Source: an uncultured Bacteroides sp.
Lineage (GTDB): Bacteria > Bacteroidota > Bacteroidia > Bacteroidales > Bacteroidaceae
Length of the DNA: 64,000 nucleotides
Direction of reading: 5' to 3'
Assembly: GCF_947632445.1 (NCBI RefSeq)
Contig: NZ_CANRPM010000001.1
Location: 86,519 to 150,518, forward strand
This document shows positions 1 to 64,000 of the stretch, in pieces. Position 1 is the stretch's first letter; the number at the start of each line of letters is the position of its first letter. The position numbers and the translations under genes were made by a program. Under the pieces are notes generated by a model that was not told the origin of the DNA, made no database searches, and worked only from the letters and a program-made list of their open reading frames with translations.

Positions 1-2502
1 GTGATAGGCACACTGGCCACCGAAGCCGGACGGCAGGGCATCACCACCTACATGATGACGCCCGACAAGGACTACGGCCAGCTGGTGGGCGAACACGTCT
101 TCATGTACCGCCCCAAGCACACGGGCGGCTTCGAAGTGATGGGTACGGAGGAAGTCAAGGCGAAGTTCGACATCCGGTCTGCCCGACAAGTCATCGACAT
201 GCTGGGCCTGATGGGCGACGCATCGGACAACATCCCCGGCTGTCCGGGAGTGGGCGAGAAAACGGCACAGAAGCTTATCGCCCGGTTCGGCAGCATCGAG
301 AACCTGCTGGCCAATACCGATCAGTTGAATGGCACCCTGAAGACGAAGGTCGAAACGAACAAAGAGCAGATTGCCTTTTCCAAGTTTCTGGCCACCATCA
401 AGACCGACGTCCCCATCGGACTCGACATGCAGGCCCTCCTCCGCAAAGAACCCGACAAGGAGACATTGCGACGGATTTTCGAAGAACTGGAATTCCGCAC
501 TCTCATCGACCGCGTGTTCAAGAAAGACGAAGCCCCCACTCCCTTACCCTCCGCTTCGGCCGACCCATTTGCCGGCACACTCTTCGCCCGGCCGTCCACT
601 ACGGAGGAAGCCGCTCCGAAGACCGCCGCTCAAGGCGATTTGTTTGCGTTGTTTGCGGGCGAGGGGGCGGGCGGCGCCGAAAATTCGATTCTCAGCAGCT
701 TAGAAACAATCGAGACGGACTATCAACTTGTTGATACAGAAGAGAAAAGGCACGCTTTTCTTCAAAAGTTATTGACAACGGAAATTCTCTCAATAGATAC
801 GGAAACGACAGGCACCGAGCCGATGGAGGCCGAATTGGTGGGCATGAGCTTCAGCGACGCCGAAAACCGGGCGTGGTACGTTCCCGTTCCGGTCGACCGG
901 CAAGAAGCTCTCAACATTGTAAACGAGCTTCGCTCGCTCTACGAGAACCCCAAGTCACTCAAGGTCGGACAGAACATCAAGTACGACATGATTGTTCTTC
1001 AGAACTACGGCGTCCGTGTGCAAGGCCCGCTCTTCGACACCATGCTCGCCCACTACGTGCTCCAGCCCGAACTGCGACACAACATGGACTATCTGGCCGA
1101 AATCTACCTGCACTACCGCACCATCCACATCGACCAACTCATCGGCCCGCGAGGCAAAGGACAGAAGAGCATGCGCGACCTCGCCCCCGCCGACGTCTAC
1201 CGCTACGCCTGCGAAGACGCCGACGTCACCCTGAAGCTGAAAAACGTACTTGAGAAAGAACTCAAGGCGCAAGGCGTGGAGCACCTCTTCCACGAAATAG
1301 AAATGCCGCTTGTCCCCGTCCTCGTGAACATCGAGAGCAACGGCGTGCGTCTGGACACCGAAGCCCTGAAGCAGTCGGCCTCGCACTTCAACGCCCGCAC
1401 CCGGCAAATCGAGGAAGAGATCTACGCACTGGCAGGCGGAGCCTTCAACATCGCCTCGCCCAGACAGGTGGGCGAAGTGCTCTTCGACAATCTCAAGCTG
1501 GCGGAAAAGCCCAAGAAGACCAAAACCGGCCAATACGTCACCTCCGAGGAAGTGCTCGAAAGCCTGCGCGGCAAACACGACATCGTGGGCAAGATACTGG
1601 AACACCGGGGCCTGAAGAAGTTACTGGGCACCTACGTCGAAGCCCTGCCCCTGCTCATCAACCCTCGGACAGGACGCATCCACACCTCGTTCAACCAGGC
1701 CGTCACTGCCACCGGCCGCCTCAGCTCAAGCAACCCCAACCTGCAGAACATTCCCATCCGTGACGAGGACGGCAAGGAAATCCGCAAGGCCTTCATTCCC
1801 GACGACGGCTGCGAATTCTTCTCGGCCGACTATTCGCAGATAGAGCTGCGCATCATGGCCCATCTCAGCGAAGACCCCGACATGATAGAAGCCTTCGTCG
1901 AGGGGCACGACATCCATGCCGCCACCGCCGCCAAGATATACAAGACAAGCATCGGCGACGTCACTCCCGACATGCGCCGCAAGGCCAAGACGGCGAACTT
2001 CGGCATCATCTACGGCATCTCGGTCTTCGGGCTGGCCGAACGCATGAACGTCTCCCGTCAGGAAGCCAAAGACCTGATAGACGGCTACTTCGCCACCTAT
2101 CCCCGCGTAAAGGCCTACATGGACCGCAGCATCGACGTGGCCCGCGAACAAGGCTACGTGGAAACCGTCTTCCACCGCAAGCGCTTCCTGCCCGACATCA
2201 ACTCGCACAACGCCGTCGTGCGCGGCTATGCCGAACGAAACGCCATCAACGCACCCATCCAGGGCAGCGCCGCCGACATCATCAAAGTGGCGATGGCCCG
2301 CATCCACCGGCGCTTCCAAAGCAACGGCCTGAAGGCAAAGATGATTCTGCAAGTCCACGACGAACTGAACTTCAGCGTCCCGACGGCCGAAAAAGAACTC
2401 GTGCAGCAAATCGTCATCGAGGAAATGGAGAACGCCTACCGCATGCGCGTCCCTCTCAAGGCCGACTGCGGCTGGGGAACCAACTGGCTGGAGGCGCATT
2501 AA
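1..2502 (+). CDS. polA: DNA polymerase I, 5'-truncated by the window edge
   Basis: 5'-3' exonuclease helix-hairpin-helix (GCPGVGEKTA), 3'-5' exonuclease-like domain and polymerase motifs (SADYSQIELRIMAHLSED, RRKAKTANFGIIYG, QVHDELNF). Confidence 0.97.
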   Translation: MIGTLATEAGRQGITTYMMTPDKDYGQLVGEHVFMYRPKHTGGFEVMGTEEVKAKFDIRSARQVIDMLGLMGDASDNIPGCPGVGEKTAQKLIARFGSIENLLANTDQLNGTLKTKVETNKEQIAFSKFLATIKTDVPIGLDMQALLRKEPDKETLRRIFEELEFRTLIDRVFKKDEAPTPLPSASADPFAGTLFARPSTTEEAAPKTAAQGDLFALFAGEGAGGAENSILSSLETIETDYQLVDTEEKRHAFLQKLLTTEILSIDTETTGTEPMEAELVGMSFSDAENRAWYVPVPVDRQEALNIVNELRSLYENPKSLKVGQNIKYDMIVLQNYGVRVQGPLFDTMLAHYVLQPELRHNMDYLAEIYLHYRTIHIDQLIGPRGKGQKSMRDLAPADVYRYACEDADVTLKLKNVLEKELKAQGVEHLFHEIEMPLVPVLVNIESNGVRLDTEALKQSASHFNARTRQIEEEIYALAGGAFNIASPRQVGEVLFDNLKLAEKPKKTKTGQYVTSEEVLESLRGKHDIVGKILEHRGLKKLLGTYVEALPLLINPRTGRIHTSFNQAVTATGRLSSSNPNLQNIPIRDEDGKEIRKAFIPDDGCEFFSADYSQIELRIMAHLSEDPDMIEAFVEGHDIHAATAAKIYKTSIGDVTPDMRRKAKTANFGIIYGISVFGLAERMNVSRQEAKDLIDGYFATYPRVKAYMDRSIDVAREQGYVETVFHRKRFLPDINSHNAVVRGYAERNAINAPIQGSAADIIKVAMARIHRRFQSNGLKAKMILQVHDELNFSVPTAEKELVQQIVIEEMENAYRMRVPLKADCGWGTNWLEAH

Positions 2503-2733
2503 CGCGGGGATTGGACTGACTGAAAAATACTGACAAAACAGGCCTGCTTTCCGGCCGTTTTCCTCCCATTTGCTTTCGCTAAAAAGAGGGCTTCGGACCC
2601 CCGCCAGAAGGTGTTCTGAAGGGGGTCTAATCGATCCCCCGTATCGATCAACGTCGATCTTCCGTATCGACAGAAGCCGTTGTTCCGTATCGACAGAGAG
2701 GGGTATTCGGGAGCGGTAATAAATATATACACA
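2486..2733 (+). repeat. Interspersed repeat family, copy 1 (two 23-bp-type core units)
   Basis: Shares CTGACTGAAAAATACTGACAAAA...CCGCCAGAAGGTGTTCTGAAGGGGGT...CGACAGAAGCCGTT.TTCCGTA..GGTAATAAATATATACA with copies at 5681-5946 and 40648-40940. Confidence 0.85.
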
Positions 2734-2748
2734 AACCGCAGGCTCCGG

Positions 2749-3708
2749 TCAAGGCAGCCGGCGCGGAAGATCCTCGGCAAGGATGCGCGTAAACTTCCGG
2801 GCGCCTACGTCGGACAAATGGTTCACGTCGTAGAAATCGTCGTCCGCAAAGCGCGTGTCTCTGAAGTAGTCCATGCACACCACGTTGTCGCACTGCCGGC
2901 GCACTTCATCCATCGCGGCGTACATCAGCCGCAACTGTTCATCGCCCACATGCGTATAATAGAGTTCGTGCACGGGCGGCACCACCAGACAGAGACGCAC
3001 ACCCCGCTCCCGGCAGGCCTTTGCCACGCGAAGCATCCGCTCGCAGTTCAGCCGGTAGACCTCCCGACACACTTTGTCGTTCACATCCGTCACCGAATGA
3101 CCCGAAACAGCCGCTTTCCAATCTTTCCAACCGGATTTGCGTTCCGACAAGGCAAACGTATAATCGAAACCCAGACTGTCGATGCACACCGTCGGCTGAT
3201 GCAGCAGGTAGTACTTCTTCCATTTTTCAAAACTTACCGGAAAGTTCTGGATGCACTCGATGTCATAAAGCGGATTGCGGTTACCCGACGAAATGCCGCG
3301 ATAGATGCGCTGCTCCGCTTTTGATAATAATTCTCCTGCCCCTTCCCCGATAAATATTCCGGTATAATCATCATCCTTCCACAACATCTGGAAGCAGACA
3401 CCCCAAAGTATCGTCTTCAGGCGGGGCATGTCGTCGATGAAACGCATCAGGGAGGCTTCGTTATACTTCACCCACTCTCCGCTTATCGCCAGGCTGTAAG
3501 CACTATCGCCCAGATAAGCCGGAAAAATGCCGTAGTCGGCCACCGAACTCCCTATGACCAGCGTCTTTATCGCCCCGGCCTTGCGGGCTATCAGTTCGTC
3601 CTTGAACACATACGGGTTGGGAATACGGCGCAGCGACCATTCAAACAACACCAGCACCGCCAACAGAGGGATGCCGATGCACACGATACGCAACAAAAAC
3701 TTCTTCAT
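2749..3708 (-). CDS. SGNH/DltD-AlgX-like secreted protein, probable O-acylation partner of the adjacent MBOAT
   Basis: N-terminal TM; VIGSSVADYGIFP; C-terminal DxxH-like FYDVNHLSDVGARKF; adjacent to MBOAT. Confidence 0.7.
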   Translation of the reverse strand: MKKFLLRIVCIGIPLLAVLVLFEWSLRRIPNPYVFKDELIARKAGAIKTLVIGSSVADYGIFPAYLGDSAYSLAISGEWVKYNEASLMRFIDDMPRLKTILWGVCFQMLWKDDDYTGIFIGEGAGELLSKAEQRIYRGISSGNRNPLYDIECIQNFPVSFEKWKKYYLLHQPTVCIDSLGFDYTFALSERKSGWKDWKAAVSGHSVTDVNDKVCREVYRLNCERMLRVAKACRERGVRLCLVVPPVHELYYTHVGDEQLRLMYAAMDEVRRQCDNVVCMDYFRDTRFADDDFYDVNHLSDVGARKFTRILAEDLPRRLP

Positions 3709-3717
3709 AATTCTCCT

Positions 3718-5154
3718 TTAAAATTGAAAGTAAATAAACTCCGCCTGCATACCTTTCAAGAAAAGCACCGACAGAACCAACATATAATAAACGCACCAGC
3801 GCAACGCGGGCGCTTTCACCGCGCCGTCTATCTGCAACGCATGCTGCTTGTCGCGTTGCAGCCACTCCACCGCCAGCAGAACCGCCGCATAAAGCCCGGC
3901 CCGCTTGCCATACGCCATCGAAAGCTGGAACAGCGACGGCGAACACATCCTGTTCAGGTAGTCCCACGCCTGCCCGATACTCTCGGCGCGGAAGACAATC
4001 CACCCCGCCACGACGAGCAGGAACGTGAGAAGCATCTGCCCCAGCTCCCCGACGGAAGGCATCCGCCGCCCTGCCGCCACCGCGCCGGTGTACTTCCGGT
4101 TCGTCCCCAGCAGCATAAGCGGGAAGAACAGCAAGGCATGATAGGCGCCCCACACGACAAACGTCCAGTTGGCGCCGTGCCACAACCCGCTCACCAAGAA
4201 GATAATCATCGTGTTCGCCATGACCTTGCGGCGGGCGCAGCGGCTGCCGCCCAGCGGAATGTAGATGTAATCGCGGAACCACGTGGTGAGCGAGATGTGC
4301 CAGCGTCGCCAGAACTCCGCTATGTTCCTCGAAAAGTAAGGGAAGTTGAAGTTGCGCATCAGGTCGATGCCGAACAGGCGTGCCGTGCCGATGGCGATGT
4401 CCGAATAGCCGGAGAAGTCGCCGTATATCTGGAACGTAAAGAGGATGCCGCCTGTCAGCAGCGTGAAGCCCGACTGTTCGGTATAGCTGTCCCAAATCAG
4501 GTTGACGGCGGCAGCGCAATTATCCGCCACCACCACCTTCTTGAAGAATCCCCACAACATCTGCCGGCAGCCGTCCACGGCCTGCGCATAATCGAACGAA
4601 CGCGGGCGATAGAACTGCGGCAGGAGGTTGGTGGCGCGTTCGATAGGCCCCGCCACCAGCTGGGGAAAGAAACTGACGTAGGCAAAGAAAGCCACGATGT
4701 CCCGGCAGGCAGGCAGTTTCTTCCGGTAGACATCAATGCTGTAGCTCAACGCCTGAAAGGTGTAGAAACTGATGCCCACCGGCAGCAGGATGTCCAGCGT
4801 CACCCCGTCCGCTTCCACTCCCAGGCTGCGGAGCAGGGCGGCCAGGTTTTCGGCAAAGAAGTTGTAGTATTTGAACACACCGAGAATGGAAAGGTTGAGC
4901 ACGATGTTGGCAACGCTCACAGCCTTCTGCCGCCTTCGTTTGCCTTCGAAGGCTTCTATCAGCCTTCCGCTGCAATAACTGAACAAGGTGGTAAGCGCAA
5001 TCAGGATGAGAAAACGTCCGTCCCACCAACCATAAAACACATAACTGACCACCACCAGGAAAAAGTTCTGCCACTTCAGTTGCCTGAACACGAACCAATA
5101 GAGCAGGAAGACCGCAGGCAGGAAAACCAGGAATTCAATCGAATTGAAAAGCAC
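3718..5154 (-). CDS. MBOAT family O-acyltransferase (AlgI/DltB-like)
   Basis: Multi-TM; LLPVGISFYTFQALSYSIDVYR, NFPYFSRNIAEFWRRWHISLTTWFRDYIYIPLGG, SGLWHGANWTFVVWG. Confidence 0.93.
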   Translation of the reverse strand: MLFNSIEFLVFLPAVFLLYWFVFRQLKWQNFFLVVVSYVFYGWWDGRFLILIALTTLFSYCSGRLIEAFEGKRRRQKAVSVANIVLNLSILGVFKYYNFFAENLAALLRSLGVEADGVTLDILLPVGISFYTFQALSYSIDVYRKKLPACRDIVAFFAYVSFFPQLVAGPIERATNLLPQFYRPRSFDYAQAVDGCRQMLWGFFKKVVVADNCAAAVNLIWDSYTEQSGFTLLTGGILFTFQIYGDFSGYSDIAIGTARLFGIDLMRNFNFPYFSRNIAEFWRRWHISLTTWFRDYIYIPLGGSRCARRKVMANTMIIFLVSGLWHGANWTFVVWGAYHALLFFPLMLLGTNRKYTGAVAAGRRMPSVGELGQMLLTFLLVVAGWIVFRAESIGQAWDYLNRMCSPSLFQLSMAYGKRAGLYAAVLLAVEWLQRDKQHALQIDGAVKAPALRWCVYYMLVLSVLFLKGMQAEFIYFQF

Positions 5155-5236
5155 AATATCAGCGATTTATTTGCTGCCCAATTCCCAAAGACAGCGCCCA
5201 TAAATACGCGAAAGACGTGGGAATTTTTGTTTATCA

Positions 5237-5390
5237 GTTCTAAGGTATCGCCAAACACCCACTCAACAATAAAACAACAACATCCCACGCCAGACGTATG
5301 CGCACACCCGCAGAAAGGGCATGCGTACTGAATAGCACGAGCGTCTGTATTGTTTATCCTGTTGAGTTAAAATTTGGCGATTTTTAGAAC
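5237..5390. repeat. ~154-bp imperfect palindromic (MITE-like) element
   Basis: Left arm GTTCTAAGGTATCGCCAAACACCCACTCAACA pairs with right arm TGTTGAGTTAAAATTTGGCGATTTTTAGAAC. Confidence 0.65.
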
Positions 5391-5562
5391 TCGGATAAAG
5401 CCAAAACGCTTTCGTAATATGTTCACAAAACTCGTCTTTCCTTCTTTTGCCGCAACGGGCAACGTGGGGAAAAACGCTGCAAAGTTAACCAAATTCCGAT
5501 ACAATACAACGCTCAAAGGGATGTTGTCGCGCAAAAATAGTAAAAAACGATAAAAGAAAAGA

Positions 5563-5662
5563 GTTATGGCACTAAAAGCGGGGCATTGCGGCCCTTCCCG
5601 ACGCGGGGAAACCCACCCTCTCCCGACGGCCTGTCCGGTGCGAAGGCGCAGGCTGCCGGCAT
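5563..5662 (+). pseudogene. Degenerate duplicate of the ychF 5' end
   Basis: ATGGCACTAAAAGCGGGGCATTGCGGCCCTTCCCGACGCGGGGAAACCCACCCTCTCCCGACGGCCTGTCCGGTGCGAAGGCGCAGGCTGCC closely matches ychF positions 6140-6230. Confidence 0.85.
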
Positions 5663-5680
5663 CCGAAAGCAAGGCAATGC

Positions 5681-5946
5681 GGGGACTGACTGAAAAATAC
5701 TGACAAAAAGGGCCTGCTTTCCGGTCCTTTTCCTACCTTTTGCCATCGCTAAAAAAAGGTGTTCGGACCCCGCCAGAAGGTGTTCTGAAGGGGGTTCAGT
5801 CGATTAAGTTAAGCGATCATTGTCGATTAACTTAAGCGATCATCATCGACTAACTTAAGCGATCATCGTCGATTAACTTAAGCGATCATCGTCGATTAAC
5901 TTAGTCGACAGAAGCCGTTATTCCGTACCGGTAATAAATATATACA
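5681..5946 (+). repeat. Interspersed repeat family, copy 2 (about five 23-bp core units of the TAACTTAAG type)
   Basis: Tandem CGATTAACTTAAGCGATCATCGT units between flanks shared with copies 1 and 3. Confidence 0.88.
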
Positions 5947-6096
5947 GCAACCTTCCGGTGCCGCCTAACGTCCGTCGGGGATGCCGCCGCGCGAAACAGG
6001 GAAAAACAATCAACGGAAAGAGCGGACGGCCGACCGGGGCACACATTCGTGAGGCATTTTTCACCGAACCTTCGGGGAATAGAAAAATAAAAGAGC

Positions 6097-6105
6097 TATC
6101 TTTGC
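6097..6105 (+). promoter_or_regulatory. Putative Bacteroides -7 box upstream of ychF
   Basis: TATCTTTGC matches TAnnTTTG. Confidence 0.5.
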
Positions 6106-6139
6106 AGCCTGTTAGGTTGAATATAATATAGAATAGACT

Positions 6140-7243
6140 ATGGCATTAAAAGCAGGTATCGTGGGCCTTCCCAACGTGGGAAAATCCACCCTCTTCAACT
6201 GCCTGTCCAGTGCGAAGGCGCAGGCAGCCAACTTTCCGTTCTGTACCATCGACGCGCAGATGGGGCAGGTGTCCGTGCCCGACGAACGGCTGACCCGACT
6301 GGCCGAAATCGTCCATCCGGGCCGCATCGTCCCTGCCGTGTGCGACATCGTCGACATTGCCGGACTGGTCAAGGGCGCCAGCAAAGGCGAAGGCTTGGGC
6401 AACCAGTTCCTGGGCAATATCCGCGAGTGCGATGCCATCATCCACGTGCTGCGCTGCTTCGACAACGGTAACATCGTCCATGTGGACGGCTCCGTCGACC
6501 CCGTGCGCGACAAGGAAATCATCGACACCGAACTCCAGCTGAAAGACCTCGAAACGGTGGAAAACCGCATCAAGCGCGTAGAAAAGGCAGCCAAAGTGGG
6601 CGGCGACAAGAACGCCCGGCTGGAATACGAACTGCTGCTCCGCTACAAGGCAGCACTGGAGCAGGGCAAAAGCGCGCGGACCGTCGTCCCGCAGAACGAG
6701 GACGAAGAGGCCTGCGCCAGGCAGATGTTTCTGCTCACCACCAAGCCCGTGCTCTACGTGTGCAACGTCGACGACGCCTCCGCCGCCACCGGAAACGCCT
6801 ACGTGGAGCAGGTGCGCAAGTCCGTCGAGGGTGAAGATGCCCGGCTGATGTTCATCTCCGCCCAGACCGAAGCCGACATTGCCGAACTGGAAACCTACGA
6901 GGAGAAGCAGATGTTCCTCGAAGACCTCGGCCTGAAGGAAAGCGGCTGCAACCGCCTCATCAAGGCCATCTACAGCCTGCTCGACCTGGAAACGTTCATC
7001 ACCGCCGGCGAAATGGAAGTCAAGGCCTGGACCTACCGCAAGGGCTGGAAGGCGCCGCAGTGTGCCGGCATCATCCACACCGACTTCGAGAAGGGTTTCA
7101 TCCGCGCCGAGGTTATCAAGTACGACGACTACATCAGGTACGGTTCCGAAGCGGCCGTGCGCGAAGCCGGCAAGCTCAGCGTCGAAGGCAAGGACTACGT
7201 GGTGCAGGACGGCGACATCATGCACTTCCGCTTCAACGTATAA
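6140..7243 (+). CDS. ychF: Redox-regulated ATPase/GTPase YchF
   Basis: GIVGLPNVGKSTLFN P-loop; DIAGLVKGASKGEGLGNQFL; C-terminal TGS-like domain. Confidence 0.97.
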   Translation: MALKAGIVGLPNVGKSTLFNCLSSAKAQAANFPFCTIDAQMGQVSVPDERLTRLAEIVHPGRIVPAVCDIVDIAGLVKGASKGEGLGNQFLGNIRECDAIIHVLRCFDNGNIVHVDGSVDPVRDKEIIDTELQLKDLETVENRIKRVEKAAKVGGDKNARLEYELLLRYKAALEQGKSARTVVPQNEDEEACARQMFLLTTKPVLYVCNVDDASAATGNAYVEQVRKSVEGEDARLMFISAQTEADIAELETYEEKQMFLEDLGLKESGCNRLIKAIYSLLDLETFITAGEMEVKAWTYRKGWKAPQCAGIIHTDFEKGFIRAEVIKYDDYIRYGSEAAVREAGKLSVEGKDYVVQDGDIMHFRFNV

Positions 7244-7286
7244 GGACACAAGACAACGATTACTTTAAAATCAAGGAAGAAACGTC

Positions 7287-8180
7287 ATGCTACCGTTACT
7301 CAACATTCACTGGAACCCCGACCCCGAACTGTTCAACCTTTTCGGCATCTCCATCCGTTACTATGGCCTGCTGTGGGTCGTCGGCCTGGCTTTTGCCTAC
7401 TTCATCGTGCAGAGGGAATACCGCGACCGCCGCATCGCCGGCGACAAGTTCGAACCGCTGTTCTTCTATTGCTTCTTCGGCGTCCTCATCGGTGCCCGCC
7501 TGGGGCACTGCCTGTTCTACCAGCCCGACTATTACCTGCATCATTTCTGGGAAATGATTCTTCCCGTGAAGTTCCTCCCGAACGGCGGCTGGAAGTTTAC
7601 GGGCTACGAAGGGCTTGCCAGTCACGGCGGCACGCTGGGCCTCATCTTCGCCCTCTGGCTCTACTGCCGCAAGACGAAGATGCACTACATGGACGTGCTC
7701 GACATGATTGCCGTAGCCACTCCCCTGACTGCCTGCTGCATCCGTCTGGCCAATCTGATGAACTCCGAGATTATCGGCCGCCCGACGGATGTTCCCTGGG
7801 CCTTCGTCTTCGAGCGTGTGGACATGGTACCCCGCCATCCGGCCCAGTTCTACGAGGCATTGGCCTACTTCATCTTCTTCCTCGGCATGGTGTGGCTGTA
7901 CAGGCGCGGACAGAAACAGGCTTCCGCCGCACCACCGCGCACCGACTTCAGCAAGGCCGCCAAGTCCGATGCACCGGCAGCGTCCCTGCCCTATCCTCGC
8001 GGCTTCTTCTTCGGGCTTTGCCTGACGGAGATTTTCATCTTCCGCTTCTTCATCGAGTTCCTCAAGGAGAACCAGGTGGACTTCGAGGAAAGCATGACGC
8101 TGAACATGGGGCAGTGGCTCAGTGTGCCTTTCGTTCTTATCGGGCTTTATTTCATGTTCCTCTACGGGCGCAGGAGATAG
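7287..8180 (+). CDS. lgt: Prolipoprotein diacylglyceryl transferase
   Basis: [55 protein letters not shown]. Confidence 0.96.
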
Positions 8181-8193
8181 CGACCCGCTTCGT

Positions 8194-9291
8194 TCACTTC
8201 CTGCCTGCCACCACCTTCAGCAGGCGGGGCGTGTAGCGGCGCATCACATAGAACGTGCCCAGCAATAAGAACACCGTCAGGACAACAGCCGAAGTGTACA
8301 CCAGCAGCAAAGACCAATCCGTCGCGGGAGCGAAGGTGATGAACAGCAGTTTCAGCAGCCGGCCCACTACCAAGCTATGTGCCACATACACAAAGAAACT
8401 CGCCGATGCCAAGAAAGGATTTACCTTACAGATACCCCGTTTCAGCAGCCAGGCTGCAACATTATAGGCAAAGACCAGTCCCGCCAGAACATTCAGTTGC
8501 TTGATGACTTCCTGTGCTTCCGGCCAATCATGCGCCGCCACCATGTGGAGCACACCCAGCAGCAGATAGAGAAAGACGGAAACCTTGAAATACCGTCCGA
8601 ACACTTGCAACATGTCCTTACGGTTGATACTCATATAGGCTCCCCAGCAGAAGAAGAAAAGTGCATGCTCAAAACCCAGCAAATTAAGGTGCAAATGAGG
8701 CACGACAAACCAGAAAAGTCCCAGCAAGCAGATAAAATAACGTCCCAGGCGCTTGATAAGCACATGCAGCAAAGGGGTGCACAACACAATGACAATCAGG
8801 TCGCGCACGAACCAAAGAGGGGCATTTACCTGGAACATACCTTCGGACGGCAGCATGTCACATACCCAAAAACAGGAGAGCAAGTCCCGCCACGAAAACG
8901 TGAAGCCAAGCCCTGACGTATATCGGCTGAAAAGCGGATTGAAGGTAATAGCTATCAGCAGCACTAAAGCCAGTACGTTCCAAATGACATAAGGAATGAC
9001 GAGCGACTTCACCCGGTTTTTGAACTTGCGGAGATAGGTCTCCTTCGTCATCTCCACCCCTAAAAAAAAGACGAAACCCGAAATGAAATAATAAATCGGG
9101 ACACTCTGCCCCCGTAGAAAAGCATCAATCCAACGGTTGATTTCCATGAAAAGCGAATGGTCTGCGAACGTCAGTTCCTGCCCACGCAGTTCAAGCCCTT
9201 CCGACGAGAAAGTGTGAATCGTCAGCACTACCACCGCCAACGGAAAGCGCAACAAATCCAGCGCCTGTGAGCGCAAATCGTTTTTACCCAT
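8194..9291 (-). CDS. Acyltransferase family 3 membrane protein
   Basis: N-terminal LDLLRFPLAVVVLTIHTF; about 10 TM segments. Confidence 0.85.
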   Translation of the reverse strand: MGKNDLRSQALDLLRFPLAVVVLTIHTFSSEGLELRGQELTFADHSLFMEINRWIDAFLRGQSVPIYYFISGFVFFLGVEMTKETYLRKFKNRVKSLVIPYVIWNVLALVLLIAITFNPLFSRYTSGLGFTFSWRDLLSCFWVCDMLPSEGMFQVNAPLWFVRDLIVIVLCTPLLHVLIKRLGRYFICLLGLFWFVVPHLHLNLLGFEHALFFFCWGAYMSINRKDMLQVFGRYFKVSVFLYLLLGVLHMVAAHDWPEAQEVIKQLNVLAGLVFAYNVAAWLLKRGICKVNPFLASASFFVYVAHSLVVGRLLKLLFITFAPATDWSLLLVYTSAVVLTVFLLLGTFYVMRRYTPRLLKVVAGRK

Positions 9292-9335
9292 AAATTTGTT
9301 TTGATTAAATTGTGATTAAAAAAAGAAACTAAAAA

Positions 9336-9483
9336 GCATGTCCCTACTGCCATTTCGTAATGAGGAAATACACACAGTAAAGGACACGCCCATCCACAAT
9401 AAATCAAAACGGGGTGTACTGACCTGCACTATTTCTTCGGATTCGTTCAGATAAAATTGGTCGTTTTTTCTAACACAAGAAAC
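9336..9483. ncRNA. Candidate structured RNA unit B (strand uncertain)
   Basis: Hairpin GCATGTCC...GGACACGC, then CCATCCACA, then TTCGGATTCGTTC..GGTCGTTTTTTCT; paralogous to 9583-9733. Confidence 0.35.
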
Positions 9484-9582
9484 GCCGGCGGGGCAATATA
9501 ATGAAAAGTTATTTTATTCTATGTCATACTCTTTTTTATTTAACGGTTTGTCCTACGGGAAGAAAAGTACCGATACAGAAAA

Positions 9583-9733
9583 GGGGTGTTCGCTGCTTGC
9601 CCGGCGTATAGAAGGTAACGACCAAATCACCTGAATCCAAACCAAGGCAAACCGACAGAACACACCCCATCCGGGTGTATCCACATTTTGTCTCTTTTGG
9701 ATTTGTTCGGGTCGTTTTTTCTATACAAGAAAC
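9583..9733. ncRNA. Candidate structured RNA unit A (strand uncertain)
   Basis: Hairpin GGGGTGTTC...GAACACACCCC, then CCATCC..ATCCACA, then TTTGGATTTGTTCGGGTCGTTTTTTCT; paralogous to unit B. Confidence 0.35.
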
Positions 9734-9867
9734 AAATGCAAATACTTATACTTTATTCACTCTTTAATATCCGTTTCGTACTATTCTCCTTTTAATCTAT
9801 TCTGTTTCATTCATTTCTCGCTGCAAAGTTAAGGCTTTTTAAGCCAAGAAAACAAGCCTTGCCCCGA

Positions 9868-12504
9868 TTATTTCCCTTTCACTATCCGCTTGATGTCATT
9901 CAGCTTGTTCAGCGCCTCAATCGGTGTCAGGTTGTCGACGTCGAGGTTCAGAATCTCGTCGCGTATCTGGCACAGCACGGGATCGTCCAACTGGAAGAAA
10001 CTGAGCTGCATGCCGCCGGCCGACGACGGTCCTTCGGTGATGGTCTTACCCGTGACGGTACCCGTCTGACGGTTCTCGCGCTCCAGTTGCTTCAGGATTT
10101 CGTCGGCGCGCTTCACGATGCTCTTGGGCATACCTGCCAGCCTGGCTACGTGAATACCGAAAGAATGCGCACTGCCGCCCCGCTCCAGCTTGCGCAGGAA
10201 GATGACTTTGCCGTCCACTTCCTTCACCGCCACATTGTAGTTCTTGATGCGTCCGAAGCTCTTCTCCATCTCGTTCAGTTCGTGATAGTGCGTGGCAAAG
10301 AGGGTGCGTGCCTTGGCTCTGGGATGTTCGTGGATATACTCCAAAATGGCCCAGGCGATGGAAATGCCGTCGTAGGTCGACGTGCCGCGCCCCAGCTCGT
10401 CGAAGAGCACGAGGCTGCGCGGCGACAGGTTGTTCAGAATATCGGAGGCCTCGTTCATCTCTACCATGAAGGTCGACTCGCCTACGGAGATGTTATCGCT
10501 CGCGCCCACACGGGTAAATATCTTGTCCACCAGCCCGATATGTGCACTCTCGGCAGGCACGAAGCAGCCTATCTGCGCCATGAGAGTGATGAGAGCCGTC
10601 TGACGGAGCAGGGCCGACTTACCCGCCATATTGGGACCGGTGATGACGATGATCTGCTGCGTCCGGCTGTCAAGCATCACATCGTTGGCCACATACTTCT
10701 CGCCAATGGGGAGCTGCTTCTCGATGACGGGATGGCGTCCCTGGCGGATGTCGAGCACATCGTCGTCCGAAAGGACGGGGCGGATGTAGTTGTTTTCGCG
10801 CGCGGCCGTAGCGAACGACAGGAGGCAGTCGAGGCGGGCCACCTGGTTGGCATTGATTTGGATGGCAGGGATGAACTCGCTCAAGGCCTGTACCAGTTCG
10901 TTGTAGAGCTGCATTTCGAGCGCCAGTATCTCGCTTTCCGCACCGATTATTTTCTCCTCGTATTCCTTCAGTTCCTGGATGATATAGCGTTCGGCGTTGA
11001 CCAGCGTCTGTTTGCGTATCCACTCCTTAGGAACTTTCTCCTTATGGACGTTGCGCACCTCGATGTAGTAGCCGAAGAGGCTGTTGTAACCTATCTTCAG
11101 GCTCGGTATGCCCGTCAGTTCACTTTCGCGCTGCTGGAGCTGGAGCAGGTAGTCCTTGCCGCTATAGGCTATCTGGCGCAGTTTATCGAGTTCGGAGCTG
11201 ACACCGGATCTGATGACGTCTCCCTTGTTGACCAGCAGCGGCGGGTCATTGTTGATTTCACGGTCAATGCGGTCGCGGATGGACTGGCAGACGTTGAGCT
11301 GCTCGCCGATGCGGTTCAGGCTGGCATTGTCGGCCTCAAGACAGGCTTGCTTAATGGGTTCGACGGCCTGCAAGGCTACTTTCAGCGCCACCAACTCGCG
11401 GGGATTGACGCGGCCCACAGCCACCTTCGACAAGATGCGCTCCAGGTCACCGATGCGATGCAGCTGCTCTTCCACCAGGTCACGGAAGTCCGGCTTGCGG
11501 AAGAAGTATTCTACTACATCCAAGCGATCGTTGACGGGACGCATGTCCTTCAACGGGAACAGCAGCCAACGCTTCATCAGGCGGGCGCCCATAGGGCAGA
11601 TGGTTTTGTCGATAACGCTGAGTAGCGAACTGCCTCCGTCGTTCATCGAACCCATCAGTTCGAGGCTGCGCACGGTGAACTTGTCCAATCGGACGTATTT
11701 ATCTTCCTCGATACGGGCCAGCGACGTGATGTGGCCTATCTGCGTGTGCTGCGTTATGACGAGGTATTGCAGGATGGCTCCTGAGGCGATGATACCGTTC
11801 TTCAGATGCTCCACGCCGAACCCTTTCAGGTTCTTCACCTCGAAATGCTTCAGCAACTTCTCGCGAGCCGTTATCTCGGTGAACACCCAGTCGTCCAATT
11901 CGAACGTAAAGAACTTGCTGCCAAAATTGCTTTCGAACATCGGTCGCTTGCCCCGCTCGAAGAGTACTTCCTTGGGGCCGAAGTTATTGAGCAACTTGTC
12001 GACGTAATCAAACGGCCCTTCCGCCGTCAAAAACTCCCCCGTCGAAATGTCAAGGAAAGCCACGCCGCAGGCTCCCTTGCCGAAATGCACGGCGGCCAGG
12101 AAGTTATTCTCCCGGTAGTTCAGCATGTTGTCGTTTATGCTGACACCGGGCGTCACCAGCTCTGTGATACCGCGCTTCACTAATTTCTTGGTGAGCTTAG
12201 GGTCTTCCAGCTGATCGCAGATGGCCACACGCTTGCCTGCACGGATGAGTTTGGGCAGGTACGTGTCGAGCGCATGATAAGGAAATCCGGCCATTTCGAC
12301 GGTCTTCCCCTTGCCGTTGGCACGCTTGGTCAGCGTGATGCCCAAGATTTCGGAAGCCACAACGGCATCGGTCGAATAGGTTTCATAGAAGTCTCCGCAG
12401 CGAAACAGCATCACGGCGTCGGGATGTTTCGCCTTGAGTTCGAGAAACTGCTTCATCATCGGGGTAGGGACAATCTCTTCGTTCATGAGGATTCGACTTA
12501 ACAA
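9868..12504 (-). CDS. mutS: DNA mismatch repair ATPase MutS
   Basis: GDFYETY mismatch-recognition motif; Walker [38 protein letters not shown]. Confidence 0.98.
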
Positions 12505-12656
12505 TTAAACAGAAACAAAGATAAATCTTTTTTAGAAAACAAGCATCCACGAGCTTCAAAACCTTAGCAACCCTTAACAAAATAGTGTCTATTCATAAAA
12601 CATGTTATATAACACACGTTTTTTCTTGCAGAATTTGCAGGTTTCCCAAAAGTCCG

Positions 12657-12733
12657 TACCTTTGCAACGTGTTTTTCATAGTATTAGATTTTAAGGTTAA
12701 CAAAGGTTGGAGTACAGCGGTACTCCTTTTTTT
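12657..12733 (+). ncRNA. Candidate ~60-nt orphan small RNA with its own promoter and terminator
   Basis: -7 box TACCTTTGC (12657-12665); terminator hairpin GGAGTAC-AGCG-GTACTCC (12709-12726) then T7; no convincing ORF. Confidence 0.5.
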
Positions 12734-12888
12734 ATGCCCGTATGCCAGGGACAGCAGAACTCTTACTTGCTCATCTACAGAATGAATGCCCCTTCTCTTC
12801 TGTCCGATCCGACACAAGCCTACGTCAGCAAAACCTCAAATGTTCTTCCCTTTTCTTATTTAAAAGAAAAGTTCATGGCAAAACAACA

Positions 12889-13296
12889 TTAAGAAACCAA
12901 TTCATTCCGCCGCTTCTCCAGGAGCCGCACGAAATCTTCTTCATTGGCGGGCCGGAGGACATCATGCCTGCCATCCTTATAGTACACCCGCACATAGCGC
13001 ACCAACACACGGCCCGCCATCTGCATGGACGAACGCCGTTCCACCGACATCACCTCGGCCAACGGACGTTCACGACTGCGGGAAAAACGTCCCTTGTAAA
13101 TGAGCAGCCGCCCGTCGGCAGTCAGCGTATAGGTGGTATGAATGACTTTTTCAATGAAATGGAACAACAGAATGCTCCACAACACGGCTATCAGAATGTA
13201 TTTCACCCACAGGCAATAGACCAGCATGAAGGTAAACAGAAACAGGGCTAGATACTGGGCCGCACCGATGCGGGCATGGAAGACTCGGTCTGTCAT
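12889..13296 (-). CDS. Small two-TM PH-domain-like membrane protein
   Basis: Likely start MTDRVFHARIGAAQ; two TM segments then YTLTADGRLLIYKGRFSRSRERPLAEVMSVE (bPH2-like). Confidence 0.6.
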   Translation of the reverse strand: MTDRVFHARIGAAQYLALFLFTFMLVYCLWVKYILIAVLWSILLFHFIEKVIHTTYTLTADGRLLIYKGRFSRSRERPLAEVMSVERRSSMQMAGRVLVRYVRVYYKDGRHDVLRPANEEDFVRLLEKRRNELVS

Positions 13297-13363
13297 TTCT
13301 CTTTTTTTGCGGTAAAGATATGGATTTTCGACAGCAAAACGCACAAGCAACGCAGTTATTTTG

Positions 13364-13372
13364 TAGTTTTGC
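13364..13372 (+). promoter_or_regulatory. Putative -7 box of nadB
   Basis: TAGTTTTGC upstream of ATG 13394. Confidence 0.45.
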
Positions 13373-13393
13373 ATCCAGCTAATACACATCGTT

Positions 13394-14989
13394 ATGGTAA
13401 GAAAGTTCGATTTCCTCGTCATCGGCTCTGGAATAGCCGGTATGAGCTTCGCCCTGAAAGTGGCGGAAAAGGGGACGGTAGCCCTCATCTGTAAGGCCGG
13501 AATGGAAGAAGCCAACACCTATTTTGCGCAGGGAGGCATCGCGTCGGTGACCAATCTGGCCGTAGACAACTTCGAGAAGCATATCGAAGACACCATGATA
13601 GCCGGTGACTGGATCAACGACCGCGCCGCCGTAGAGAAGGTGGTACGCAACGCTCCCGCACAAATCAAGGAACTCATCAAGTGGGGTGTGAACTTCGATA
13701 AGAAGGAAGACGGGACTTTCGACCTGCACAAGGAAGGCGGACACTCGGAGTTCCGCATCCTGCACCACAAAGACAACACGGGAGCCGAGATACAGACTTC
13801 GCTCATCAAAGCTGTGAAACGGCATCCCAACATCACCATATTCACCGAACACTATGCGGTGGAAATCATCACACAACACCATCTGGGCATCATCGTGACG
13901 CGCTACACACCGGGCATCAAGTGCTATGGCGCCTATGTGCTGAACGAGGCTACGGGCGAAGTAGACACCTTCCTCTCCAGGATAACCGTCATATCTACGG
14001 GAGGCTGCGAGGCCGTTTACCGCCACACCACCAATCCGCTGGTGGCTACGGGCGACGGTATCGCCATGGTCTACCGCGCCAAAGGAGCGGTAAAGGACAT
14101 GGAGTTCATCCAGTTCCACCCCACCGCCCTCTACCATCCGGGCGACCGCCCCTCGTTTCTCATCACCGAAGCCATGCGAGGCTACGGCGGCGTGCTCCGC
14201 ACAATGGACGGTAAGGAGTTTATGCAGAAGTACGACCCGCGCCTATCGCTTGCTCCGCGCGACATCGTGGCCCGTGCCATCGACAACGAAATGAAGCTCC
14301 GGGGGGAGGATCATGTCTACCTGGATGTCACCCACAAAGACCCCGAAGAGACAAAGCGCCACTTCCCCAACATCTACCAGAAGTGTCTCAGTATCGGCAT
14401 CGACATTACGAAAGACTACATCCCCGTAGCGCCCGCCGCCCACTACCTGTGCGGAGGCATCAAAGTGGACCTTGACGGGCAGAGCAGCATCCGCCGCCTC
14501 TACGCCATCGGCGAATGTTCGTGCACGGGCCTGCACGGCGGCAACCGTTTAGCCTCGAACTCGCTCATCGAAGCCGTAGTCTATGCCGACGCAGCCGCCA
14601 AGCATGCCCTGAGCGTGCTGGAGCGTTACGACTTCAACGACGACATTCCCGAATGGAACGACGAAGGCACCATCACGGGCGAGGAACGCGTACTCATCAC
14701 GCAGAGCATGAAGGAAGTGAACCAGATTATGGAGTCGTATGTGGGCATCGTGCGCAGCAACGTGCGCCTGACCCGCGCCTGGAACCGCTTGGACATCCTT
14801 TACGAAGAGACCGAACGCCTCTTCAAGCGCTGCAAAGCCACGCGCGAGCTGTGCGAACTGCGCAACATGATCAACGTAGGCTACCTCATCACAAAGCAGG
14901 CCATGGATCGCAAGGAAAGCCGAGGGCTGCACTACACCATCGACTATCCGCATCATGCCGACGAGGCCGACACAAAATCGGTCTTATGA
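13394..14989 (+). CDS. nadB: L-aspartate oxidase
   Basis: FAD-binding GSGIAGMSFAL; TYFAQGGIASV; HYLCGGIKVDLDGQSSIRRLYAIGECSCTGLHGGNRLASNSLIEAVV. Confidence 0.97.
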   Translation: MVRKFDFLVIGSGIAGMSFALKVAEKGTVALICKAGMEEANTYFAQGGIASVTNLAVDNFEKHIEDTMIAGDWINDRAAVEKVVRNAPAQIKELIKWGVNFDKKEDGTFDLHKEGGHSEFRILHHKDNTGAEIQTSLIKAVKRHPNITIFTEHYAVEIITQHHLGIIVTRYTPGIKCYGAYVLNEATGEVDTFLSRITVISTGGCEAVYRHTTNPLVATGDGIAMVYRAKGAVKDMEFIQFHPTALYHPGDRPSFLITEAMRGYGGVLRTMDGKEFMQKYDPRLSLAPRDIVARAIDNEMKLRGEDHVYLDVTHKDPEETKRHFPNIYQKCLSIGIDITKDYIPVAPAAHYLCGGIKVDLDGQSSIRRLYAIGECSCTGLHGGNRLASNSLIEAVVYADAAAKHALSVLERYDFNDDIPEWNDEGTITGEERVLITQSMKEVNQIMESYVGIVRSNVRLTRAWNRLDILYEETERLFKRCKATRELCELRNMINVGYLITKQAMDRKESRGLHYTIDYPHHADEADTKSVL

Positions 14990-15072
14990 CATCCATCGAC
15001 GAGCCATAACAGGCCTTCCATCTTACAAGAAACATCACGATAACACGCCGGCTCTATCGACACAAAAGTAAA

Positions 15073-15109
15073 ACCCATTGGCAACGTCCGCCCGACACGG
15101 CCAATGGGT
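15073..15109. terminator. Bidirectional terminator between nadB and rubrerythrin
   Basis: ACCCATTGGC...GCCAATGGGT hairpin with flanking A/T runs in a convergent intergenic region. Confidence 0.7.
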
Positions 15110-15141
15110 CTTTACTTATAGAATGGATGAACGTCCGAATC

Positions 15142-15726
15142 TTACCAGTTTTCTTTCTTCACTTCAAAGTAAGCCTGCGGATGCTGGCATGCAGGGCACA
15201 GCTCAGGAGCCTTCTCGCCCACATAGATAAATCCGCAGTTGCGGCACTGCCACACCACTTCGCCTTCCCTGGCAAATACGGCATTGTTCTGGATGTTGTT
15301 TACAAAAGCCTGATAACGCTCTTCGTGTCCCTTCTCGGCGATGGCAATGTTGCGGTACATCAAAGCGATTTCGGGGAAGCCTTCCTCGTCGGCCATGTCG
15401 GCAAACTTGGGGTAGTCAAGCGACCACTCTTCGTGTTCGCCGGCAGCAGCCGCCTGAAGATTTTCGAGCGTCGTGCCGATAACCCCTGCGGGATAGCTGG
15501 CCGTAATCTCTACCATACCGCCTTCGAGCCACTTGAACATACGCTTGGCGTGCTCTTTCTCCTGATCGGCTGTCTCCATAAAGATGGCGGCAATCTGTTC
15601 GTAACCTTCCTTCTTGGCCACACCGGCAAAGTAAGTGTAGCGCATGCGTGCCTGCGATTCGCCGGCAAACGAAGTCACCAGATTCTTCTCTGTGCGGGTT
15701 CCTTTGATACTCTTAGTCATAATCAT
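15142..15726 (-). CDS. Rubrerythrin
   Basis: Ferritin-like ExxH motifs; C-terminal rubredoxin WQCRNCGFIYVGEKAPELCPACQHPQAYF. Confidence 0.96.
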   Translation of the reverse strand: MIMTKSIKGTRTEKNLVTSFAGESQARMRYTYFAGVAKKEGYEQIAAIFMETADQEKEHAKRMFKWLEGGMVEITASYPAGVIGTTLENLQAAAAGEHEEWSLDYPKFADMADEEGFPEIALMYRNIAIAEKGHEERYQAFVNNIQNNAVFAREGEVVWQCRNCGFIYVGEKAPELCPACQHPQAYFEVKKENW

Positions 15727-15990
15727 TCAGTTTTTAAAAGGGTTAATATTCCGTTCTGTTGGTCTCTTATGCTGCAAATGTAGGAAAAAGACTCCAAATG
15801 CCTATCATCCAAGTCTATCGGATTTTTCTATTGCATCATAAACAAAATCTATCATGCGGCAGAAACAGGGATTACGAAACAATATAAATCGCTTTCACCC
15901 GAAAAAAGCAATGCTTTACGAGGAATAAAACGATGCTTTATAGAGGCAAACAGGCTTTCACCTTAACTTAAATGTAATGTTTTAGAACTG

Positions 15991-16030
15991 AAAAAGCCAA
16001 CTTATCCGTAATGGGGTGGGTTGGCTTTTT
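15991..16030 (-). terminator. Rho-independent-type hairpin downstream of 16106-16915
   Basis: AAAAAGCCAAC...TTGGCTTTTT inverted repeat. Confidence 0.65.
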
Positions 16031-16105
16031 GTATTAGTTATAGTTTCAAAAAACTATTCCCATGTAAAAGTGTAAATGGTTGTACTCGTATCTGTGTGAT
16101 TTGTA

Positions 16106-16915
16106 TCATTTGTGGTTGTACGTATCTCTGTGCTGCTTTTTACATATCCGTATTCTTATTATTATGAATGCGGAGATAGCAATAATTATCATAGCAAACC
16201 ATAGCCCACATAGCCAACCTACTCCCTTATCGATCCAATACCAAATACCTTCTCCTTTAAGTTCAACGAGTTCATAGAATTTAAAGGATTCATGGAATCC
16301 ATCTAAATTATAGTGTTCAAAGAATTCATAATAGACTGGGTCTATAATATATTTTCTTGTCATTATGAAATAATCATATCCGACTTTAACTGTCATTTTA
16401 TCCGTTGACAGTTGTATGATAATAAGGTCTTCTCTATCTTTGCCTTGTGAATATAATGATATTGTATCGCCTTTATTCAACCATGTACCATGAACATATT
16501 TTGAATAGGTTGTGTCTGTAACCATTCGATAAGAATCAAAATCTCCGTTATTTGATAATCGAATCGTATTGTAGCTGCCATCATTAAGTTTTTCTGATTG
16601 CCAATTACCTTTAATTGTCGTAATTTCCACTCCTAAAGACTCCCAGTTAAACACTAGGAGTATGTATAATATAAATAATGGCTTTATTAATAATGAAGAT
16701 AATAGCCCTACTAATGGTTTCAAACAAGATTTAATATTTATTGCAGTAACTAATTGGATTACTCTCTCTTTATCATCCCTAATAGTAGAGAGAATATCGT
16801 TTTTCCATAATAGTAGAAAGAGTAGTATCCCTAAAGTCCAATGGATGCCGAATGCAATCACGTTGCACAAGCCTTTGATCAAACCTAAAAGCACATCTTT
16901 AAAAAATGAAAGCAT
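16106..16915 (-). CDS. Hypothetical membrane protein
   Basis: ORF 269 aa, TM segments at both ends, lower GC than the flanks. Confidence 0.6.
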   Translation of the reverse strand: MLSFFKDVLLGLIKGLCNVIAFGIHWTLGILLFLLLWKNDILSTIRDDKERVIQLVTAINIKSCLKPLVGLLSSLLIKPLFILYILLVFNWESLGVEITTIKGNWQSEKLNDGSYNTIRLSNNGDFDSYRMVTDTTYSKYVHGTWLNKGDTISLYSQGKDREDLIIIQLSTDKMTVKVGYDYFIMTRKYIIDPVYYEFFEHYNLDGFHESFKFYELVELKGEGIWYWIDKGVGWLCGLWFAMIIIAISAFIIIRIRICKKQHRDTYNHK

Positions 16916-17235
16916 ATATTTAAGTTTAGGCTTCCCAATTCCCCGAAGAAAGCGGATAAAAAATAAAGTGTGGGAACTATATCTGCTTTATCCTATAATC
17001 AGGCTCTCGCATTGCCTATGGAACGAATAAAACAACAGCTACCCACACCAATTTGACAATATCTAAAAGCCTTATAAACATAAGGTAGGTATATATCAAA
17101 TAGCGGGGTGCTATTGCTACCATCTTCGTTCCATTTCAAATTTGCGAGATTTGATTATAGAAGATAATCTCAATAACACCTTTCGTTAAATATGTCCTTC
17201 CAGTGCCTTAACGCATTAAGGCCTCTGAAATTGTT

Positions 17236-17244
17236 GCAAAGTTA
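17236..17244 (-). promoter_or_regulatory. Putative -7 box for the 16106-16915 leader
   Basis: Reverse strand TAACTTTGC. Confidence 0.5.
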
Positions 17245-17322
17245 GCGAAAGATTTTGAATAGCTAAATAAAACGCTGAAAAATGTAGGTTTTAATGCTTC
17301 AAAACATATCGGTAGTAAGTAA

Positions 17323-17636
17323 TTAACGTGAGCTCGAATATAATTAGAAAATAACCGGTTGCCCATTACTGACGGTTTCAATCAAGGCTTTTTCTGAGAA
17401 AAATCCTGTCGGAAATGCCCGTCAGTAAACTCCTCATGTTGCTTTTAACTTTGGTTACAACGCATATTTCTTGCAAAAATCATCGGCCAAACAATAAATC
17501 TCTGTAACTTTAGGCTCTGGAAATATAGCGGTAATCGTTCAAGTCTTATAATTCAGCACTATAAGTTTAATGCTTTTGCCGCTATATTCCTAATAATCAA
17601 ATGAACAAGTCAGCTTTTATTTCGAACTCACGTTAA
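17323..17636 (-). mobile_element. IS982-family remnant with both terminal inverted repeats and a large internal deletion
   Basis: TTAACGTGAGCTCGAATA / TTCGAACTCACGTTAA ends; reverse-strand translation KFTEIYCLADDFCKKYALVTKVK..LIETVSNGQPV. Confidence 0.75.
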
Positions 17637-17643
17637 ACTAAGA

Positions 17644-18273
17644 ATGAAAAGATTATTCAAGCGGTTCCTGAGGATTGCAATTTCAATTTATATCTTACTT
17701 ATCGTAACAATCCTTACATGCCACTTTATTGTGGTTGGCAATGCCTACGGCAGAACCTATGACGATGTTGTTTCTATCCCTCACAACTGTTACGGATTAC
17801 TCCTTGCCACCTCTCCAATTACGCCCGAAGGCGCACATAATTTCTATTTTGACAATCGCATTAAAGCGGCAGACGAATTGTATAAAGCCGGTAAAATTCA
17901 TTTCATCATAGCCAGCGGCGGCAATTATACTCAATCTCAAAAGAACGGCTGTGACGAGCCGACAGCCATTCGAGACTCTCTTATGGCGAAAGGTATTCCA
18001 ACCGATAGAATAATCCTTGACTATGAAGGTACGCGCACACTCCATTCCATAGTCAAAGCAAAGAAGGTTTATGGACTTGACAGCGTGACCCTGATTTCGC
18101 AGAAATATCACAATGAACGAGCTATATACCTTGCAGATCACTATGGACTTCATGCCGTAGGCTATAATGCTGAGCCGTCTCCAATCCGTCGCAACCGTAT
18201 AAAGAATACCTTACGCGAATACCTTGCCCGCATTAAAATGTTCATTGATATAAACACCCCGAATATAAAATAA
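17644..18273 (+). CDS. SanA/YdcF-like (DUF218) envelope protein
   Basis: Single N-terminal TM; IHFIIASGGN, DEPTAIRDSLMAKGIPTDRIILDYEGTRTLHSIVKAKKVYGLDSVTLISQKYHNERAIYLA. Confidence 0.85.
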   Translation: MKRLFKRFLRIAISIYILLIVTILTCHFIVVGNAYGRTYDDVVSIPHNCYGLLLATSPITPEGAHNFYFDNRIKAADELYKAGKIHFIIASGGNYTQSQKNGCDEPTAIRDSLMAKGIPTDRIILDYEGTRTLHSIVKAKKVYGLDSVTLISQKYHNERAIYLADHYGLHAVGYNAEPSPIRRNRIKNTLREYLARIKMFIDINTPNIK

Positions 18274-18483
18274 CGTGGACGGGATGCTATTTCGACATTC
18301 AAAACCCTACCTGCATCAGGCAGCAGGTTCTTCGCCCAACGGATGATAATCGACAAACAAGCAAAACAACAAGAGTGTCAATCCAAATAAATGCGTTCTT
18401 GAAAAAATATTCCCGTTTCGCTTGCTTTCTTCCCAAATTCTCACTTACTTTGTTCGACGTTGAACTTTAAATGAGACAGTATT

Positions 18484-18618
18484 ATGGGCAAGAAAGAAAA
18501 GAAAATGATGCACACTCGCAAAGAAGAGCAACAAGGCAGAAAGGTAATGATCGGTTTAGGAGTGGCAGCCGTAATTATAGCCGTCCTGATGTTTGTTGCC
18601 TTTACTTATCTGGCATAA
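18484..18618 (+). CDS. Small single-TM protein (44 aa), immediately upstream of CYTH gene
   Basis: MGKKEKKMMHTRKEEQQGRKVMIGLGVAAVIIAVLMFVAFTYLA*; TAA directly abuts the next ATG; absent from the ORF track because of length. Confidence 0.6.
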   Translation: MGKKEKKMMHTRKEEQQGRKVMIGLGVAAVIIAVLMFVAFTYLA

Positions 18619-19086
18619 ATGGGACAGGAAATAGAACGCAAATTCTTGGTTGAAGGAGAATACAAAGCGCAAGCCTACGCCCACAGCCGCATTGTGCAGG
18701 GGTACATCTGTAGTGCAAGAGGACGGACTGTACGCGTCAGAATTCGTGGAACCCAAGGTTATCTCACCATCAAAGGAGCATCGGATGCTACAGGCATGAG
18801 CCGATATGAATGGGAAAAGGAAATACCGCTCGACGAAGCACAGGAACTGATGAAACTCTGTGAGCCGGGAGTTATTGACAAGACGCGCTACTTGGTACAG
18901 AGCGGAAACCATGTCTTCGAAGTAGACGAATTCTACGGTGACAACGCAGGACTGGTTATCGCAGAAGTAGAACTGGCCTCGGAAGATGAGACTTTTGAGA
19001 AACCGGATTTTATCGGACAAGAGGTAACGGGTGACATCCGCTACTATAATTCACAACTGATGAAACACCCCTATACACAATGGTAG
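18619..19086 (+). CDS. CYTH domain protein (class IV adenylate cyclase/triphosphatase-like)
   Basis: N-terminal MGQEIERKFLVEG; VRVRIRGTQGYLTIKG; VFEVDEFYGDNAGLVIAEVELASED. Confidence 0.93.
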   Translation: MGQEIERKFLVEGEYKAQAYAHSRIVQGYICSARGRTVRVRIRGTQGYLTIKGASDATGMSRYEWEKEIPLDEAQELMKLCEPGVIDKTRYLVQSGNHVFEVDEFYGDNAGLVIAEVELASEDETFEKPDFIGQEVTGDIRYYNSQLMKHPYTQW

Positions 19087-19161
19087 TGCCGGAAAGGGCC
19101 TGCATACATTATCCATTTAAATTCCCCCTGCCAAAGAGACTACAGGGACACAAGGCCGTTT

Positions 19162-20451
19162 ATGGGAAAACTATATCAATACTTACCCGGGGAATTGGTT
19201 AATTTCGTTCTGGTAACCCTTTTCTCTCTGCTCATCGGGCTTTCACAACGAAGAATAAGCCTGAAGCGCGAGGGCGAGACTACACTCTTCGGAACCGACC
19301 GTACATTCACCTTCATCGGCATTCTGGGCTACTTGCTCTACATTCTTGACCCTACGGACTATCGGCTGTTCATGGGCGGAGGTATGATATTGGGGCTGCT
19401 ATTGGCTCTAAACTATTATGTAAAGCAGACACGCTACCGCGTGTTCGGTGTGACAACCATTGTCATTGCCTTGATAACCTACTGCCTGGCTCCTATCGTA
19501 GCGACCCAGCCTTCCTGGTTTTATGTAATGGTTGTCGTAACGGTATTGCTGTTCACCGAATTGAAGCATACTTTCACCGAGCTGGCCCAACGCATGAAAA
19601 ACGATGAAATGACGACTTTGGCCAAGTTTCTTGCTATCAGCGGCATCATCCTCCCCATGCTTCCCAAAGAGAACCTGATACCGGGTATCGACCTGGCACC
19701 TTACAGCATCTGGCTGGCAACGGTCGTCGTTTCGGGCATCTCTTACCTTTCCTATCTGTTGCGGCGATATGTGTTCCATCAGTCCGGTCTGTTGGTTTCC
19801 GGCATCATAGGCGGACTTTACAGCAGTACGGCCACCATTTCCGTGCTGGCGCGTAAAAGCCGTTCGGCTACAGCGGAAGAGGCTCCTGAATATGCCGCTT
19901 CCATGCTAATGGCTGTGAGCATGATGTTTTTGCGCTTCCTGATACTGATCGGCATCTTCAGCCGTGAGACATTAGCCTGTATCTACCCTTATCTCCTGAT
20001 TATGGCAATAGTCACGGCCGGCGTAGCCTGGTATATACACTCCAGACTGCCGGCTTCCGTAATAGGCAGAGTGGAGGAAGAAGACAGCAGCAATCCGCTG
20101 GAATTCAAAGTTGCACTGATCTTCGCCGTATTGTTCGTCGTATTTACAGTGGCTACCCACTACACCTTGATTTACGCCGGAACCGAAGGTCTGAACCTGC
20201 TCTCCTTTATTTCCGGCTTCAGCGATATTACTCCCTTTATTCTCAACTTGCTGCAAGGCACCGGCAGGGTAGCCACCGTCGTCATTACAGCTTGCAGCAT
20301 GCAGGCCATCATCAGTAATATCATCGTAAACATGTGCTACGGGTTGGGGTTCGCCGGACGGAAAAGCACCCTCCGTCCTTGGATCTTGCGAGGCTTCGGC
20401 ATTGTAATTGCCATAAACCTGTCTCTGCTTCTATTCTTCTATCTGGTATAA
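19162..20451 (+). CDS. MgtC/SapB-DUF4010 family membrane protein
   Basis: ALLIGL-like SLLIGLSQRR; TFTFIGILGYLLY; IIGGLYSSTATISVLARKSR. Confidence 0.8.
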   Translation: MGKLYQYLPGELVNFVLVTLFSLLIGLSQRRISLKREGETTLFGTDRTFTFIGILGYLLYILDPTDYRLFMGGGMILGLLLALNYYVKQTRYRVFGVTTIVIALITYCLAPIVATQPSWFYVMVVVTVLLFTELKHTFTELAQRMKNDEMTTLAKFLAISGIILPMLPKENLIPGIDLAPYSIWLATVVVSGISYLSYLLRRYVFHQSGLLVSGIIGGLYSSTATISVLARKSRSATAEEAPEYAASMLMAVSMMFLRFLILIGIFSRETLACIYPYLLIMAIVTAGVAWYIHSRLPASVIGRVEEEDSSNPLEFKVALIFAVLFVVFTVATHYTLIYAGTEGLNLLSFISGFSDITPFILNLLQGTGRVATVVITACSMQAIISNIIVNMCYGLGFAGRKSTLRPWILRGFGIVIAINLSLLLFFYLV

Positions 20452-20631
20452 GCGGCATCCACCACAGATAATGGATGCTGCGAAGCCATCCCCTATTGAC
20501 CTTTTTTAACTACAAATTTATCGTAATCGCAATAAAAGCAATTATTTTTGCTGCCCGTATGTGATTTAAAGGCACATGCAACGACTGATAAGACGATAAC
20601 AAGAACAGTCAAATAAATTAGGAAAAAACGC

Positions 20632-23172
20632 ATGAACTTAAAAACTACCGTGCTGCTATGGATGCTTTTCATATCCGGGCTGGCAGTAGCACAGAACGCA
20701 GTTGTCTCTTCTTTTCAGCTGAAAGGAATTCTGCTCGACTCGCTGACACAGGAGGGAGAACCTTATGCCACCATTCGTGTAGCACGTAAATCGACACCCG
20801 ACAAACCGGTAAAAATGATGGTTTCCGATATGAAAGGATGCTTTCAAGAAAACGTAAAGGGAACCGGACATTTCATTATGACCATCACGTCTGTAGGACG
20901 TAATCCCATTGTGAAAGAATTTTCCGTCAAAGCCGGTCAGAAGCTGGTGGATTTTGGTACGTTGTATATCACTGATGCCTCCAACGAACTGGGCCAAGTG
21001 GAAGTCGTAGCACAGAAACCGCTGGTAAAAGCTGATATTGACAAAATTGAATACAACGTAAAAGACGACCCCGACTCGGAAACCAATTCCCTGCTCGAGA
21101 TGCTCCGCAAGGTGCCGTTAGTGACCGTAGACGGAGAAGACAACATTCAGGTAAATGGCAGCAGCTCGTTCAAGGTCTACGTAAACGGAAAGCCCAACAA
21201 CATGATGAGCAATAATCCGACGGAAGTGCTGAAAAGCATGCCCGCCAATACGATCAAGCATATTGAAGTCATCACCAATCCGGGTCCGAAGTACGATGCC
21301 GAAGGTGTAGGAGGTATTCTGAACATTGTGACCGAAGGCGGCGGATTCGAGGGCTATACCGTGACGCTGAGCGGCAATGTAAACAACCGGGGTGCCGGCG
21401 GCGGTCTGTTCGGTACCGTACAGAAAGGCAAGTTTACCGTGAGCGCCCGCTACAATTACAATCACAACGACAACCCACGCAGTTATTCAGGCGGAATGCA
21501 ACGGGCTACGGACACCGGCGCGGAAGTTGCCAATTTAGACTATGAAGGCAGCAGCAAAGGCAGCGGTTCTTTCCAATCGGGCAGCATGGAGGCCAGCTAC
21601 GAAATTGATTCACTGAACCTGATTTCCGCCTCATTCGGTTTGTGGGGAGGCGGAAATAACAGTCATGGCAGCAGCGATTATGTCGGCAATTCACCTTTGG
21701 ACAACCACCTGCTTTACCAGTACGGCATTGGGAGCCGCAGTAAATCGTCCTGGTATTCTATCGACGGCGGAATTGATTACCAACGTCTTTCCCCCACCAT
21801 AAAGGGACGCATGTTCACCCTTTCTTATAAGGTGAATACACGCCCGCAGACATCGGACTCCTATTCGGAATACGACATCGCCTATGGCCATGATGACTGG
21901 GCCGGCTACCTGCGCCGACTGGAAGACCAGCACAATGACGGAAGCCAGAATACGACCGAACACACGTTCCAGGCAGACTACACAACCCCCATTGGCAAGC
22001 TGCATACCATCGAATCGGGCGTAAAGTATATCTTACGCAACAACTCTTCAGACAACGACCGTTACCTGCGGACGGCAGCCAACAACTCGGACTATGTATT
22101 CGACGAGGAGTACAGCACGCACTACCGCCATCAGAACGACATCATCGCAGCCTATCTGGGCTACGGCCTGAAGTGGAAGAAACTGTCAGGACGTTTGGGC
22201 CTCCGATACGAACATACCATCGAGGACGTGAAATACCTCCTGGGACGCGGCGATGACTTCCGCAAGAACTACGACAACATGGTACCCTCCGCCTCACTGG
22301 GCTGGGAGCTGACCGACCTGTCCAACCTTCGTTTGGGCTACAACATGCGCATCTATCGTCCCGGCATCTGGTATCTGAATCCCTATCTGAACGACAGCAA
22401 TCCGTCCAGCCTCAGCCAGGGCAACCCGGAACTGGACAGTGAAAAGAGCCATGCCTTTGATTTAAGTTATAGCAACTTCACGCCGAAGTTCAACATCAAC
22501 GTATCCGCCCGCTATTCGTTTACGAACAACAGCATCCAGTCTGTCACCAACCTTGTATCCGAAGATGATATTCCCGACCTTTCGGAAGACAAAAAAACAG
22601 GCAAGGACGTGCTCTACACTACCTATCAGAACATCGGCAAAAGCCGTAATCTCAACCTGAGCGCCTATGTCAACTGGAACGCCACAAAAGACACCCGTGT
22701 CTATGCCAACCTGTTCGGCGGCTATACGCACCTGAAAGGAGCCAACGGACTGGAAAACGACGGATGGAACCTCTTTGCCTATGGCGGCGCGCAGCAGACT
22801 TTCAAATACGACTGGCGTCTGAGTGTAAATGTCTTTGGCCAAACCCCGTGGATCATGCTGCAAGGTAAAGGAAGCAGTTTCTTCAGCTACAGCCTGAACC
22901 TGAACAAGTCATTCATGAACCGCCGCCTGTCGCTATCGGCCTTTGCAAGCAACTTCTTCAAGAAATATAACAAGTTTGAGTCGCACATCGAAGGACAGGG
23001 ATTTATCCAGGACAGCTGGAACAAGCACCCGCAAATGCGCTTCGGACTGAGTGTCAGCTACCGCATCGGTGAACTGAAAGCCAGCGTAAAGAAAGCCGCA
23101 CGCACCATCACGAACGACGACGTGAAGTCGGGTGGCGACAGCGGCGCTCCCGGAAGTGAAGGCGGCGAATGA
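20632..23172 (+). CDS. TonB-dependent-receptor-like outer membrane beta-barrel (CarboxypepD_reg + plug + barrel)
   Basis: Signal peptide; carboxypeptidase-regulatory-like fold; plug VNGSSSFKVYVNGKPNNMMSNNPTEVLKSMPANTIKHIEVITNPGPKYDAEGVGGILNI. Confidence 0.9.
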   Translation: MNLKTTVLLWMLFISGLAVAQNAVVSSFQLKGILLDSLTQEGEPYATIRVARKSTPDKPVKMMVSDMKGCFQENVKGTGHFIMTITSVGRNPIVKEFSVKAGQKLVDFGTLYITDASNELGQVEVVAQKPLVKADIDKIEYNVKDDPDSETNSLLEMLRKVPLVTVDGEDNIQVNGSSSFKVYVNGKPNNMMSNNPTEVLKSMPANTIKHIEVITNPGPKYDAEGVGGILNIVTEGGGFEGYTVTLSGNVNNRGAGGGLFGTVQKGKFTVSARYNYNHNDNPRSYSGGMQRATDTGAEVANLDYEGSSKGSGSFQSGSMEASYEIDSLNLISASFGLWGGGNNSHGSSDYVGNSPLDNHLLYQYGIGSRSKSSWYSIDGGIDYQRLSPTIKGRMFTLSYKVNTRPQTSDSYSEYDIAYGHDDWAGYLRRLEDQHNDGSQNTTEHTFQADYTTPIGKLHTIESGVKYILRNNSSDNDRYLRTAANNSDYVFDEEYSTHYRHQNDIIAAYLGYGLKWKKLSGRLGLRYEHTIEDVKYLLGRGDDFRKNYDNMVPSASLGWELTDLSNLRLGYNMRIYRPGIWYLNPYLNDSNPSSLSQGNPELDSEKSHAFDLSYSNFTPKFNINVSARYSFTNNSIQSVTNLVSEDDIPDLSEDKKTGKDVLYTTYQNIGKSRNLNLSAYVNWNATKDTRVYANLFGGYTHLKGANGLENDGWNLFAYGGAQQTFKYDWRLSVNVFGQTPWIMLQGKGSSFFSYSLNLNKSFMNRRLSLSAFASNFFKKYNKFESHIEGQGFIQDSWNKHPQMRFGLSVSYRIGELKASVKKAARTITNDDVKSGGDSGAPGSEGGE

Positions 23173-23184
23173 TGCTGCCGCAAC

Positions 23185-23263
23185 ACAGTGCTTTCTGAGA
23201 TGCTGACACAGTGCTTCCTTACCCTCTCATACCGTGCTTTATGAGGAGGTGAGAAAGCACTGT
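23185..23263. repeat. AGTGCTTT-type repeat cluster/palindrome
   Basis: ACAGTGCTTT...ACACAGTGCTTCC...ACCGTGCTTTATGAGGAGGTGAGAAAGCACTGT. Confidence 0.65.
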
Positions 23264-23333
23264 ATGAGACCCTCAGGATATATAACATCAGGGTACAAGA
23301 AAATACAGCAACGGGGAAGCATGGAATGCAACA

Positions 23334-24041
23334 TCAAATGGCAGCTTTCGCCAGTGTCAGTATGCTGATGCGCAAGCCCTCAATGCCGGCGAAAGCATCG
23401 GCACAGGCGGTCACCGTAGAACCGGTAGTCAGCACATCGTCCACCAGCAGAATATGCTTGCCCGTATAGCGTTCGGGATGGTCTGTCTGAAAAATGCCTG
23501 CCACATTCTCCCACCGCTCGTAAGCTGACTTACGAGTCTGTGTCGGCGAATGCACACATCTCTTTACCGTCTGTATATCCAGCTTGATTCCCGTCACATC
23601 CGCAATACCGGAGGCTAAGCATTCACTTTGATTATATCCCCTCGCCCGCTGCTTACGGGGATGCAAAGGGACCGGTACAATGGCATCTATCCCATCGAAA
23701 AAACCGCTTCCGGCAATTTCTTCCGCCACAAGACGTCCCATCGTCCGGCCAATATCCGCCTTTCCACCGTATTTCAGCAGATGGAGAATATGCCGAAAAT
23801 CACTTCCCTTATGATAAAGGAAATAGGAGGTGGCACGCTCCAACGGAATCTTTCCCCAAAACAGTTTCTCCACCGGATTGTCCCGCTCCAAGTGCCAATT
23901 TGTGCGGGGCATGTCGATGTTGCAGCGCAGGCAAATCACTTCTTCACCCTCGTGCAAGCACGTTCCGCAGACGACACACCGACGGGGAAAGAACAGATGT
24001 GCCAGCCCCTGTAGCCAAAGTTTCCAACTGCCGGTCTTCAT
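23334..24041 (-). CDS. ComF family phosphoribosyltransferase
   Basis: Zn-ribbon CVVCGTCLHEGEEVICLRC; PRTase HILLVDDVLTTGSTVTACADAF. Confidence 0.93.
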   Translation of the reverse strand: MKTGSWKLWLQGLAHLFFPRRCVVCGTCLHEGEEVICLRCNIDMPRTNWHLERDNPVEKLFWGKIPLERATSYFLYHKGSDFRHILHLLKYGGKADIGRTMGRLVAEEIAGSGFFDGIDAIVPVPLHPRKQRARGYNQSECLASGIADVTGIKLDIQTVKRCVHSPTQTRKSAYERWENVAGIFQTDHPERYTGKHILLVDDVLTTGSTVTACADAFAGIEGLRISILTLAKAAI

Positions 24042-24052
24042 TTCTTCTGTCC

Positions 24053-24856
24053 TTACAACCCTTCGGGGAGACATCCTTGAATAATTTCTAAGAACGTATC
24101 GTGTAAGGCGCCATTGGTCGCTACGATGTGATGCCCTTCCAAGAACGATGCAGACCCTCTAAAATCTGTCACTCGTCCTCCGGCCTCCTGTATCATCAAT
24201 GCGGCAGCCGAAAAGTCCCACTTCCCGATAAAAGCCTCCAACCAAGCATCATATCGCCCTGCCGCCACATAGCAGAGTGCCAAGGCGGCCGACCCGTTCA
24301 TACGGATCGCGGCGGCCTTTCCGTAAAGCCGTTGCATCAGATGCTCCGCCGTAGAGGCATACAGCCGGGCATTGTAGGGAAGTTCGGCCACGACATAGGC
24401 ATCGTCTAAAGAAACGACATCGGATACCCGAATCCGGTCTCCGTTCAGATAAGCTCCCCCATCCTTCCAGGCATAGAAACATTCGTCGCGCACAGGTTCA
24501 TAGACCACGCCCAGCAGCAGTTCGCCGCGACTCCGCAAAGCGATACTCACACAATAAGGCGCCACGTCGTGAATATAGTTCGTCGTACCGTCCAACGGGT
24601 CGACCACCCAGCAGAACGGTTCATTGTGATAGTCAGCCGAACCCTCTTCGGCAATAAAACCGGCTTCGGGCATTAATGCATGCAACGCAGACACAACCCG
24701 TCGCTCGGCTTCCTTATCGACATACGACACATAGTCATGGGCATTCTTCTGCTCCACGACTTCCCGACGAAAATTCTTCCGTTCTTCCTTCAAGAAATGT
24801 CCGGCTTTCCGGGCTATCCGACAGACTTCTCCTGTCAGCCATTTCAGATTATCCAT
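24053..24856 (-). CDS. suhB: Inositol monophosphatase family protein
   Basis: FIAEEGS; WVVDPLDGTTNYIHDVAPYCVSIAL; GKWDFSAAALMIQEAGGRVTDF. Confidence 0.9.
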   Translation of the reverse strand: MDNLKWLTGEVCRIARKAGHFLKEERKNFRREVVEQKNAHDYVSYVDKEAERRVVSALHALMPEAGFIAEEGSADYHNEPFCWVVDPLDGTTNYIHDVAPYCVSIALRSRGELLLGVVYEPVRDECFYAWKDGGAYLNGDRIRVSDVVSLDDAYVVAELPYNARLYASTAEHLMQRLYGKAAAIRMNGSAALALCYVAAGRYDAWLEAFIGKWDFSAAALMIQEAGGRVTDFRGSASFLEGHHIVATNGALHDTFLEIIQGCLPEGL

Positions 24857-24938
24857 ATCTCAATCCTTAAATTCAACCAAAAATAACGGTTTCCTACACA
24901 TTTACCAAAGAATATATCCTAAGATTTTACTAATTGCT

Positions 24939-24947
24939 TACCTTTGC
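24939..24947 (+). promoter_or_regulatory. Putative -7 box of the NUDIX gene
   Basis: TACCTTTGC; lies inside the tool-called ORF start (24934), so the true start is probably 24976/24982. Confidence 0.5.
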
Positions 24948-24975
24948 AGGCAATACCAACATTCCAAATACTTTG

Positions 24976-25509
24976 ATGAGCATGACTGAGCATCCTCTCT
25001 CCCAATTCGCCTATTGTCCCAAATGTGGTTCTCCCCGTTTCGGGATACATAACGGAAAGTCCAAACAATGTCCCGATTGCGGCTTTGTCTACTACTTCAA
25101 CCCGTCCTCGGCTACAGTGGCCTTTATCGTCAATACCCGACACGAGCTGCTCGTATGCCGGCGTGCCAAGGAACCCGCCAAAGGGACACTCGACCTGCCC
25201 GGAGGCTTTGTCGACCTGTATGAAACGGCCGAAGAAGGTGTGGCGCGCGAAGTACTGGAGGAAACCGGTATGACTGTTACGCAGGCACGATACCTGTTCT
25301 CCCTGCCCAATCTGTATCTTTACTCAGGCTTCACGGTCCATACGCTCGACATGTTCTTCCGTTGTCAGGTAGAAGACACACTCCATTTTCAGGCGATGGA
25401 CGATGCGGCAGATACCTTCTTTGTTCCCTTCGAGAAATTACAACCGGAGGAATTCGGACTTGCCTCCATCAGAGAAGGATTAAAGAAATTCCTGAAAGGA
25501 TTTGTGTAA
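24976..25509 (+). CDS. NUDIX hydrolase with N-terminal zinc ribbon
   Basis: CPKCGSPRFGIHNGKSKQCPDCGFVYY; Nudix box GGFVDLYETAEEGVAREVLEETGM. Confidence 0.93.
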   Translation: MSMTEHPLSQFAYCPKCGSPRFGIHNGKSKQCPDCGFVYYFNPSSATVAFIVNTRHELLVCRRAKEPAKGTLDLPGGFVDLYETAEEGVAREVLEETGMTVTQARYLFSLPNLYLYSGFTVHTLDMFFRCQVEDTLHFQAMDDAADTFFVPFEKLQPEEFGLASIREGLKKFLKGFV

Positions 25510-25593
25510 TATCCTAAAAAATATCAACAGGGCAAAGAAATGCCGGTCAAAAGACGTACTTTTGTGAATACACTTATTACATATATAAAGGAC

Positions 25594-28500
25594 ATGAAGC
25601 ATAAATTCTCACGCATACTCTGTGCAGCACTGTATTGTGCTCCGTTAGTTGTAGCGGCACAGAACACCGAAAAAGCGGCCTCCTTGCAGCAGGATTATCA
25701 GGAAGGAAAGACCTTGTTCCAAGAAAAAGCCTATGCAGCTGCCATTACTCCCTTGCGGGCTTTCTTACAGAAAGCTGAAACCGAAGGCTCTCAGCCGCCG
25801 CATACAGGCGAAGTACTGGAAGCCGAATATATGTTGGCCTGTTCCGCCTATGAAATGAGAGACGGACGGAGCAATGAATTCCTACGGGATTTCTTGGACA
25901 ACCATCCCGATACGCCCCATGCCAACCGCATCTATGCACTGATGGCGTCCAACTATTTCTTCTCACAGGACTATGACAATGCGCTGGCCTTGTTCAACGC
26001 TTCCGATCTGTCTCTGCTGGCAGACCATGAACGCGACGACATGACATACCGCAGGGCCATGTGTTATCTGGAGACAGGGAAAGTAAAGGAAGCGGCTATC
26101 TGGTTCGAAACGCTGAAAAACACCGGATCACGCTATGAAACAGACTGTACCTACTATCTGTCTTACATCCGCTACACCCAGCAACGCTACGACGAGGCTC
26201 TGAACGGCTTCCTCACCTTGCAGGACAACGACAAATACAAAGCGCTGACCCCCTACTATATCGCAGAAATCTATCTGATAAAGAAACAATACGACAAAGC
26301 GGAAATTGTAGCCCAAAACTATCTCTCCGCCTACCCCGGCAACGAGAATACGGCAGAGATGTACCGCATCATCGGATCGGCCTGCTACCACATGGGGAAA
26401 TACCATGAAGCCATGCAGGCGTTCGAACAGGATGGTGCCGCCACCCGTCGCGATGCCCTGTACATGTATGGCCTGGCTAACTATCATTGCGGCGTCTACA
26501 GCCAGGTGCCCGTATTGCTGTCCCGCGTCACGCAGGAAAAAGATGCTCTGAGCCAGAACGCTTACCTGCACATGGGCTTGGCCTATCTCAAATTGGCTGA
26601 AAAGAATAAAGCCCGCATGGCGTTCGAACAAGCTGCCGCTTCGGATGCCAACAGAGCCGTCAAAGAACAGGCATCCTACAATTATGCCCTCTGCATCCAC
26701 GAAACATCCTATTCTGCCTTCGGCCAATCGGTCACCGTTTTCGAGAAATTCCTGAATGACTTTCCACAATCGGCCTATGCTGACAAGGTGAGCGATTATT
26801 TAGTTGAAGTATATATGGAAACACGCAGCTACGAAGCAGCCCTGAAGTCCATCAACCGTATCAAATCACCTAATTCGGCCATACAGAAAGCAAAAGTGCG
26901 CGTCCTGTTCCAACTGGGTACACAAGCCTTTGCCAATGCCGACTTCCAGAAAGCAATCAACTACTTCGGCCAGTCTTTCCAATATGCGGCCCTCTTCGGC
27001 CAGCAAGGCAAAAGAGAACAAGGCAAAGCAGCCTATTGGCGTGGCGAATCCTACTACCGTCTGGGACAAATGCAGCAAGCAGCCGACGACTTTAACCGCT
27101 ATCTGAACTGCAATCCCGACACGAACAACGAGATGTATGCACTGGCCCACTACAACTTAGGATACATCGCTTTCCATCGCAAGAACTACACCGATGCCGA
27201 AAGCTATTTCAATCGCTACATCCAACTGGAGAAAGGGCAAAATCCGGCAGCCTTGGCTGACACTTATAACCGTCTGGGCGACTGCTGCCTCCATGTACGC
27301 CGTTTCGATGAAGCCATCCGCTACTATACCCGTGCCGAGAACATGGGAACGGCTTCGGGCGACTATTCCTACTACCAACTGGCTTTGGTGGCCGGTCTGC
27401 AAAAAGACTACAACGGCAAGATAACGCTGCTCGACCAACTGGCACAGAAATATCCCAATTCACCCTATGCCATCAACGGGTTATATGAAAAAGGACGTTC
27501 GTATGTACAAAGCAATCAAAGCGCCCAGGCCATCGCAACCTTCCGCGAGCTATTATCCAAATATCCCGAAAGTCCTATCGCACGCAAGGCTGCCGCTGAA
27601 ATAGGCCTTCTCTACTATCAAAACGAAGACTACAACCGGGCTATCGAAGCCTACAAGCACGTCATCATGAAATATCCGGGCAGTGAAGAAGCCCGTTTGG
27701 CCATGCGCGACCTGAAAACCATCTACGTGGATGCCAATCGCGTGGACGAATATGCTGCCCTGGCCGCACAGATGCCGGGCCAGATACGTTTTGAAGCCAG
27801 CGAACAGGACTCGCTGACCTACATCGCCGCCGAGAAGGTTTATATGAAAGGCGAAATTGCATCCGCCAAGACAAGCTTCGAACGCTATATTCAAAGCTAT
27901 CCTGAAGGTGCTTTCTGCCTGAATGCCCACTATTATCTCTGCCTTATCGGCAAAGAACAGAAGGACGACGAAGCCGTATTGCTGCATGCAGGCAAGCTAC
28001 TCGAATTCCCCAACAGCCCTTATGCCGGAGAGGTCTTGCCCATGCATGCCGAAATCCTCTTCAACCGCCAGCAATACGACTTGGCGCTGGCCGATTACAA
28101 GCAACTGCAAGCTCGCGCTACTACTACCGAATACAGACAGTTGGGAACTACGGGCGTACTGCGTTGCGGCGTACTCTTGAAAGACGACGTAGAAACCATC
28201 CATGCAGCCACTGCCTTACTGTCGGAAACCAAACTGACACCCGAACTGCAAAACGAAGCTTTGTACTATCGAGCCAAGGCTTACCTCAACCAAAAGGCAC
28301 AACAAAAGGCAACCGAAGACTTGCAGGTACTGGCTAAAGACACACGCACACTCTATGGCGCCGAAGCCAAATACCTGCTTGCCCAACAACTGTATGACAA
28401 CGGCGATTACACGGCAGCCGAGAAGGAAGTACTCGATTTCATTGAACAGAGCACTCCGCATGCCTACTGGCTGGCACGCAGCTTTATCCTCCTGTCCGAT

Positions 28501-28626
28501 GTATATGTAGCTATGGACAAGAAACTCGATGCACGCCAATATCTCCTCAGTCTGCAACAGAACTACCAGGCAGACGATGACATCGCCGGAATGATTGAAG
28601 AAAGATTAGCTAAACTGAAAGAATAA
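25594..28626 (+). CDS. Tetratricopeptide-repeat lipoprotein/periplasmic protein
   Basis: Signal-like N-terminus MKHKFSRILCAALYCAPLVVAAQ; many TPR units (e.g. NLGYIAFHRKNYTDAESYFNRYIQL). Confidence 0.9.
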   Translation: MKHKFSRILCAALYCAPLVVAAQNTEKAASLQQDYQEGKTLFQEKAYAAAITPLRAFLQKAETEGSQPPHTGEVLEAEYMLACSAYEMRDGRSNEFLRDFLDNHPDTPHANRIYALMASNYFFSQDYDNALALFNASDLSLLADHERDDMTYRRAMCYLETGKVKEAAIWFETLKNTGSRYETDCTYYLSYIRYTQQRYDEALNGFLTLQDNDKYKALTPYYIAEIYLIKKQYDKAEIVAQNYLSAYPGNENTAEMYRIIGSACYHMGKYHEAMQAFEQDGAATRRDALYMYGLANYHCGVYSQVPVLLSRVTQEKDALSQNAYLHMGLAYLKLAEKNKARMAFEQAAASDANRAVKEQASYNYALCIHETSYSAFGQSVTVFEKFLNDFPQSAYADKVSDYLVEVYMETRSYEAALKSINRIKSPNSAIQKAKVRVLFQLGTQAFANADFQKAINYFGQSFQYAALFGQQGKREQGKAAYWRGESYYRLGQMQQAADDFNRYLNCNPDTNNEMYALAHYNLGYIAFHRKNYTDAESYFNRYIQLEKGQNPAALADTYNRLGDCCLHVRRFDEAIRYYTRAENMGTASGDYSYYQLALVAGLQKDYNGKITLLDQLAQKYPNSPYAINGLYEKGRSYVQSNQSAQAIATFRELLSKYPESPIARKAAAEIGLLYYQNEDYNRAIEAYKHVIMKYPGSEEARLAMRDLKTIYVDANRVDEYAALAAQMPGQIRFEASEQDSLTYIAAEKVYMKGEIASAKTSFERYIQSYPEGAFCLNAHYYLCLIGKEQKDDEAVLLHAGKLLEFPNSPYAGEVLPMHAEILFNRQQYDLALADYKQLQARATTTEYRQLGTTGVLRCGVLLKDDVETIHAATALLSETKLTPELQNEALYYRAKAYLNQKAQQKATEDLQVLAKDTRTLYGAEAKYLLAQQLYDNGDYTAAEKEVLDFIEQSTPHAYWLARSFILLSDVYVAMDKKLDARQYLLSLQQNYQADDDIAGMIEERLAKLKE

Positions 28627-28656
28627 CAAGATTTTCCTCATAAATAACAAACGAAT

Positions 28657-30312
28657 ATGAAAAATATGCGATATATACTCGGAGGAGCAGCCCTGATAGG
28701 ACTTCCTCTGACCTTGCAAGCACAGGAGCAGACTCAGGATACGGCCTTGGTGCGCACGGTGGTAGTAGAGCAGGAATACAATCCAAATATCATGGACGCT
28801 TCGAAAATCAATGTTCTTCCACAGATAGAAGTACCGGTTATGACCAAGAAAGCAGTGGAATACAACGAGACACCGATGCCGACGGCACAAATCCCCGTAA
28901 CAACCATGCAACCTTATACAGGCATTGAACCCTTGACGAAAGCCAAAGGAGGATATGCACGTCTGGGGTACGGCAATTACAATAATCTCGACTTGCTGGC
29001 CAACTACCTGTTTACCCTTTCAGACGACGATCGGCTGAACCTACATCTCGATATGGACGGAATGAACGGCAAATTGGATATGGACGACTACACAAAGACA
29101 TGGAAGTCACGTTATTATCACACTCGTGCGGGCATAGACTACCGGCACCGTTTTCGTTCACTGGACTTAAATCTAAGCGGCCATTTCGGCTTAAGCAACT
29201 TCAATTTCATGCCCGAATGGAATGCCAATAAACAAAAGTTCGCCTCCGGTGACATACACCTCGGATTCAAGAACCGCAATAAGGATCTTTCGTTGGACTA
29301 TGCCGTCGAGACCAATCTCCTCCTTTACCAGCGCCAATATGACCTTGTTGCTGAAAATACAGGCGAAAGCATGATACGCACCAAAGCCGAGGTATCGGGG
29401 AACATCTCGGACGAACAACTTATCCATATCGCATTCAACATGGATAACGCATTCTACCGGAAAGCCAATTTCGAGGATTGCACCTCCATCGGACTGAACC
29501 CCAGCTATCAGTTCCAAAATGACGACTGGAAACTGAAACTCGGTGCACATATTGACTTTGCTATCGGCTTCGGCAAGGAAGTCCGCATAGCCCCCGATGT
29601 ACAAATACAATACAACTTCTCGGACAGCTACCTGCTTTACGTACAAGGTACAGGAGGCAAGCGGCAGAACGATTTCCGCCAACTGGAAAGTTATAATCCT
29701 TACGGACAGTTTCAAAACCAGCTTGATGCTACCTACGAGCAGCTGAACACCGCCATTGGATTCAAAGCCGGCCCCGTCAATGATTTGTGGTTCCACCTCT
29801 ACGCAGGCTATCAGGATTTAAAAGATGACCTTTTCCTTATCCGTGACTTTTTAATAGGCGGCCCTTTACGAACAAGACTGGACCTCGGACAAGCTGACGC
29901 ACGCAACGTCTATGCAGGCGGTGAGATGACTTACAGCTACAAGCAGCTGTTCGGCTTCAACGTATCGGCTGTCTACCGCAGCTGGAGTACCCCTGACAAG
30001 GGACAAAACGCTTATGGCGAAAGCTGCATTCTCGATTTCAAGCCTGCCTTGGAAGCCAATACCCAAGTCGATGTATCTCCACTTTCGGCGCTCCGTTTCT
30101 CGTTAGGCTACCAACATATCGGACGTAGCGAAGTAGAAGGGAAACGTGCGGATGCCGTCAGCAATCTTTACGTATCTGCCAACTACGATGTCTTTGAAAA
30201 CATGGCCGTCTACGCCCGATTCAACAATTTATTGAACAAAGACTACCAATATTATGAAGGCTGTCCGGCCCAAGGCATTAACTTCTTGGGAGGTGTAAGT
30301 TTTCGTTTTTAG
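28657..30312 (+). CDS. Outer-membrane beta-barrel protein (TonB-receptor-like), operonic with the TPR protein
   Basis: Signal peptide; alternating aromatic beta strands; C-terminal YARFNNLLNKDYQYYEGCPAQGINFLGGVSFRF. Confidence 0.8.
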   Translation: MKNMRYILGGAALIGLPLTLQAQEQTQDTALVRTVVVEQEYNPNIMDASKINVLPQIEVPVMTKKAVEYNETPMPTAQIPVTTMQPYTGIEPLTKAKGGYARLGYGNYNNLDLLANYLFTLSDDDRLNLHLDMDGMNGKLDMDDYTKTWKSRYYHTRAGIDYRHRFRSLDLNLSGHFGLSNFNFMPEWNANKQKFASGDIHLGFKNRNKDLSLDYAVETNLLLYQRQYDLVAENTGESMIRTKAEVSGNISDEQLIHIAFNMDNAFYRKANFEDCTSIGLNPSYQFQNDDWKLKLGAHIDFAIGFGKEVRIAPDVQIQYNFSDSYLLYVQGTGGKRQNDFRQLESYNPYGQFQNQLDATYEQLNTAIGFKAGPVNDLWFHLYAGYQDLKDDLFLIRDFLIGGPLRTRLDLGQADARNVYAGGEMTYSYKQLFGFNVSAVYRSWSTPDKGQNAYGESCILDFKPALEANTQVDVSPLSALRFSLGYQHIGRSEVEGKRADAVSNLYVSANYDVFENMAVYARFNNLLNKDYQYYEGCPAQGINFLGGVSFRF

Positions 30313-30354
30313 TTTTTTTCTTTATATTATTAAGGAGGGAAAATTGTTTTTTTC

Positions 30355-30363
30355 TACTTTTGC
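30355..30363 (+). promoter_or_regulatory. Putative -7 box of topA
   Basis: TACTTTTGC. Confidence 0.5.
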
Positions 30364-30405
30364 GGACAAAATCAGTGGGATATATCCGCTACAAAGTAAG
30401 ATTTT

Positions 30406-32748
30406 ATGCAGAAGAATTTAGTCATTGTTGAGTCACCGGCCAAGGCCAAGACCATTGGGAAATTCTTGGGAAAGGATTTTGAAGTCTTGTCCAGCTACGG
30501 GCATATCCGTGACTTACGGAAGAAAGATTTCAGTATAGACGTAAACAACCATTTTGAACCGCAATATGAAATACCGGCGGACAAAAAGAAACTTGTAGCG
30601 CAACTAAAAGAAGAAGCCTCCAAAGCCGAAACGGTATGGCTGGCTTCCGATGAAGACCGCGAAGGAGAAGCCATCGCCTGGCATTTGTATGAAGTACTGA
30701 ACTTGAAACCTGAACGCACACGGCGCATTGTCTTCCACGAAATCACCAAAAACGCAATCTTGCGTGCCATTGAGAACCCGCGACAAATCGACTTGAATCT
30801 GGTGGATGCCCAACAGGCACGACGCATTTTGGACCGTATCGTCGGCTTTGAACTTTCGCCTGTACTATGGCGCAAAGTAAAACCTGCCCTTTCAGCCGGA
30901 CGTGTACAGTCGGTAGCTGTGCGCCTCATCGCTGAACGCGAACGTGAAATCCAGGCTTTCCATAGCGAAGCTGCCTACCGCGTAACAGCAATCTTCCCCG
31001 TACCCGATGCTGACGGTAAGTTAGTAGAAATGAAAGCGGAACTGGAACACCGCTTCAAAACCAAAGAAGAAGCACGTCATTTTCTCGAAATCTGCAAGGA
31101 TGCCACTTTTACCATCCAAGACATTGCTACACGCCCGCTGAAAAAGAGTCCTGCCGCTCCCTTCACCACTTCGACCCTTCAACAGGAAGCGGCCCGCAAA
31201 CTGGGATTCTCTGTGGCACAGACCATGATGATAGCACAGAACCTTTACGAATCGGGACACATCACCTACATGCGTACCGACTCGGTCAACCTCTCTGAAC
31301 TGGCCATCAACGCCGCTCGCGAAACCATCATTGCCAAGATGGGTGAACGCTATCTGCACTCACGACACTTCACAACTAAAACCAAAGGGGCACAGGAAGC
31401 TCACGAAGCTATCCGCCCCACCTACATGAAGAATGTCAAAATAGAGGGCACCGCCCAGGAACGCCGTCTTTACGACCTGATATGGAAACGTACACTGGCC
31501 TCACAAATGGCCGACGCCGAACTGGAAAAGACTACCGTCACTATTGGCCTCAGCAATATCAACGAAACATTTACCGCAGTAGGAGAAGTTGTCAAATTCG
31601 ATGGCTTTCTACGTGTATATCGTGAATCACATGATGATGAAGCCGAAAGCGACGATATCGCAGGACTGCTGCCTCCGCTCACGCAAGGGCAGATACTGGA
31701 CTATAGCACTGTGACCGCTACTGAACGCTTTACCCTCCAACCGCCACGCTACACCGAGGCCAGTCTAGTACGCAAACTTGAGGAGCTGGGCATCGGACGT
31801 CCGTCCACCTACGCCCCTACTATTTCTACTATCCAGCAACGAGAGTATGTAGTGAAAGGCGAAAAACCCGGTAAAGAACGTAAATACGAAGTGCTGACTT
31901 TGGGAAAAGGAAAGAATATAACCGAAAGTACCCGCACAGAACTGACCGGTGCCGAGAAATCCAAACTGCTCCCTACCGACATCGGTATGGTAGTAAACGA
32001 TTTCCTCACGGAGTACTTCCCCGATATCCTTGACTATAACTTCACGGCCACCGTCGAAAAGCAGTTCGATAAAATCGCTGAAGGTGAAACGAAATGGATT
32101 ACCGTACTCGACCGTTTCTATCGCAAGTTCCAACCCTCAGTAGAGAAAACACTTGCTACCAAAAACGAACATAAAGCAGGCGAACGTCTGCTGGGTATGG
32201 ATCCTGCAAGCGGCAAGCCTGTATTTGTAAAAATAGGCCGTTTCGGTCCCGTAGTACAAATAGGCAGTGCCGATGATGGCGAAAAACCGCGCTTCTCCCG
32301 ATTAGAGAAGGGCATGTCCATTGAGACCATTACACTGGACGAGGCATTGAAGCTTTTCCGTTTACCTCGCACACTTGGCGAATACGAAGGAGCTGAAATC
32401 AAAGTAAGTAGTGGCCGCTACGGTCCCTATGCCCAGTGGAAGAGCATGTTCGCTTCCCTATCCAAAGGTACCGACCCGCTGACTATCACATTGGATGAAG
32501 CTGTAGCTCTCATTAAAGAGAAACAAGAAGCTGAAGCCAAACGCCACATCAAGAAGTTCGACGAAGATCCCGAACTTGAAATTATGAACGGCCGTTATGG
32601 CCCTTACATTGCCTATAAGGGGAGCAACTATAAGATACCTGAAGGCATTACACCGGAAGACCTTAACTTACAAGCTTGTATGGATCTAATCAAAATCCAA
32701 AACGACCCCAATAAGCCTAAAACGCGGCGTGTACGGCATCTTTCATAA
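30406..32748 (+). CDS. topA: DNA topoisomerase I
   Basis: NLVIVESPAKAKTIGKFLG; LASDEDREGEAIAWHL; active site HITYMRTDSVNLS. Confidence 0.98.
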   Translation: MQKNLVIVESPAKAKTIGKFLGKDFEVLSSYGHIRDLRKKDFSIDVNNHFEPQYEIPADKKKLVAQLKEEASKAETVWLASDEDREGEAIAWHLYEVLNLKPERTRRIVFHEITKNAILRAIENPRQIDLNLVDAQQARRILDRIVGFELSPVLWRKVKPALSAGRVQSVAVRLIAEREREIQAFHSEAAYRVTAIFPVPDADGKLVEMKAELEHRFKTKEEARHFLEICKDATFTIQDIATRPLKKSPAAPFTTSTLQQEAARKLGFSVAQTMMIAQNLYESGHITYMRTDSVNLSELAINAARETIIAKMGERYLHSRHFTTKTKGAQEAHEAIRPTYMKNVKIEGTAQERRLYDLIWKRTLASQMADAELEKTTVTIGLSNINETFTAVGEVVKFDGFLRVYRESHDDEAESDDIAGLLPPLTQGQILDYSTVTATERFTLQPPRYTEASLVRKLEELGIGRPSTYAPTISTIQQREYVVKGEKPGKERKYEVLTLGKGKNITESTRTELTGAEKSKLLPTDIGMVVNDFLTEYFPDILDYNFTATVEKQFDKIAEGETKWITVLDRFYRKFQPSVEKTLATKNEHKAGERLLGMDPASGKPVFVKIGRFGPVVQIGSADDGEKPRFSRLEKGMSIETITLDEALKLFRLPRTLGEYEGAEIKVSSGRYGPYAQWKSMFASLSKGTDPLTITLDEAVALIKEKQEAEAKRHIKKFDEDPELEIMNGRYGPYIAYKGSNYKIPEGITPEDLNLQACMDLIKIQNDPNKPKTRRVRHLS

Positions 32749-32763
32749 CGTATCCGTAAAATA

Positions 32764-32856
32764 ATGCAGCGGTACGTGGACGAGTTCTGTTTCCAGCTCA
32801 ACCACAGGGATGAGGAAGAAGCGTTTAATTGTCTCGTGAATCTTGTAGTGAAATAA
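32764..32856 (+). pseudogene. C-terminal fragment of an IS1595/ISXO2-like transposase
   Basis: MQRYVDEFCFQLNHRDEEEAFNCLVNLVVK* resembles the conserved ISXO2-like C-terminus (QRYVDEFCFR.N.R). Confidence 0.6.
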
Positions 32857-32874
32857 CATTAAAAACGTAATAGA

Positions 32875-34055
32875 ATGAATACTAGTAAATTGCGAATAGG
32901 GGGGGGGGAACAAACAACTCCACCAAGCAAAAAAAGGAAAGAACGATGAGTTCTATACCCAGTTGACCGACATTGAAAACGAATTAGTCCATTACAAATC
33001 ATTCTTTCGCGGAAAAACTGTTCTCTGCAATTGTGACGACCCGCGCATTAGCAATTTTTTCAAATATTTCGCCCTCAGTTTTAACATCTTAGGACTGAAA
33101 CGAATCATTACGACCTGTTACAAGAATAATTGTCCCGACCTGTTTAGTCAGAACACTTCGGAGCAAGCAGTTTATCTGATTTACGACGGCAACGACGGAA
33201 AAAGTATGCCCGACTGGGACAAAGTGGACGTAAAGCCCCTGCATGGCGACGGGGATTTCCGCAGTGCCGAATGCATCGAACTATTGGAACAAGCCGATAT
33301 AGTAGTAACCAATCCGCCGTTTTCTTTGTTTCGTGAGTATGTAGCGCAGCTTATAGCCTACGACAAGAAATTTCTGATTATCGGCAATAAAAATGCGATT
33401 ACATACAAGGAAATATTCCCGCTTATAAAGGAAAACCGAATGTGGGTAGGATTCCAACCAATGAGTGTGGACATGTTATTTGATATACCCAAAGAGCAAC
33501 AGGAAGAATTGCTGAAAGATAGTAAAAATGGGAGCAAATATAGAATTGTCAATGGAGTGGTTAAAGGGAGGTCAGCGTCAATTTGGTTTACCAATCTTGA
33601 ACATAGCAAACGCAACGAAGAACTGATACTTTACAAGCGGTATAATCCTGAAGAATATCCAAAGTTCGACAATTACGATGCAATTAACGTTGATAAAGTA
33701 AATGAAATCCCCTGCGATTACTACGGAGTAATGGGTGTGCCGATTACTTTCCTTGACAAGTACAATCCTAAACAATTCGAGATAGTCGAATTTAGGAAAG
33801 GTACGGACGGAAAGGACCTTGTATATAGCACGCGGGGGGGGGGGCAGATTCAGCCTTACTTCAGAATACTCGTCCGTCGATGCCGATAGCTGGACTAATG
33901 AACAATCCGAAAGATACGGCAGTGGGTGGGTTGAGCAAGTACGCAAGAATTCTCATTCGACAACTGCCATAGCTGGAATGATAAAAAGTAATGAAGGAAT
34001 CATTGGAAACAGGATAACTTACGCCCGTGTATTGATTCGCAAAATTCAACACTAA
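32875..34055 (+). CDS. EcoRI-family adenine-specific DNA methyltransferase; coordinates span the reconstructed gene, interrupted here by two poly-G phase tracts
   Basis: NDEFYTQLTDIENELVHYKSFFRGKTVLCNCDDPRISNFFKYFA; catalytic DIVVTNPPFSLFREYV; open frame 32963-33889 as written, frame shifted relative to ATG 32875 and to the C-terminal extension ending at 34055. Confidence 0.85.
32899..32908 (+). repeat. Poly-G tract (G10) at the methyltransferase N-terminus
   Basis: GAATA-GGGGGGGGGG-AACAAAC read directly; 9 or 12 G would join ATG 32875 to the NDEFYTQ frame. Confidence 0.9.
33834..33844 (+). repeat. Poly-G tract (G11) near the methyltransferase C-terminus
   Basis: CACGC-GGGGGGGGGGG-CAGATT read directly; three possible downstream frames all open for 14, 42 or 69 codons. 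Confidence 0.9.
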
Positions 34056-34067
34056 ATCACAAATGAT

Positions 34068-35195
34068 ATGAAAATCGAACTGCACCAAATCTCAATCCGC
34101 GAACTCGTGGAGAGGTACAAAGACAATGATGAAGAGGGCATTGTCGGCTATGGCGGACGTTTGGATATACGTCCGAAATACCAGCGCAATTTCGTTTACG
34201 ACAGAGAGCAGGAAAAAGCCGTTATCGCCACCATACGCAAAGGCTTCCCGCTAAACGTCATGTATTGGGTAAAACGCGAAGACGGCACTTTTGAAGTGCT
34301 TGACGGTCAGCAGCGCATCTTGAGCATCTGCCACTATGTAAATAACGTGTTTGCCGTATATGACGAAAGGCTAAACGGAGAGTTCACATTCGACAATTAT
34401 GCAGACGATATTGAAGAAACCGAAAAATTTCTCGGATATGAACTGATGGTTTATTTCTGCGAGGGCAGTTATACCGAAAAACTCCAATGGTTTCGGACTA
34501 TCAACATCGCAGGATTGAAACTCACTGAACAAGAGTTGCTGAATGCGAACTATGCGAGCGAATGGCTGACCGACGCAAAACGATATTTCAGCAAGCGCGA
34601 TTGTGTCGCAACCAAAATAGGCAGCAAATATGCCAAACCTCGATACGATACGAACAGACAAGGGATGCTCGAACTCGCCTTACTATGGATGCACGACGGA
34701 AACTACAAAGGGTTAGAGAGTTATATGCGCAATATGGCAGCACAAAAAGTGACCAATGCAAAAGAGTTGTGGAACTATTTTCAAAGTGTAATTGATTGGA
34801 TTGAAGCGACGTTCCCGCACTACCGTCGTGAAATGTACGGAATCAATTGGAGCGAGTTATACAACAAATACAAAGACACTCTACTTGATACTGACGCACT
34901 TGAGCGCGAAATCACCACATTGATGGGCGACGACGAAATTACCAACAAAAAAGGCATCTACTACTATGTGCTGACAAGGGACGAAAGAAACCTCAACTTG
35001 CGGGCGTTCCCCGATAGTATCAAACGGGCGGTATATGAACGGCAGCACGGGATTTGCCCGATATGTGGAAAAGAGTACGACATTACTGAAATGGAGGGCG
35101 ACCATATTACCCCGTGGAGCGAGGGCGGAAAGACTGACATGGATAATTGTCAGATGCTATGCCGCAATTGCAATAGACGGAAATCGAACAAATAA
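34068..35195 (+). CDS. DUF262 (ParB/GmrS-like) + C-terminal HNH endonuclease, partner of the methyltransferase
   Basis: DUF262 motif FEVLDGQQRILSI; HNH CPICGKEYDITEMEGDHITPWSEGGKTDMDNCQMLCRNCNRRK; starts 12 bp after the frame-0 stop of the methyltransferase. Confidence 0.9.
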   Translation: MKIELHQISIRELVERYKDNDEEGIVGYGGRLDIRPKYQRNFVYDREQEKAVIATIRKGFPLNVMYWVKREDGTFEVLDGQQRILSICHYVNNVFAVYDERLNGEFTFDNYADDIEETEKFLGYELMVYFCEGSYTEKLQWFRTINIAGLKLTEQELLNANYASEWLTDAKRYFSKRDCVATKIGSKYAKPRYDTNRQGMLELALLWMHDGNYKGLESYMRNMAAQKVTNAKELWNYFQSVIDWIEATFPHYRREMYGINWSELYNKYKDTLLDTDALEREITTLMGDDEITNKKGIYYYVLTRDERNLNLRAFPDSIKRAVYERQHGICPICGKEYDITEMEGDHITPWSEGGKTDMDNCQMLCRNCNRRKSNK

Positions 35196-35231
35196 CTCTC
35201 ATAATATTTTAAGAAAAGAAATTATATAAAA

Positions 35232-35271
35232 AGAGCCATATCTTTACTCTAATCGAATGTGATATGGCTCT
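35232..35271 (+). terminator. Terminator after the methyltransferase-nuclease pair
   Basis: AGAGCCATATC...GATATGGCTCT followed by a T-rich run. Confidence 0.75.
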
Positions 35272-35426
35272 TCCCTTTTTCTAATGGTTATATATTAACG
35301 GACATCATGCGATAATCTTTTTTTGCAAAATAGAGCATGGTTCAGCACAGGCAAATTAAAAACTGCGTTTTCATTTGCCTATGCGCTTACCTTTCACTAT
35401 TTTTGCACTAACATTCAAGAAAAGAT

Positions 35427-36923
35427 ATGGCACAAAACTTCCGACAGATACAGACCCAAGCGCAGCAGCAAGTACAGACGCTCTCGCCCCAACAGATTCT
35501 GGTAGTGAAACTGCTGGAACTTCCCTCCGTAGAGCTGGAAGACCGCGTCCGGGCCGAACTGTTGGAGAACCCCGCCCTTGAAGAAGGACGCGAAGATAGC
35601 CACGAAGAAGAGGATGTACGCACGACCGAAGAATCGACCATCAGCGAAGAGGATGGCGGAAACACCGACTACGACTCACTGAGCGACTATCTCAACGAGG
35701 ACGACATACCCGACTACAAACTACAGGAGAACAACCGCAGCCGCGACGAGCAGGCGGAAGAAATCCCTTTCTCCGATTCTACCTCCTTCTACGAGACTCT
35801 GAAAGAGCAGATGGGCGAACGAAACCTTACCCCCCATCAACGCGAACTGACCGAATACCTCATCGGCTCGCTCGACGACGACGGCCTGCTGCGCAAGTCG
35901 CTGGACAGCATCAGCGATGAACTGGCTATCTACTCAGGCATTCAGGCCACTCCCCAGCAATTGGAAGAGGCTCTCAAGGTGATACAGGACTTCGAACCCG
36001 CCGGACTGGGTGCACGCAACCTGCGCGAATGTCTCCTCATCCAGCTGCACCACAAGCAGGAACAGTTGCCTGCCAAAGCCGACGACAGCTTGCTGCGGTT
36101 GGAAACTGCCATCATCAGCAACTGCTACGAAGAGTTCACTCGTAAGCATTGGGACAAGATACAACAGAAGCTCGGCATCAGTGAAGAAGAACTCGACCGC
36201 GCCGTCAAGGATCTCTGCAAACTCAATCCCCGGCCCGGCGCCTCGTTGGGTGAAGCCGTAGGGAAGAACATGCAGCAGATTATACCGGACTTCATTGTCG
36301 AAACCGAAGATAACGGTACCGTCAACTTCTCGCTGAACAATCCCAATGTGCCCGAACTGCGCATCAGCCGCGACTTCTCGGAAATGGTGGAGGAACATAC
36401 GAAGAACAAGGCTAACCAGTCGAAGGAATCGAAAGAAGCCATGCTTTTCCTGAAGCAGAAGATGGATGCCGCACAGGGTTTCATCGACGCCGTGAAGCAA
36501 CGGCAGAACACGTTGCAGACCACCATGCAGGCCATCATCGACCTTCAACGCCCTTTCTTCGAGGAGGGCGACGAGTCGCTGCTCCGCCCCATGGTCCTGA
36601 AAGATGTGGCCGAGCGAGCCAAGCTGGACATCTCCACCATCTCTCGTGTGAGCAACAGCAAGTACGTGCAGACCAACTATGGCATTTACCCGCTAAAATT
36701 CTTCTTCAGCGACGGCTATACGAAAGGAGACGGCGAAGAAATGTCGGTGCGCGAAATCAAGAAGGTGCTAAAGGAGTGCGTTGACAGCGAGGATAAGAAA
36801 AGCCCCTACACCGATGACGAACTGACCGAGATATTGGCCGCCAAGGGCTACCCGATAGCCCGCCGCACCATAGCCAAGTATCGTCAGCAGTTGAATATCC
36901 CCGTGGCTCGTCTGCGGAAATAG
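35427..36923 (+). CDS. rpoN: RNA polymerase sigma-54 factor
   Basis: Q-rich N-terminus ILVVKLLELPSVELEDRVRAELLENPALEEG; RpoN box ARRTIAKYRQQLNIP. Confidence 0.97.
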   Translation: MAQNFRQIQTQAQQQVQTLSPQQILVVKLLELPSVELEDRVRAELLENPALEEGREDSHEEEDVRTTEESTISEEDGGNTDYDSLSDYLNEDDIPDYKLQENNRSRDEQAEEIPFSDSTSFYETLKEQMGERNLTPHQRELTEYLIGSLDDDGLLRKSLDSISDELAIYSGIQATPQQLEEALKVIQDFEPAGLGARNLRECLLIQLHHKQEQLPAKADDSLLRLETAIISNCYEEFTRKHWDKIQQKLGISEEELDRAVKDLCKLNPRPGASLGEAVGKNMQQIIPDFIVETEDNGTVNFSLNNPNVPELRISRDFSEMVEEHTKNKANQSKESKEAMLFLKQKMDAAQGFIDAVKQRQNTLQTTMQAIIDLQRPFFEEGDESLLRPMVLKDVAERAKLDISTISRVSNSKYVQTNYGIYPLKFFFSDGYTKGDGEEMSVREIKKVLKECVDSEDKKSPYTDDELTEILAAKGYPIARRTIAKYRQQLNIPVARLRK

Positions 36924-36938
36924 ACATAACGAAGAAAG

Positions 36939-37616
36939 ATGGAAGTAAAACTCATAGAAGAAAAGACCCTTATTCGGATAGCTCGCATGGTATCGGCCAT
37001 CTTTACGCCGTTCTCCATACCTTTTCTGGCTTTCCTGATACTGTTCTTATTCTCATACCTGAGCATCATGCCCATTCAGTACAAACTCATCGTACTGGGC
37101 ATTGTCTACTGCTTTACCATCGTAATCCCCGTTCTGGCTATCTTCATCTTCAAGAAAATCAACGGTTTCAGTGCGCAGGAATTGGGCGAACGCAAGAAAC
37201 GCTATGTTCCCTTTTTCCTTACGATAATCTCCTACGTCTTTTGTCTGTTGATGATGAATCGCCTGAACATCCCATGGTACATGAGCGGCATCATTTTGGC
37301 GACCCTTATCATGATGATTATCTGCATCGTAGTCAACCTGAAATGGAAGCTGAGCGAACACATGGCCGGCGCCGGTGCCGTCATTGGCGGACTGGTGGCG
37401 TTCAGTGCTCTGTTCGGCTATAACCCGGTCTGGTGGATCTGCCTTTTCATCCTGATAGACGGTGTGCTGGGCACGGCACGCATCATTCTGGGGCATCATA
37501 CGTTAGGCGAAGTAATGGGGGGATTTGCCGTGGGCTTCATCTGTTCGCTGATGGTGCTTCATCCCATCGCCAACAGCTTTTACTTCTTTTTCCGCCAACT
37601 GTTGTTCACCTACTAA
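36939..37616 (+). CDS. PAP2-like multi-TM membrane protein
   Basis: Multi-TM; LGTARIILGHHTLGEVMGGFAVG phosphatase-like motif. Confidence 0.7.
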   Translation: MEVKLIEEKTLIRIARMVSAIFTPFSIPFLAFLILFLFSYLSIMPIQYKLIVLGIVYCFTIVIPVLAIFIFKKINGFSAQELGERKKRYVPFFLTIISYVFCLLMMNRLNIPWYMSGIILATLIMMIICIVVNLKWKLSEHMAGAGAVIGGLVAFSALFGYNPVWWICLFILIDGVLGTARIILGHHTLGEVMGGFAVGFICSLMVLHPIANSFYFFFRQLLFTY

Positions 37617-37669
37617 ATGTCAATTATCAGTAATACACTTATATCTTTAACCTTTAAAATTAAAAAATC

Positions 37670-38050
37670 ATGAACTTTCCAAGCAACGTAAAGTACACCA
37701 GAGAACATGAATGGATCCGCCAGGAAGGCGACGTAGCCTATGTAGGCATCACCGATTATGCTCAGGAACAACTGGGTGATATCGTATTCGTAGATATACA
37801 GACCGAAGGCGAGACGCTGGAAGCCGGCGAAACATTTGGCACTATTGAAGTAGTGAAGACCATCTCCGACCTCTTCATCCCCGTAACAGGCGAAGTGCTG
37901 GAGCAGAACGCAGCCCTGGCCGACCAGCCCGAACTGGTGAACCAGGATCCCTACGGCGAAGGCTGGCTCATCAAAATCAAACCTTCCGCCGATGCCGACT
38001 TCGACAGTCTGCTGGACGCCGAAGCCTACAAGGCACTGGTCAATGAATAA
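37670..38050 (+). CDS. gcvH: Glycine cleavage system H protein
   Basis: VKYTREHEWI; lipoyl site TFGTIEVVKTISDLFIPVTGEVLEQN. Confidence 0.97.
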   Translation: MNFPSNVKYTREHEWIRQEGDVAYVGITDYAQEQLGDIVFVDIQTEGETLEAGETFGTIEVVKTISDLFIPVTGEVLEQNAALADQPELVNQDPYGEGWLIKIKPSADADFDSLLDAEAYKALVNE

Positions 38051-38066
38051 TAACAGATAAACGGTT

Positions 38067-38118
38067 GGCGGTTAGTGGGTGACGGTCAGCAAATTGTACG
38101 TCGACATCACTAACCGCC
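38067..38118. terminator. Inverted repeat between gcvH and purE (possible attenuator/terminator)
   Basis: GGCGGTTAGTG...CACTAACCGCC. Confidence 0.45.
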
Positions 38119-38143
38119 GGCTATTAATCACGAACCACTTATC

Positions 38144-38653
38144 ATGACTCCAATCGTAAGCATCATCATGGGCAGCACGTCCGACCTTCCTGTAATGGAG
38201 AAAGCCGCCCAACTGCTCAATGACTTTCACATTCCGTTCGAAATGAACGCACTCTCGGCCCACCGTACACCCGAAGCCGTAGAAGAGTTTGCCAAGAATG
38301 CCTGCAAGCGTGGCATCAAGGTGATTATCGCCGCTGCCGGTATGGCTGCCGCCCTTCCGGGCGTTATCGCCGCCAATACCCCCCTGCCTGTCATCGGCGT
38401 ACCCGTCAAAGGCGCCGTGCTCGACGGCATGGATGCCCTCTATTCCATCATCCAAATGCCTCCCGGCATCCCTGTAGCGACGGTAGCCATCGACGGTGCC
38501 ATGAATGCCGCTATCCTGGCCGTACAAATCCTTTCGCTGAACGATGCAGCCCTCGCACAAGCCTTCGCCGCTTACAAGGAAGGGCTGAAGAAGAAAATCA
38601 CCAAGGCCAACGAAGACCTGAAGAACGTGAAATACGAGTACAAAACGAACTAA
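38144..38653 (+). CDS. purE: 5-(carboxyamino)imidazole ribonucleotide mutase
   Basis: SIIMGSTSDLPVMEKAAQLL; SAHRTPEAVEEFA; AAAGMAAALPGVIAANT. Confidence 0.97.
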   Translation: MTPIVSIIMGSTSDLPVMEKAAQLLNDFHIPFEMNALSAHRTPEAVEEFAKNACKRGIKVIIAAAGMAAALPGVIAANTPLPVIGVPVKGAVLDGMDALYSIIQMPPGIPVATVAIDGAMNAAILAVQILSLNDAALAQAFAAYKEGLKKKITKANEDLKNVKYEYKTN

Positions 38654-38727
38654 TAAATGAAGAATCAGGCATGAAGAATCGGTCGTCCATCCCCCATTCT
38701 TCATGCTTTATTCTTCATTCTTCATTT

Positions 38728-40566
38728 ATGATGGATTTATTCAACTATTCCCGCAGGGAAACATCTGTAGTCAACATCGGCGACACTCCGCTGGGAGGCG
38801 ACAACCCCATCCGCATACAGAGCATGACCAATACCGCTACTCAGGATACCGATGCCTGCGTAGCCCAGGCTAAACGCATCGCCGACGCGGGCGGAGAATA
38901 TGTACGACTTACGACACAGGGCGTGAAGGAAGCCGAAAACCTGCGCAGTATCAACGCTGCCCTGCGCCGCGACGGCTACATGACACCTCTCGTGGCCGAC
39001 GTGCACTTCAATCCGCGTGTGGCCGACGTGGCCGCCCTCTATGCCGAAAAGGTACGCATCAATCCCGGCAACTATGTGGATGCGGCCCGCACTTTCAAGC
39101 ATTTGGAATATACCGATGAGGAGTATGCACAGGAGTTGCAGAAGATACGCGACCGCTTCATCCCCTTCCTGAACATCTGCAAGGAGAACCACACGGCCAT
39201 CCGCATCGGCGTAAATCACGGCTCGCTGTCCGACCGCATCCTATCGCGCTACGGCGACACGCCCGAAGGCATGGTCGAATCGTGCATGGAGTTCCTGCGC
39301 ATCTGCGTGGACGAGCATTTCACCGATGTAGTCATTTCCATCAAGGCCTCTAACACCGTAGTCATGGTACGGACCGTCCGCCTGCTGGCCGCCGTCATGG
39401 AAAAGGAAGGCATGCACTTCCCCCTGCACTTAGGTGTGACCGAGGCAGGCGACGGCGAGGACGGACGCATCAAGTCGGCTTTGGGCATCGGCGCCCTGCT
39501 GGCCGACGGACTGGGCGACACCATCCGCGTATCGCTGAGCGAAGCTCCCGAAGCCGAGATACCTGTAGCCCGCAAGCTGGTGGACTACGTGACGCGCCGC
39601 AAGGGCCATCCCTACATCCCCGGCCCGAACATTCCGACATTCCACTACCCGGCACCCTCGCGCCGGCAGACCACGGCTGTACGCAACATCGGAGGCAACA
39701 ACCTGCCCGTCGTCATTGCCGCCCGCCTGGACGGTGACCTGACGACTGACCCGCAGTTTGTGCCCGACTATATCTACACCGGCCATCGGCTGCCCGACGA
39801 GGCACAGGAAGGCATGCAATACATCGTCGACGCCGACGTATGGGAAGGAAAGCCCGACACCTGGCCCGCCTTCAAGGGCGACCAACTGCCTTTCGTAAGC
39901 AGCTGCAACGCCCCGCTGAAATTCCTCTTCATCACCTACATGGGGCTGAACGACGAGGCATTGGCCTGCCTGAAGTACCATCCCGAAATCGTACTCGTGG
40001 CACAGAGCAACCATCCCAACCGGCTGGGCGAACAGCGTGCGCTCGTCCACCAGCTGATGCAGGAGGGCCTGTCCAATCCGGTGGTCTTCTTCCAGCATTA
40101 CGCCGAAGAGGAAAAGGAAAACCTGCAAATCAAGGCGGCGGCCGACATGGGCGCCCTCGTCTTCGACGGCCTGACGGACGGCATCTTCCTCTACAATCAG
40201 GGCAACATCCCCGCCACCACGCTGGACGCTACGTCCTTCGCCATCCTGCAGGCCGGACGCCTGCGCACCAGCAAGACCGAATACATCTCCTGCCCCGGCT
40301 GCGGACGCACGCTCTACGACCTGCAAAGCACCATCGCCCGCATCAAGGCCGCTACGTCGAACCTGAAGGGACTGAAGATAGGCATCATGGGCTGCATCGT
40401 CAACGGTCCGGGCGAAATGGCCGATGCCGACTATGGCTACGTGGGTGCCGGACGAGGCAAAATCAGTCTTTACAAGAAGAAGGAGTGCATCGAGAAGAAC
40501 ATTCCAGAAGAAGAGGCGGTGGAGAAACTTATCGGACTCATCAAGGCCAATGGCGATTGGGAGTAA
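38728..40566 (+). CDS. ispG: (E)-4-hydroxy-3-methylbut-2-enyl-diphosphate synthase, long form
   Basis: IRIQSMTNTATQDTDACVAQAKRI; C-terminal Fe-S region ISCPGCGRTLYDL...IMGCIVNGPGEMADADYGYVGAG. Confidence 0.97.
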   Translation: MMDLFNYSRRETSVVNIGDTPLGGDNPIRIQSMTNTATQDTDACVAQAKRIADAGGEYVRLTTQGVKEAENLRSINAALRRDGYMTPLVADVHFNPRVADVAALYAEKVRINPGNYVDAARTFKHLEYTDEEYAQELQKIRDRFIPFLNICKENHTAIRIGVNHGSLSDRILSRYGDTPEGMVESCMEFLRICVDEHFTDVVISIKASNTVVMVRTVRLLAAVMEKEGMHFPLHLGVTEAGDGEDGRIKSALGIGALLADGLGDTIRVSLSEAPEAEIPVARKLVDYVTRRKGHPYIPGPNIPTFHYPAPSRRQTTAVRNIGGNNLPVVIAARLDGDLTTDPQFVPDYIYTGHRLPDEAQEGMQYIVDADVWEGKPDTWPAFKGDQLPFVSSCNAPLKFLFITYMGLNDEALACLKYHPEIVLVAQSNHPNRLGEQRALVHQLMQEGLSNPVVFFQHYAEEEKENLQIKAAADMGALVFDGLTDGIFLYNQGNIPATTLDATSFAILQAGRLRTSKTEYISCPGCGRTLYDLQSTIARIKAATSNLKGLKIGIMGCIVNGPGEMADADYGYVGAGRGKISLYKKKECIEKNIPEEEAVEKLIGLIKANGDWE

Positions 40567-40647
40567 CCTCGCGGACATCTTAGCCTAAAAGAGCTTCCGA
40601 GCCGGTTGCCCCGCCCGCTTTCCCCCTTGTGCGGCGCAGGGAAACAA

Positions 40648-40940
40648 TGTATATATTTATTACCAACCCCGAATACCCCTCATTGTCGATACGGAACAAC
40701 GGCTTCTGTCGATACGGAAGATCGACGTTAATCGATACGGGGGATCGATGATGATCGATACGGAAGATCGATGATGATCGATACGGAGGATCGATTAGAC
40801 CCCCTTCAGAACACTTTCTGGCGGGGGGTCTGAGCACCTCTTTCGGGCGATGGCAAATGGGAGGAAAAGGGCCGGAATGCAGGCTCAAATTGTCAGCATT
40901 TTTCAATGGTTCAGTTCCTCGCGTTAATGTGCCTCCAGCC
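40648..40940 (-). repeat. Interspersed repeat family, copy 3 (about four CTTCCGTAT-type core units)
   Basis: Reverse complement shares both flanks with copies 1 and 2, including GGCTGGAGGCACATTAACGCG, which resembles the polA 3' end. Confidence 0.88.
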
Positions 40941-40990
40941 GTTTTTCCGGCTTCCGCGCTATCCCTTCGCTCAGGGAGACGGAGGCGGCA

Positions 40991-42700
40991 TTACTTCTCC
41001 GCCACCGAGTCGGCCGCAGCCTTCGGACGGAGCAGGGCGTGATATTTCTCCGTATCGCCCAACACCTTCAGCGCTTCTTTCAAGTCGGGATCATCCTTCA
41101 GCTGCTGGATGATGCTGCCCTTCTGATAGTAGTAACGTTTCAGGATTTCGATGGATATCATGTTCCGTATATCTTTCGCGAAGTAATCCAAATCGTAATC
41201 CAGATTATGCCGGAGCTTCTTCTCCAATGCTTCAAATTCGCCGGAGGCATCCTTCAGGTAGCCTTCGAACTCGGCCATTTCCTTCAGGTTTTTCAAGATT
41301 TTCTCCGTCTGTTGGTCGTACTTGAAATCGGCCTTCCGCACCATCTCCTTGAAGTCGGCATAGTCGGCGTCGGTCAGCTCGAAGTGTTGTGCGTCGGCAA
41401 TGGTTTCGTGCTTCAGGCAATACTGCGTGGCATAGTCGAAAATCAGGTTGTCGTTCACCAGATAGAACAGGATATTGGGCAGTTTCTCCTGCTCTACCTG
41501 TATGTCGGGGGTCACACCGCCGCCATCGCGCACTTCGCGTCCGGCTGCCGTATGGAAAACCGTCGTCAGACTGTCGGGGATACGCCCCACGCTGCCGTCG
41601 GCATCGCGCTGTTTGTAGTCGATGGCCTGTACGCAGCGTCCGCTGGGTATGTAGTATTTGGAGGTGGTAATCTTCATCCGGCCGCCATAAGGCAGGTTAC
41701 GGGTGGTCTGCACCAAACCTTTGCCAAAGGTGCGTGCGCCTACAATCACGGCACGATCCAAGTCTTGCAATGAACCGGCCAGTATTTCTGAAGACGATGC
41801 CGTAGAGCTGTTGACCAACACGGCTAAGGGAATATCCAAATCAATGGGTTCGCGCAGTGTCTTGTAGGACATGTTGATTTGTTCGATTTTGCCTCTGGTG
41901 GTTACCAGCGTCTTCCCACGCGGCAAGAAGTAGTTGGCAATATCCACCGCTTCGTCCAGCAATCCGCCGCCGTTGTTGCGCAAGTCGATGACCAGCGACG
42001 TAATGCCTTGCTTTTTAAGGTCGAGGAAAGCCTGCTTGAACTCGCGTGCAGGCTTACCTGAGAAGGTGCTGAGGTTGATGTAACCTACATTATTTTCCAG
42101 TTTGGCATAATAGGGTATGATGGGCAATTCGATGGCCCGGCGCACCAGTTCGAACTCCAGCGGTTTCTCCACGCCAGGGCGCTGTACCGTCAGCTTGAAA
42201 CCGGTACCTGCCTGGCCTCGGAGCATTTCGCTGACTTCCTGGTTGTTCTTTCCCTCCAAGTCCTGCCCGTCGATGGCCATCAGGATATCGCCTGCCTTCA
42301 GTCCGGCTTGGGCTGCCGGCATTCCTTCATAGGGTTCGCCTATCATGGAACGTTTCAGCTTCGTATTCCACGTAATGATGGAACCGATGCCTCCATACGT
42401 GTTCTTCACCATTTGCTCCAGTTCGCTTTGGTCGTCCTCTGGATAATAGACCGTATAGGGGTCGAGCGAATAGAGCATGGCGTCGATGCCCTCACGGATT
42501 GTTTTGTCGGCATCAATCGTATCTACATATATCAAGTCCAGCTCTTTTACAATCGAACTGAAGATGTCAATATTCTTGGCCAACAGAAAGCTGCGGTTGT
42601 CACTGTTCTTGAAGCCCAGAAACGCTACGCCGGCCACCGTCAGCAGCAACAAGGCAATCCAACGTACTTTACAAAATTTTTTCATATTCATCTTTGCCAT
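40991..42700 (-). CDS. S41 family C-terminal processing peptidase
   Basis: PDZ domain; SLVIDLRNNGGGLLDEAVDIANYFLP; VLVNSSTASSSEILAGSLQDLDRAVIVGARTFGKGLVQ. Confidence 0.95.
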   Translation of the reverse strand: MAKMNMKKFCKVRWIALLLLTVAGVAFLGFKNSDNRSFLLAKNIDIFSSIVKELDLIYVDTIDADKTIREGIDAMLYSLDPYTVYYPEDDQSELEQMVKNTYGGIGSIITWNTKLKRSMIGEPYEGMPAAQAGLKAGDILMAIDGQDLEGKNNQEVSEMLRGQAGTGFKLTVQRPGVEKPLEFELVRRAIELPIIPYYAKLENNVGYINLSTFSGKPAREFKQAFLDLKKQGITSLVIDLRNNGGGLLDEAVDIANYFLPRGKTLVTTRGKIEQINMSYKTLREPIDLDIPLAVLVNSSTASSSEILAGSLQDLDRAVIVGARTFGKGLVQTTRNLPYGGRMKITTSKYYIPSGRCVQAIDYKQRDADGSVGRIPDSLTTVFHTAAGREVRDGGGVTPDIQVEQEKLPNILFYLVNDNLIFDYATQYCLKHETIADAQHFELTDADYADFKEMVRKADFKYDQQTEKILKNLKEMAEFEGYLKDASGEFEALEKKLRHNLDYDLDYFAKDIRNMISIEILKRYYYQKGSIIQQLKDDPDLKEALKVLGDTEKYHALLRPKAAADSVAEK

Positions 42701-42889
42701 ACAATGTTCTTGTTCATAAGTTCTTTATCTCTTTTTTTGTTTCCTTCCGGCAGGCAGCGGGTAAGTCGGGCTCCTACAGCCTGATGGCTGATCCAATCAT
42801 TTTCTCCATCCGATAAATTTTTCTGCAAAGATATTGTATATTTCAAAATATCCTATTAATTTTGCACCGCATTTGAGAAAAAACAACCT

Positions 42890-42963
42890 TCTTCGTTAGC
42901 TCAGTCGGTTAGAGCATCTGACTGTTAATCAGAGGGTCCTTGGTTCAAGTCCAAGACGAAGAG
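42890..42963 (+). tRNA. tRNA-Asn (GTT)
   Basis: Cloverleaf TCTTCGT/ACGAAGA acceptor; anticodon loop CTGTTAA. Confidence 0.95.
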
Positions 42964-42981
42964 CCTCTTCAAATGCAACTT

Positions 42982-43055
42982 TCTTCGTTAGCTCAGTCGG
43001 TTAGAGCATCTGACTGTTAATCAGAGGGTCCTTGGTTCAAGTCCAAGACGAAGAG
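42982..43055 (+). tRNA. tRNA-Asn (GTT), second identical copy
   Basis: Sequence identical to 42890-42963. Confidence 0.95.
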
Positions 43056-43057
43056 CA

Positions 43058-43084
43058 GAAGTCCGCTTATGGCGGATTTTTTTG
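43058..43084 (+). terminator. Terminator after the tRNA-Asn pair
   Basis: AGTCCGC-TTAT-GGCGGAT followed by Ts. Confidence 0.7.
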
Positions 43085-43121
43085 TTTTCAGCCCTTTTCC
43101 TGACAGGGGTAATGGCGGATG

Positions 43122-43170
43122 AAAAAAGAGGAAAAAAGCATATCGGACTGTCGCTTTTTTCCTCTTTTTT
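43122..43170. terminator. Long A/T-flanked hairpin between tRNA-Asn and tRNA-Leu
   Basis: AAAAAAGAGGAAAAAAGC...GCTTTTTTCCTCTTTTTT. Confidence 0.65.
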
Positions 43171-43177
43171 CCTTTTG

Positions 43178-43259
43178 TGCGGGTGATAGGACTCGAACCT
43201 ACACGCCTTGCGGCACCAGATCCTAAGTCTGGCGCGGCTGCCAATTACGCCACACCCGC
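43178..43259 (-). tRNA. tRNA-Leu (TAG)
   Basis: Reverse complement GCGGGTGTGGCGTAATTGGCAGCC..ACTTAGGAT..GGTTCGAGTCCTATCACCCGCA. Confidence 0.93.
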
Positions 43260-43494
43260 AACGATGCGCTGTTCATTCGGCAGGGCAAAGGTAGAAAATA
43301 TTTTTTGTCCTTCCAACTATTCCCGGCTTTAGTTTCTCAAGCCCTGTTCTCTGCTTATTCTTTCTTTCGGCCGACACATCTGTTTCCTCCCATTAAAAAC
43401 GGGTCGGAAAGTCTTTTCTTAGTTGGATAATCCCCCTTGATTGGATGCCGGCAACATTTTGCCTGACAGAAACGGGTGGGGTTCTATTGGGCGA

Positions 43495-44517
43495 TTAAGG
43501 CTTCACTTGCAGCAGGCTTCGGGCCTCTTCGATGAAGGTGTCTATCCTGCGTTCGTAGGCAGCTACGGTGTTCATATCCATCTTGATGTCGGGATCGATG
43601 CCGAATTCGATATGCTGTTTGTCGGCATCGAGATGCGGACTGGCTGAGAAACGCACGATCCAGCCATTGGGAAGCTCTGAAGTGAAGGGAAGACCCGACC
43701 CGCCGCCGCTTTTATCGCCCAGCAGAACGACGTTGGGCATGTAGCGCATGGCGTTGATGAAGTCGTTCGTGGCACTGTAGGAGTGGCGGTTGGTCAGCAC
43801 AACGGTCTTTTTCTGCCAGCGTACACCATCCGACGGATCGACGTAGATAGGTTCCGGCTCAGAGAAGTCGTTGTGCCCCTTGCCTGTCTTGTGCTGGATG
43901 TAGCCCGTCAACACGCGCTCGTTGGTGAAGCGGGCGGCGAAGCGGGTGGAGTAGGTGAGGTTTCCGCCTCCATTGTTGCGCACGTCAATGATGAGGCCGT
44001 TGCAGGCAGCTAAGTAGGAGAGGGTCTCGTCCAGATTGCCTTCTCCGATGCCGTCGGAGAAGGAAGTGTAGGAGATGTAGCCGATGTTATCGTCCAAAAT
44101 GTTGTATTTCAGTCCAGAGGAGATGCGGTAGTCACGTCCTAAGTAATGTTCGACAAGACTTTCATCGTAATTGCGCGGATAGTTCAGGTACCAGTCCCAA
44201 TAACGGGCGGTGTTCGAGGAGGAGTAAAGGTTGACGTGTCCGTCTTTCAACTCGGCCAGCATGTTGCCCAACACTTCAAACAGGCCGTCGTCGCTCATAT
44301 CGGGGGTAATCAGCGGCCGGTATTTATTGCGGATGGCATTCCAGTCTATCTGCTTGTAGTCAAGGAAGCAATATTGCTCGTCAATGATTTTCCAGAGGGC
44401 TTCAAAGTTGCCCGAAGGAGTATTGTCGAATTCTTCTTCGCGGATGCAACCCGAAAGCAGGATGAGAAGGGCAGCCTGCAGCATAAGGAATTTTCGGAAG
44501 AATGCGAATATTTTCAT
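43495..44517 (-). CDS. S41 family peptidase, lipoprotein
   Basis: Lipobox LILLSGC; IGYISYTSF; GLIIDVRNNGGGNL; LTNRHSYSATNDFINAMRYMPNVVLLGDKSGGGSG. Confidence 0.88.
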   Translation of the reverse strand: MKIFAFFRKFLMLQAALLILLSGCIREEEFDNTPSGNFEALWKIIDEQYCFLDYKQIDWNAIRNKYRPLITPDMSDDGLFEVLGNMLAELKDGHVNLYSSSNTARYWDWYLNYPRNYDESLVEHYLGRDYRISSGLKYNILDDNIGYISYTSFSDGIGEGNLDETLSYLAACNGLIIDVRNNGGGNLTYSTRFAARFTNERVLTGYIQHKTGKGHNDFSEPEPIYVDPSDGVRWQKKTVVLTNRHSYSATNDFINAMRYMPNVVLLGDKSGGGSGLPFTSELPNGWIVRFSASPHLDADKQHIEFGIDPDIKMDMNTVAAYERRIDTFIEEARSLLQVKP

Positions 44518-45362
44518 AAGGCATGCTTTTTCTTATTGGATAACAGGTAGAATTCTTTGACGAAGCCTACCATGAAGACGTGGGAATAGGTGTGGGTGCG
44601 CAGGTGGTTGATGCTGGACTGCTGGGCGTCCCACACATAGGCCAAACACATTTTCGTTCGCCCTACGGGCAAGCAGGCGGTGAGCTTCTGCCGCAAGGAA
44701 GGCTGGTTGTGGAGCGAAGTGAAGCGCACTACGCCGTCAGCATGCCCCAGCGAAAAGATTTCATAATACGATTGTCCGTAGTGGGGCGAGAACATCACGC
44801 CCATGACAGGCAGATTGGCCTGATAGCGCAGGGTGATGGGATAGCGCTTGATACGCAGATCCCAAATGGCCATGACAGAAGCATCGAGATTGACGTAGGC
44901 CCTGGCTGAAGCCGGATTGTTGCCATTGTGCAGGTTGTAGACGAAGCCGCCGTTCAGATCGGCCAACCCGCCGGCCAGCAGACGGAAGTGGTCGGTCAGG
45001 CGGAAATGGTAATGCAGGCCGTAGTTCCAGTTGAGCAGCGCGGAGAGGGTATTGTTGTTGTCCACGTGGTTGTGCGTGTAATTCACGTAGCCCTGGAAGA
45101 AACTTTGGCGGGAAAGGTTGCCGTCAGCCCAACGGGTCATGCGCATGCTTTCACGGGAGAGGCGGAACTCGATGCCCCGATATTCTTGTGGCGACAGGTA
45201 GGTATCGTATATGTTGGCTGCACCCACACCGTAAAGGGTGGCGCGGGTGACGTATCGGGTGGGGTCGTTCAGCGTAATGGAATCTGCGGGTGTCTGTGCC
45301 GTCAGGCTGCCGGCAGTCAGGAGCAGACCTGCCATGATTCCTATCAATTTACGGTTCGTCAT
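44514..45362 (-). CDS. DUF3316-like hypothetical protein
   Basis: Signal peptide; YGVGAANIYDTYLSPQEYRGIEFRLSRESMRMT; C-terminal SHVFMVGFVKEFYL. Confidence 0.65.
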   Translation of the reverse strand: MTNRKLIGIMAGLLLTAGSLTAQTPADSITLNDPTRYVTRATLYGVGAANIYDTYLSPQEYRGIEFRLSRESMRMTRWADGNLSRQSFFQGYVNYTHNHVDNNNTLSALLNWNYGLHYHFRLTDHFRLLAGGLADLNGGFVYNLHNGNNPASARAYVNLDASVMAIWDLRIKRYPITLRYQANLPVMGVMFSPHYGQSYYEIFSLGHADGVVRFTSLHNQPSLRQKLTACLPVGRTKMCLAYVWDAQQSSINHLRTHTYSHVFMVGFVKEFYLLSNKKKHAL

Positions 45363-45391
45363 TTCAATTCGTCCAAATAGCCTTTCATACG

Positions 45392-48064
45392 TCAGAACAA
45401 TTTCATTTGTCCCGTCAGTTCATCCAAGATGTCGCCTTCACTCTTGTCCTGATCGGAGTCCAGGTCATCGGGCTCTTCTTCGGGTTCTTCAACGACGGAC
45501 TGTAGTTCGGGCTGACGGGTCGGCTCCAATTCGTTGATAGTGTCAATGTCATAAGTCGTCAGACGTTTACCCTTGGCCTTGAAGCCCTTGACGGCGATGA
45601 ACTCGTCGGCCTCGATGACCATCGGGTCGCGGAAACTGTCATGCCCGCCGAATACGACTTCCAGACGGGGATAGCATTCGTCGGTCAGCAGGATAAGTTT
45701 GCTGTTTTTGTTGTCACCCAGGTAGTTCTGCTTGCGGCTGCTCGACTCGAAGCAGAAACGTTTGATGTAGGGATAGTTCTGCTGGTCGGCGTCGTAGAGC
45801 ACGGCAGTCCATACCTTGTTGAAGTCGAATTTTTCCATGATGCGGATACCGTCTTCGTAGTGGTTGTTCACGTCGAAGTTGGTGGTGTAGAAATCGCCGT
45901 TGTTCAGCACCACGAGGACGAGTTCGTCGCTCTGATATTCACCCAAGTATTCGCCGCGACCGTCGTAGTTGAGGCGCAGCACGTCGCGGTCGAACCATAC
46001 TTTGCGTCCACCCAGCGTAGAGCCGCCGCGCTGCTTCAGCGTGATTTTGTGGACCGGGTTGCGCGTCAGGATATTGCCGATGGCCTGACGCCCTTTGATG
46101 CTTATCTTGCTGAAGTCTTCCTCGAAAATGATTTTGCGGATGCGCGGGTTAGGCTTCAGTGTCACCTTAATGATTTCGGCCTCGCCGTTGGGGTTGGCGC
46201 TGAAGTAGATGATGCGCGATTCGGGCGTGCCCTGGGTGACGTCGTACTCACGATCGCGGATAATGGACGTCACGGCAAAGCGCTTGATGTAGGTCGTTCC
46301 ATTCTTGCCGTCGCGGTAGCACACGTTGTAGATAGTACGCTTATCGTTCTTCTTGAAGACGTTGGCGTAGAGGATGTTCTTGCCCACGAACTTCTTGTCG
46401 GCCACAGGCGTGATAAGGTAACGCCCATCGCGGAAGAAGAGAATGACGTCGTCCAGGTTTGAGCAGTTGGCCAAAAACTCATCCTTCTTCAGACCGGTAC
46501 CGATGAAGCCTTCTTCGCGGTTGATGTAGAGCTTCTCGTTGGCCTCGATGACCTTGGTCGAGTCGATGGTGTCAAAGTTGCGCAGCTCCGTGCGACGGGG
46601 AAAGTTTTTGCCGTACTTCTCTTTGAGCATACGGAACCATTCGACGGTGTATTCCATCAGATTGGCCAAATGTCGTTCGGTCTCCTCGATGTCGGCCTTC
46701 ATGCGGGCTATCTGTTCTTCGGCCTTGTCGGAATTAAACTTCAGGATGCGGGCCATCTTGATTTCCATCAGGCGGAGAATGTCATCCTTTGTCACTTCAC
46801 GGATGAACTGCGGGTAGTAGGGCGTCAGGCGCAGGTCGATGTGCTCGCAGGCGGCGTCCATGTTCTCGGCCTGTTCAAATTCCTTGTCCTTATAGATGCG
46901 TTCTTCGATGAATATCTTTTCGAGCGAGGCGAAGTGCAGGCTTTCGCGCACCTCGTCGCGGTGTATTTCCAGTTCACGGCGCAACAGGTCGCGCGTATTA
47001 TCCACAGATTTGCACAGCACGTCGCTCACGGTGAGGAAATGGGGCTTGCATTCATCTATAACGCAGCAGTTAGGCGAGATGCTTACCTCGCAGTCGGTGA
47101 AGGCGTAGAGGGCGTCGATGGTCTTGTCCGACGAGGTGCCCGGCGTCAGATGTACCAATATCTCGACGCTTCCCGATGTCAGGTCTTCAACCTTGCGTAT
47201 TTTGATTTTTCCTTTCTCGCTGGCTTTCACGATGGAGTCGCACACGTTGGCCACAGTCTTGCCGTAGGGGATTTCGCGGATGGCCAGTGTTTTGTTGTCC
47301 ACCTTCTCAATCTTCGAACGGACACGTACCGAACCGCCGCGTTCACCGTCATTGTACTTCGACACGTCAATGCTGCCTCCCGTTTGGAAGTCGGGGTAGA
47401 GACGAAAACCTTCGCCATGAAGGTAGCTGATGGCGGCATCGCACAACTCGTTGAAATTGTGAGGCAGGATCTTGGACGACAAACCGACGGCAATGCCTTC
47501 CACACCCTGGGCCAACAGTAAAGGGAATTTGACGGGCAGGGTAACGGGCTCGCGATTGCGGCCGTCGTAGGACAGCTTCCATTCTGTGGTCTTGGGATTG
47601 AACACCACATCAAGGGCAAACTTCGAGAGGCGGGCTTCAATGTAACGGGGAGCGGCAGCACTGTCGCCCGTCAGAATGTTTCCCCAGTTGCCCTGGCAGT
47701 CAACGAGCAGGTCTTTTTGCCCCAACTGCACCAGCGCGTCACCGATGGAGGCATCGCCGTGGGGGTGGAACTGCATGGTGTGTCCCACGATGTTGGCCAC
47801 CTTGTTATAGCGCCCGTCCTCCATGCGCCGCATAGAGTGCAGGATGCGCCGCTGCACAGGTTTCAGTCCGTCCATGATGTGGGGCACGGCACGTTCCAGT
47901 ATCACGTATGAGGCATAGTCCAGAAACCAGTTCTGGTACATACCGCTCAGTTGGTGCTTCACATTTTCGTCTTTTGTATCGGCGGGTTTGTAGTCCGAAT
48001 GTCCCTCCCGGCCTTCGGGCAGGTTATCCTGTTCCTCTTGGGTCTTGTCAAAGTCTTCGCTCAT
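45392..48064 (-). CDS. DNA gyrase/topoisomerase IV subunit A
   Basis: YASYVILERAVPHIMDGLKPVQRRILHSM; FHPHGDASIGDALVQLGQ; C-terminal beta-propeller. Confidence 0.93.
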   Translation of the reverse strand: MSEDFDKTQEEQDNLPEGREGHSDYKPADTKDENVKHQLSGMYQNWFLDYASYVILERAVPHIMDGLKPVQRRILHSMRRMEDGRYNKVANIVGHTMQFHPHGDASIGDALVQLGQKDLLVDCQGNWGNILTGDSAAAPRYIEARLSKFALDVVFNPKTTEWKLSYDGRNREPVTLPVKFPLLLAQGVEGIAVGLSSKILPHNFNELCDAAISYLHGEGFRLYPDFQTGGSIDVSKYNDGERGGSVRVRSKIEKVDNKTLAIREIPYGKTVANVCDSIVKASEKGKIKIRKVEDLTSGSVEILVHLTPGTSSDKTIDALYAFTDCEVSISPNCCVIDECKPHFLTVSDVLCKSVDNTRDLLRRELEIHRDEVRESLHFASLEKIFIEERIYKDKEFEQAENMDAACEHIDLRLTPYYPQFIREVTKDDILRLMEIKMARILKFNSDKAEEQIARMKADIEETERHLANLMEYTVEWFRMLKEKYGKNFPRRTELRNFDTIDSTKVIEANEKLYINREEGFIGTGLKKDEFLANCSNLDDVILFFRDGRYLITPVADKKFVGKNILYANVFKKNDKRTIYNVCYRDGKNGTTYIKRFAVTSIIRDREYDVTQGTPESRIIYFSANPNGEAEIIKVTLKPNPRIRKIIFEEDFSKISIKGRQAIGNILTRNPVHKITLKQRGGSTLGGRKVWFDRDVLRLNYDGRGEYLGEYQSDELVLVVLNNGDFYTTNFDVNNHYEDGIRIMEKFDFNKVWTAVLYDADQQNYPYIKRFCFESSSRKQNYLGDNKNSKLILLTDECYPRLEVVFGGHDSFRDPMVIEADEFIAVKGFKAKGKRLTTYDIDTINELEPTRQPELQSVVEEPEEEPDDLDSDQDKSEGDILDELTGQMKLF

Positions 48065-48455
48065 ATTCTTTTGGTCGGTTGCTGTCTATTTTTCGTTGCA
48101 GGCAAAAATAGCAAAAGACGAGCGCATGGGCAAATGAAAAACACCGTTTTTTGATTGGGCGGTACCAAGTCGCCCTTTATTTTATCGAAAATTATGAAAA
48201 ATCTCAGGAAAAGCGGCTTGTATGCCCGCCGGAATTGCCAACAATCGTTGGCGAGATTCTCTATGGATTTGGCGGCTTATGTATTTTTAATATTCCTCAA
48301 GGCCCAATGTATCAGATAAACCCTTATCTTTGGACAAGATAGAATATGGTTCGGCATAAAAATCAGGCAAGCTTGTTTTTTATACTCTTACCTTTCCTTA
48401 TCTTTGTGGCGTTTTATTGAGACTTAGGAATAAAATTAATCTATTTTTTACGAAA

Positions 48456-49997
48456 ATGGCACAAGAAGACATTTTTAAGAAACTTGTATCGCATTGCAAG
48501 GAGTATGGTTTTGTGTTTCCCAGCAGCGAAATCTACGACGGACTGGGAGCCGTATATGACTACGGACAGAACGGTGTGGAACTAAAGAACAACATCAAGC
48601 AATACTGGTGGCAGAGCATGGTGCTGCTCCACGAGAACATCGTAGGCATCGACTCGGCCATCTTCATGCACCCCACAATCTGGAAGGCCAGCGGACACGT
48701 GGATGCATTCAATGACCCCCTCATTGACAACCGTGACTCGAAGAAACGCTACCGCGCCGACGTACTCATCGAGGACCAGATAGCCAAGTATGACGAAAAA
48801 ATCAACAAGGAAGTGACCAAGGCTGCCAAGAAATATGGCGACGCTTTCGACGAAGCTCAGTTCCGTGCGACCAACGCTCGCGTGCTGGAGCACCGGCAGA
48901 AGCGCGAAGCCCTGCACCAGCGCTACTCCGATGCCATGAATGCCGGTCCTGACCTGAACGAGCTACGCCAGATCATCCTCGACGAGGAAATCGTTTGCCC
49001 CATCAGCGGCACGAAGAACTGGACCGAGGTACGCCAGTTCAACCTGATGTTCTCCACCGAAATGGGTTCTACAGCCGATGGCTCCATGAAAGTGTATCTC
49101 CGTCCCGAGACGGCACAGGGCATTTTCGTCAACTACCTGAACGTACAGAAGACGGGCCGCATGAAAATTCCCTTCGGTATTGCACAGATCGGTAAGGCCT
49201 TCCGTAACGAAATCGTGGCACGCCAGTTCATCTTCCGCATGCGCGAATTCGAGCAGATGGAAATGCAATTCTTCGTAAAGCCCGGCACCGAGCTGGAGTG
49301 GTTCAAGAAGTGGAAGGAAATCCGCCTGAAGTGGCACAAGGCCTTGGGCTTCGGCGACGATCATTACCGCTACCATGACCATGAGAAGCTGGCCCACTAC
49401 GCCAACGCTGCTACCGATATCGAATTCCTGATGCCTTTCGGATTTAAGGAAGTGGAAGGTATCCATAGCCGAACCAACTTCGACCTCTCTCAGCACGAGA
49501 AGTTCTCCGGGAAGAACATCAAATACTTCGATCCTGAAACGAACGAAAGCTACACACCGTATGTCATCGAGACTTCGATTGGCGTCGACCGCATGTTCCT
49601 CAGCATTATGTCTGCCTCCTACCAGGAAGAGCAACTGGAGAATGGCGAGAGCCGCGTTGTGCTGAAACTGCCTGCTGCCTTAGCCCCTGTGAAACTGGCC
49701 GTGATGCCGCTTGTCAAAAAAGACGGTCTGCCTGAGAAGGCACGCGAGATCATCGATACGCTGAAGTTCCACTTCCACTGCCAGTACGACGAGAAAGACT
49801 CCATCGGCAAGCGCTACCGTCGTCAAGATGCCATCGGAACACCCTACTGCGTGACTGTCGATCACCAGACGTTAGAAGACGGATGTGTCACCCTGCGCGA
49901 TCGCGACACCATGAAGCAGGAGCGTGTGGCCATTACCGACCTCGACCGTCTGATTGCCGACCGCGTCAGCATCACGTCGCTGCTCAAAACGCTCTGA
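48456..49997 (+). CDS. glyS: Glycyl-tRNA synthetase
   Basis: CKEYGFVFPSSEIYDGLGAVYDYGQNG; LRPETAQGIFVNYLNVQ; class II motif 3 region TSIGVDRMFLSIM. Confidence 0.96.
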   Translation: MAQEDIFKKLVSHCKEYGFVFPSSEIYDGLGAVYDYGQNGVELKNNIKQYWWQSMVLLHENIVGIDSAIFMHPTIWKASGHVDAFNDPLIDNRDSKKRYRADVLIEDQIAKYDEKINKEVTKAAKKYGDAFDEAQFRATNARVLEHRQKREALHQRYSDAMNAGPDLNELRQIILDEEIVCPISGTKNWTEVRQFNLMFSTEMGSTADGSMKVYLRPETAQGIFVNYLNVQKTGRMKIPFGIAQIGKAFRNEIVARQFIFRMREFEQMEMQFFVKPGTELEWFKKWKEIRLKWHKALGFGDDHYRYHDHEKLAHYANAATDIEFLMPFGFKEVEGIHSRTNFDLSQHEKFSGKNIKYFDPETNESYTPYVIETSIGVDRMFLSIMSASYQEEQLENGESRVVLKLPAALAPVKLAVMPLVKKDGLPEKAREIIDTLKFHFHCQYDEKDSIGKRYRRQDAIGTPYCVTVDHQTLEDGCVTLRDRDTMKQERVAITDLDRLIADRVSITSLLKTL

Positions 49998-50032
49998 TAA
50001 ATTGAGAATAGAAAATGAAAAATGGAAAATCC

Positions 50033-50668
50033 ATGAAAAGAATACGTAAGATTCTCTGTTCCCTATTGTCGCTGACTGCTCTGCTCTTTGCTTCGTGCGA
50101 GGAAGTGCAGGAGGTCGGTAAATACGACAACTGGCAAGCCCGCAATGAGGCTTTCATTGACTCTATCGCCCGCGAGACGGGAGGCCTGATTATCGACTCG
50201 GAGGAGAAAGCTGCTGCCGTGGAGGTCGGTCGACTGTTTGCCATTGCCACCACTTCAGGCACCACATCGAGCGACCAGTATGTCTATTGCAAGAAGATTA
50301 CAGCCAATCCTAACGGACGTCGTCCGCTCTACACCGAGTCGGTATCTGTCTATTATTACGGCACACTGATTACGGGCGACCTGTTCAACGGAAACTTTAC
50401 GGGCTACTCGGCCCTTGAACAGGGTACGCTAAACACTACGGGCAAGGCTCCGACTAAGTTCGATGCTCCCAATGAATTCGAAGTTAGTGGCGTTATTGCC
50501 GGATGGACGGCTGCTCTTCAGCTGATGAAAACGGGCGAACGCTGGATGCTGTATATCCCTTATCAGTCGGGATATGGCACGGGCGGAAACTCGTCGGGAA
50601 ATATTCCAGGTTATTCGGCCCTCACTTTTGACCTCGATCTGGTAGAGGTGGTGGAAGACGAAGATTGA
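50033..50668 (+). CDS. FKBP-type peptidyl-prolyl cis-trans isomerase, lipoprotein
   Basis: Lipobox TALLFASC; VSVYYYGTLITGDLFN; EVSGVIAGWTAALQLMKTGERWMLYIPYQSGYG. Confidence 0.88.
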   Translation: MKRIRKILCSLLSLTALLFASCEEVQEVGKYDNWQARNEAFIDSIARETGGLIIDSEEKAAAVEVGRLFAIATTSGTTSSDQYVYCKKITANPNGRRPLYTESVSVYYYGTLITGDLFNGNFTGYSALEQGTLNTTGKAPTKFDAPNEFEVSGVIAGWTAALQLMKTGERWMLYIPYQSGYGTGGNSSGNIPGYSALTFDLDLVEVVEDED

Positions 50669-50909
50669 GACAACTTTTAGAAGTTGCACGGCATGGAGGC
50701 TGCCAGCAAGCCTTTCTCGTTGAGATACAGTTCCTGGAACAAGTTTGGTTTTGCCTGTCGCAGGCGATAGCGGCCGAAGTCTTGTTAATGGGCAGCCGGA
50801 TTTGGAGGTGGAGTCGGATTTGCGGTAATTCGCAGCGGATGTATTCCATGACCAAGCTGTTACTGGAAATCTCGATGAATGCAATATTCTTTATATTCAC
50901 GGTTCGTAG

Positions 50910-51746
50910 TTAACAGTGGTAGGCGATGAGGCCTTCCATAGGACTCTTAAGGATGGTGCCCAAACGAATGCCCATTTTATCGGCGGCTTGTGCCAACACG
51001 TCTTTGTAGTAGTAGGCTACGGAGCCGATGAAGTGGACTTCATGGTTGGGGTAATCATATTGCATGACATTGCGCTTCAGGAACGATTTGAAACTATTCA
51101 GGACGAGGTTATGTACGCAAGGTTCGCTAAGGTTCTGTGCCAGAAAAGGCGATAGGCTTGCCAAGAAACGGTTAGGGAACGGCTTTCTATAGACACGGTC
51201 GATGATGTCGGCAGGTGTCAGGTTGAATTGTTGGAGGAACTTCTCCTTCAATTCCGGCGTCATCTGGTTTTTCAAAATATCACCTACCAGCATCTTACCC
51301 AAGCAAGCACCGCTGCCTTCGTCACCTAAGATAAAGCCAAGAGGAGACACGTTCTGCACAATCTTCTCACCATCGTAGTAGCACGAGTTGGATCCTGTAC
51401 CCATAATGCAGGCGATACCTGCACGGTGTCCGCACAGACTGCGGGCGGCGGCCAGCATATCGGTGTTTACCTCTACCTCGCCCTTTACGTGCAGGTGTCG
51501 GAGAATGGTTCGGCAAACAGTCTCTATTTTATCGGGAAAAGCGCATCCTGCACCATAGAAGTAGACAGCATCCAGTTCACAGGCCTGTAGCTGGGGCAGA
51601 AGAGCGGTCGCTATCTCGTTACCAATCTCTCTTTCACTCTGAAAAAAGGGGTTGGTACCTTTCGTAAAAATCTGTTGGAAGACTTCTCCATGCTCGACTA
51701 AACGCCAATCGGTCTTGGTAGATCCGCTGTCCGCTATCAGTATCAT
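50910..51746 (-). CDS. BadF/BadG/BcrA/BcrD ATPase family kinase (amino-sugar kinase-like)
   Basis: ILIADSGSTKTDWRL; GIACIMGTGSNSCYYDG; GFILGDEGSGACLGK. Confidence 0.88.
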   Translation of the reverse strand: MILIADSGSTKTDWRLVEHGEVFQQIFTKGTNPFFQSEREIGNEIATALLPQLQACELDAVYFYGAGCAFPDKIETVCRTILRHLHVKGEVEVNTDMLAAARSLCGHRAGIACIMGTGSNSCYYDGEKIVQNVSPLGFILGDEGSGACLGKMLVGDILKNQMTPELKEKFLQQFNLTPADIIDRVYRKPFPNRFLASLSPFLAQNLSEPCVHNLVLNSFKSFLKRNVMQYDYPNHEVHFIGSVAYYYKDVLAQAADKMGIRLGTILKSPMEGLIAYHC

Positions 51747-51757
51747 AGTAATAAAAT

Positions 51758-52951
51758 TTATATCTTAATGTATATTTTCCTCTTGTACAATTGATACCCG
51801 ATGCACCAGTTAATAGCAACAAATAGCAGCGCATAAACCAGCGAGCCGACGGTATCACCAAAAATCGGTTGCGTTATCTTGTCGTAGATCAGGCTATGGA
51901 TGGAAATGCTTCCGTCGTCCCAGGGTAGGTAAATGCTTCCGAACAGGATACCAAGCACGTCGCTCAGCACGTACATGAACAGCGGATTTACGCCAAACGA
52001 CTCGAAGAACAGGCTCCAGTGTCTATATCCCTTCACGTCTATAATCCAGATGAGTAATGCCAGCAAACTGGATGCCAGTCCACAGGTAGTGAGTACAAAG
52101 GTGGGAGACCATACCTTCTTGTTGAGAGGACATCCGTAGCTCAGTAGCAAGCCACTGAAAGTAAGAATAGTACCTGTCAGGAACAGTTTGACAAGGTGTG
52201 ATTGGAGTACTTCTTCGCGGCTGCGACTGGCGGTATTCTTGTCGCCCAACATCATACGGCCTACGCAAAAGCCCAGCAGTACGTGGGCTATGGAGGGAAT
52301 AGTGCTCAGCAAGCCTTCGGGATCAATACCATTATCTTTGTACATATGTTCCGGGGTAAGGACGGCACGGTCTACGATAGATAGGATGTTACTTTCGTTG
52401 TAGGCAAAGCCGTTGCCGCACATCAATAGAACAAAGTAGCCCACAAGGAGCGTAACGATGAGGTAAGGGATGTGGCTATGCTTCATTATAAGAGCTACAA
52501 TGGATGCGGCGCAGTAGCACAAAGCCAAACGCTGCATGACGCCCAAGATACGTATGCGGTCGAATATCCCTACCGATGCCCACAGGTTCTGCCCAAAACT
52601 CAGGTCGTCGGGAGGAGAAACCCAGTAGTAGCAGAAGTGTGAGAACCAGTCGATAGCCATGCCGATGATAAAGATAAGCAAGGTACGCCGCAGGATTTTC
52701 CTAAGTGTGGCATGGCTGTAAGTAAAATTATATTTCTTCAATGAAATGTAGGTCGATATGCCCATGATGAACATGAAGAAAGGAAATACCAGGTCGGTTG
52801 GTGTCAATCCGTTCCACTCGGCATGACGCAGGGGAGCATAGATGTGTCCCCATGTGCCAGGATTATTCACCAAAATCATGCCGGCGATGGTAATTCCTCG
52901 CAGGATGTCAAGGGCAAGAATACGCTTACTGTTGGTTTGCGGTCGGTTCAT
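51758..52951 (-). CDS. HGSNAT-like/DUF5009 acyltransferase-type membrane protein
   Basis: RILALDILRGITIAGMILVNNPGTW..HAEWNGLTPTDLVFPFFMFIMGIS. Confidence 0.88.
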   Translation of the reverse strand: MNRPQTNSKRILALDILRGITIAGMILVNNPGTWGHIYAPLRHAEWNGLTPTDLVFPFFMFIMGISTYISLKKYNFTYSHATLRKILRRTLLIFIIGMAIDWFSHFCYYWVSPPDDLSFGQNLWASVGIFDRIRILGVMQRLALCYCAASIVALIMKHSHIPYLIVTLLVGYFVLLMCGNGFAYNESNILSIVDRAVLTPEHMYKDNGIDPEGLLSTIPSIAHVLLGFCVGRMMLGDKNTASRSREEVLQSHLVKLFLTGTILTFSGLLLSYGCPLNKKVWSPTFVLTTCGLASSLLALLIWIIDVKGYRHWSLFFESFGVNPLFMYVLSDVLGILFGSIYLPWDDGSISIHSLIYDKITQPIFGDTVGSLVYALLFVAINWCIGYQLYKRKIYIKI

Positions 52952-53040
52952 AACGGTTGTTCTTTCTTTCTATTTTTAGGGGTTAATACATTCATCTTCC
53001 AGATAACATCGTTTTGCTTGCATGATGGATTAGGGTCAAG

Positions 53041-54510
53041 TCAATCATAGCGGTTCTTACCGGTTTGAATAAGGAGGCAAAGTCCAAGGGCGGTAATCAA
53101 CGCATTGATGATGAGCAGCTCAAAGCTGATTTGATAGCCGCCAAACCAGGCTTCGCTATGGCTTTGCAGGATGTAGCATAGGATGGGGGAAGCAATAGCC
53201 ACCAGCGGTACCCATCGGTCGCGGACAGGTTTCTTGCAGGCCATGCCGAAGATAAACATGCCGAGAATGGGGCCGTATGTATAGGCAGCAAAACTATAAA
53301 CGGCATTGATGGCGCTGTCATCGTTCAGCTCGTAGAAGATGATGATGACAATAACCATAAGCAGCGACATGATGAAATGTACCAGTTTGCGTGTCAAAGT
53401 CAAATTTTTGTCGTCTTGTTTCTCGTCCGCTTTCAGAATGTCGATGGTGAACGAGGTGGTAAGCGCCGTCAGGGCAGAGCCTGCGGCAGAATAGGCAGCA
53501 GCGATCAACCCGATAATAAAGATGATGCCAATGAAAAGCGGGAAGTCCTTGCTCCAGGCTACTTCGCCGAACAAGGCGTCGCCTGCTATCGGCCTTTCCC
53601 GGATTAGATGGACATCGGCATACATGTAGAGGAGTGTGCCCAATACAAGGAACAGGCCGATAACGAAGATTTGAATGAACGAACTCAAAATCATGTTCTT
53701 CTGCGATTCACGGAAATTCTTGCAGCTCAGGGTGCGTTGCATCAGGTCTTGGTCGAGACCCGTGCAGGCAATAATCATGAATACGCCGGCAATGAACTGC
53801 TTCCAGAAGTATCGTCCGTCGTTCGGGTCGTCGAAAAAGAACAGCTTGCTGGTAGGATGACCGGCCACTACGGCAGGAAGTTCGCCGAAATCAATCTGTA
53901 AATTATAGGCAATAAACACTATGCAACTGATGACTGACACAAGGAGGCAAAGCGTTTTCAAAGAGTCCGTCCAAATCAAAGACTTCACGCCTCCTTGGAA
54001 AGAATAGAGCCAGATGAGCGCTACCGTCAGTACCACGTTAAGGGAAAACGGCACGTGCAGGGGAGCGAACACCAGCGTTTGCAACACAACGCATACGACA
54101 AAAAATCGGACTGATGCTCCCAACATTTTGGATACGAAGAAGAACCAGGCTCCTGTGCGGTAGGAAGCCAGTCCGAAGCGACTCTCTAAATAGCCATAGA
54201 TGCTGATCAGGTTCATCTTGTAAAACAAAGGTATCAATACGAGCGCTACGAGGATAGAACCTACAAAGAAGCCCAACACCATCTGCATGTAGGAATAACT
54301 GCCTGCCAAAACGGCGCCGGGAACGGAGATAAAGGTTACGCCTGAGATGGTAGCCCCAATCATAGCCAGCGTCACCATGTACCAGGACGACTTGCGGTTA
54401 CCTGTAAAAAAGCCGGCATTGTCAGCTTTACGCCCTGTTATCCAAGAAATGATGAATAGCAATGCGAAGTAGTATGCGATGGTAGCGAGTATAATCCAGA
54501 CAGTAGTCAT
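53041..54510 (-). CDS. Sodium:solute symporter family transporter
   Basis: 12-13 TM; GRKADNAGFFTGNRKSSWYMVTLAMIGATISGVTFISVPG; TGLDQDLMQRTLSCKN. Confidence 0.92.
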   Translation of the reverse strand: MTTVWIILATIAYYFALLFIISWITGRKADNAGFFTGNRKSSWYMVTLAMIGATISGVTFISVPGAVLAGSYSYMQMVLGFFVGSILVALVLIPLFYKMNLISIYGYLESRFGLASYRTGAWFFFVSKMLGASVRFFVVCVVLQTLVFAPLHVPFSLNVVLTVALIWLYSFQGGVKSLIWTDSLKTLCLLVSVISCIVFIAYNLQIDFGELPAVVAGHPTSKLFFFDDPNDGRYFWKQFIAGVFMIIACTGLDQDLMQRTLSCKNFRESQKNMILSSFIQIFVIGLFLVLGTLLYMYADVHLIRERPIAGDALFGEVAWSKDFPLFIGIIFIIGLIAAAYSAAGSALTALTTSFTIDILKADEKQDDKNLTLTRKLVHFIMSLLMVIVIIIFYELNDDSAINAVYSFAAYTYGPILGMFIFGMACKKPVRDRWVPLVAIASPILCYILQSHSEAWFGGYQISFELLIINALITALGLCLLIQTGKNRYD

Positions 54511-54593
54511 ATCAGTATCTTCTTTTTTTCTTTATGGAAAAGCATTGGTTTCTTGGGCAGAAAACAGTGCTTTAGGGTTGAAAAATCAATGCT

Positions 54594-55763
54594 TTATTCT
54601 TCGTAAAGCAAATAGGGCTTGCGCTGTTCCTTGAATTTCTTTACATCGTCTTGCCACATGGCTTTGATTTCTGCGGCGCTTTTTCCGTCTTCAATCATCT
54701 TGCGCACGTAGTCTACGCCTATCAGCTTTTCAAAGAAAGAGCGGAAAAAATGATCGCCCATGTTCAGATTGCGGTAGGCGTCGATAACGTAAGTCAGGTC
54801 TACGCCCCGTTTCCAAATCTCTTCATCGCCCATGCCGCTCAGGTCTACACCGTAACACAACTTGTTGAGCTGAGGCGGGTTCTTGGCACCGGACACGCTT
54901 CGTGGCGTGAAGCTGAAGTCGCAGCCCTTCATATCGGGATGTCCATAGACTTGAAAGGGCTTGTCCGTTCCTCGTCCTAAGCTAACGGGGGTTGCCTCGA
55001 AGTAGCAGATCGAAGGATATAGATAGACAGACTTCATGTTCGGAAGATTGGGCGACGGAGGGACAGGCAGCCTGTACATCGTCTGATGCGTATAGTTCTT
55101 GCAAGGAATAACGGTCACGTCGCACACGCGGGAGGCGGGTAGCCACCGTTCACCGTTGACCATCAGAGCCAATTCGCCTAACGTCATGCCATGTACAACA
55201 GGGATTGGAAGCCAGCCTACACCCGATTTGTGCTTCATATCCAGTATCGGTCCGTCCACGTAGTGCCCGTTTGGGTTAGGGCGATCCAGTATCAGCATCT
55301 TGCGGCCGTATTCAGCGCAGGCGTCCATCAGGCGGCACATGGAGGCATAATAGGTGTAGTAACGAAGTCCTACGTCCTGGATGTCGACGATGAGAATGTC
55401 GAATTTACGCATAGATTGTTCGCTTGGCTTACCCGGCTTGCCGTCGTAAAGCGACAGGATAGGCACTCCCGTCTTTGAGTCTACGGAACTTGACACATGC
55501 TCTCCTGCATCGGCATTGCCTCGAAATCCATGTTCGGGCGAGAATATCGCCACTACATTGAGGTTGTTCTCCAGCAGGACATCCACTACATGTTTGCTGC
55601 CAATCATGCCGGTATGATTGGAAAAGACGGCAATCCGTTTTCCTTTCAGCATCGAAAAATATTCGGAGGTTTGCTCGTCGCCGGGGATAACCCTGTCTTC
55701 TCGGCTCCGGCATTCGCAGCACCAGCATAGCATAGACAATAAGAATATGAGCATTTTTTTCAT
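54594..55763 (-). CDS. namZ: DUF1343 / NamZ-type exo-beta-N-acetylmuramidase
   Basis: KRIAVFSNHTGMIG; FSPEHGFRGNADAGEHVSSSVDSKTGVPILSLYG-like; DIQDVGLRYYTYYASM; LDRPNPNG. Confidence 0.85.
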   Translation of the reverse strand: MKKMLIFLLSMLCWCCECRSREDRVIPGDEQTSEYFSMLKGKRIAVFSNHTGMIGSKHVVDVLLENNLNVVAIFSPEHGFRGNADAGEHVSSSVDSKTGVPILSLYDGKPGKPSEQSMRKFDILIVDIQDVGLRYYTYYASMCRLMDACAEYGRKMLILDRPNPNGHYVDGPILDMKHKSGVGWLPIPVVHGMTLGELALMVNGERWLPASRVCDVTVIPCKNYTHQTMYRLPVPPSPNLPNMKSVYLYPSICYFEATPVSLGRGTDKPFQVYGHPDMKGCDFSFTPRSVSGAKNPPQLNKLCYGVDLSGMGDEEIWKRGVDLTYVIDAYRNLNMGDHFFRSFFEKLIGVDYVRKMIEDGKSAAEIKAMWQDDVKKFKEQRKPYLLYEE

Positions 55764-55812
55764 GGCTGTCTACGGATTGTTTCTTGTTTCACACGCTAAA
55801 TTATTCTTCTTT

Positions 55813-56586
55813 CTAATAGGATACACTTACTTCAAAACCTGCTCCCTTCACGAGTGCGGCAATACGGTCAAGTTCTTCGTGTGCAGCCTTTCGCAAATCG
55901 CGGTCAGGTGTCTCACGATCAATGGTATAAATCATTACCTGACGGGGTGCTATCTCTTTTACTTTCTCCAGCCAGGGGAGGACATATCTGTCTGACGTGT
56001 TGTCCATATCCTTGTCTTTATACCCGCCTTTGAGGAACATGGTCTGAATAATGCAGCGTCCTTTAAATGCCTTCATACCTTCGATGATGTCGGCTATGGC
56101 ATATTTGCCTGTCGGACGATCGAGGTCTCGGATATAGTTCTCGTCTGCCGTGTCGAGCTTCAGAATATTATTGTCTACCTTGTTCAACGCATCAAAGACA
56201 GCAGGCTTGTGGATAAAAGTAGCGTTGCTGAGCACACTGACCTTGGCATTTGGAAAATAGTGGTCGCGTAAAACCAACGTATCGTCAATAATCTCGGCAA
56301 AATGCGGATGGGCGGTCGGCTCTCCATTGCCGGCAAAAGTCAGTACATCGGGCGCAGGACCATTGGCTTTCATATCCTGCAGACGGGCTTCGAGTACTTG
56401 GCGCACTTCTTCACGTGTCGGACGGGGAAGTTTCGGACGAAAATCTTCATTGAAACCACATTCGCAATAGATGCAGTTGAACGTACATAGTTTACCATCG
56501 GCAGGCATCAGGTTGATACCCAACGAGACTCCCAAACGACGGGAATGAACAGGCCCAAAGACGGGTGAAAGATAGATGACAGTCAT
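55813..56586 (-). CDS. Radical SAM protein
   Basis: CTFNCIYCECG CxxxCxxC; FAGNGEPTAHPHF; LKLDTADENYIRDLDRP. Confidence 0.92.
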   Translation of the reverse strand: MTVIYLSPVFGPVHSRRLGVSLGINLMPADGKLCTFNCIYCECGFNEDFRPKLPRPTREEVRQVLEARLQDMKANGPAPDVLTFAGNGEPTAHPHFAEIIDDTLVLRDHYFPNAKVSVLSNATFIHKPAVFDALNKVDNNILKLDTADENYIRDLDRPTGKYAIADIIEGMKAFKGRCIIQTMFLKGGYKDKDMDNTSDRYVLPWLEKVKEIAPRQVMIYTIDRETPDRDLRKAAHEELDRIAALVKGAGFEVSVSY

Positions 56587-56675
56587 ACCAATCTCTAACA
56601 AATAACGAAAACAAAGATAAGCAAAATGAATGAATTCACTGGTTTTCTTTCCAAAATAAACACGCTCTCCATGCG

Positions 56676-58685
56676 TTAGAATTTCAGTCGGATCTGTACT
56701 TGCAGGTCCGACTTTTTATTTCCTCTTATCAAATCGTTGCCCGAACCTATCTCATCCCTATCCTGATAAATGGTTTGCCCGAACTTGGCTATCACCATCA
56801 GCCAGTTTCGGAAATCGTAACGCAAGTGAGCGGAGAAACGAAAACCGCGCCCATAGAACGAAGGTGTATAGAAAGTGTAAAGCAAACCTTTTTCATAGGC
56901 ATAGACACGCGAATCATAATCATCAGTATGAAAATAAGTACCTTGCAGCGAGGCAGCCAAAGGCACGAAAGGTAATTGCACACTACACGATTGAGTTGCC
57001 TGCCATCCCTGGCTATATTGTAAGGAAGGTTGGCTGAAATGATTGTAATCGAGCGTAGTACGCAGGTTCCAAATGCCCTGCATGTAGTTGAGTCGATAAC
57101 GTATTTTGTGATGATAAGTGGGCAATATCGTTTCACCTCCGCTGCCCGTCACGTCCCTTTCCTTCCGCTTGAAACGATAGTTGGCATACATCGACCATTG
57201 TTTGTCGGGTGTGAATGTAACTTGAAGCAAACCGTCCACTCCTTTCGAAGGCTTGCTGATGCGGTACTTCCACCAGGGAAACGAAAAGAGGTCGATTGCA
57301 CCAAAGAAACGCCATCGGGCGAAAAGCGATGCTTCACTGCCCAAGAAAAAGCCTTTTTCGTTCTGTGAAGCACTGCTTTCTCCAAACGAATGGGCAAACA
57401 TCCCCCAATAGTCGCGAGAATAATGACGATGAATGAGTATCACCTTGCAATCACTACCAGCCTGATAGTGCAACTGATTAAGAAAAGCACGACCATGCTT
57501 TCCCAAAGCCTCTTCCCCTACAAAAGTAAACCTGCCCAACCGATATCTATAATCCACACTTACGTTGTAGAAATGATTGCCACGCAGATTGTAACGGGCA
57601 TATTCCCTTAAATCCGGTTCATAAGGATGATTAAAGAAATAATATACGCCCGTCATACCTACCTTCAGACGAGACGTTTCATAAGAAACATTTCCCCCTG
57701 CCACCTGCATTATGAAAGCATGCCTCTTGGATACTTCGTTTTTCGTGCGATGAAGACCTGTTTTATAGATAGAAGTGATTACGTTATCCTCTGCTGCACC
57801 ATCCATCCGCCGATGTGAATAGAAAGCCGATGTCTGCCAACGAGATGCCAAACGGACAGTAGTTCCCACCCCTTTGAAGTAATTGTATTCGTCTGACGAG
57901 CTATGTTTACGGAAACCTTCTGTACGGTTTTCAGTGGTCACCAACGAAAATGTCTTGCCAAATCCGAAGTTATTGCCCAATACCAATCCCTGTCCGAAAC
58001 TGGCCTTATAGTTACCTACGACCAAAGTCTGCAAGCATCCATAATCTTTCATCAGCAGATAGAAGGAATAATAGTCATATCCTTGACGGTTATGTAAGGC
58101 AAAGAAAGGTTCGCCCGCATCCTTCTCTCCCGTCATTCCCACTTGCAAACGGTCACTATAACGAAAATTATAACGTAACGAATGGTAGAGTGAAGGACCC
58201 AAATAACTCGTCTCATATCCCTTGCGCGTATAGAAAGGCATATCAAAACGACCCGTCATCTCATGCTTTCCACACTTCAATATACGTCTCAACGAAGGAA
58301 ATTTCTCTTTTTCACGCGAAGGAACCACACAGACAAAAGGAAGCAGCCGTTCGATAGTCGCCTTGTCCATCTTCTCTACCAACTGAAGTTCGTATAAAGT
58401 CTGCATATCGCCATGTACATATATGTAAGCCAGCAGATTTTCTATCTGAACGTCCGACAGGAAAGGAAATATCTTCAGTTGTTGTCGTGTGGCCGTATTC
58501 AAGTTCAGTTTCTCAGTCTGCCGATAGGAAAGCTCCTCCAGTTCGTCTTCCCAATCCGTACTTTCAGTTTCTGTAGCCAGCTGTTCCAGGTTTTCTTCCA
58601 AAAGCATCAGATTGGTATTCTGACCCTGTACGGCAGAAGAAATCAATCCGATTAACAGACACATTCCTATCTTTATATTTCCCAT
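56676..58685 (-). CDS. N-terminal helix-hairpin-helix domain fused to an outer-membrane beta-barrel-like region
   Basis: Signal peptide; LNLNTATRQQLKIFPFLSDVQIENLLAYIYVHGDMQTLYELQLV ComEA-like HHH; long aromatic/alternating C-terminal region. Confidence 0.78.
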   Translation of the reverse strand: MGNIKIGMCLLIGLISSAVQGQNTNLMLLEENLEQLATETESTDWEDELEELSYRQTEKLNLNTATRQQLKIFPFLSDVQIENLLAYIYVHGDMQTLYELQLVEKMDKATIERLLPFVCVVPSREKEKFPSLRRILKCGKHEMTGRFDMPFYTRKGYETSYLGPSLYHSLRYNFRYSDRLQVGMTGEKDAGEPFFALHNRQGYDYYSFYLLMKDYGCLQTLVVGNYKASFGQGLVLGNNFGFGKTFSLVTTENRTEGFRKHSSSDEYNYFKGVGTTVRLASRWQTSAFYSHRRMDGAAEDNVITSIYKTGLHRTKNEVSKRHAFIMQVAGGNVSYETSRLKVGMTGVYYFFNHPYEPDLREYARYNLRGNHFYNVSVDYRYRLGRFTFVGEEALGKHGRAFLNQLHYQAGSDCKVILIHRHYSRDYWGMFAHSFGESSASQNEKGFFLGSEASLFARWRFFGAIDLFSFPWWKYRISKPSKGVDGLLQVTFTPDKQWSMYANYRFKRKERDVTGSGGETILPTYHHKIRYRLNYMQGIWNLRTTLDYNHFSQPSLQYSQGWQATQSCSVQLPFVPLAASLQGTYFHTDDYDSRVYAYEKGLLYTFYTPSFYGRGFRFSAHLRYDFRNWLMVIAKFGQTIYQDRDEIGSGNDLIRGNKKSDLQVQIRLKF

Positions 58686-58788
58686 AGTATTCGATGTAAC
58701 TTTTTATTTATGGCCGACGAAGTTACTTTAAATAAGTTAACGATGCAAGGAAAAAGGAAGATATTCAAATAAATATCAAAAAATGGTG

Positions 58789-58797
58789 TACTTTTGC
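58789..58797 (+). promoter_or_regulatory. Putative -7 box; implies the DUF4294 start is GTG 58801
   Basis: TACTTTTGC inside the tool-called first codons. Confidence 0.5.
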
Positions 58798-58800
58798 AGC

Positions 58801-59403
58801 GTGAATAAAAAACTCATCATATTATCTTTCATCCTGTTAACAACTGCCGCTCTTAATGGTTATGCCCAACAGAAGAACCAACAACCTGACAAGGTATATC
58901 TTACTCCCATGACCATTTATGAGGGTGATACCATTCCTTACGTAAAGTTACCGACCGTTTATATATTCAAACCGCTAAAGTTCAAAAATAAAAGAGCTCG
59001 TACACAATATTATAAATTAGTACGCGATGTCAAGAAAGTATTGCCCATTGCCAAAGAAGTCAACCAAATTGTCATCGAAACCTACGAATACCTGCAAACG
59101 CTTCCTCCCAAAGAAAGATCCAAACACTTGAAGCGGGTGGAGAAAAGCTTGAAAGAACAATACATGCCCCGTATGAAGAAACTTACCTTTTCACAAGGCA
59201 AACTATTAATAAAGCTGGTGGATAGACAGACTCACTCTACAGGTTATGAATTAGTGAAAGCTTTTCTTGGTACTTTCCGTGCAGGCTTCTACCAGACATT
59301 CGCCGCCCTCTTCGGTGCCAGTTTGAAGAAAGAATACAACGCTACAGGCGATGATGCACTGACCGAACGTATCGTTCTATTGGTAGAAAGCGGACAGCTC
59401 TAA
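58801..59403 (+). CDS. DUF4294 domain-containing secreted protein
   Basis: Signal peptide; YLTPMTIYEGDTIPYVKLPTVYIFKPLKFKNKRARTQYYKLVRDVKKVLPIAKEV. Confidence 0.8.
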   Translation: MNKKLIILSFILLTTAALNGYAQQKNQQPDKVYLTPMTIYEGDTIPYVKLPTVYIFKPLKFKNKRARTQYYKLVRDVKKVLPIAKEVNQIVIETYEYLQTLPPKERSKHLKRVEKSLKEQYMPRMKKLTFSQGKLLIKLVDRQTHSTGYELVKAFLGTFRAGFYQTFAALFGASLKKEYNATGDDALTERIVLLVESGQL

Positions 59404-59408
59404 TAAAA

Positions 59409-60151
59409 GTAAGTTCGAAATAAAATCAAAGACATATAAGTTGCCCGTCATTGATAAAGTTCACTTCAATGGCAGATTTCTTTTCAAAGAAACAATAGGC
59501 TGCGATAACCGACAATGAATTGGCAATGAAATTACTGAAAAAAAATGTCGTGAGTGTTCTCTCTGTGCAATTTCCTTCAGTTCATCATTGACCGTTTCAA
59601 TCAAGGCTCTTTTCTAAGCAAAATACTCATCAGAGAGTTTCATGTTGTTTTTAACTTTAGTGCTCAGCTGTATTTCTATCTTTATATATCCTTTGCCTAC
59701 ACATAATTTCCTTTTTACGTTCTCTAGGAACTTACTCTGTTTCAATTGATTCCCGAACATTCACGTTTCTAGGCATAAACATAAAGTTAAGGATTTCTCC
59801 TTTGTCATTAATGATCAAGTGCAATTAAAATACTCCCTGTAAATAATACTTGAAGCAGCGAAAACCACTGGAGCAAAACAAGATAAAAATAATCATAATC
59901 TCAGCATCGCTAATTCGATAGGGCTTATTGTGATGTTTGGTCTTCTTGTCTACAATCATATACTTTTCCTGTTGTGATGAAAATTCCTTGCAAAAAATCA
60001 TTGGTTATACGATAATTTCTATAATTTTGAATTTTGAGAATATAACGGTAATCGTTTAAAGATTATATTTAACATTATAAATTTAATATATTTATTGCTA
60101 CATTTTTTATTATCAGGTGAATAAATTAATCTTTATTTCGAACTCACGTAA
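59409..60151 (-). pseudogene. Decayed IS982-family transposase/IS
   Basis: Terminal TTCGAACTCACGTAA / AAGTTCGAAATAAA; fragments in reverse frames (e.g. LIETVNDELKEIA..., YCFFEKKSAIEVNFINDGQLICL), full of frameshifts. Confidence 0.75.
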
Positions 60152-60156
60152 TTTAT

Positions 60157-60569
60157 ATGGAGATAAGAAGTTATTCGTATATCAAAAAACTTCTAGGTGA
60201 TAGAACCTATGAAGAATTTAGGAGGTATGCTAAGACATACGTTCCTATTGCAACAATCATACTTGTAGTATTGCTTGTGTTATCGCAATTTGTACATTGG
60301 GGAATAGTAAGCTGTTTGTTAATATAGCATTAGGTACATCCTTAGTATTTATTGCTTATGTTCTTGGTGTGATTCTGCTTCTAGATTTTGGAGTAGATGT
60401 TGAAATGAAAGAATATCGGAATGGTAGGTTTTCTTTGCCTGAAGTAATGCCTTCCAATTTCAAGAATACTATTATATGGGCTTACACCTTGTTCATCCTT
60501 GGTATTGCGGCTATATACTTCAGTAACAAGTATAAAAAAACTATGCTTTTGAATGCCAAACTTTCCTAG
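60157..60569 (+). pseudogene. Frameshifted small membrane protein gene
   Basis: MEIRSYSYIKKLLGDRTYEEFRRYAKTYVPIATIILVVLLVLSQFVHW continues as GNSKLFVNIALG... after one missing G at TTGGGGAAT; IAYVLGVILLLD and ...FILGIAAIYFSNKYKK TM segments. Confidence 0.5.
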
Positions 60570-60801
60570 TGGATGAAAATAGGGGTATATACCATTTGGA
60601 ATATGGTAATGATGATGAATATATGGAATATACCACCAAAATGAAAGGATATGAATTAGAGGATTATAATTATACCTTTTGTGAATCATGCAAAGAATGG
60701 CTTGAAGAAATGGAAATGGTGGTTGACGTGGAAAAATATTCCCGTAGATGAGGAACTTAAAGACAGGAGAAAACTGGAAATAATCAGTAACTCTTGAGCA
60801 A

Positions 60802-60876
60802 GGATGTAAATTAAACTGTGTCAGCAAAGTTAATATTTTATTTCTTCTCTTTGCTGACACAGTTTAATTTACATCC
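60802..60876. repeat. Perfect 28-bp inverted repeat with 19-nt loop
   Basis: GGATGTAAATTAAACTGTGTCAGCAAAG and its exact reverse complement. Confidence 0.95.
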
Positions 60877-60885
60877 TTTTCTTTT

Positions 60886-61415
60886 TTCGTGTGTATTGAT
60901 CTGTGCCTTGAATGTACGATGTCGGCCTTGTTTTTCGACAGGTCGTTGATACACTTGATGATGCACCTCTTCCTTAGCATGATTTTGTCCCACATGGACA
61001 TGAGCTTTGCCTTCTGCCGTTATACACGTAAGTTCGGGTTAAGTCCATCACCAATCATATCAATCAACAGTTTATTGGGTTACCAAATTTTGGTCGCCTG
61101 ATTTATGCAAATGGTCATTATTGCCAAATGACGAGCTGCCCGTTCGTTTTTGGAACCTCGAAATCGAAGTTCACTTCCGGCTTTGTGACGAAGATACCCT
61201 TGAATACCTTCATATGTTTCCACTGCCCACATATACAAGACAGATAATAATGCTTGAAATTGCGGTAGGTGTTGAAGTGAAAAACAGATCAGAATGGTAA
61301 TGACCTCTGCATCGAACATCATGCGTTTTCTGTGGCGCTTGGGGACATCTGGAGATGACGGATAGTTTTTGCTATCTCAATCTCAAATTCTTGCAGGAAT
61401 CATCAATGATATGGT
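60886..61415 (-). pseudogene. Decayed IS982-family transposase fragments (C-terminal piece then N-terminal piece)
   Basis: Reverse frames: DKIMLRKRCIIKCINDLSKNKADIVHSRHRSIHT and MMFDAEVITILICF..FNTYRNFKHYYLSCICGQWKHM. Confidence 0.7.
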
Positions 61416-61451
61416 ATTTATTGCTATTTCCACTTGTATTCCTTTACTCCG

Positions 61452-61535
61452 CCACGCAGCACTTCCTGAAGTCCCGACGCAGTGCTGCGTGAGGGTGTCA
61501 TACAGTGCTTTCTGGGGAGGGGATGAAGCACTTCG
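61452..61535. repeat. AGTGCTTT-type repeat cluster
   Basis: GCAGCACTTCCTGAAG..GACGCAGTGCTGCGTGAGG..ACAGTGCTTTCTGGGGAGGGGATGAAGCACTTCG. Confidence 0.6.
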
Positions 61536-61626
61536 TCAAAGGGTCAGCCGGCACGTCGTCGGGACGGAAAAATTTGCCCGTGAAAAAAGACGGAAGAAAA
61601 ACGGGGTTTTGGCACGGGTAAAACAG

Positions 61627-61825
61627 TCCTGTCACACCAATTTGCTGATATACAGTTGGTTGCTGCGACACGTGACAGGGCCGTGCAAACTTTTTTGAAA
61701 TAAAATAAAAAATAGGCTGCCTTTAAAGGCAAGGTATTTTTTATTTTTCGCGAAAATGTTTACCAAATGTCCCAAGGTGTCGCACTAATTTATTGATAAT
61801 CTGCCACTTGGTGTGACAGGACTAT
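61627..61825. repeat. ~200-bp imperfect palindromic element
   Basis: TCCTGTCACACCAA...GCGACACGTGACAGGG...GCCTTTAAAGGC...TGTCCCAAGGTGTCGC...TTGGTGTGACAGGA. Confidence 0.75.
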
Positions 61826-62290
61826 TTTGGGCCCTCCTGGACTTTTCCAAAATGATTAAAATTCGCCGAGTTCACGTTAAATTACTAACATCAATGATAT
61901 TATCAAAAGAATAGCAGCTTGAAAAAGCTACCGATTCAACTTTATTAAGATGTGGCTTATCCCGAACTCGCGTATACACAGAAAAGTGGAAAAGGAAAAG
62001 TCTGCCGTCATAAAGAATGATATTGAACTGCACATGTACAAGGTGCATGACAGCATACTGGTTTTCCTTAACATCTGCTGCCTGTACAATGAAAAAAGAT
62101 GTATGGTACACGGAAATATAAAGGGAACGCCTACTCCTGCATGATACTACGCTCCATCACCTTTTTGTCTACTACCTTGAACATAACGAAATCCACGTTC
62201 GTTAAGGGGGACTTTTGAGGAGTTTGTTTCTTAGATGTGGAAATAAAGCAAGTCATTATGGGCATATAGCGTTATTCTATTGAAATTTAC

Positions 62291-62299
62291 TATATTTGC
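62291..62299 (+). promoter_or_regulatory. Putative -7 box upstream of 62326
   Basis: TATATTTGC. Confidence 0.5.
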
Positions 62300-62325
62300 G
62301 CTTAAAAAACCAATAAATATTTGTT

Positions 62326-63969
62326 ATGGATACAACAACATTAGGAGCAAATTATGGAAACGAGTATTTATTCTTAACAGGGATAATAATTATTATTGCT
62401 TTTATCATTATCTACTTTCTGCTTAAAAGTAAGAAAGATAATACACCAACTGAAGATGTTGTAAATGTGAACCCTGAAAACACATCTAAATCAGAGAAAC
62501 ATATAACGAAAGAACCATCTACAACAAATCAACCCCCAAATTCTTCCTCTGAAAAACGACCAATAATAATACCGAGTCCTATTTTACAAGAAGTAAATGT
62601 AAAAATAGAAGAGGAGTCCAAACATTCCTTACCCAAATATATCGGATATGAGCCGATAAATATATTTACTCAAACAGAGCCTTTACATTATCCGTATGTC
62701 GTAATGCCTTCAAGGACAAAATGTCCAATAAAAATTCCTCAAAAAGGAAGAAGCGGTAGAAAAGGATATAAAGAAGATGAATTTCTTTTATACATACGAA
62801 GATATTTTAAAGAAACGTTCAACATATATGATGATAGATATGTTCTGACGAAAGCAAATAGATATGAACCTGATTTTTCATTATTAAATGAAAAAGATGG
62901 AATTAATATCTTTCTCGATATAGAAATTGATGAACCTTATGAAGGTATTAACGATGTCAATATTAGAAAAGCAACCCATTTTCAACTTGCCGATATCAAT
63001 AGAAATAATGAATTCAAAAATAGAGGTTGGATTGTTATCAGATTTGCAGAAATACAAATTCATCAGAATCCAAATGGATGCTGTAGGTTTATCGCAGATG
63101 TTATTAAAAGCATCTGTCCCCAATTTACAATTCCTCATGATTTGTTATCAATAAAACGTATAGAACCTGTTCAACAATGGACCAAGGACATTGCGTTGGC
63201 CTGGTCAAAACAAAGATACAGAGAAAAATATTTAGGTATCGACCACTTTGGATATATACCAAAGATGATTGGGCCAGATATTACAATCATTCAAGATGAG
63301 AAAGTGGAGGAAGAAGTCGTAGATGATAAGATAGTTGTAATTCCAGATAAGACCATAAGTGATATGCCTGAACAAAACATTGTGAGTACTGCCATTAAAA
63401 CCGGTAAATACATTCCCTTTCAATACGACCAAGAAAAAACTATCGTAAAACCTTCAAACCTTGACGGGCGTGTTATGACGGATTATTGTAATGTGAAAAA
63501 CAGTAAAAACAATGCAGAAGTTAAAAAGGCTGAAAGAGCTGCAAAGAGAAACAACAAGACTACCTTTGAAGGCGGGAGTGTTAACACAGTAGACAAAAGT
63601 GCGTCTAAACAACTTGTTATGGACCACTTTGCAAACGGCGTCGCCAAAGAGTGTGGCAATATTCCCGTTTGTTCTGGACAAGTTTTACACTTTACGGGTG
63701 AAACCGCACCGCAAAAAGGTAACGGCGACGTGCCTGATTGGATTGCCCTTGAAACAGTAGAAGGCTATCATATTGGGTTGCGTCAAGTTGCAAGAAACGG
63801 TAGCGGTGTTACCTTTAATGAAGGCGTAAACGACGTACCAAGCAAAATTTGTGCGTTTATCGACGCTTGTCCTATTGCATTGACGGTACACGATGTAAAG
63901 AAAGTAGAAAGTTCTTCAAGGAGCGGCAAAAACTCTTATTACATTTTCGAGCCGGTAACAATTAAGTAA
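62326..63969 (+). CDS. Membrane-anchored hypothetical protein with putative PD-(D/E)XK/DUF559-like nuclease core
   Basis: N-terminal TM IIIIIAFIIIYFLL; GRSGRKGYKEDEFLLYIRRYF...YEPDFSLLNEKDGINIFLDIEIDEPYEG...NRGWIVIRFAEIQI; separate C-terminal domain. Confidence 0.55.
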   Translation: MDTTTLGANYGNEYLFLTGIIIIIAFIIIYFLLKSKKDNTPTEDVVNVNPENTSKSEKHITKEPSTTNQPPNSSSEKRPIIIPSPILQEVNVKIEEESKHSLPKYIGYEPINIFTQTEPLHYPYVVMPSRTKCPIKIPQKGRSGRKGYKEDEFLLYIRRYFKETFNIYDDRYVLTKANRYEPDFSLLNEKDGINIFLDIEIDEPYEGINDVNIRKATHFQLADINRNNEFKNRGWIVIRFAEIQIHQNPNGCCRFIADVIKSICPQFTIPHDLLSIKRIEPVQQWTKDIALAWSKQRYREKYLGIDHFGYIPKMIGPDITIIQDEKVEEEVVDDKIVVIPDKTISDMPEQNIVSTAIKTGKYIPFQYDQEKTIVKPSNLDGRVMTDYCNVKNSKNNAEVKKAERAAKRNNKTTFEGGSVNTVDKSASKQLVMDHFANGVAKECGNIPVCSGQVLHFTGETAPQKGNGDVPDWIALETVEGYHIGLRQVARNGSGVTFNEGVNDVPSKICAFIDACPIALTVHDVKKVESSSRSGKNSYYIFEPVTIK

Positions 63970-64000
63970 AAAGTTAGTGGGAGAAATCCCACTTTCTTTT

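Follow-up and report, generated by a model that had tools for sequence, protein, structure and literature searches.

Frame-staggered C-terminal modules behind a poly-G tract in an EcoRI-family adenine methyltransferase gene of an uncultured Bacteroides

The Methyltransferase Locus

The stretch of DNA analyzed here (64,000 nucleotides, referred to as the window) comes from an uncultured Bacteroides sp., a gut-type bacterium whose draft genome of 3.1 Mb in 137 contigs carries one copy of the methyltransferase gene described below. The gene product was assigned by profile search to the EcoRI family of adenine methyltransferases (PF13651, E=1e-129), and the match is full-length, scoring 433 bits against a gathering cut-off of 26.4. 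Another member of the family, M.EcoRI, methylates adenine in GAATTC. The start codon, an N-terminal tract and the body common to all forms of the protein, including the NPPF motif and the invariant columns, lie on the forward strand at 32875..33833.

Two poly-G tracts interrupt the gene, a G10 near its start (32899..32908, forward strand) and a G11 near its end (33834..33844, forward strand). Translation from the ATG at 32875 through G10 is out of frame with the conserved reading frame of the body, which begins at 32909, and meets a stop after 24 codons; as assembled, the gene is therefore OFF, and it would be ON at G9 or G12. The first tract is best read as a separate ON/OFF control of the methyltransferase. 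Downstream on the same strand, at 34068..35195, lies a partner nuclease with a GmrSD-type N-terminal domain (DUF262, PF03235) and an HNH nuclease domain (PF01844). This combination is that expected of GmrSD-type (Type IV, modification-dependent) nucleases, but the best PADLOC match is a Type II restriction enzyme (REase_II), so that either mode of action is possible. Upstream, between topA and the methyltransferase gene, a short frame at 32760-32860 (RYVDEFCFQLNHRDEEEAFNCL...) resembles the end of a transposase, a resemblance noted without library comparison. The host genome (G000) as a whole holds about 34 distinct G/C runs of at least 9 nucleotides in 3.1 Mb, where about 17 would be expected from the base composition of the window; given this excess, further slippage-switched genes may exist.

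Three C-Terminal Modules in Three Frames

An earlier note, made from the letters of the window alone, had proposed that the second tract selects among three tandem C-terminal cassettes in three reading frames. Recomputation reproduced its geometry exactly, namely the position of G11, the stops at 33889, 33972, and 34055 and the post-tract tails of 14, 42, and 69 residues, and likewise its map of tract lengths, by which G11 leads to module 1, G12 (or G9) to module 2, and G10 (or G13) to module 3. All three modules are on the forward strand. Module 1 (VEFRKGTDGKDLVYSTRGGGQIQPYFRILVRRCR, 33785..33889) is in frame as assembled and has a tail of the M.EcoRI type, module 2 (IAGLMNNPKDTAVGGLSKYARILIRQLP, 33886..33972) is read through a linker at 33845-33885, and module 3 (IAGMIKSNEGIIGNRITYARVLIRKIQH, 33969..34055) through a linker at 33845-33968; in a stretch at 33856..33889 all three frames are used at once. 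The three frames close, as had been claimed, with a common Y-x-R-I/V-L-I/V-R strand, which is the most conserved C-terminal feature of EcoRI-family methyltransferases. In its layout, with a non-triplet repeat close to the 3′ end that determines by its length which C-terminus is read, the arrangement conforms to what has been termed C-terminal phase variation.

Other details of the proposed layout held only in part. The offset of 83 bp applies to both stop-to-stop distances, but from one YxR motif to the next the distances are 83 and then 80 nt. The stop of one module is indeed buried in ATAGCTGGA at both junctions of the window; this feature is nevertheless not conserved, as module 2 opens with ATAAGTGG in the arrays of Fibrobacter and of genome G1381. 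Modules 2 and 3 can be called homologous only in the broad sense of common start and end motifs, whereas in relatives each belongs to a tail type of its own (GLMNNPKDT... and GMIKN.EG..., respectively).

In the AlphaFold model of the window form (pLDDT 89.6) the final Y-x-R strand is predicted at residues 319-324. The model of a natural module-2 form from Riemerella (pLDDT 83.5) places the corresponding strand at 377-382 with a pLDDT of about 92, while residues 291-358 are mostly of low confidence except for a helix formed by the repeat. Both models are compatible with a linker that may be looped out and a terminal strand that may be replaced by that of the selected module, a fit that depends on the alignment and includes no DNA. 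A PDB sequence search for a solved relative returned none, and Foldseek gave only weak matches to ubiquitin E1 and RNA methyltransferases; since no solved DNA-bound relative was found, there was no basis for positioning the tail on DNA.

Staggered Arrays in Relatives

Scanning a single genome for each species yielded 80 relatives, and added draws at the level of relatives, class, phylum, order, and family brought the number above 200. Most have a single tail. Staggered modules in more than one frame occur at 10 loci including the window, and these span three phyla (Bacteroidota, Fibrobacterota, and Spirochaetota) and four repeat types (poly-G, poly-C, GA, and GAGAA), none with a unit that is a multiple of three. 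Staggered arrays lie behind G10 in Fibrobacter intestinalis (L018) and at L227/L231, behind G12 at L230, behind G9 in a member of the Rikenellaceae (L016, where the contig end cuts the third module), behind G7 in a member of the Bacteroidaceae (L046), and behind a GAGAA repeat of about 63 nt in Riemerella columbina (L040); two modules follow a GA repeat in a member of the Spirochaetales (L041) and poly-C tracts of C10 and C8 at L142 and L240, respectively. In the arrays of the window, Fibrobacter, and Riemerella successive YxR motifs lie 83 and 80 nt apart, and at L046 both gaps are 79 nt; none of these distances is divisible by three. At least two module frames were found in 10 of the 11 relatives with a 3′ repeat but in 0 of 211 without one (Fisher p=1.7e-16), and because a second frame with a module motif is absent from all of the latter, the layout is not attributable to chance. 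The homolog search that the earlier note had called for thus recovered several relatives with the same kind of three-module array, and the observation by which that note would have been refuted, homologs with a fixed single C-terminus and degraded downstream frames, was not made: at nine other loci the alternative frames are open and end in the motif.

The array composed of FRKG, GLMNNPKDT, and GMIK..EG modules has been assembled in each of its three phases: the window and Fibrobacter have module 1 in frame, G1330 (L230, G12) has module 2, and G1381 (L231, G10) has module 3. Riemerella has modules 2 and 3 in common with this array, with GAGAA in place of poly-G and module 2 in frame. Across species the tract of such arrays is thus G10, G11, G12, or GAGAA, and the assembled phase differs; the invariant tract length that would have refuted the earlier note is therefore contradicted between species only. 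No read-level data underlie these phases, which constitute comparative evidence between species and not measured switching, and homopolymers in assemblies may be off by one base. In proteins that naturally carry module 2 or module 3, the match to the PF13651 profile runs over positions 1-344 of 345. A module of the type GLxNNPKDTxVNGKSKYARI occupies slot 2 in Fibrobacter and slot 3 in the Rikenellaceae array, still under purifying selection (dN 0.16 against saturated dS), and modules therefore move between slots. A search of viral contigs with a conserved 32-nt piece of array DNA gave no match.

Several other repeats in these genes were encountered. Two candidates for module arrays, A11 at a KKKK end in L140 and the G9/G10 tract that several relatives have at NWGGAMG, proved on examination not to be arrays. 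The latter tract, inside the conserved NWGGAMGVP, appears to be a second kind of switch in EcoRI-family methyltransferases, as G9 reads through (L050 at 4782, L152 at 2285, L154 at 1358, and L165 at 2282) and G10 frameshifts (L150/L172 at 2318 and L168 at 1366). Repeats also lie 5′ of the methyltransferase start in L095 (2872-2931, CGGCA x12, on a contig from a viral collection), L163 (958-1073, AGTCAGCC/TCAG), and L047 (3904-3930, TGCTCAG), where promoter or translational phase variation is possible. Separately, seven Bacteroidales loci (L178, L186, L189-L191, L195, and L196) have a shared-looking extension past the YxRIxIR strand (...AAEP...K).

Selection in Three Frames

Pairwise comparison of four arrays (window, Fibrobacter, G1381, and G1330) showed a step down in divergence with each further frame in use: 161/426 positions (37.8%) differ where one frame is coding, 104/525 (19.8%) where two are, and only 7/204 (3.4%) in the triple-coded stretch. 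The gene bodies of the same arrays are about 36-42% different, with synonymous sites nearly saturated. A recently transferred array was considered as the cause of the low divergence and rejected; constraint is the better explanation because the single-coded part diverges like the body and the gradient tracks the number of frames.

In the double-coded part pN/pS was 0.26 for the module-2 frame and 0.61 for the module-3 frame, compared with 1.36 for the terminated module-1 frame. Where one frame alone is coding, module 3 had a ratio of 0.34, compared with 0.91 and 1.19 for modules 2 and 1, respectively. The array pairs are mutually non-independent and the ratios are accordingly descriptive. As judged from them, the comparison shows purifying selection on each frame only up to its own stop (0.26-0.61 as against 0.91-1.36 beyond it). 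Absence of selection in the two downstream cassettes would also have counted against the earlier note, and it was not observed: the ratios in their own frames are those given above for module 2 (double-coded part) and module 3 (single-coded part), and frames past their stop are at about 1. Array pairs from Riemerella, Rikenellaceae, and Bacteroidaceae agree for modules 2 and 3, the weakest case being the PGYGYYHRAR type of module 2.

The Tail as a Putative Recognition Segment

Among single-tail relatives the block that follows QFEI is swapped as a whole, such that bodies 97-99% identical, among them L080/L129 (98.9%) and L026/L032 (98%), end in unrelated tails. Some tail types of the arrays also serve as sole tails elsewhere; this was found for module 1 (window against L023, score 103, shuffled maximum 58), for module 3 (Fibrobacter against L185, 83 against 58), and for the TESEGKG module (145 against 58). 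Against single-tail relatives module 2 of the window was marginal, and PGYGYYHRAR modules did not rise above the shuffled null.

The partner enzyme gives the strongest indication of a role in recognition. In an E. coli plasmid record R.EcoRI adjoins M.EcoRI, whose tail is of the FRKG type, as is module 1 of the window. This tail was found in 17/17 methyltransferases beside an R.EcoRI homolog and in 20/162 beside a GmrSD-HNH nuclease (p=6e-14). In body-identity bins of 0.6-0.9 the tail type was common to all 134 of 134 pairs of R.EcoRI partners, as against 2-13% of pairs of GmrSD partners; because R.EcoRI partners are always tail-matched and GmrSD partners rarely so, a fixed restriction target goes with a fixed tail. 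Enzymes partnered with R.EcoRI further have in common a central variable segment, SGFIVPxxYELYGTE, which the window lacks. It is therefore probable that recognition involves two parts of which the tail is one, a reading that draws on sequence comparison, and GAATTC is not predicted as the target of module 1. At L063 and L181 an EcoRI-like central segment and an EcoRI tail stand beside a GmrSD-HNH nuclease, an apparent exchange of restriction partner.

The C-terminal module accordingly behaves like a target-recognition segment, as far as can be judged without a methylome. The suggestion that the tail bears on specificity gains support from the natural swaps and from the single tail type of all R.EcoRI partners; methylated motifs have not been shown. 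In the sense that its alternative forms carry different candidate recognition segments, the locus qualifies as a candidate specificity-switching restriction-modification system, with three modules under apparent selection and a tail that tracks R.EcoRI partnership.

The Partner Nuclease

A GmrSD-HNH nuclease lies beside the methyltransferase in 139/200 fetched loci, and in the checked arrays with enough flanking sequence. It is mostly downstream of the methyltransferase, and upstream in Riemerella. No co-variation of the nuclease with the tail type, which would have supported matched specificity, was detected: at a given body identity the nuclease diverges to the same degree whether or not the tails match (0.87 in both cases at body identities of at least 0.9). 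The nuclease may lack a recognition sequence that corresponds to the tail; otherwise, what it has to match must be something other than the tail. A specificity set by the tail would have to be reconciled with this result. The intact nuclease of the window adjoins an out-of-frame methyltransferase, a combination that, by inference only, argues against a free-standing cutter of unmodified host DNA. The absence of co-variation and the OFF gene beside an intact nuclease together suggest a nuclease that may depend on modification or on the methyltransferase itself. For known relatives of the DUF262 fold (GmrSD, BrxU, and SspE) a link to DNA modification has been described (PMC12707154).

A Proposed Three-Way Switch and Its Alternatives

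The reading that we consider quite probable is that of a phase-variable Type II adenine methyltransferase in which slippage at the 3′ tract picks one of three frame-staggered recognition modules and the 5′ tract turns the gene ON or OFF. Slipped-strand mispairing at the 3′ repeat would select one of three tandem C-terminal modules, each presenting the same fold, closed by the conserved Y-x-R-I/V-x-I/V-R strand, with a different variable segment for target recognition. A single slip would then exchange the recognition module and not merely switch the gene OFF, and the separate 5′ tract would add ON/OFF control. The sequences demonstrate the layout, its recurrence with different repeats, selection in three frames, three phases among homologs, exchange of tails, and fixation of the tail beside R.EcoRI. 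Slippage in living populations, the production and activity of all three forms, and methylation of different sequences are inferred.

An unlikely but still serious alternative is that all modules recognize the same DNA sequence and vary instead in how active or stable they are, in their regulation, or in how well they withstand phage anti-restriction proteins; switching would then serve to tune activity or to evade immunity. The failure of the nuclease to co-vary with tail type and the lack of a methylome leave room for it. It does not readily account for the behavior of R.EcoRI partners, which have one fixed sequence to protect and keep one tail at a body divergence where other enzymes almost never share theirs, nor for the swapping of the tail as a block between near-identical bodies, as recognition domains are swapped.

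Long homopolymers can give slippage during expression, and slippage of the ribosome or of RNA polymerase on the repeat might then provide each cell with a mixture of the three forms without any genetic switching of length. Against this stand the similar array behind GAGAA in Riemerella and those behind GA or poly-C elsewhere, repeats typical of DNA slippage, and the difference in assembled phase between species, and we regard it as very improbable; programmed ribosomal frameshifting was likewise given little weight in view of the four repeat types.

That only one module works, the rest being relics of duplication left open by chance, can be practically discounted. Tandem duplication and decay are common, and at L091 (5060-5105), where there is no repeat tract, a possible relic of a second module (VNNQEIYARILICKMR) follows an intact single tail. 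Modules 2 and 3 of the arrays are nevertheless under purifying selection in their own frames, divergence is graded between triple-, double-, and single-coded parts, and genomes exist in which module 2 or module 3 is assembled in frame. Equally negligible is an artefact of assembly, in which tract length and frame would be sequencing errors in one draft genome, for although this draft has 137 contigs and homopolymers are error-prone, the same architecture recurs at 10 loci in three phyla with several repeat types.

The favored reading of recognition-module choice by slippage can be extended, if only tentatively and with the balance somewhat against it. The whole specificity of the restriction-modification pair may be rewritten by a one-base slip, the nuclease having no target of its own and reading the methylation set by the module, such that self and foreign would be redefined together, and arrays may pass between phyla as ready-made three-way switches.

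Relation to Known Systems and Significance

Slippage-driven phase variation is commonly viewed as an ON/OFF matter. C-terminal phase variation has itself been proposed in Helicobacter canadensis and Neisseria gonorrhoeae, where, as proposed for the window, the C-terminal residues depend on which of three frames slippage at a 3′ tract brings into use (PMC2823697; PMC5320596). In so far as the available parts of these reports describe them, those cases involve tails of arbitrary length or fusion to the next gene and not homologous functional modules, one per frame; they include no test of selection in all frames, and the genes are not EcoRI-family DNA methyltransferases (PMC2823697; PMC5320596). 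The Type I restriction-modification system NgoAV of N. gonorrhoeae changes its DNA specificity through poly-G slippage in hsdS, as the proposed switch would, but there a truncated hsdS product alternates with a full-length or fused one, with a contribution from an LEAT repeat and without stacked modules in three frames (PMC9577141; PMC6789123). Phase-variable shuffling of Type I hsdS resembles the window in that one of several specificity modules is expressed at a time, yet proceeds by inversion or recombination of separate copies and not by one-base slippage between overlapping frames (PMC4948785; PMC7394358). Type III mod phasevarions and the Type IIG enzyme Cj0031 carry a repeat tract in the methyltransferase gene, as does the window in its first tract, but are switched only ON or OFF with the recognition module fixed per allele (PMC5149525; PMC4889913). 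Finally, M.EcoRI and the single-tail relatives belong to the same PF13651 family and module 1 is of the M.EcoRI tail type; they differ in having one tail, no 3′ tract, and a central variable region unlike that of the window, and M.EcoRI is partnered with R.EcoRI.

A literature search for EcoRI-family methyltransferases with DUF262, or for three-frame C-termini in connection with methyltransferases, found none, which is weak evidence given that most subscription papers lay outside it. With that caveat, homologous modules in three frames and a multi-state choice of recognition module by slippage were not found described and are apparently new, C-terminal phase variation as such being known.

C-terminal phase variation has so far been described without evidence that each frame has a selected, functional end, which the arrays appear to supply. 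They also represent a rare, clean case of triple coding in which three overlapping frames are under selection, with a built-in control in the stepwise fall of divergence with frame number. The locus further raises the question of how a partner nuclease tolerates a methyltransferase that may change or be absent. For the EcoRI methylase family, of which no solved structure was found, the exchange of tails suggests that the C-terminal block helps to determine recognition.
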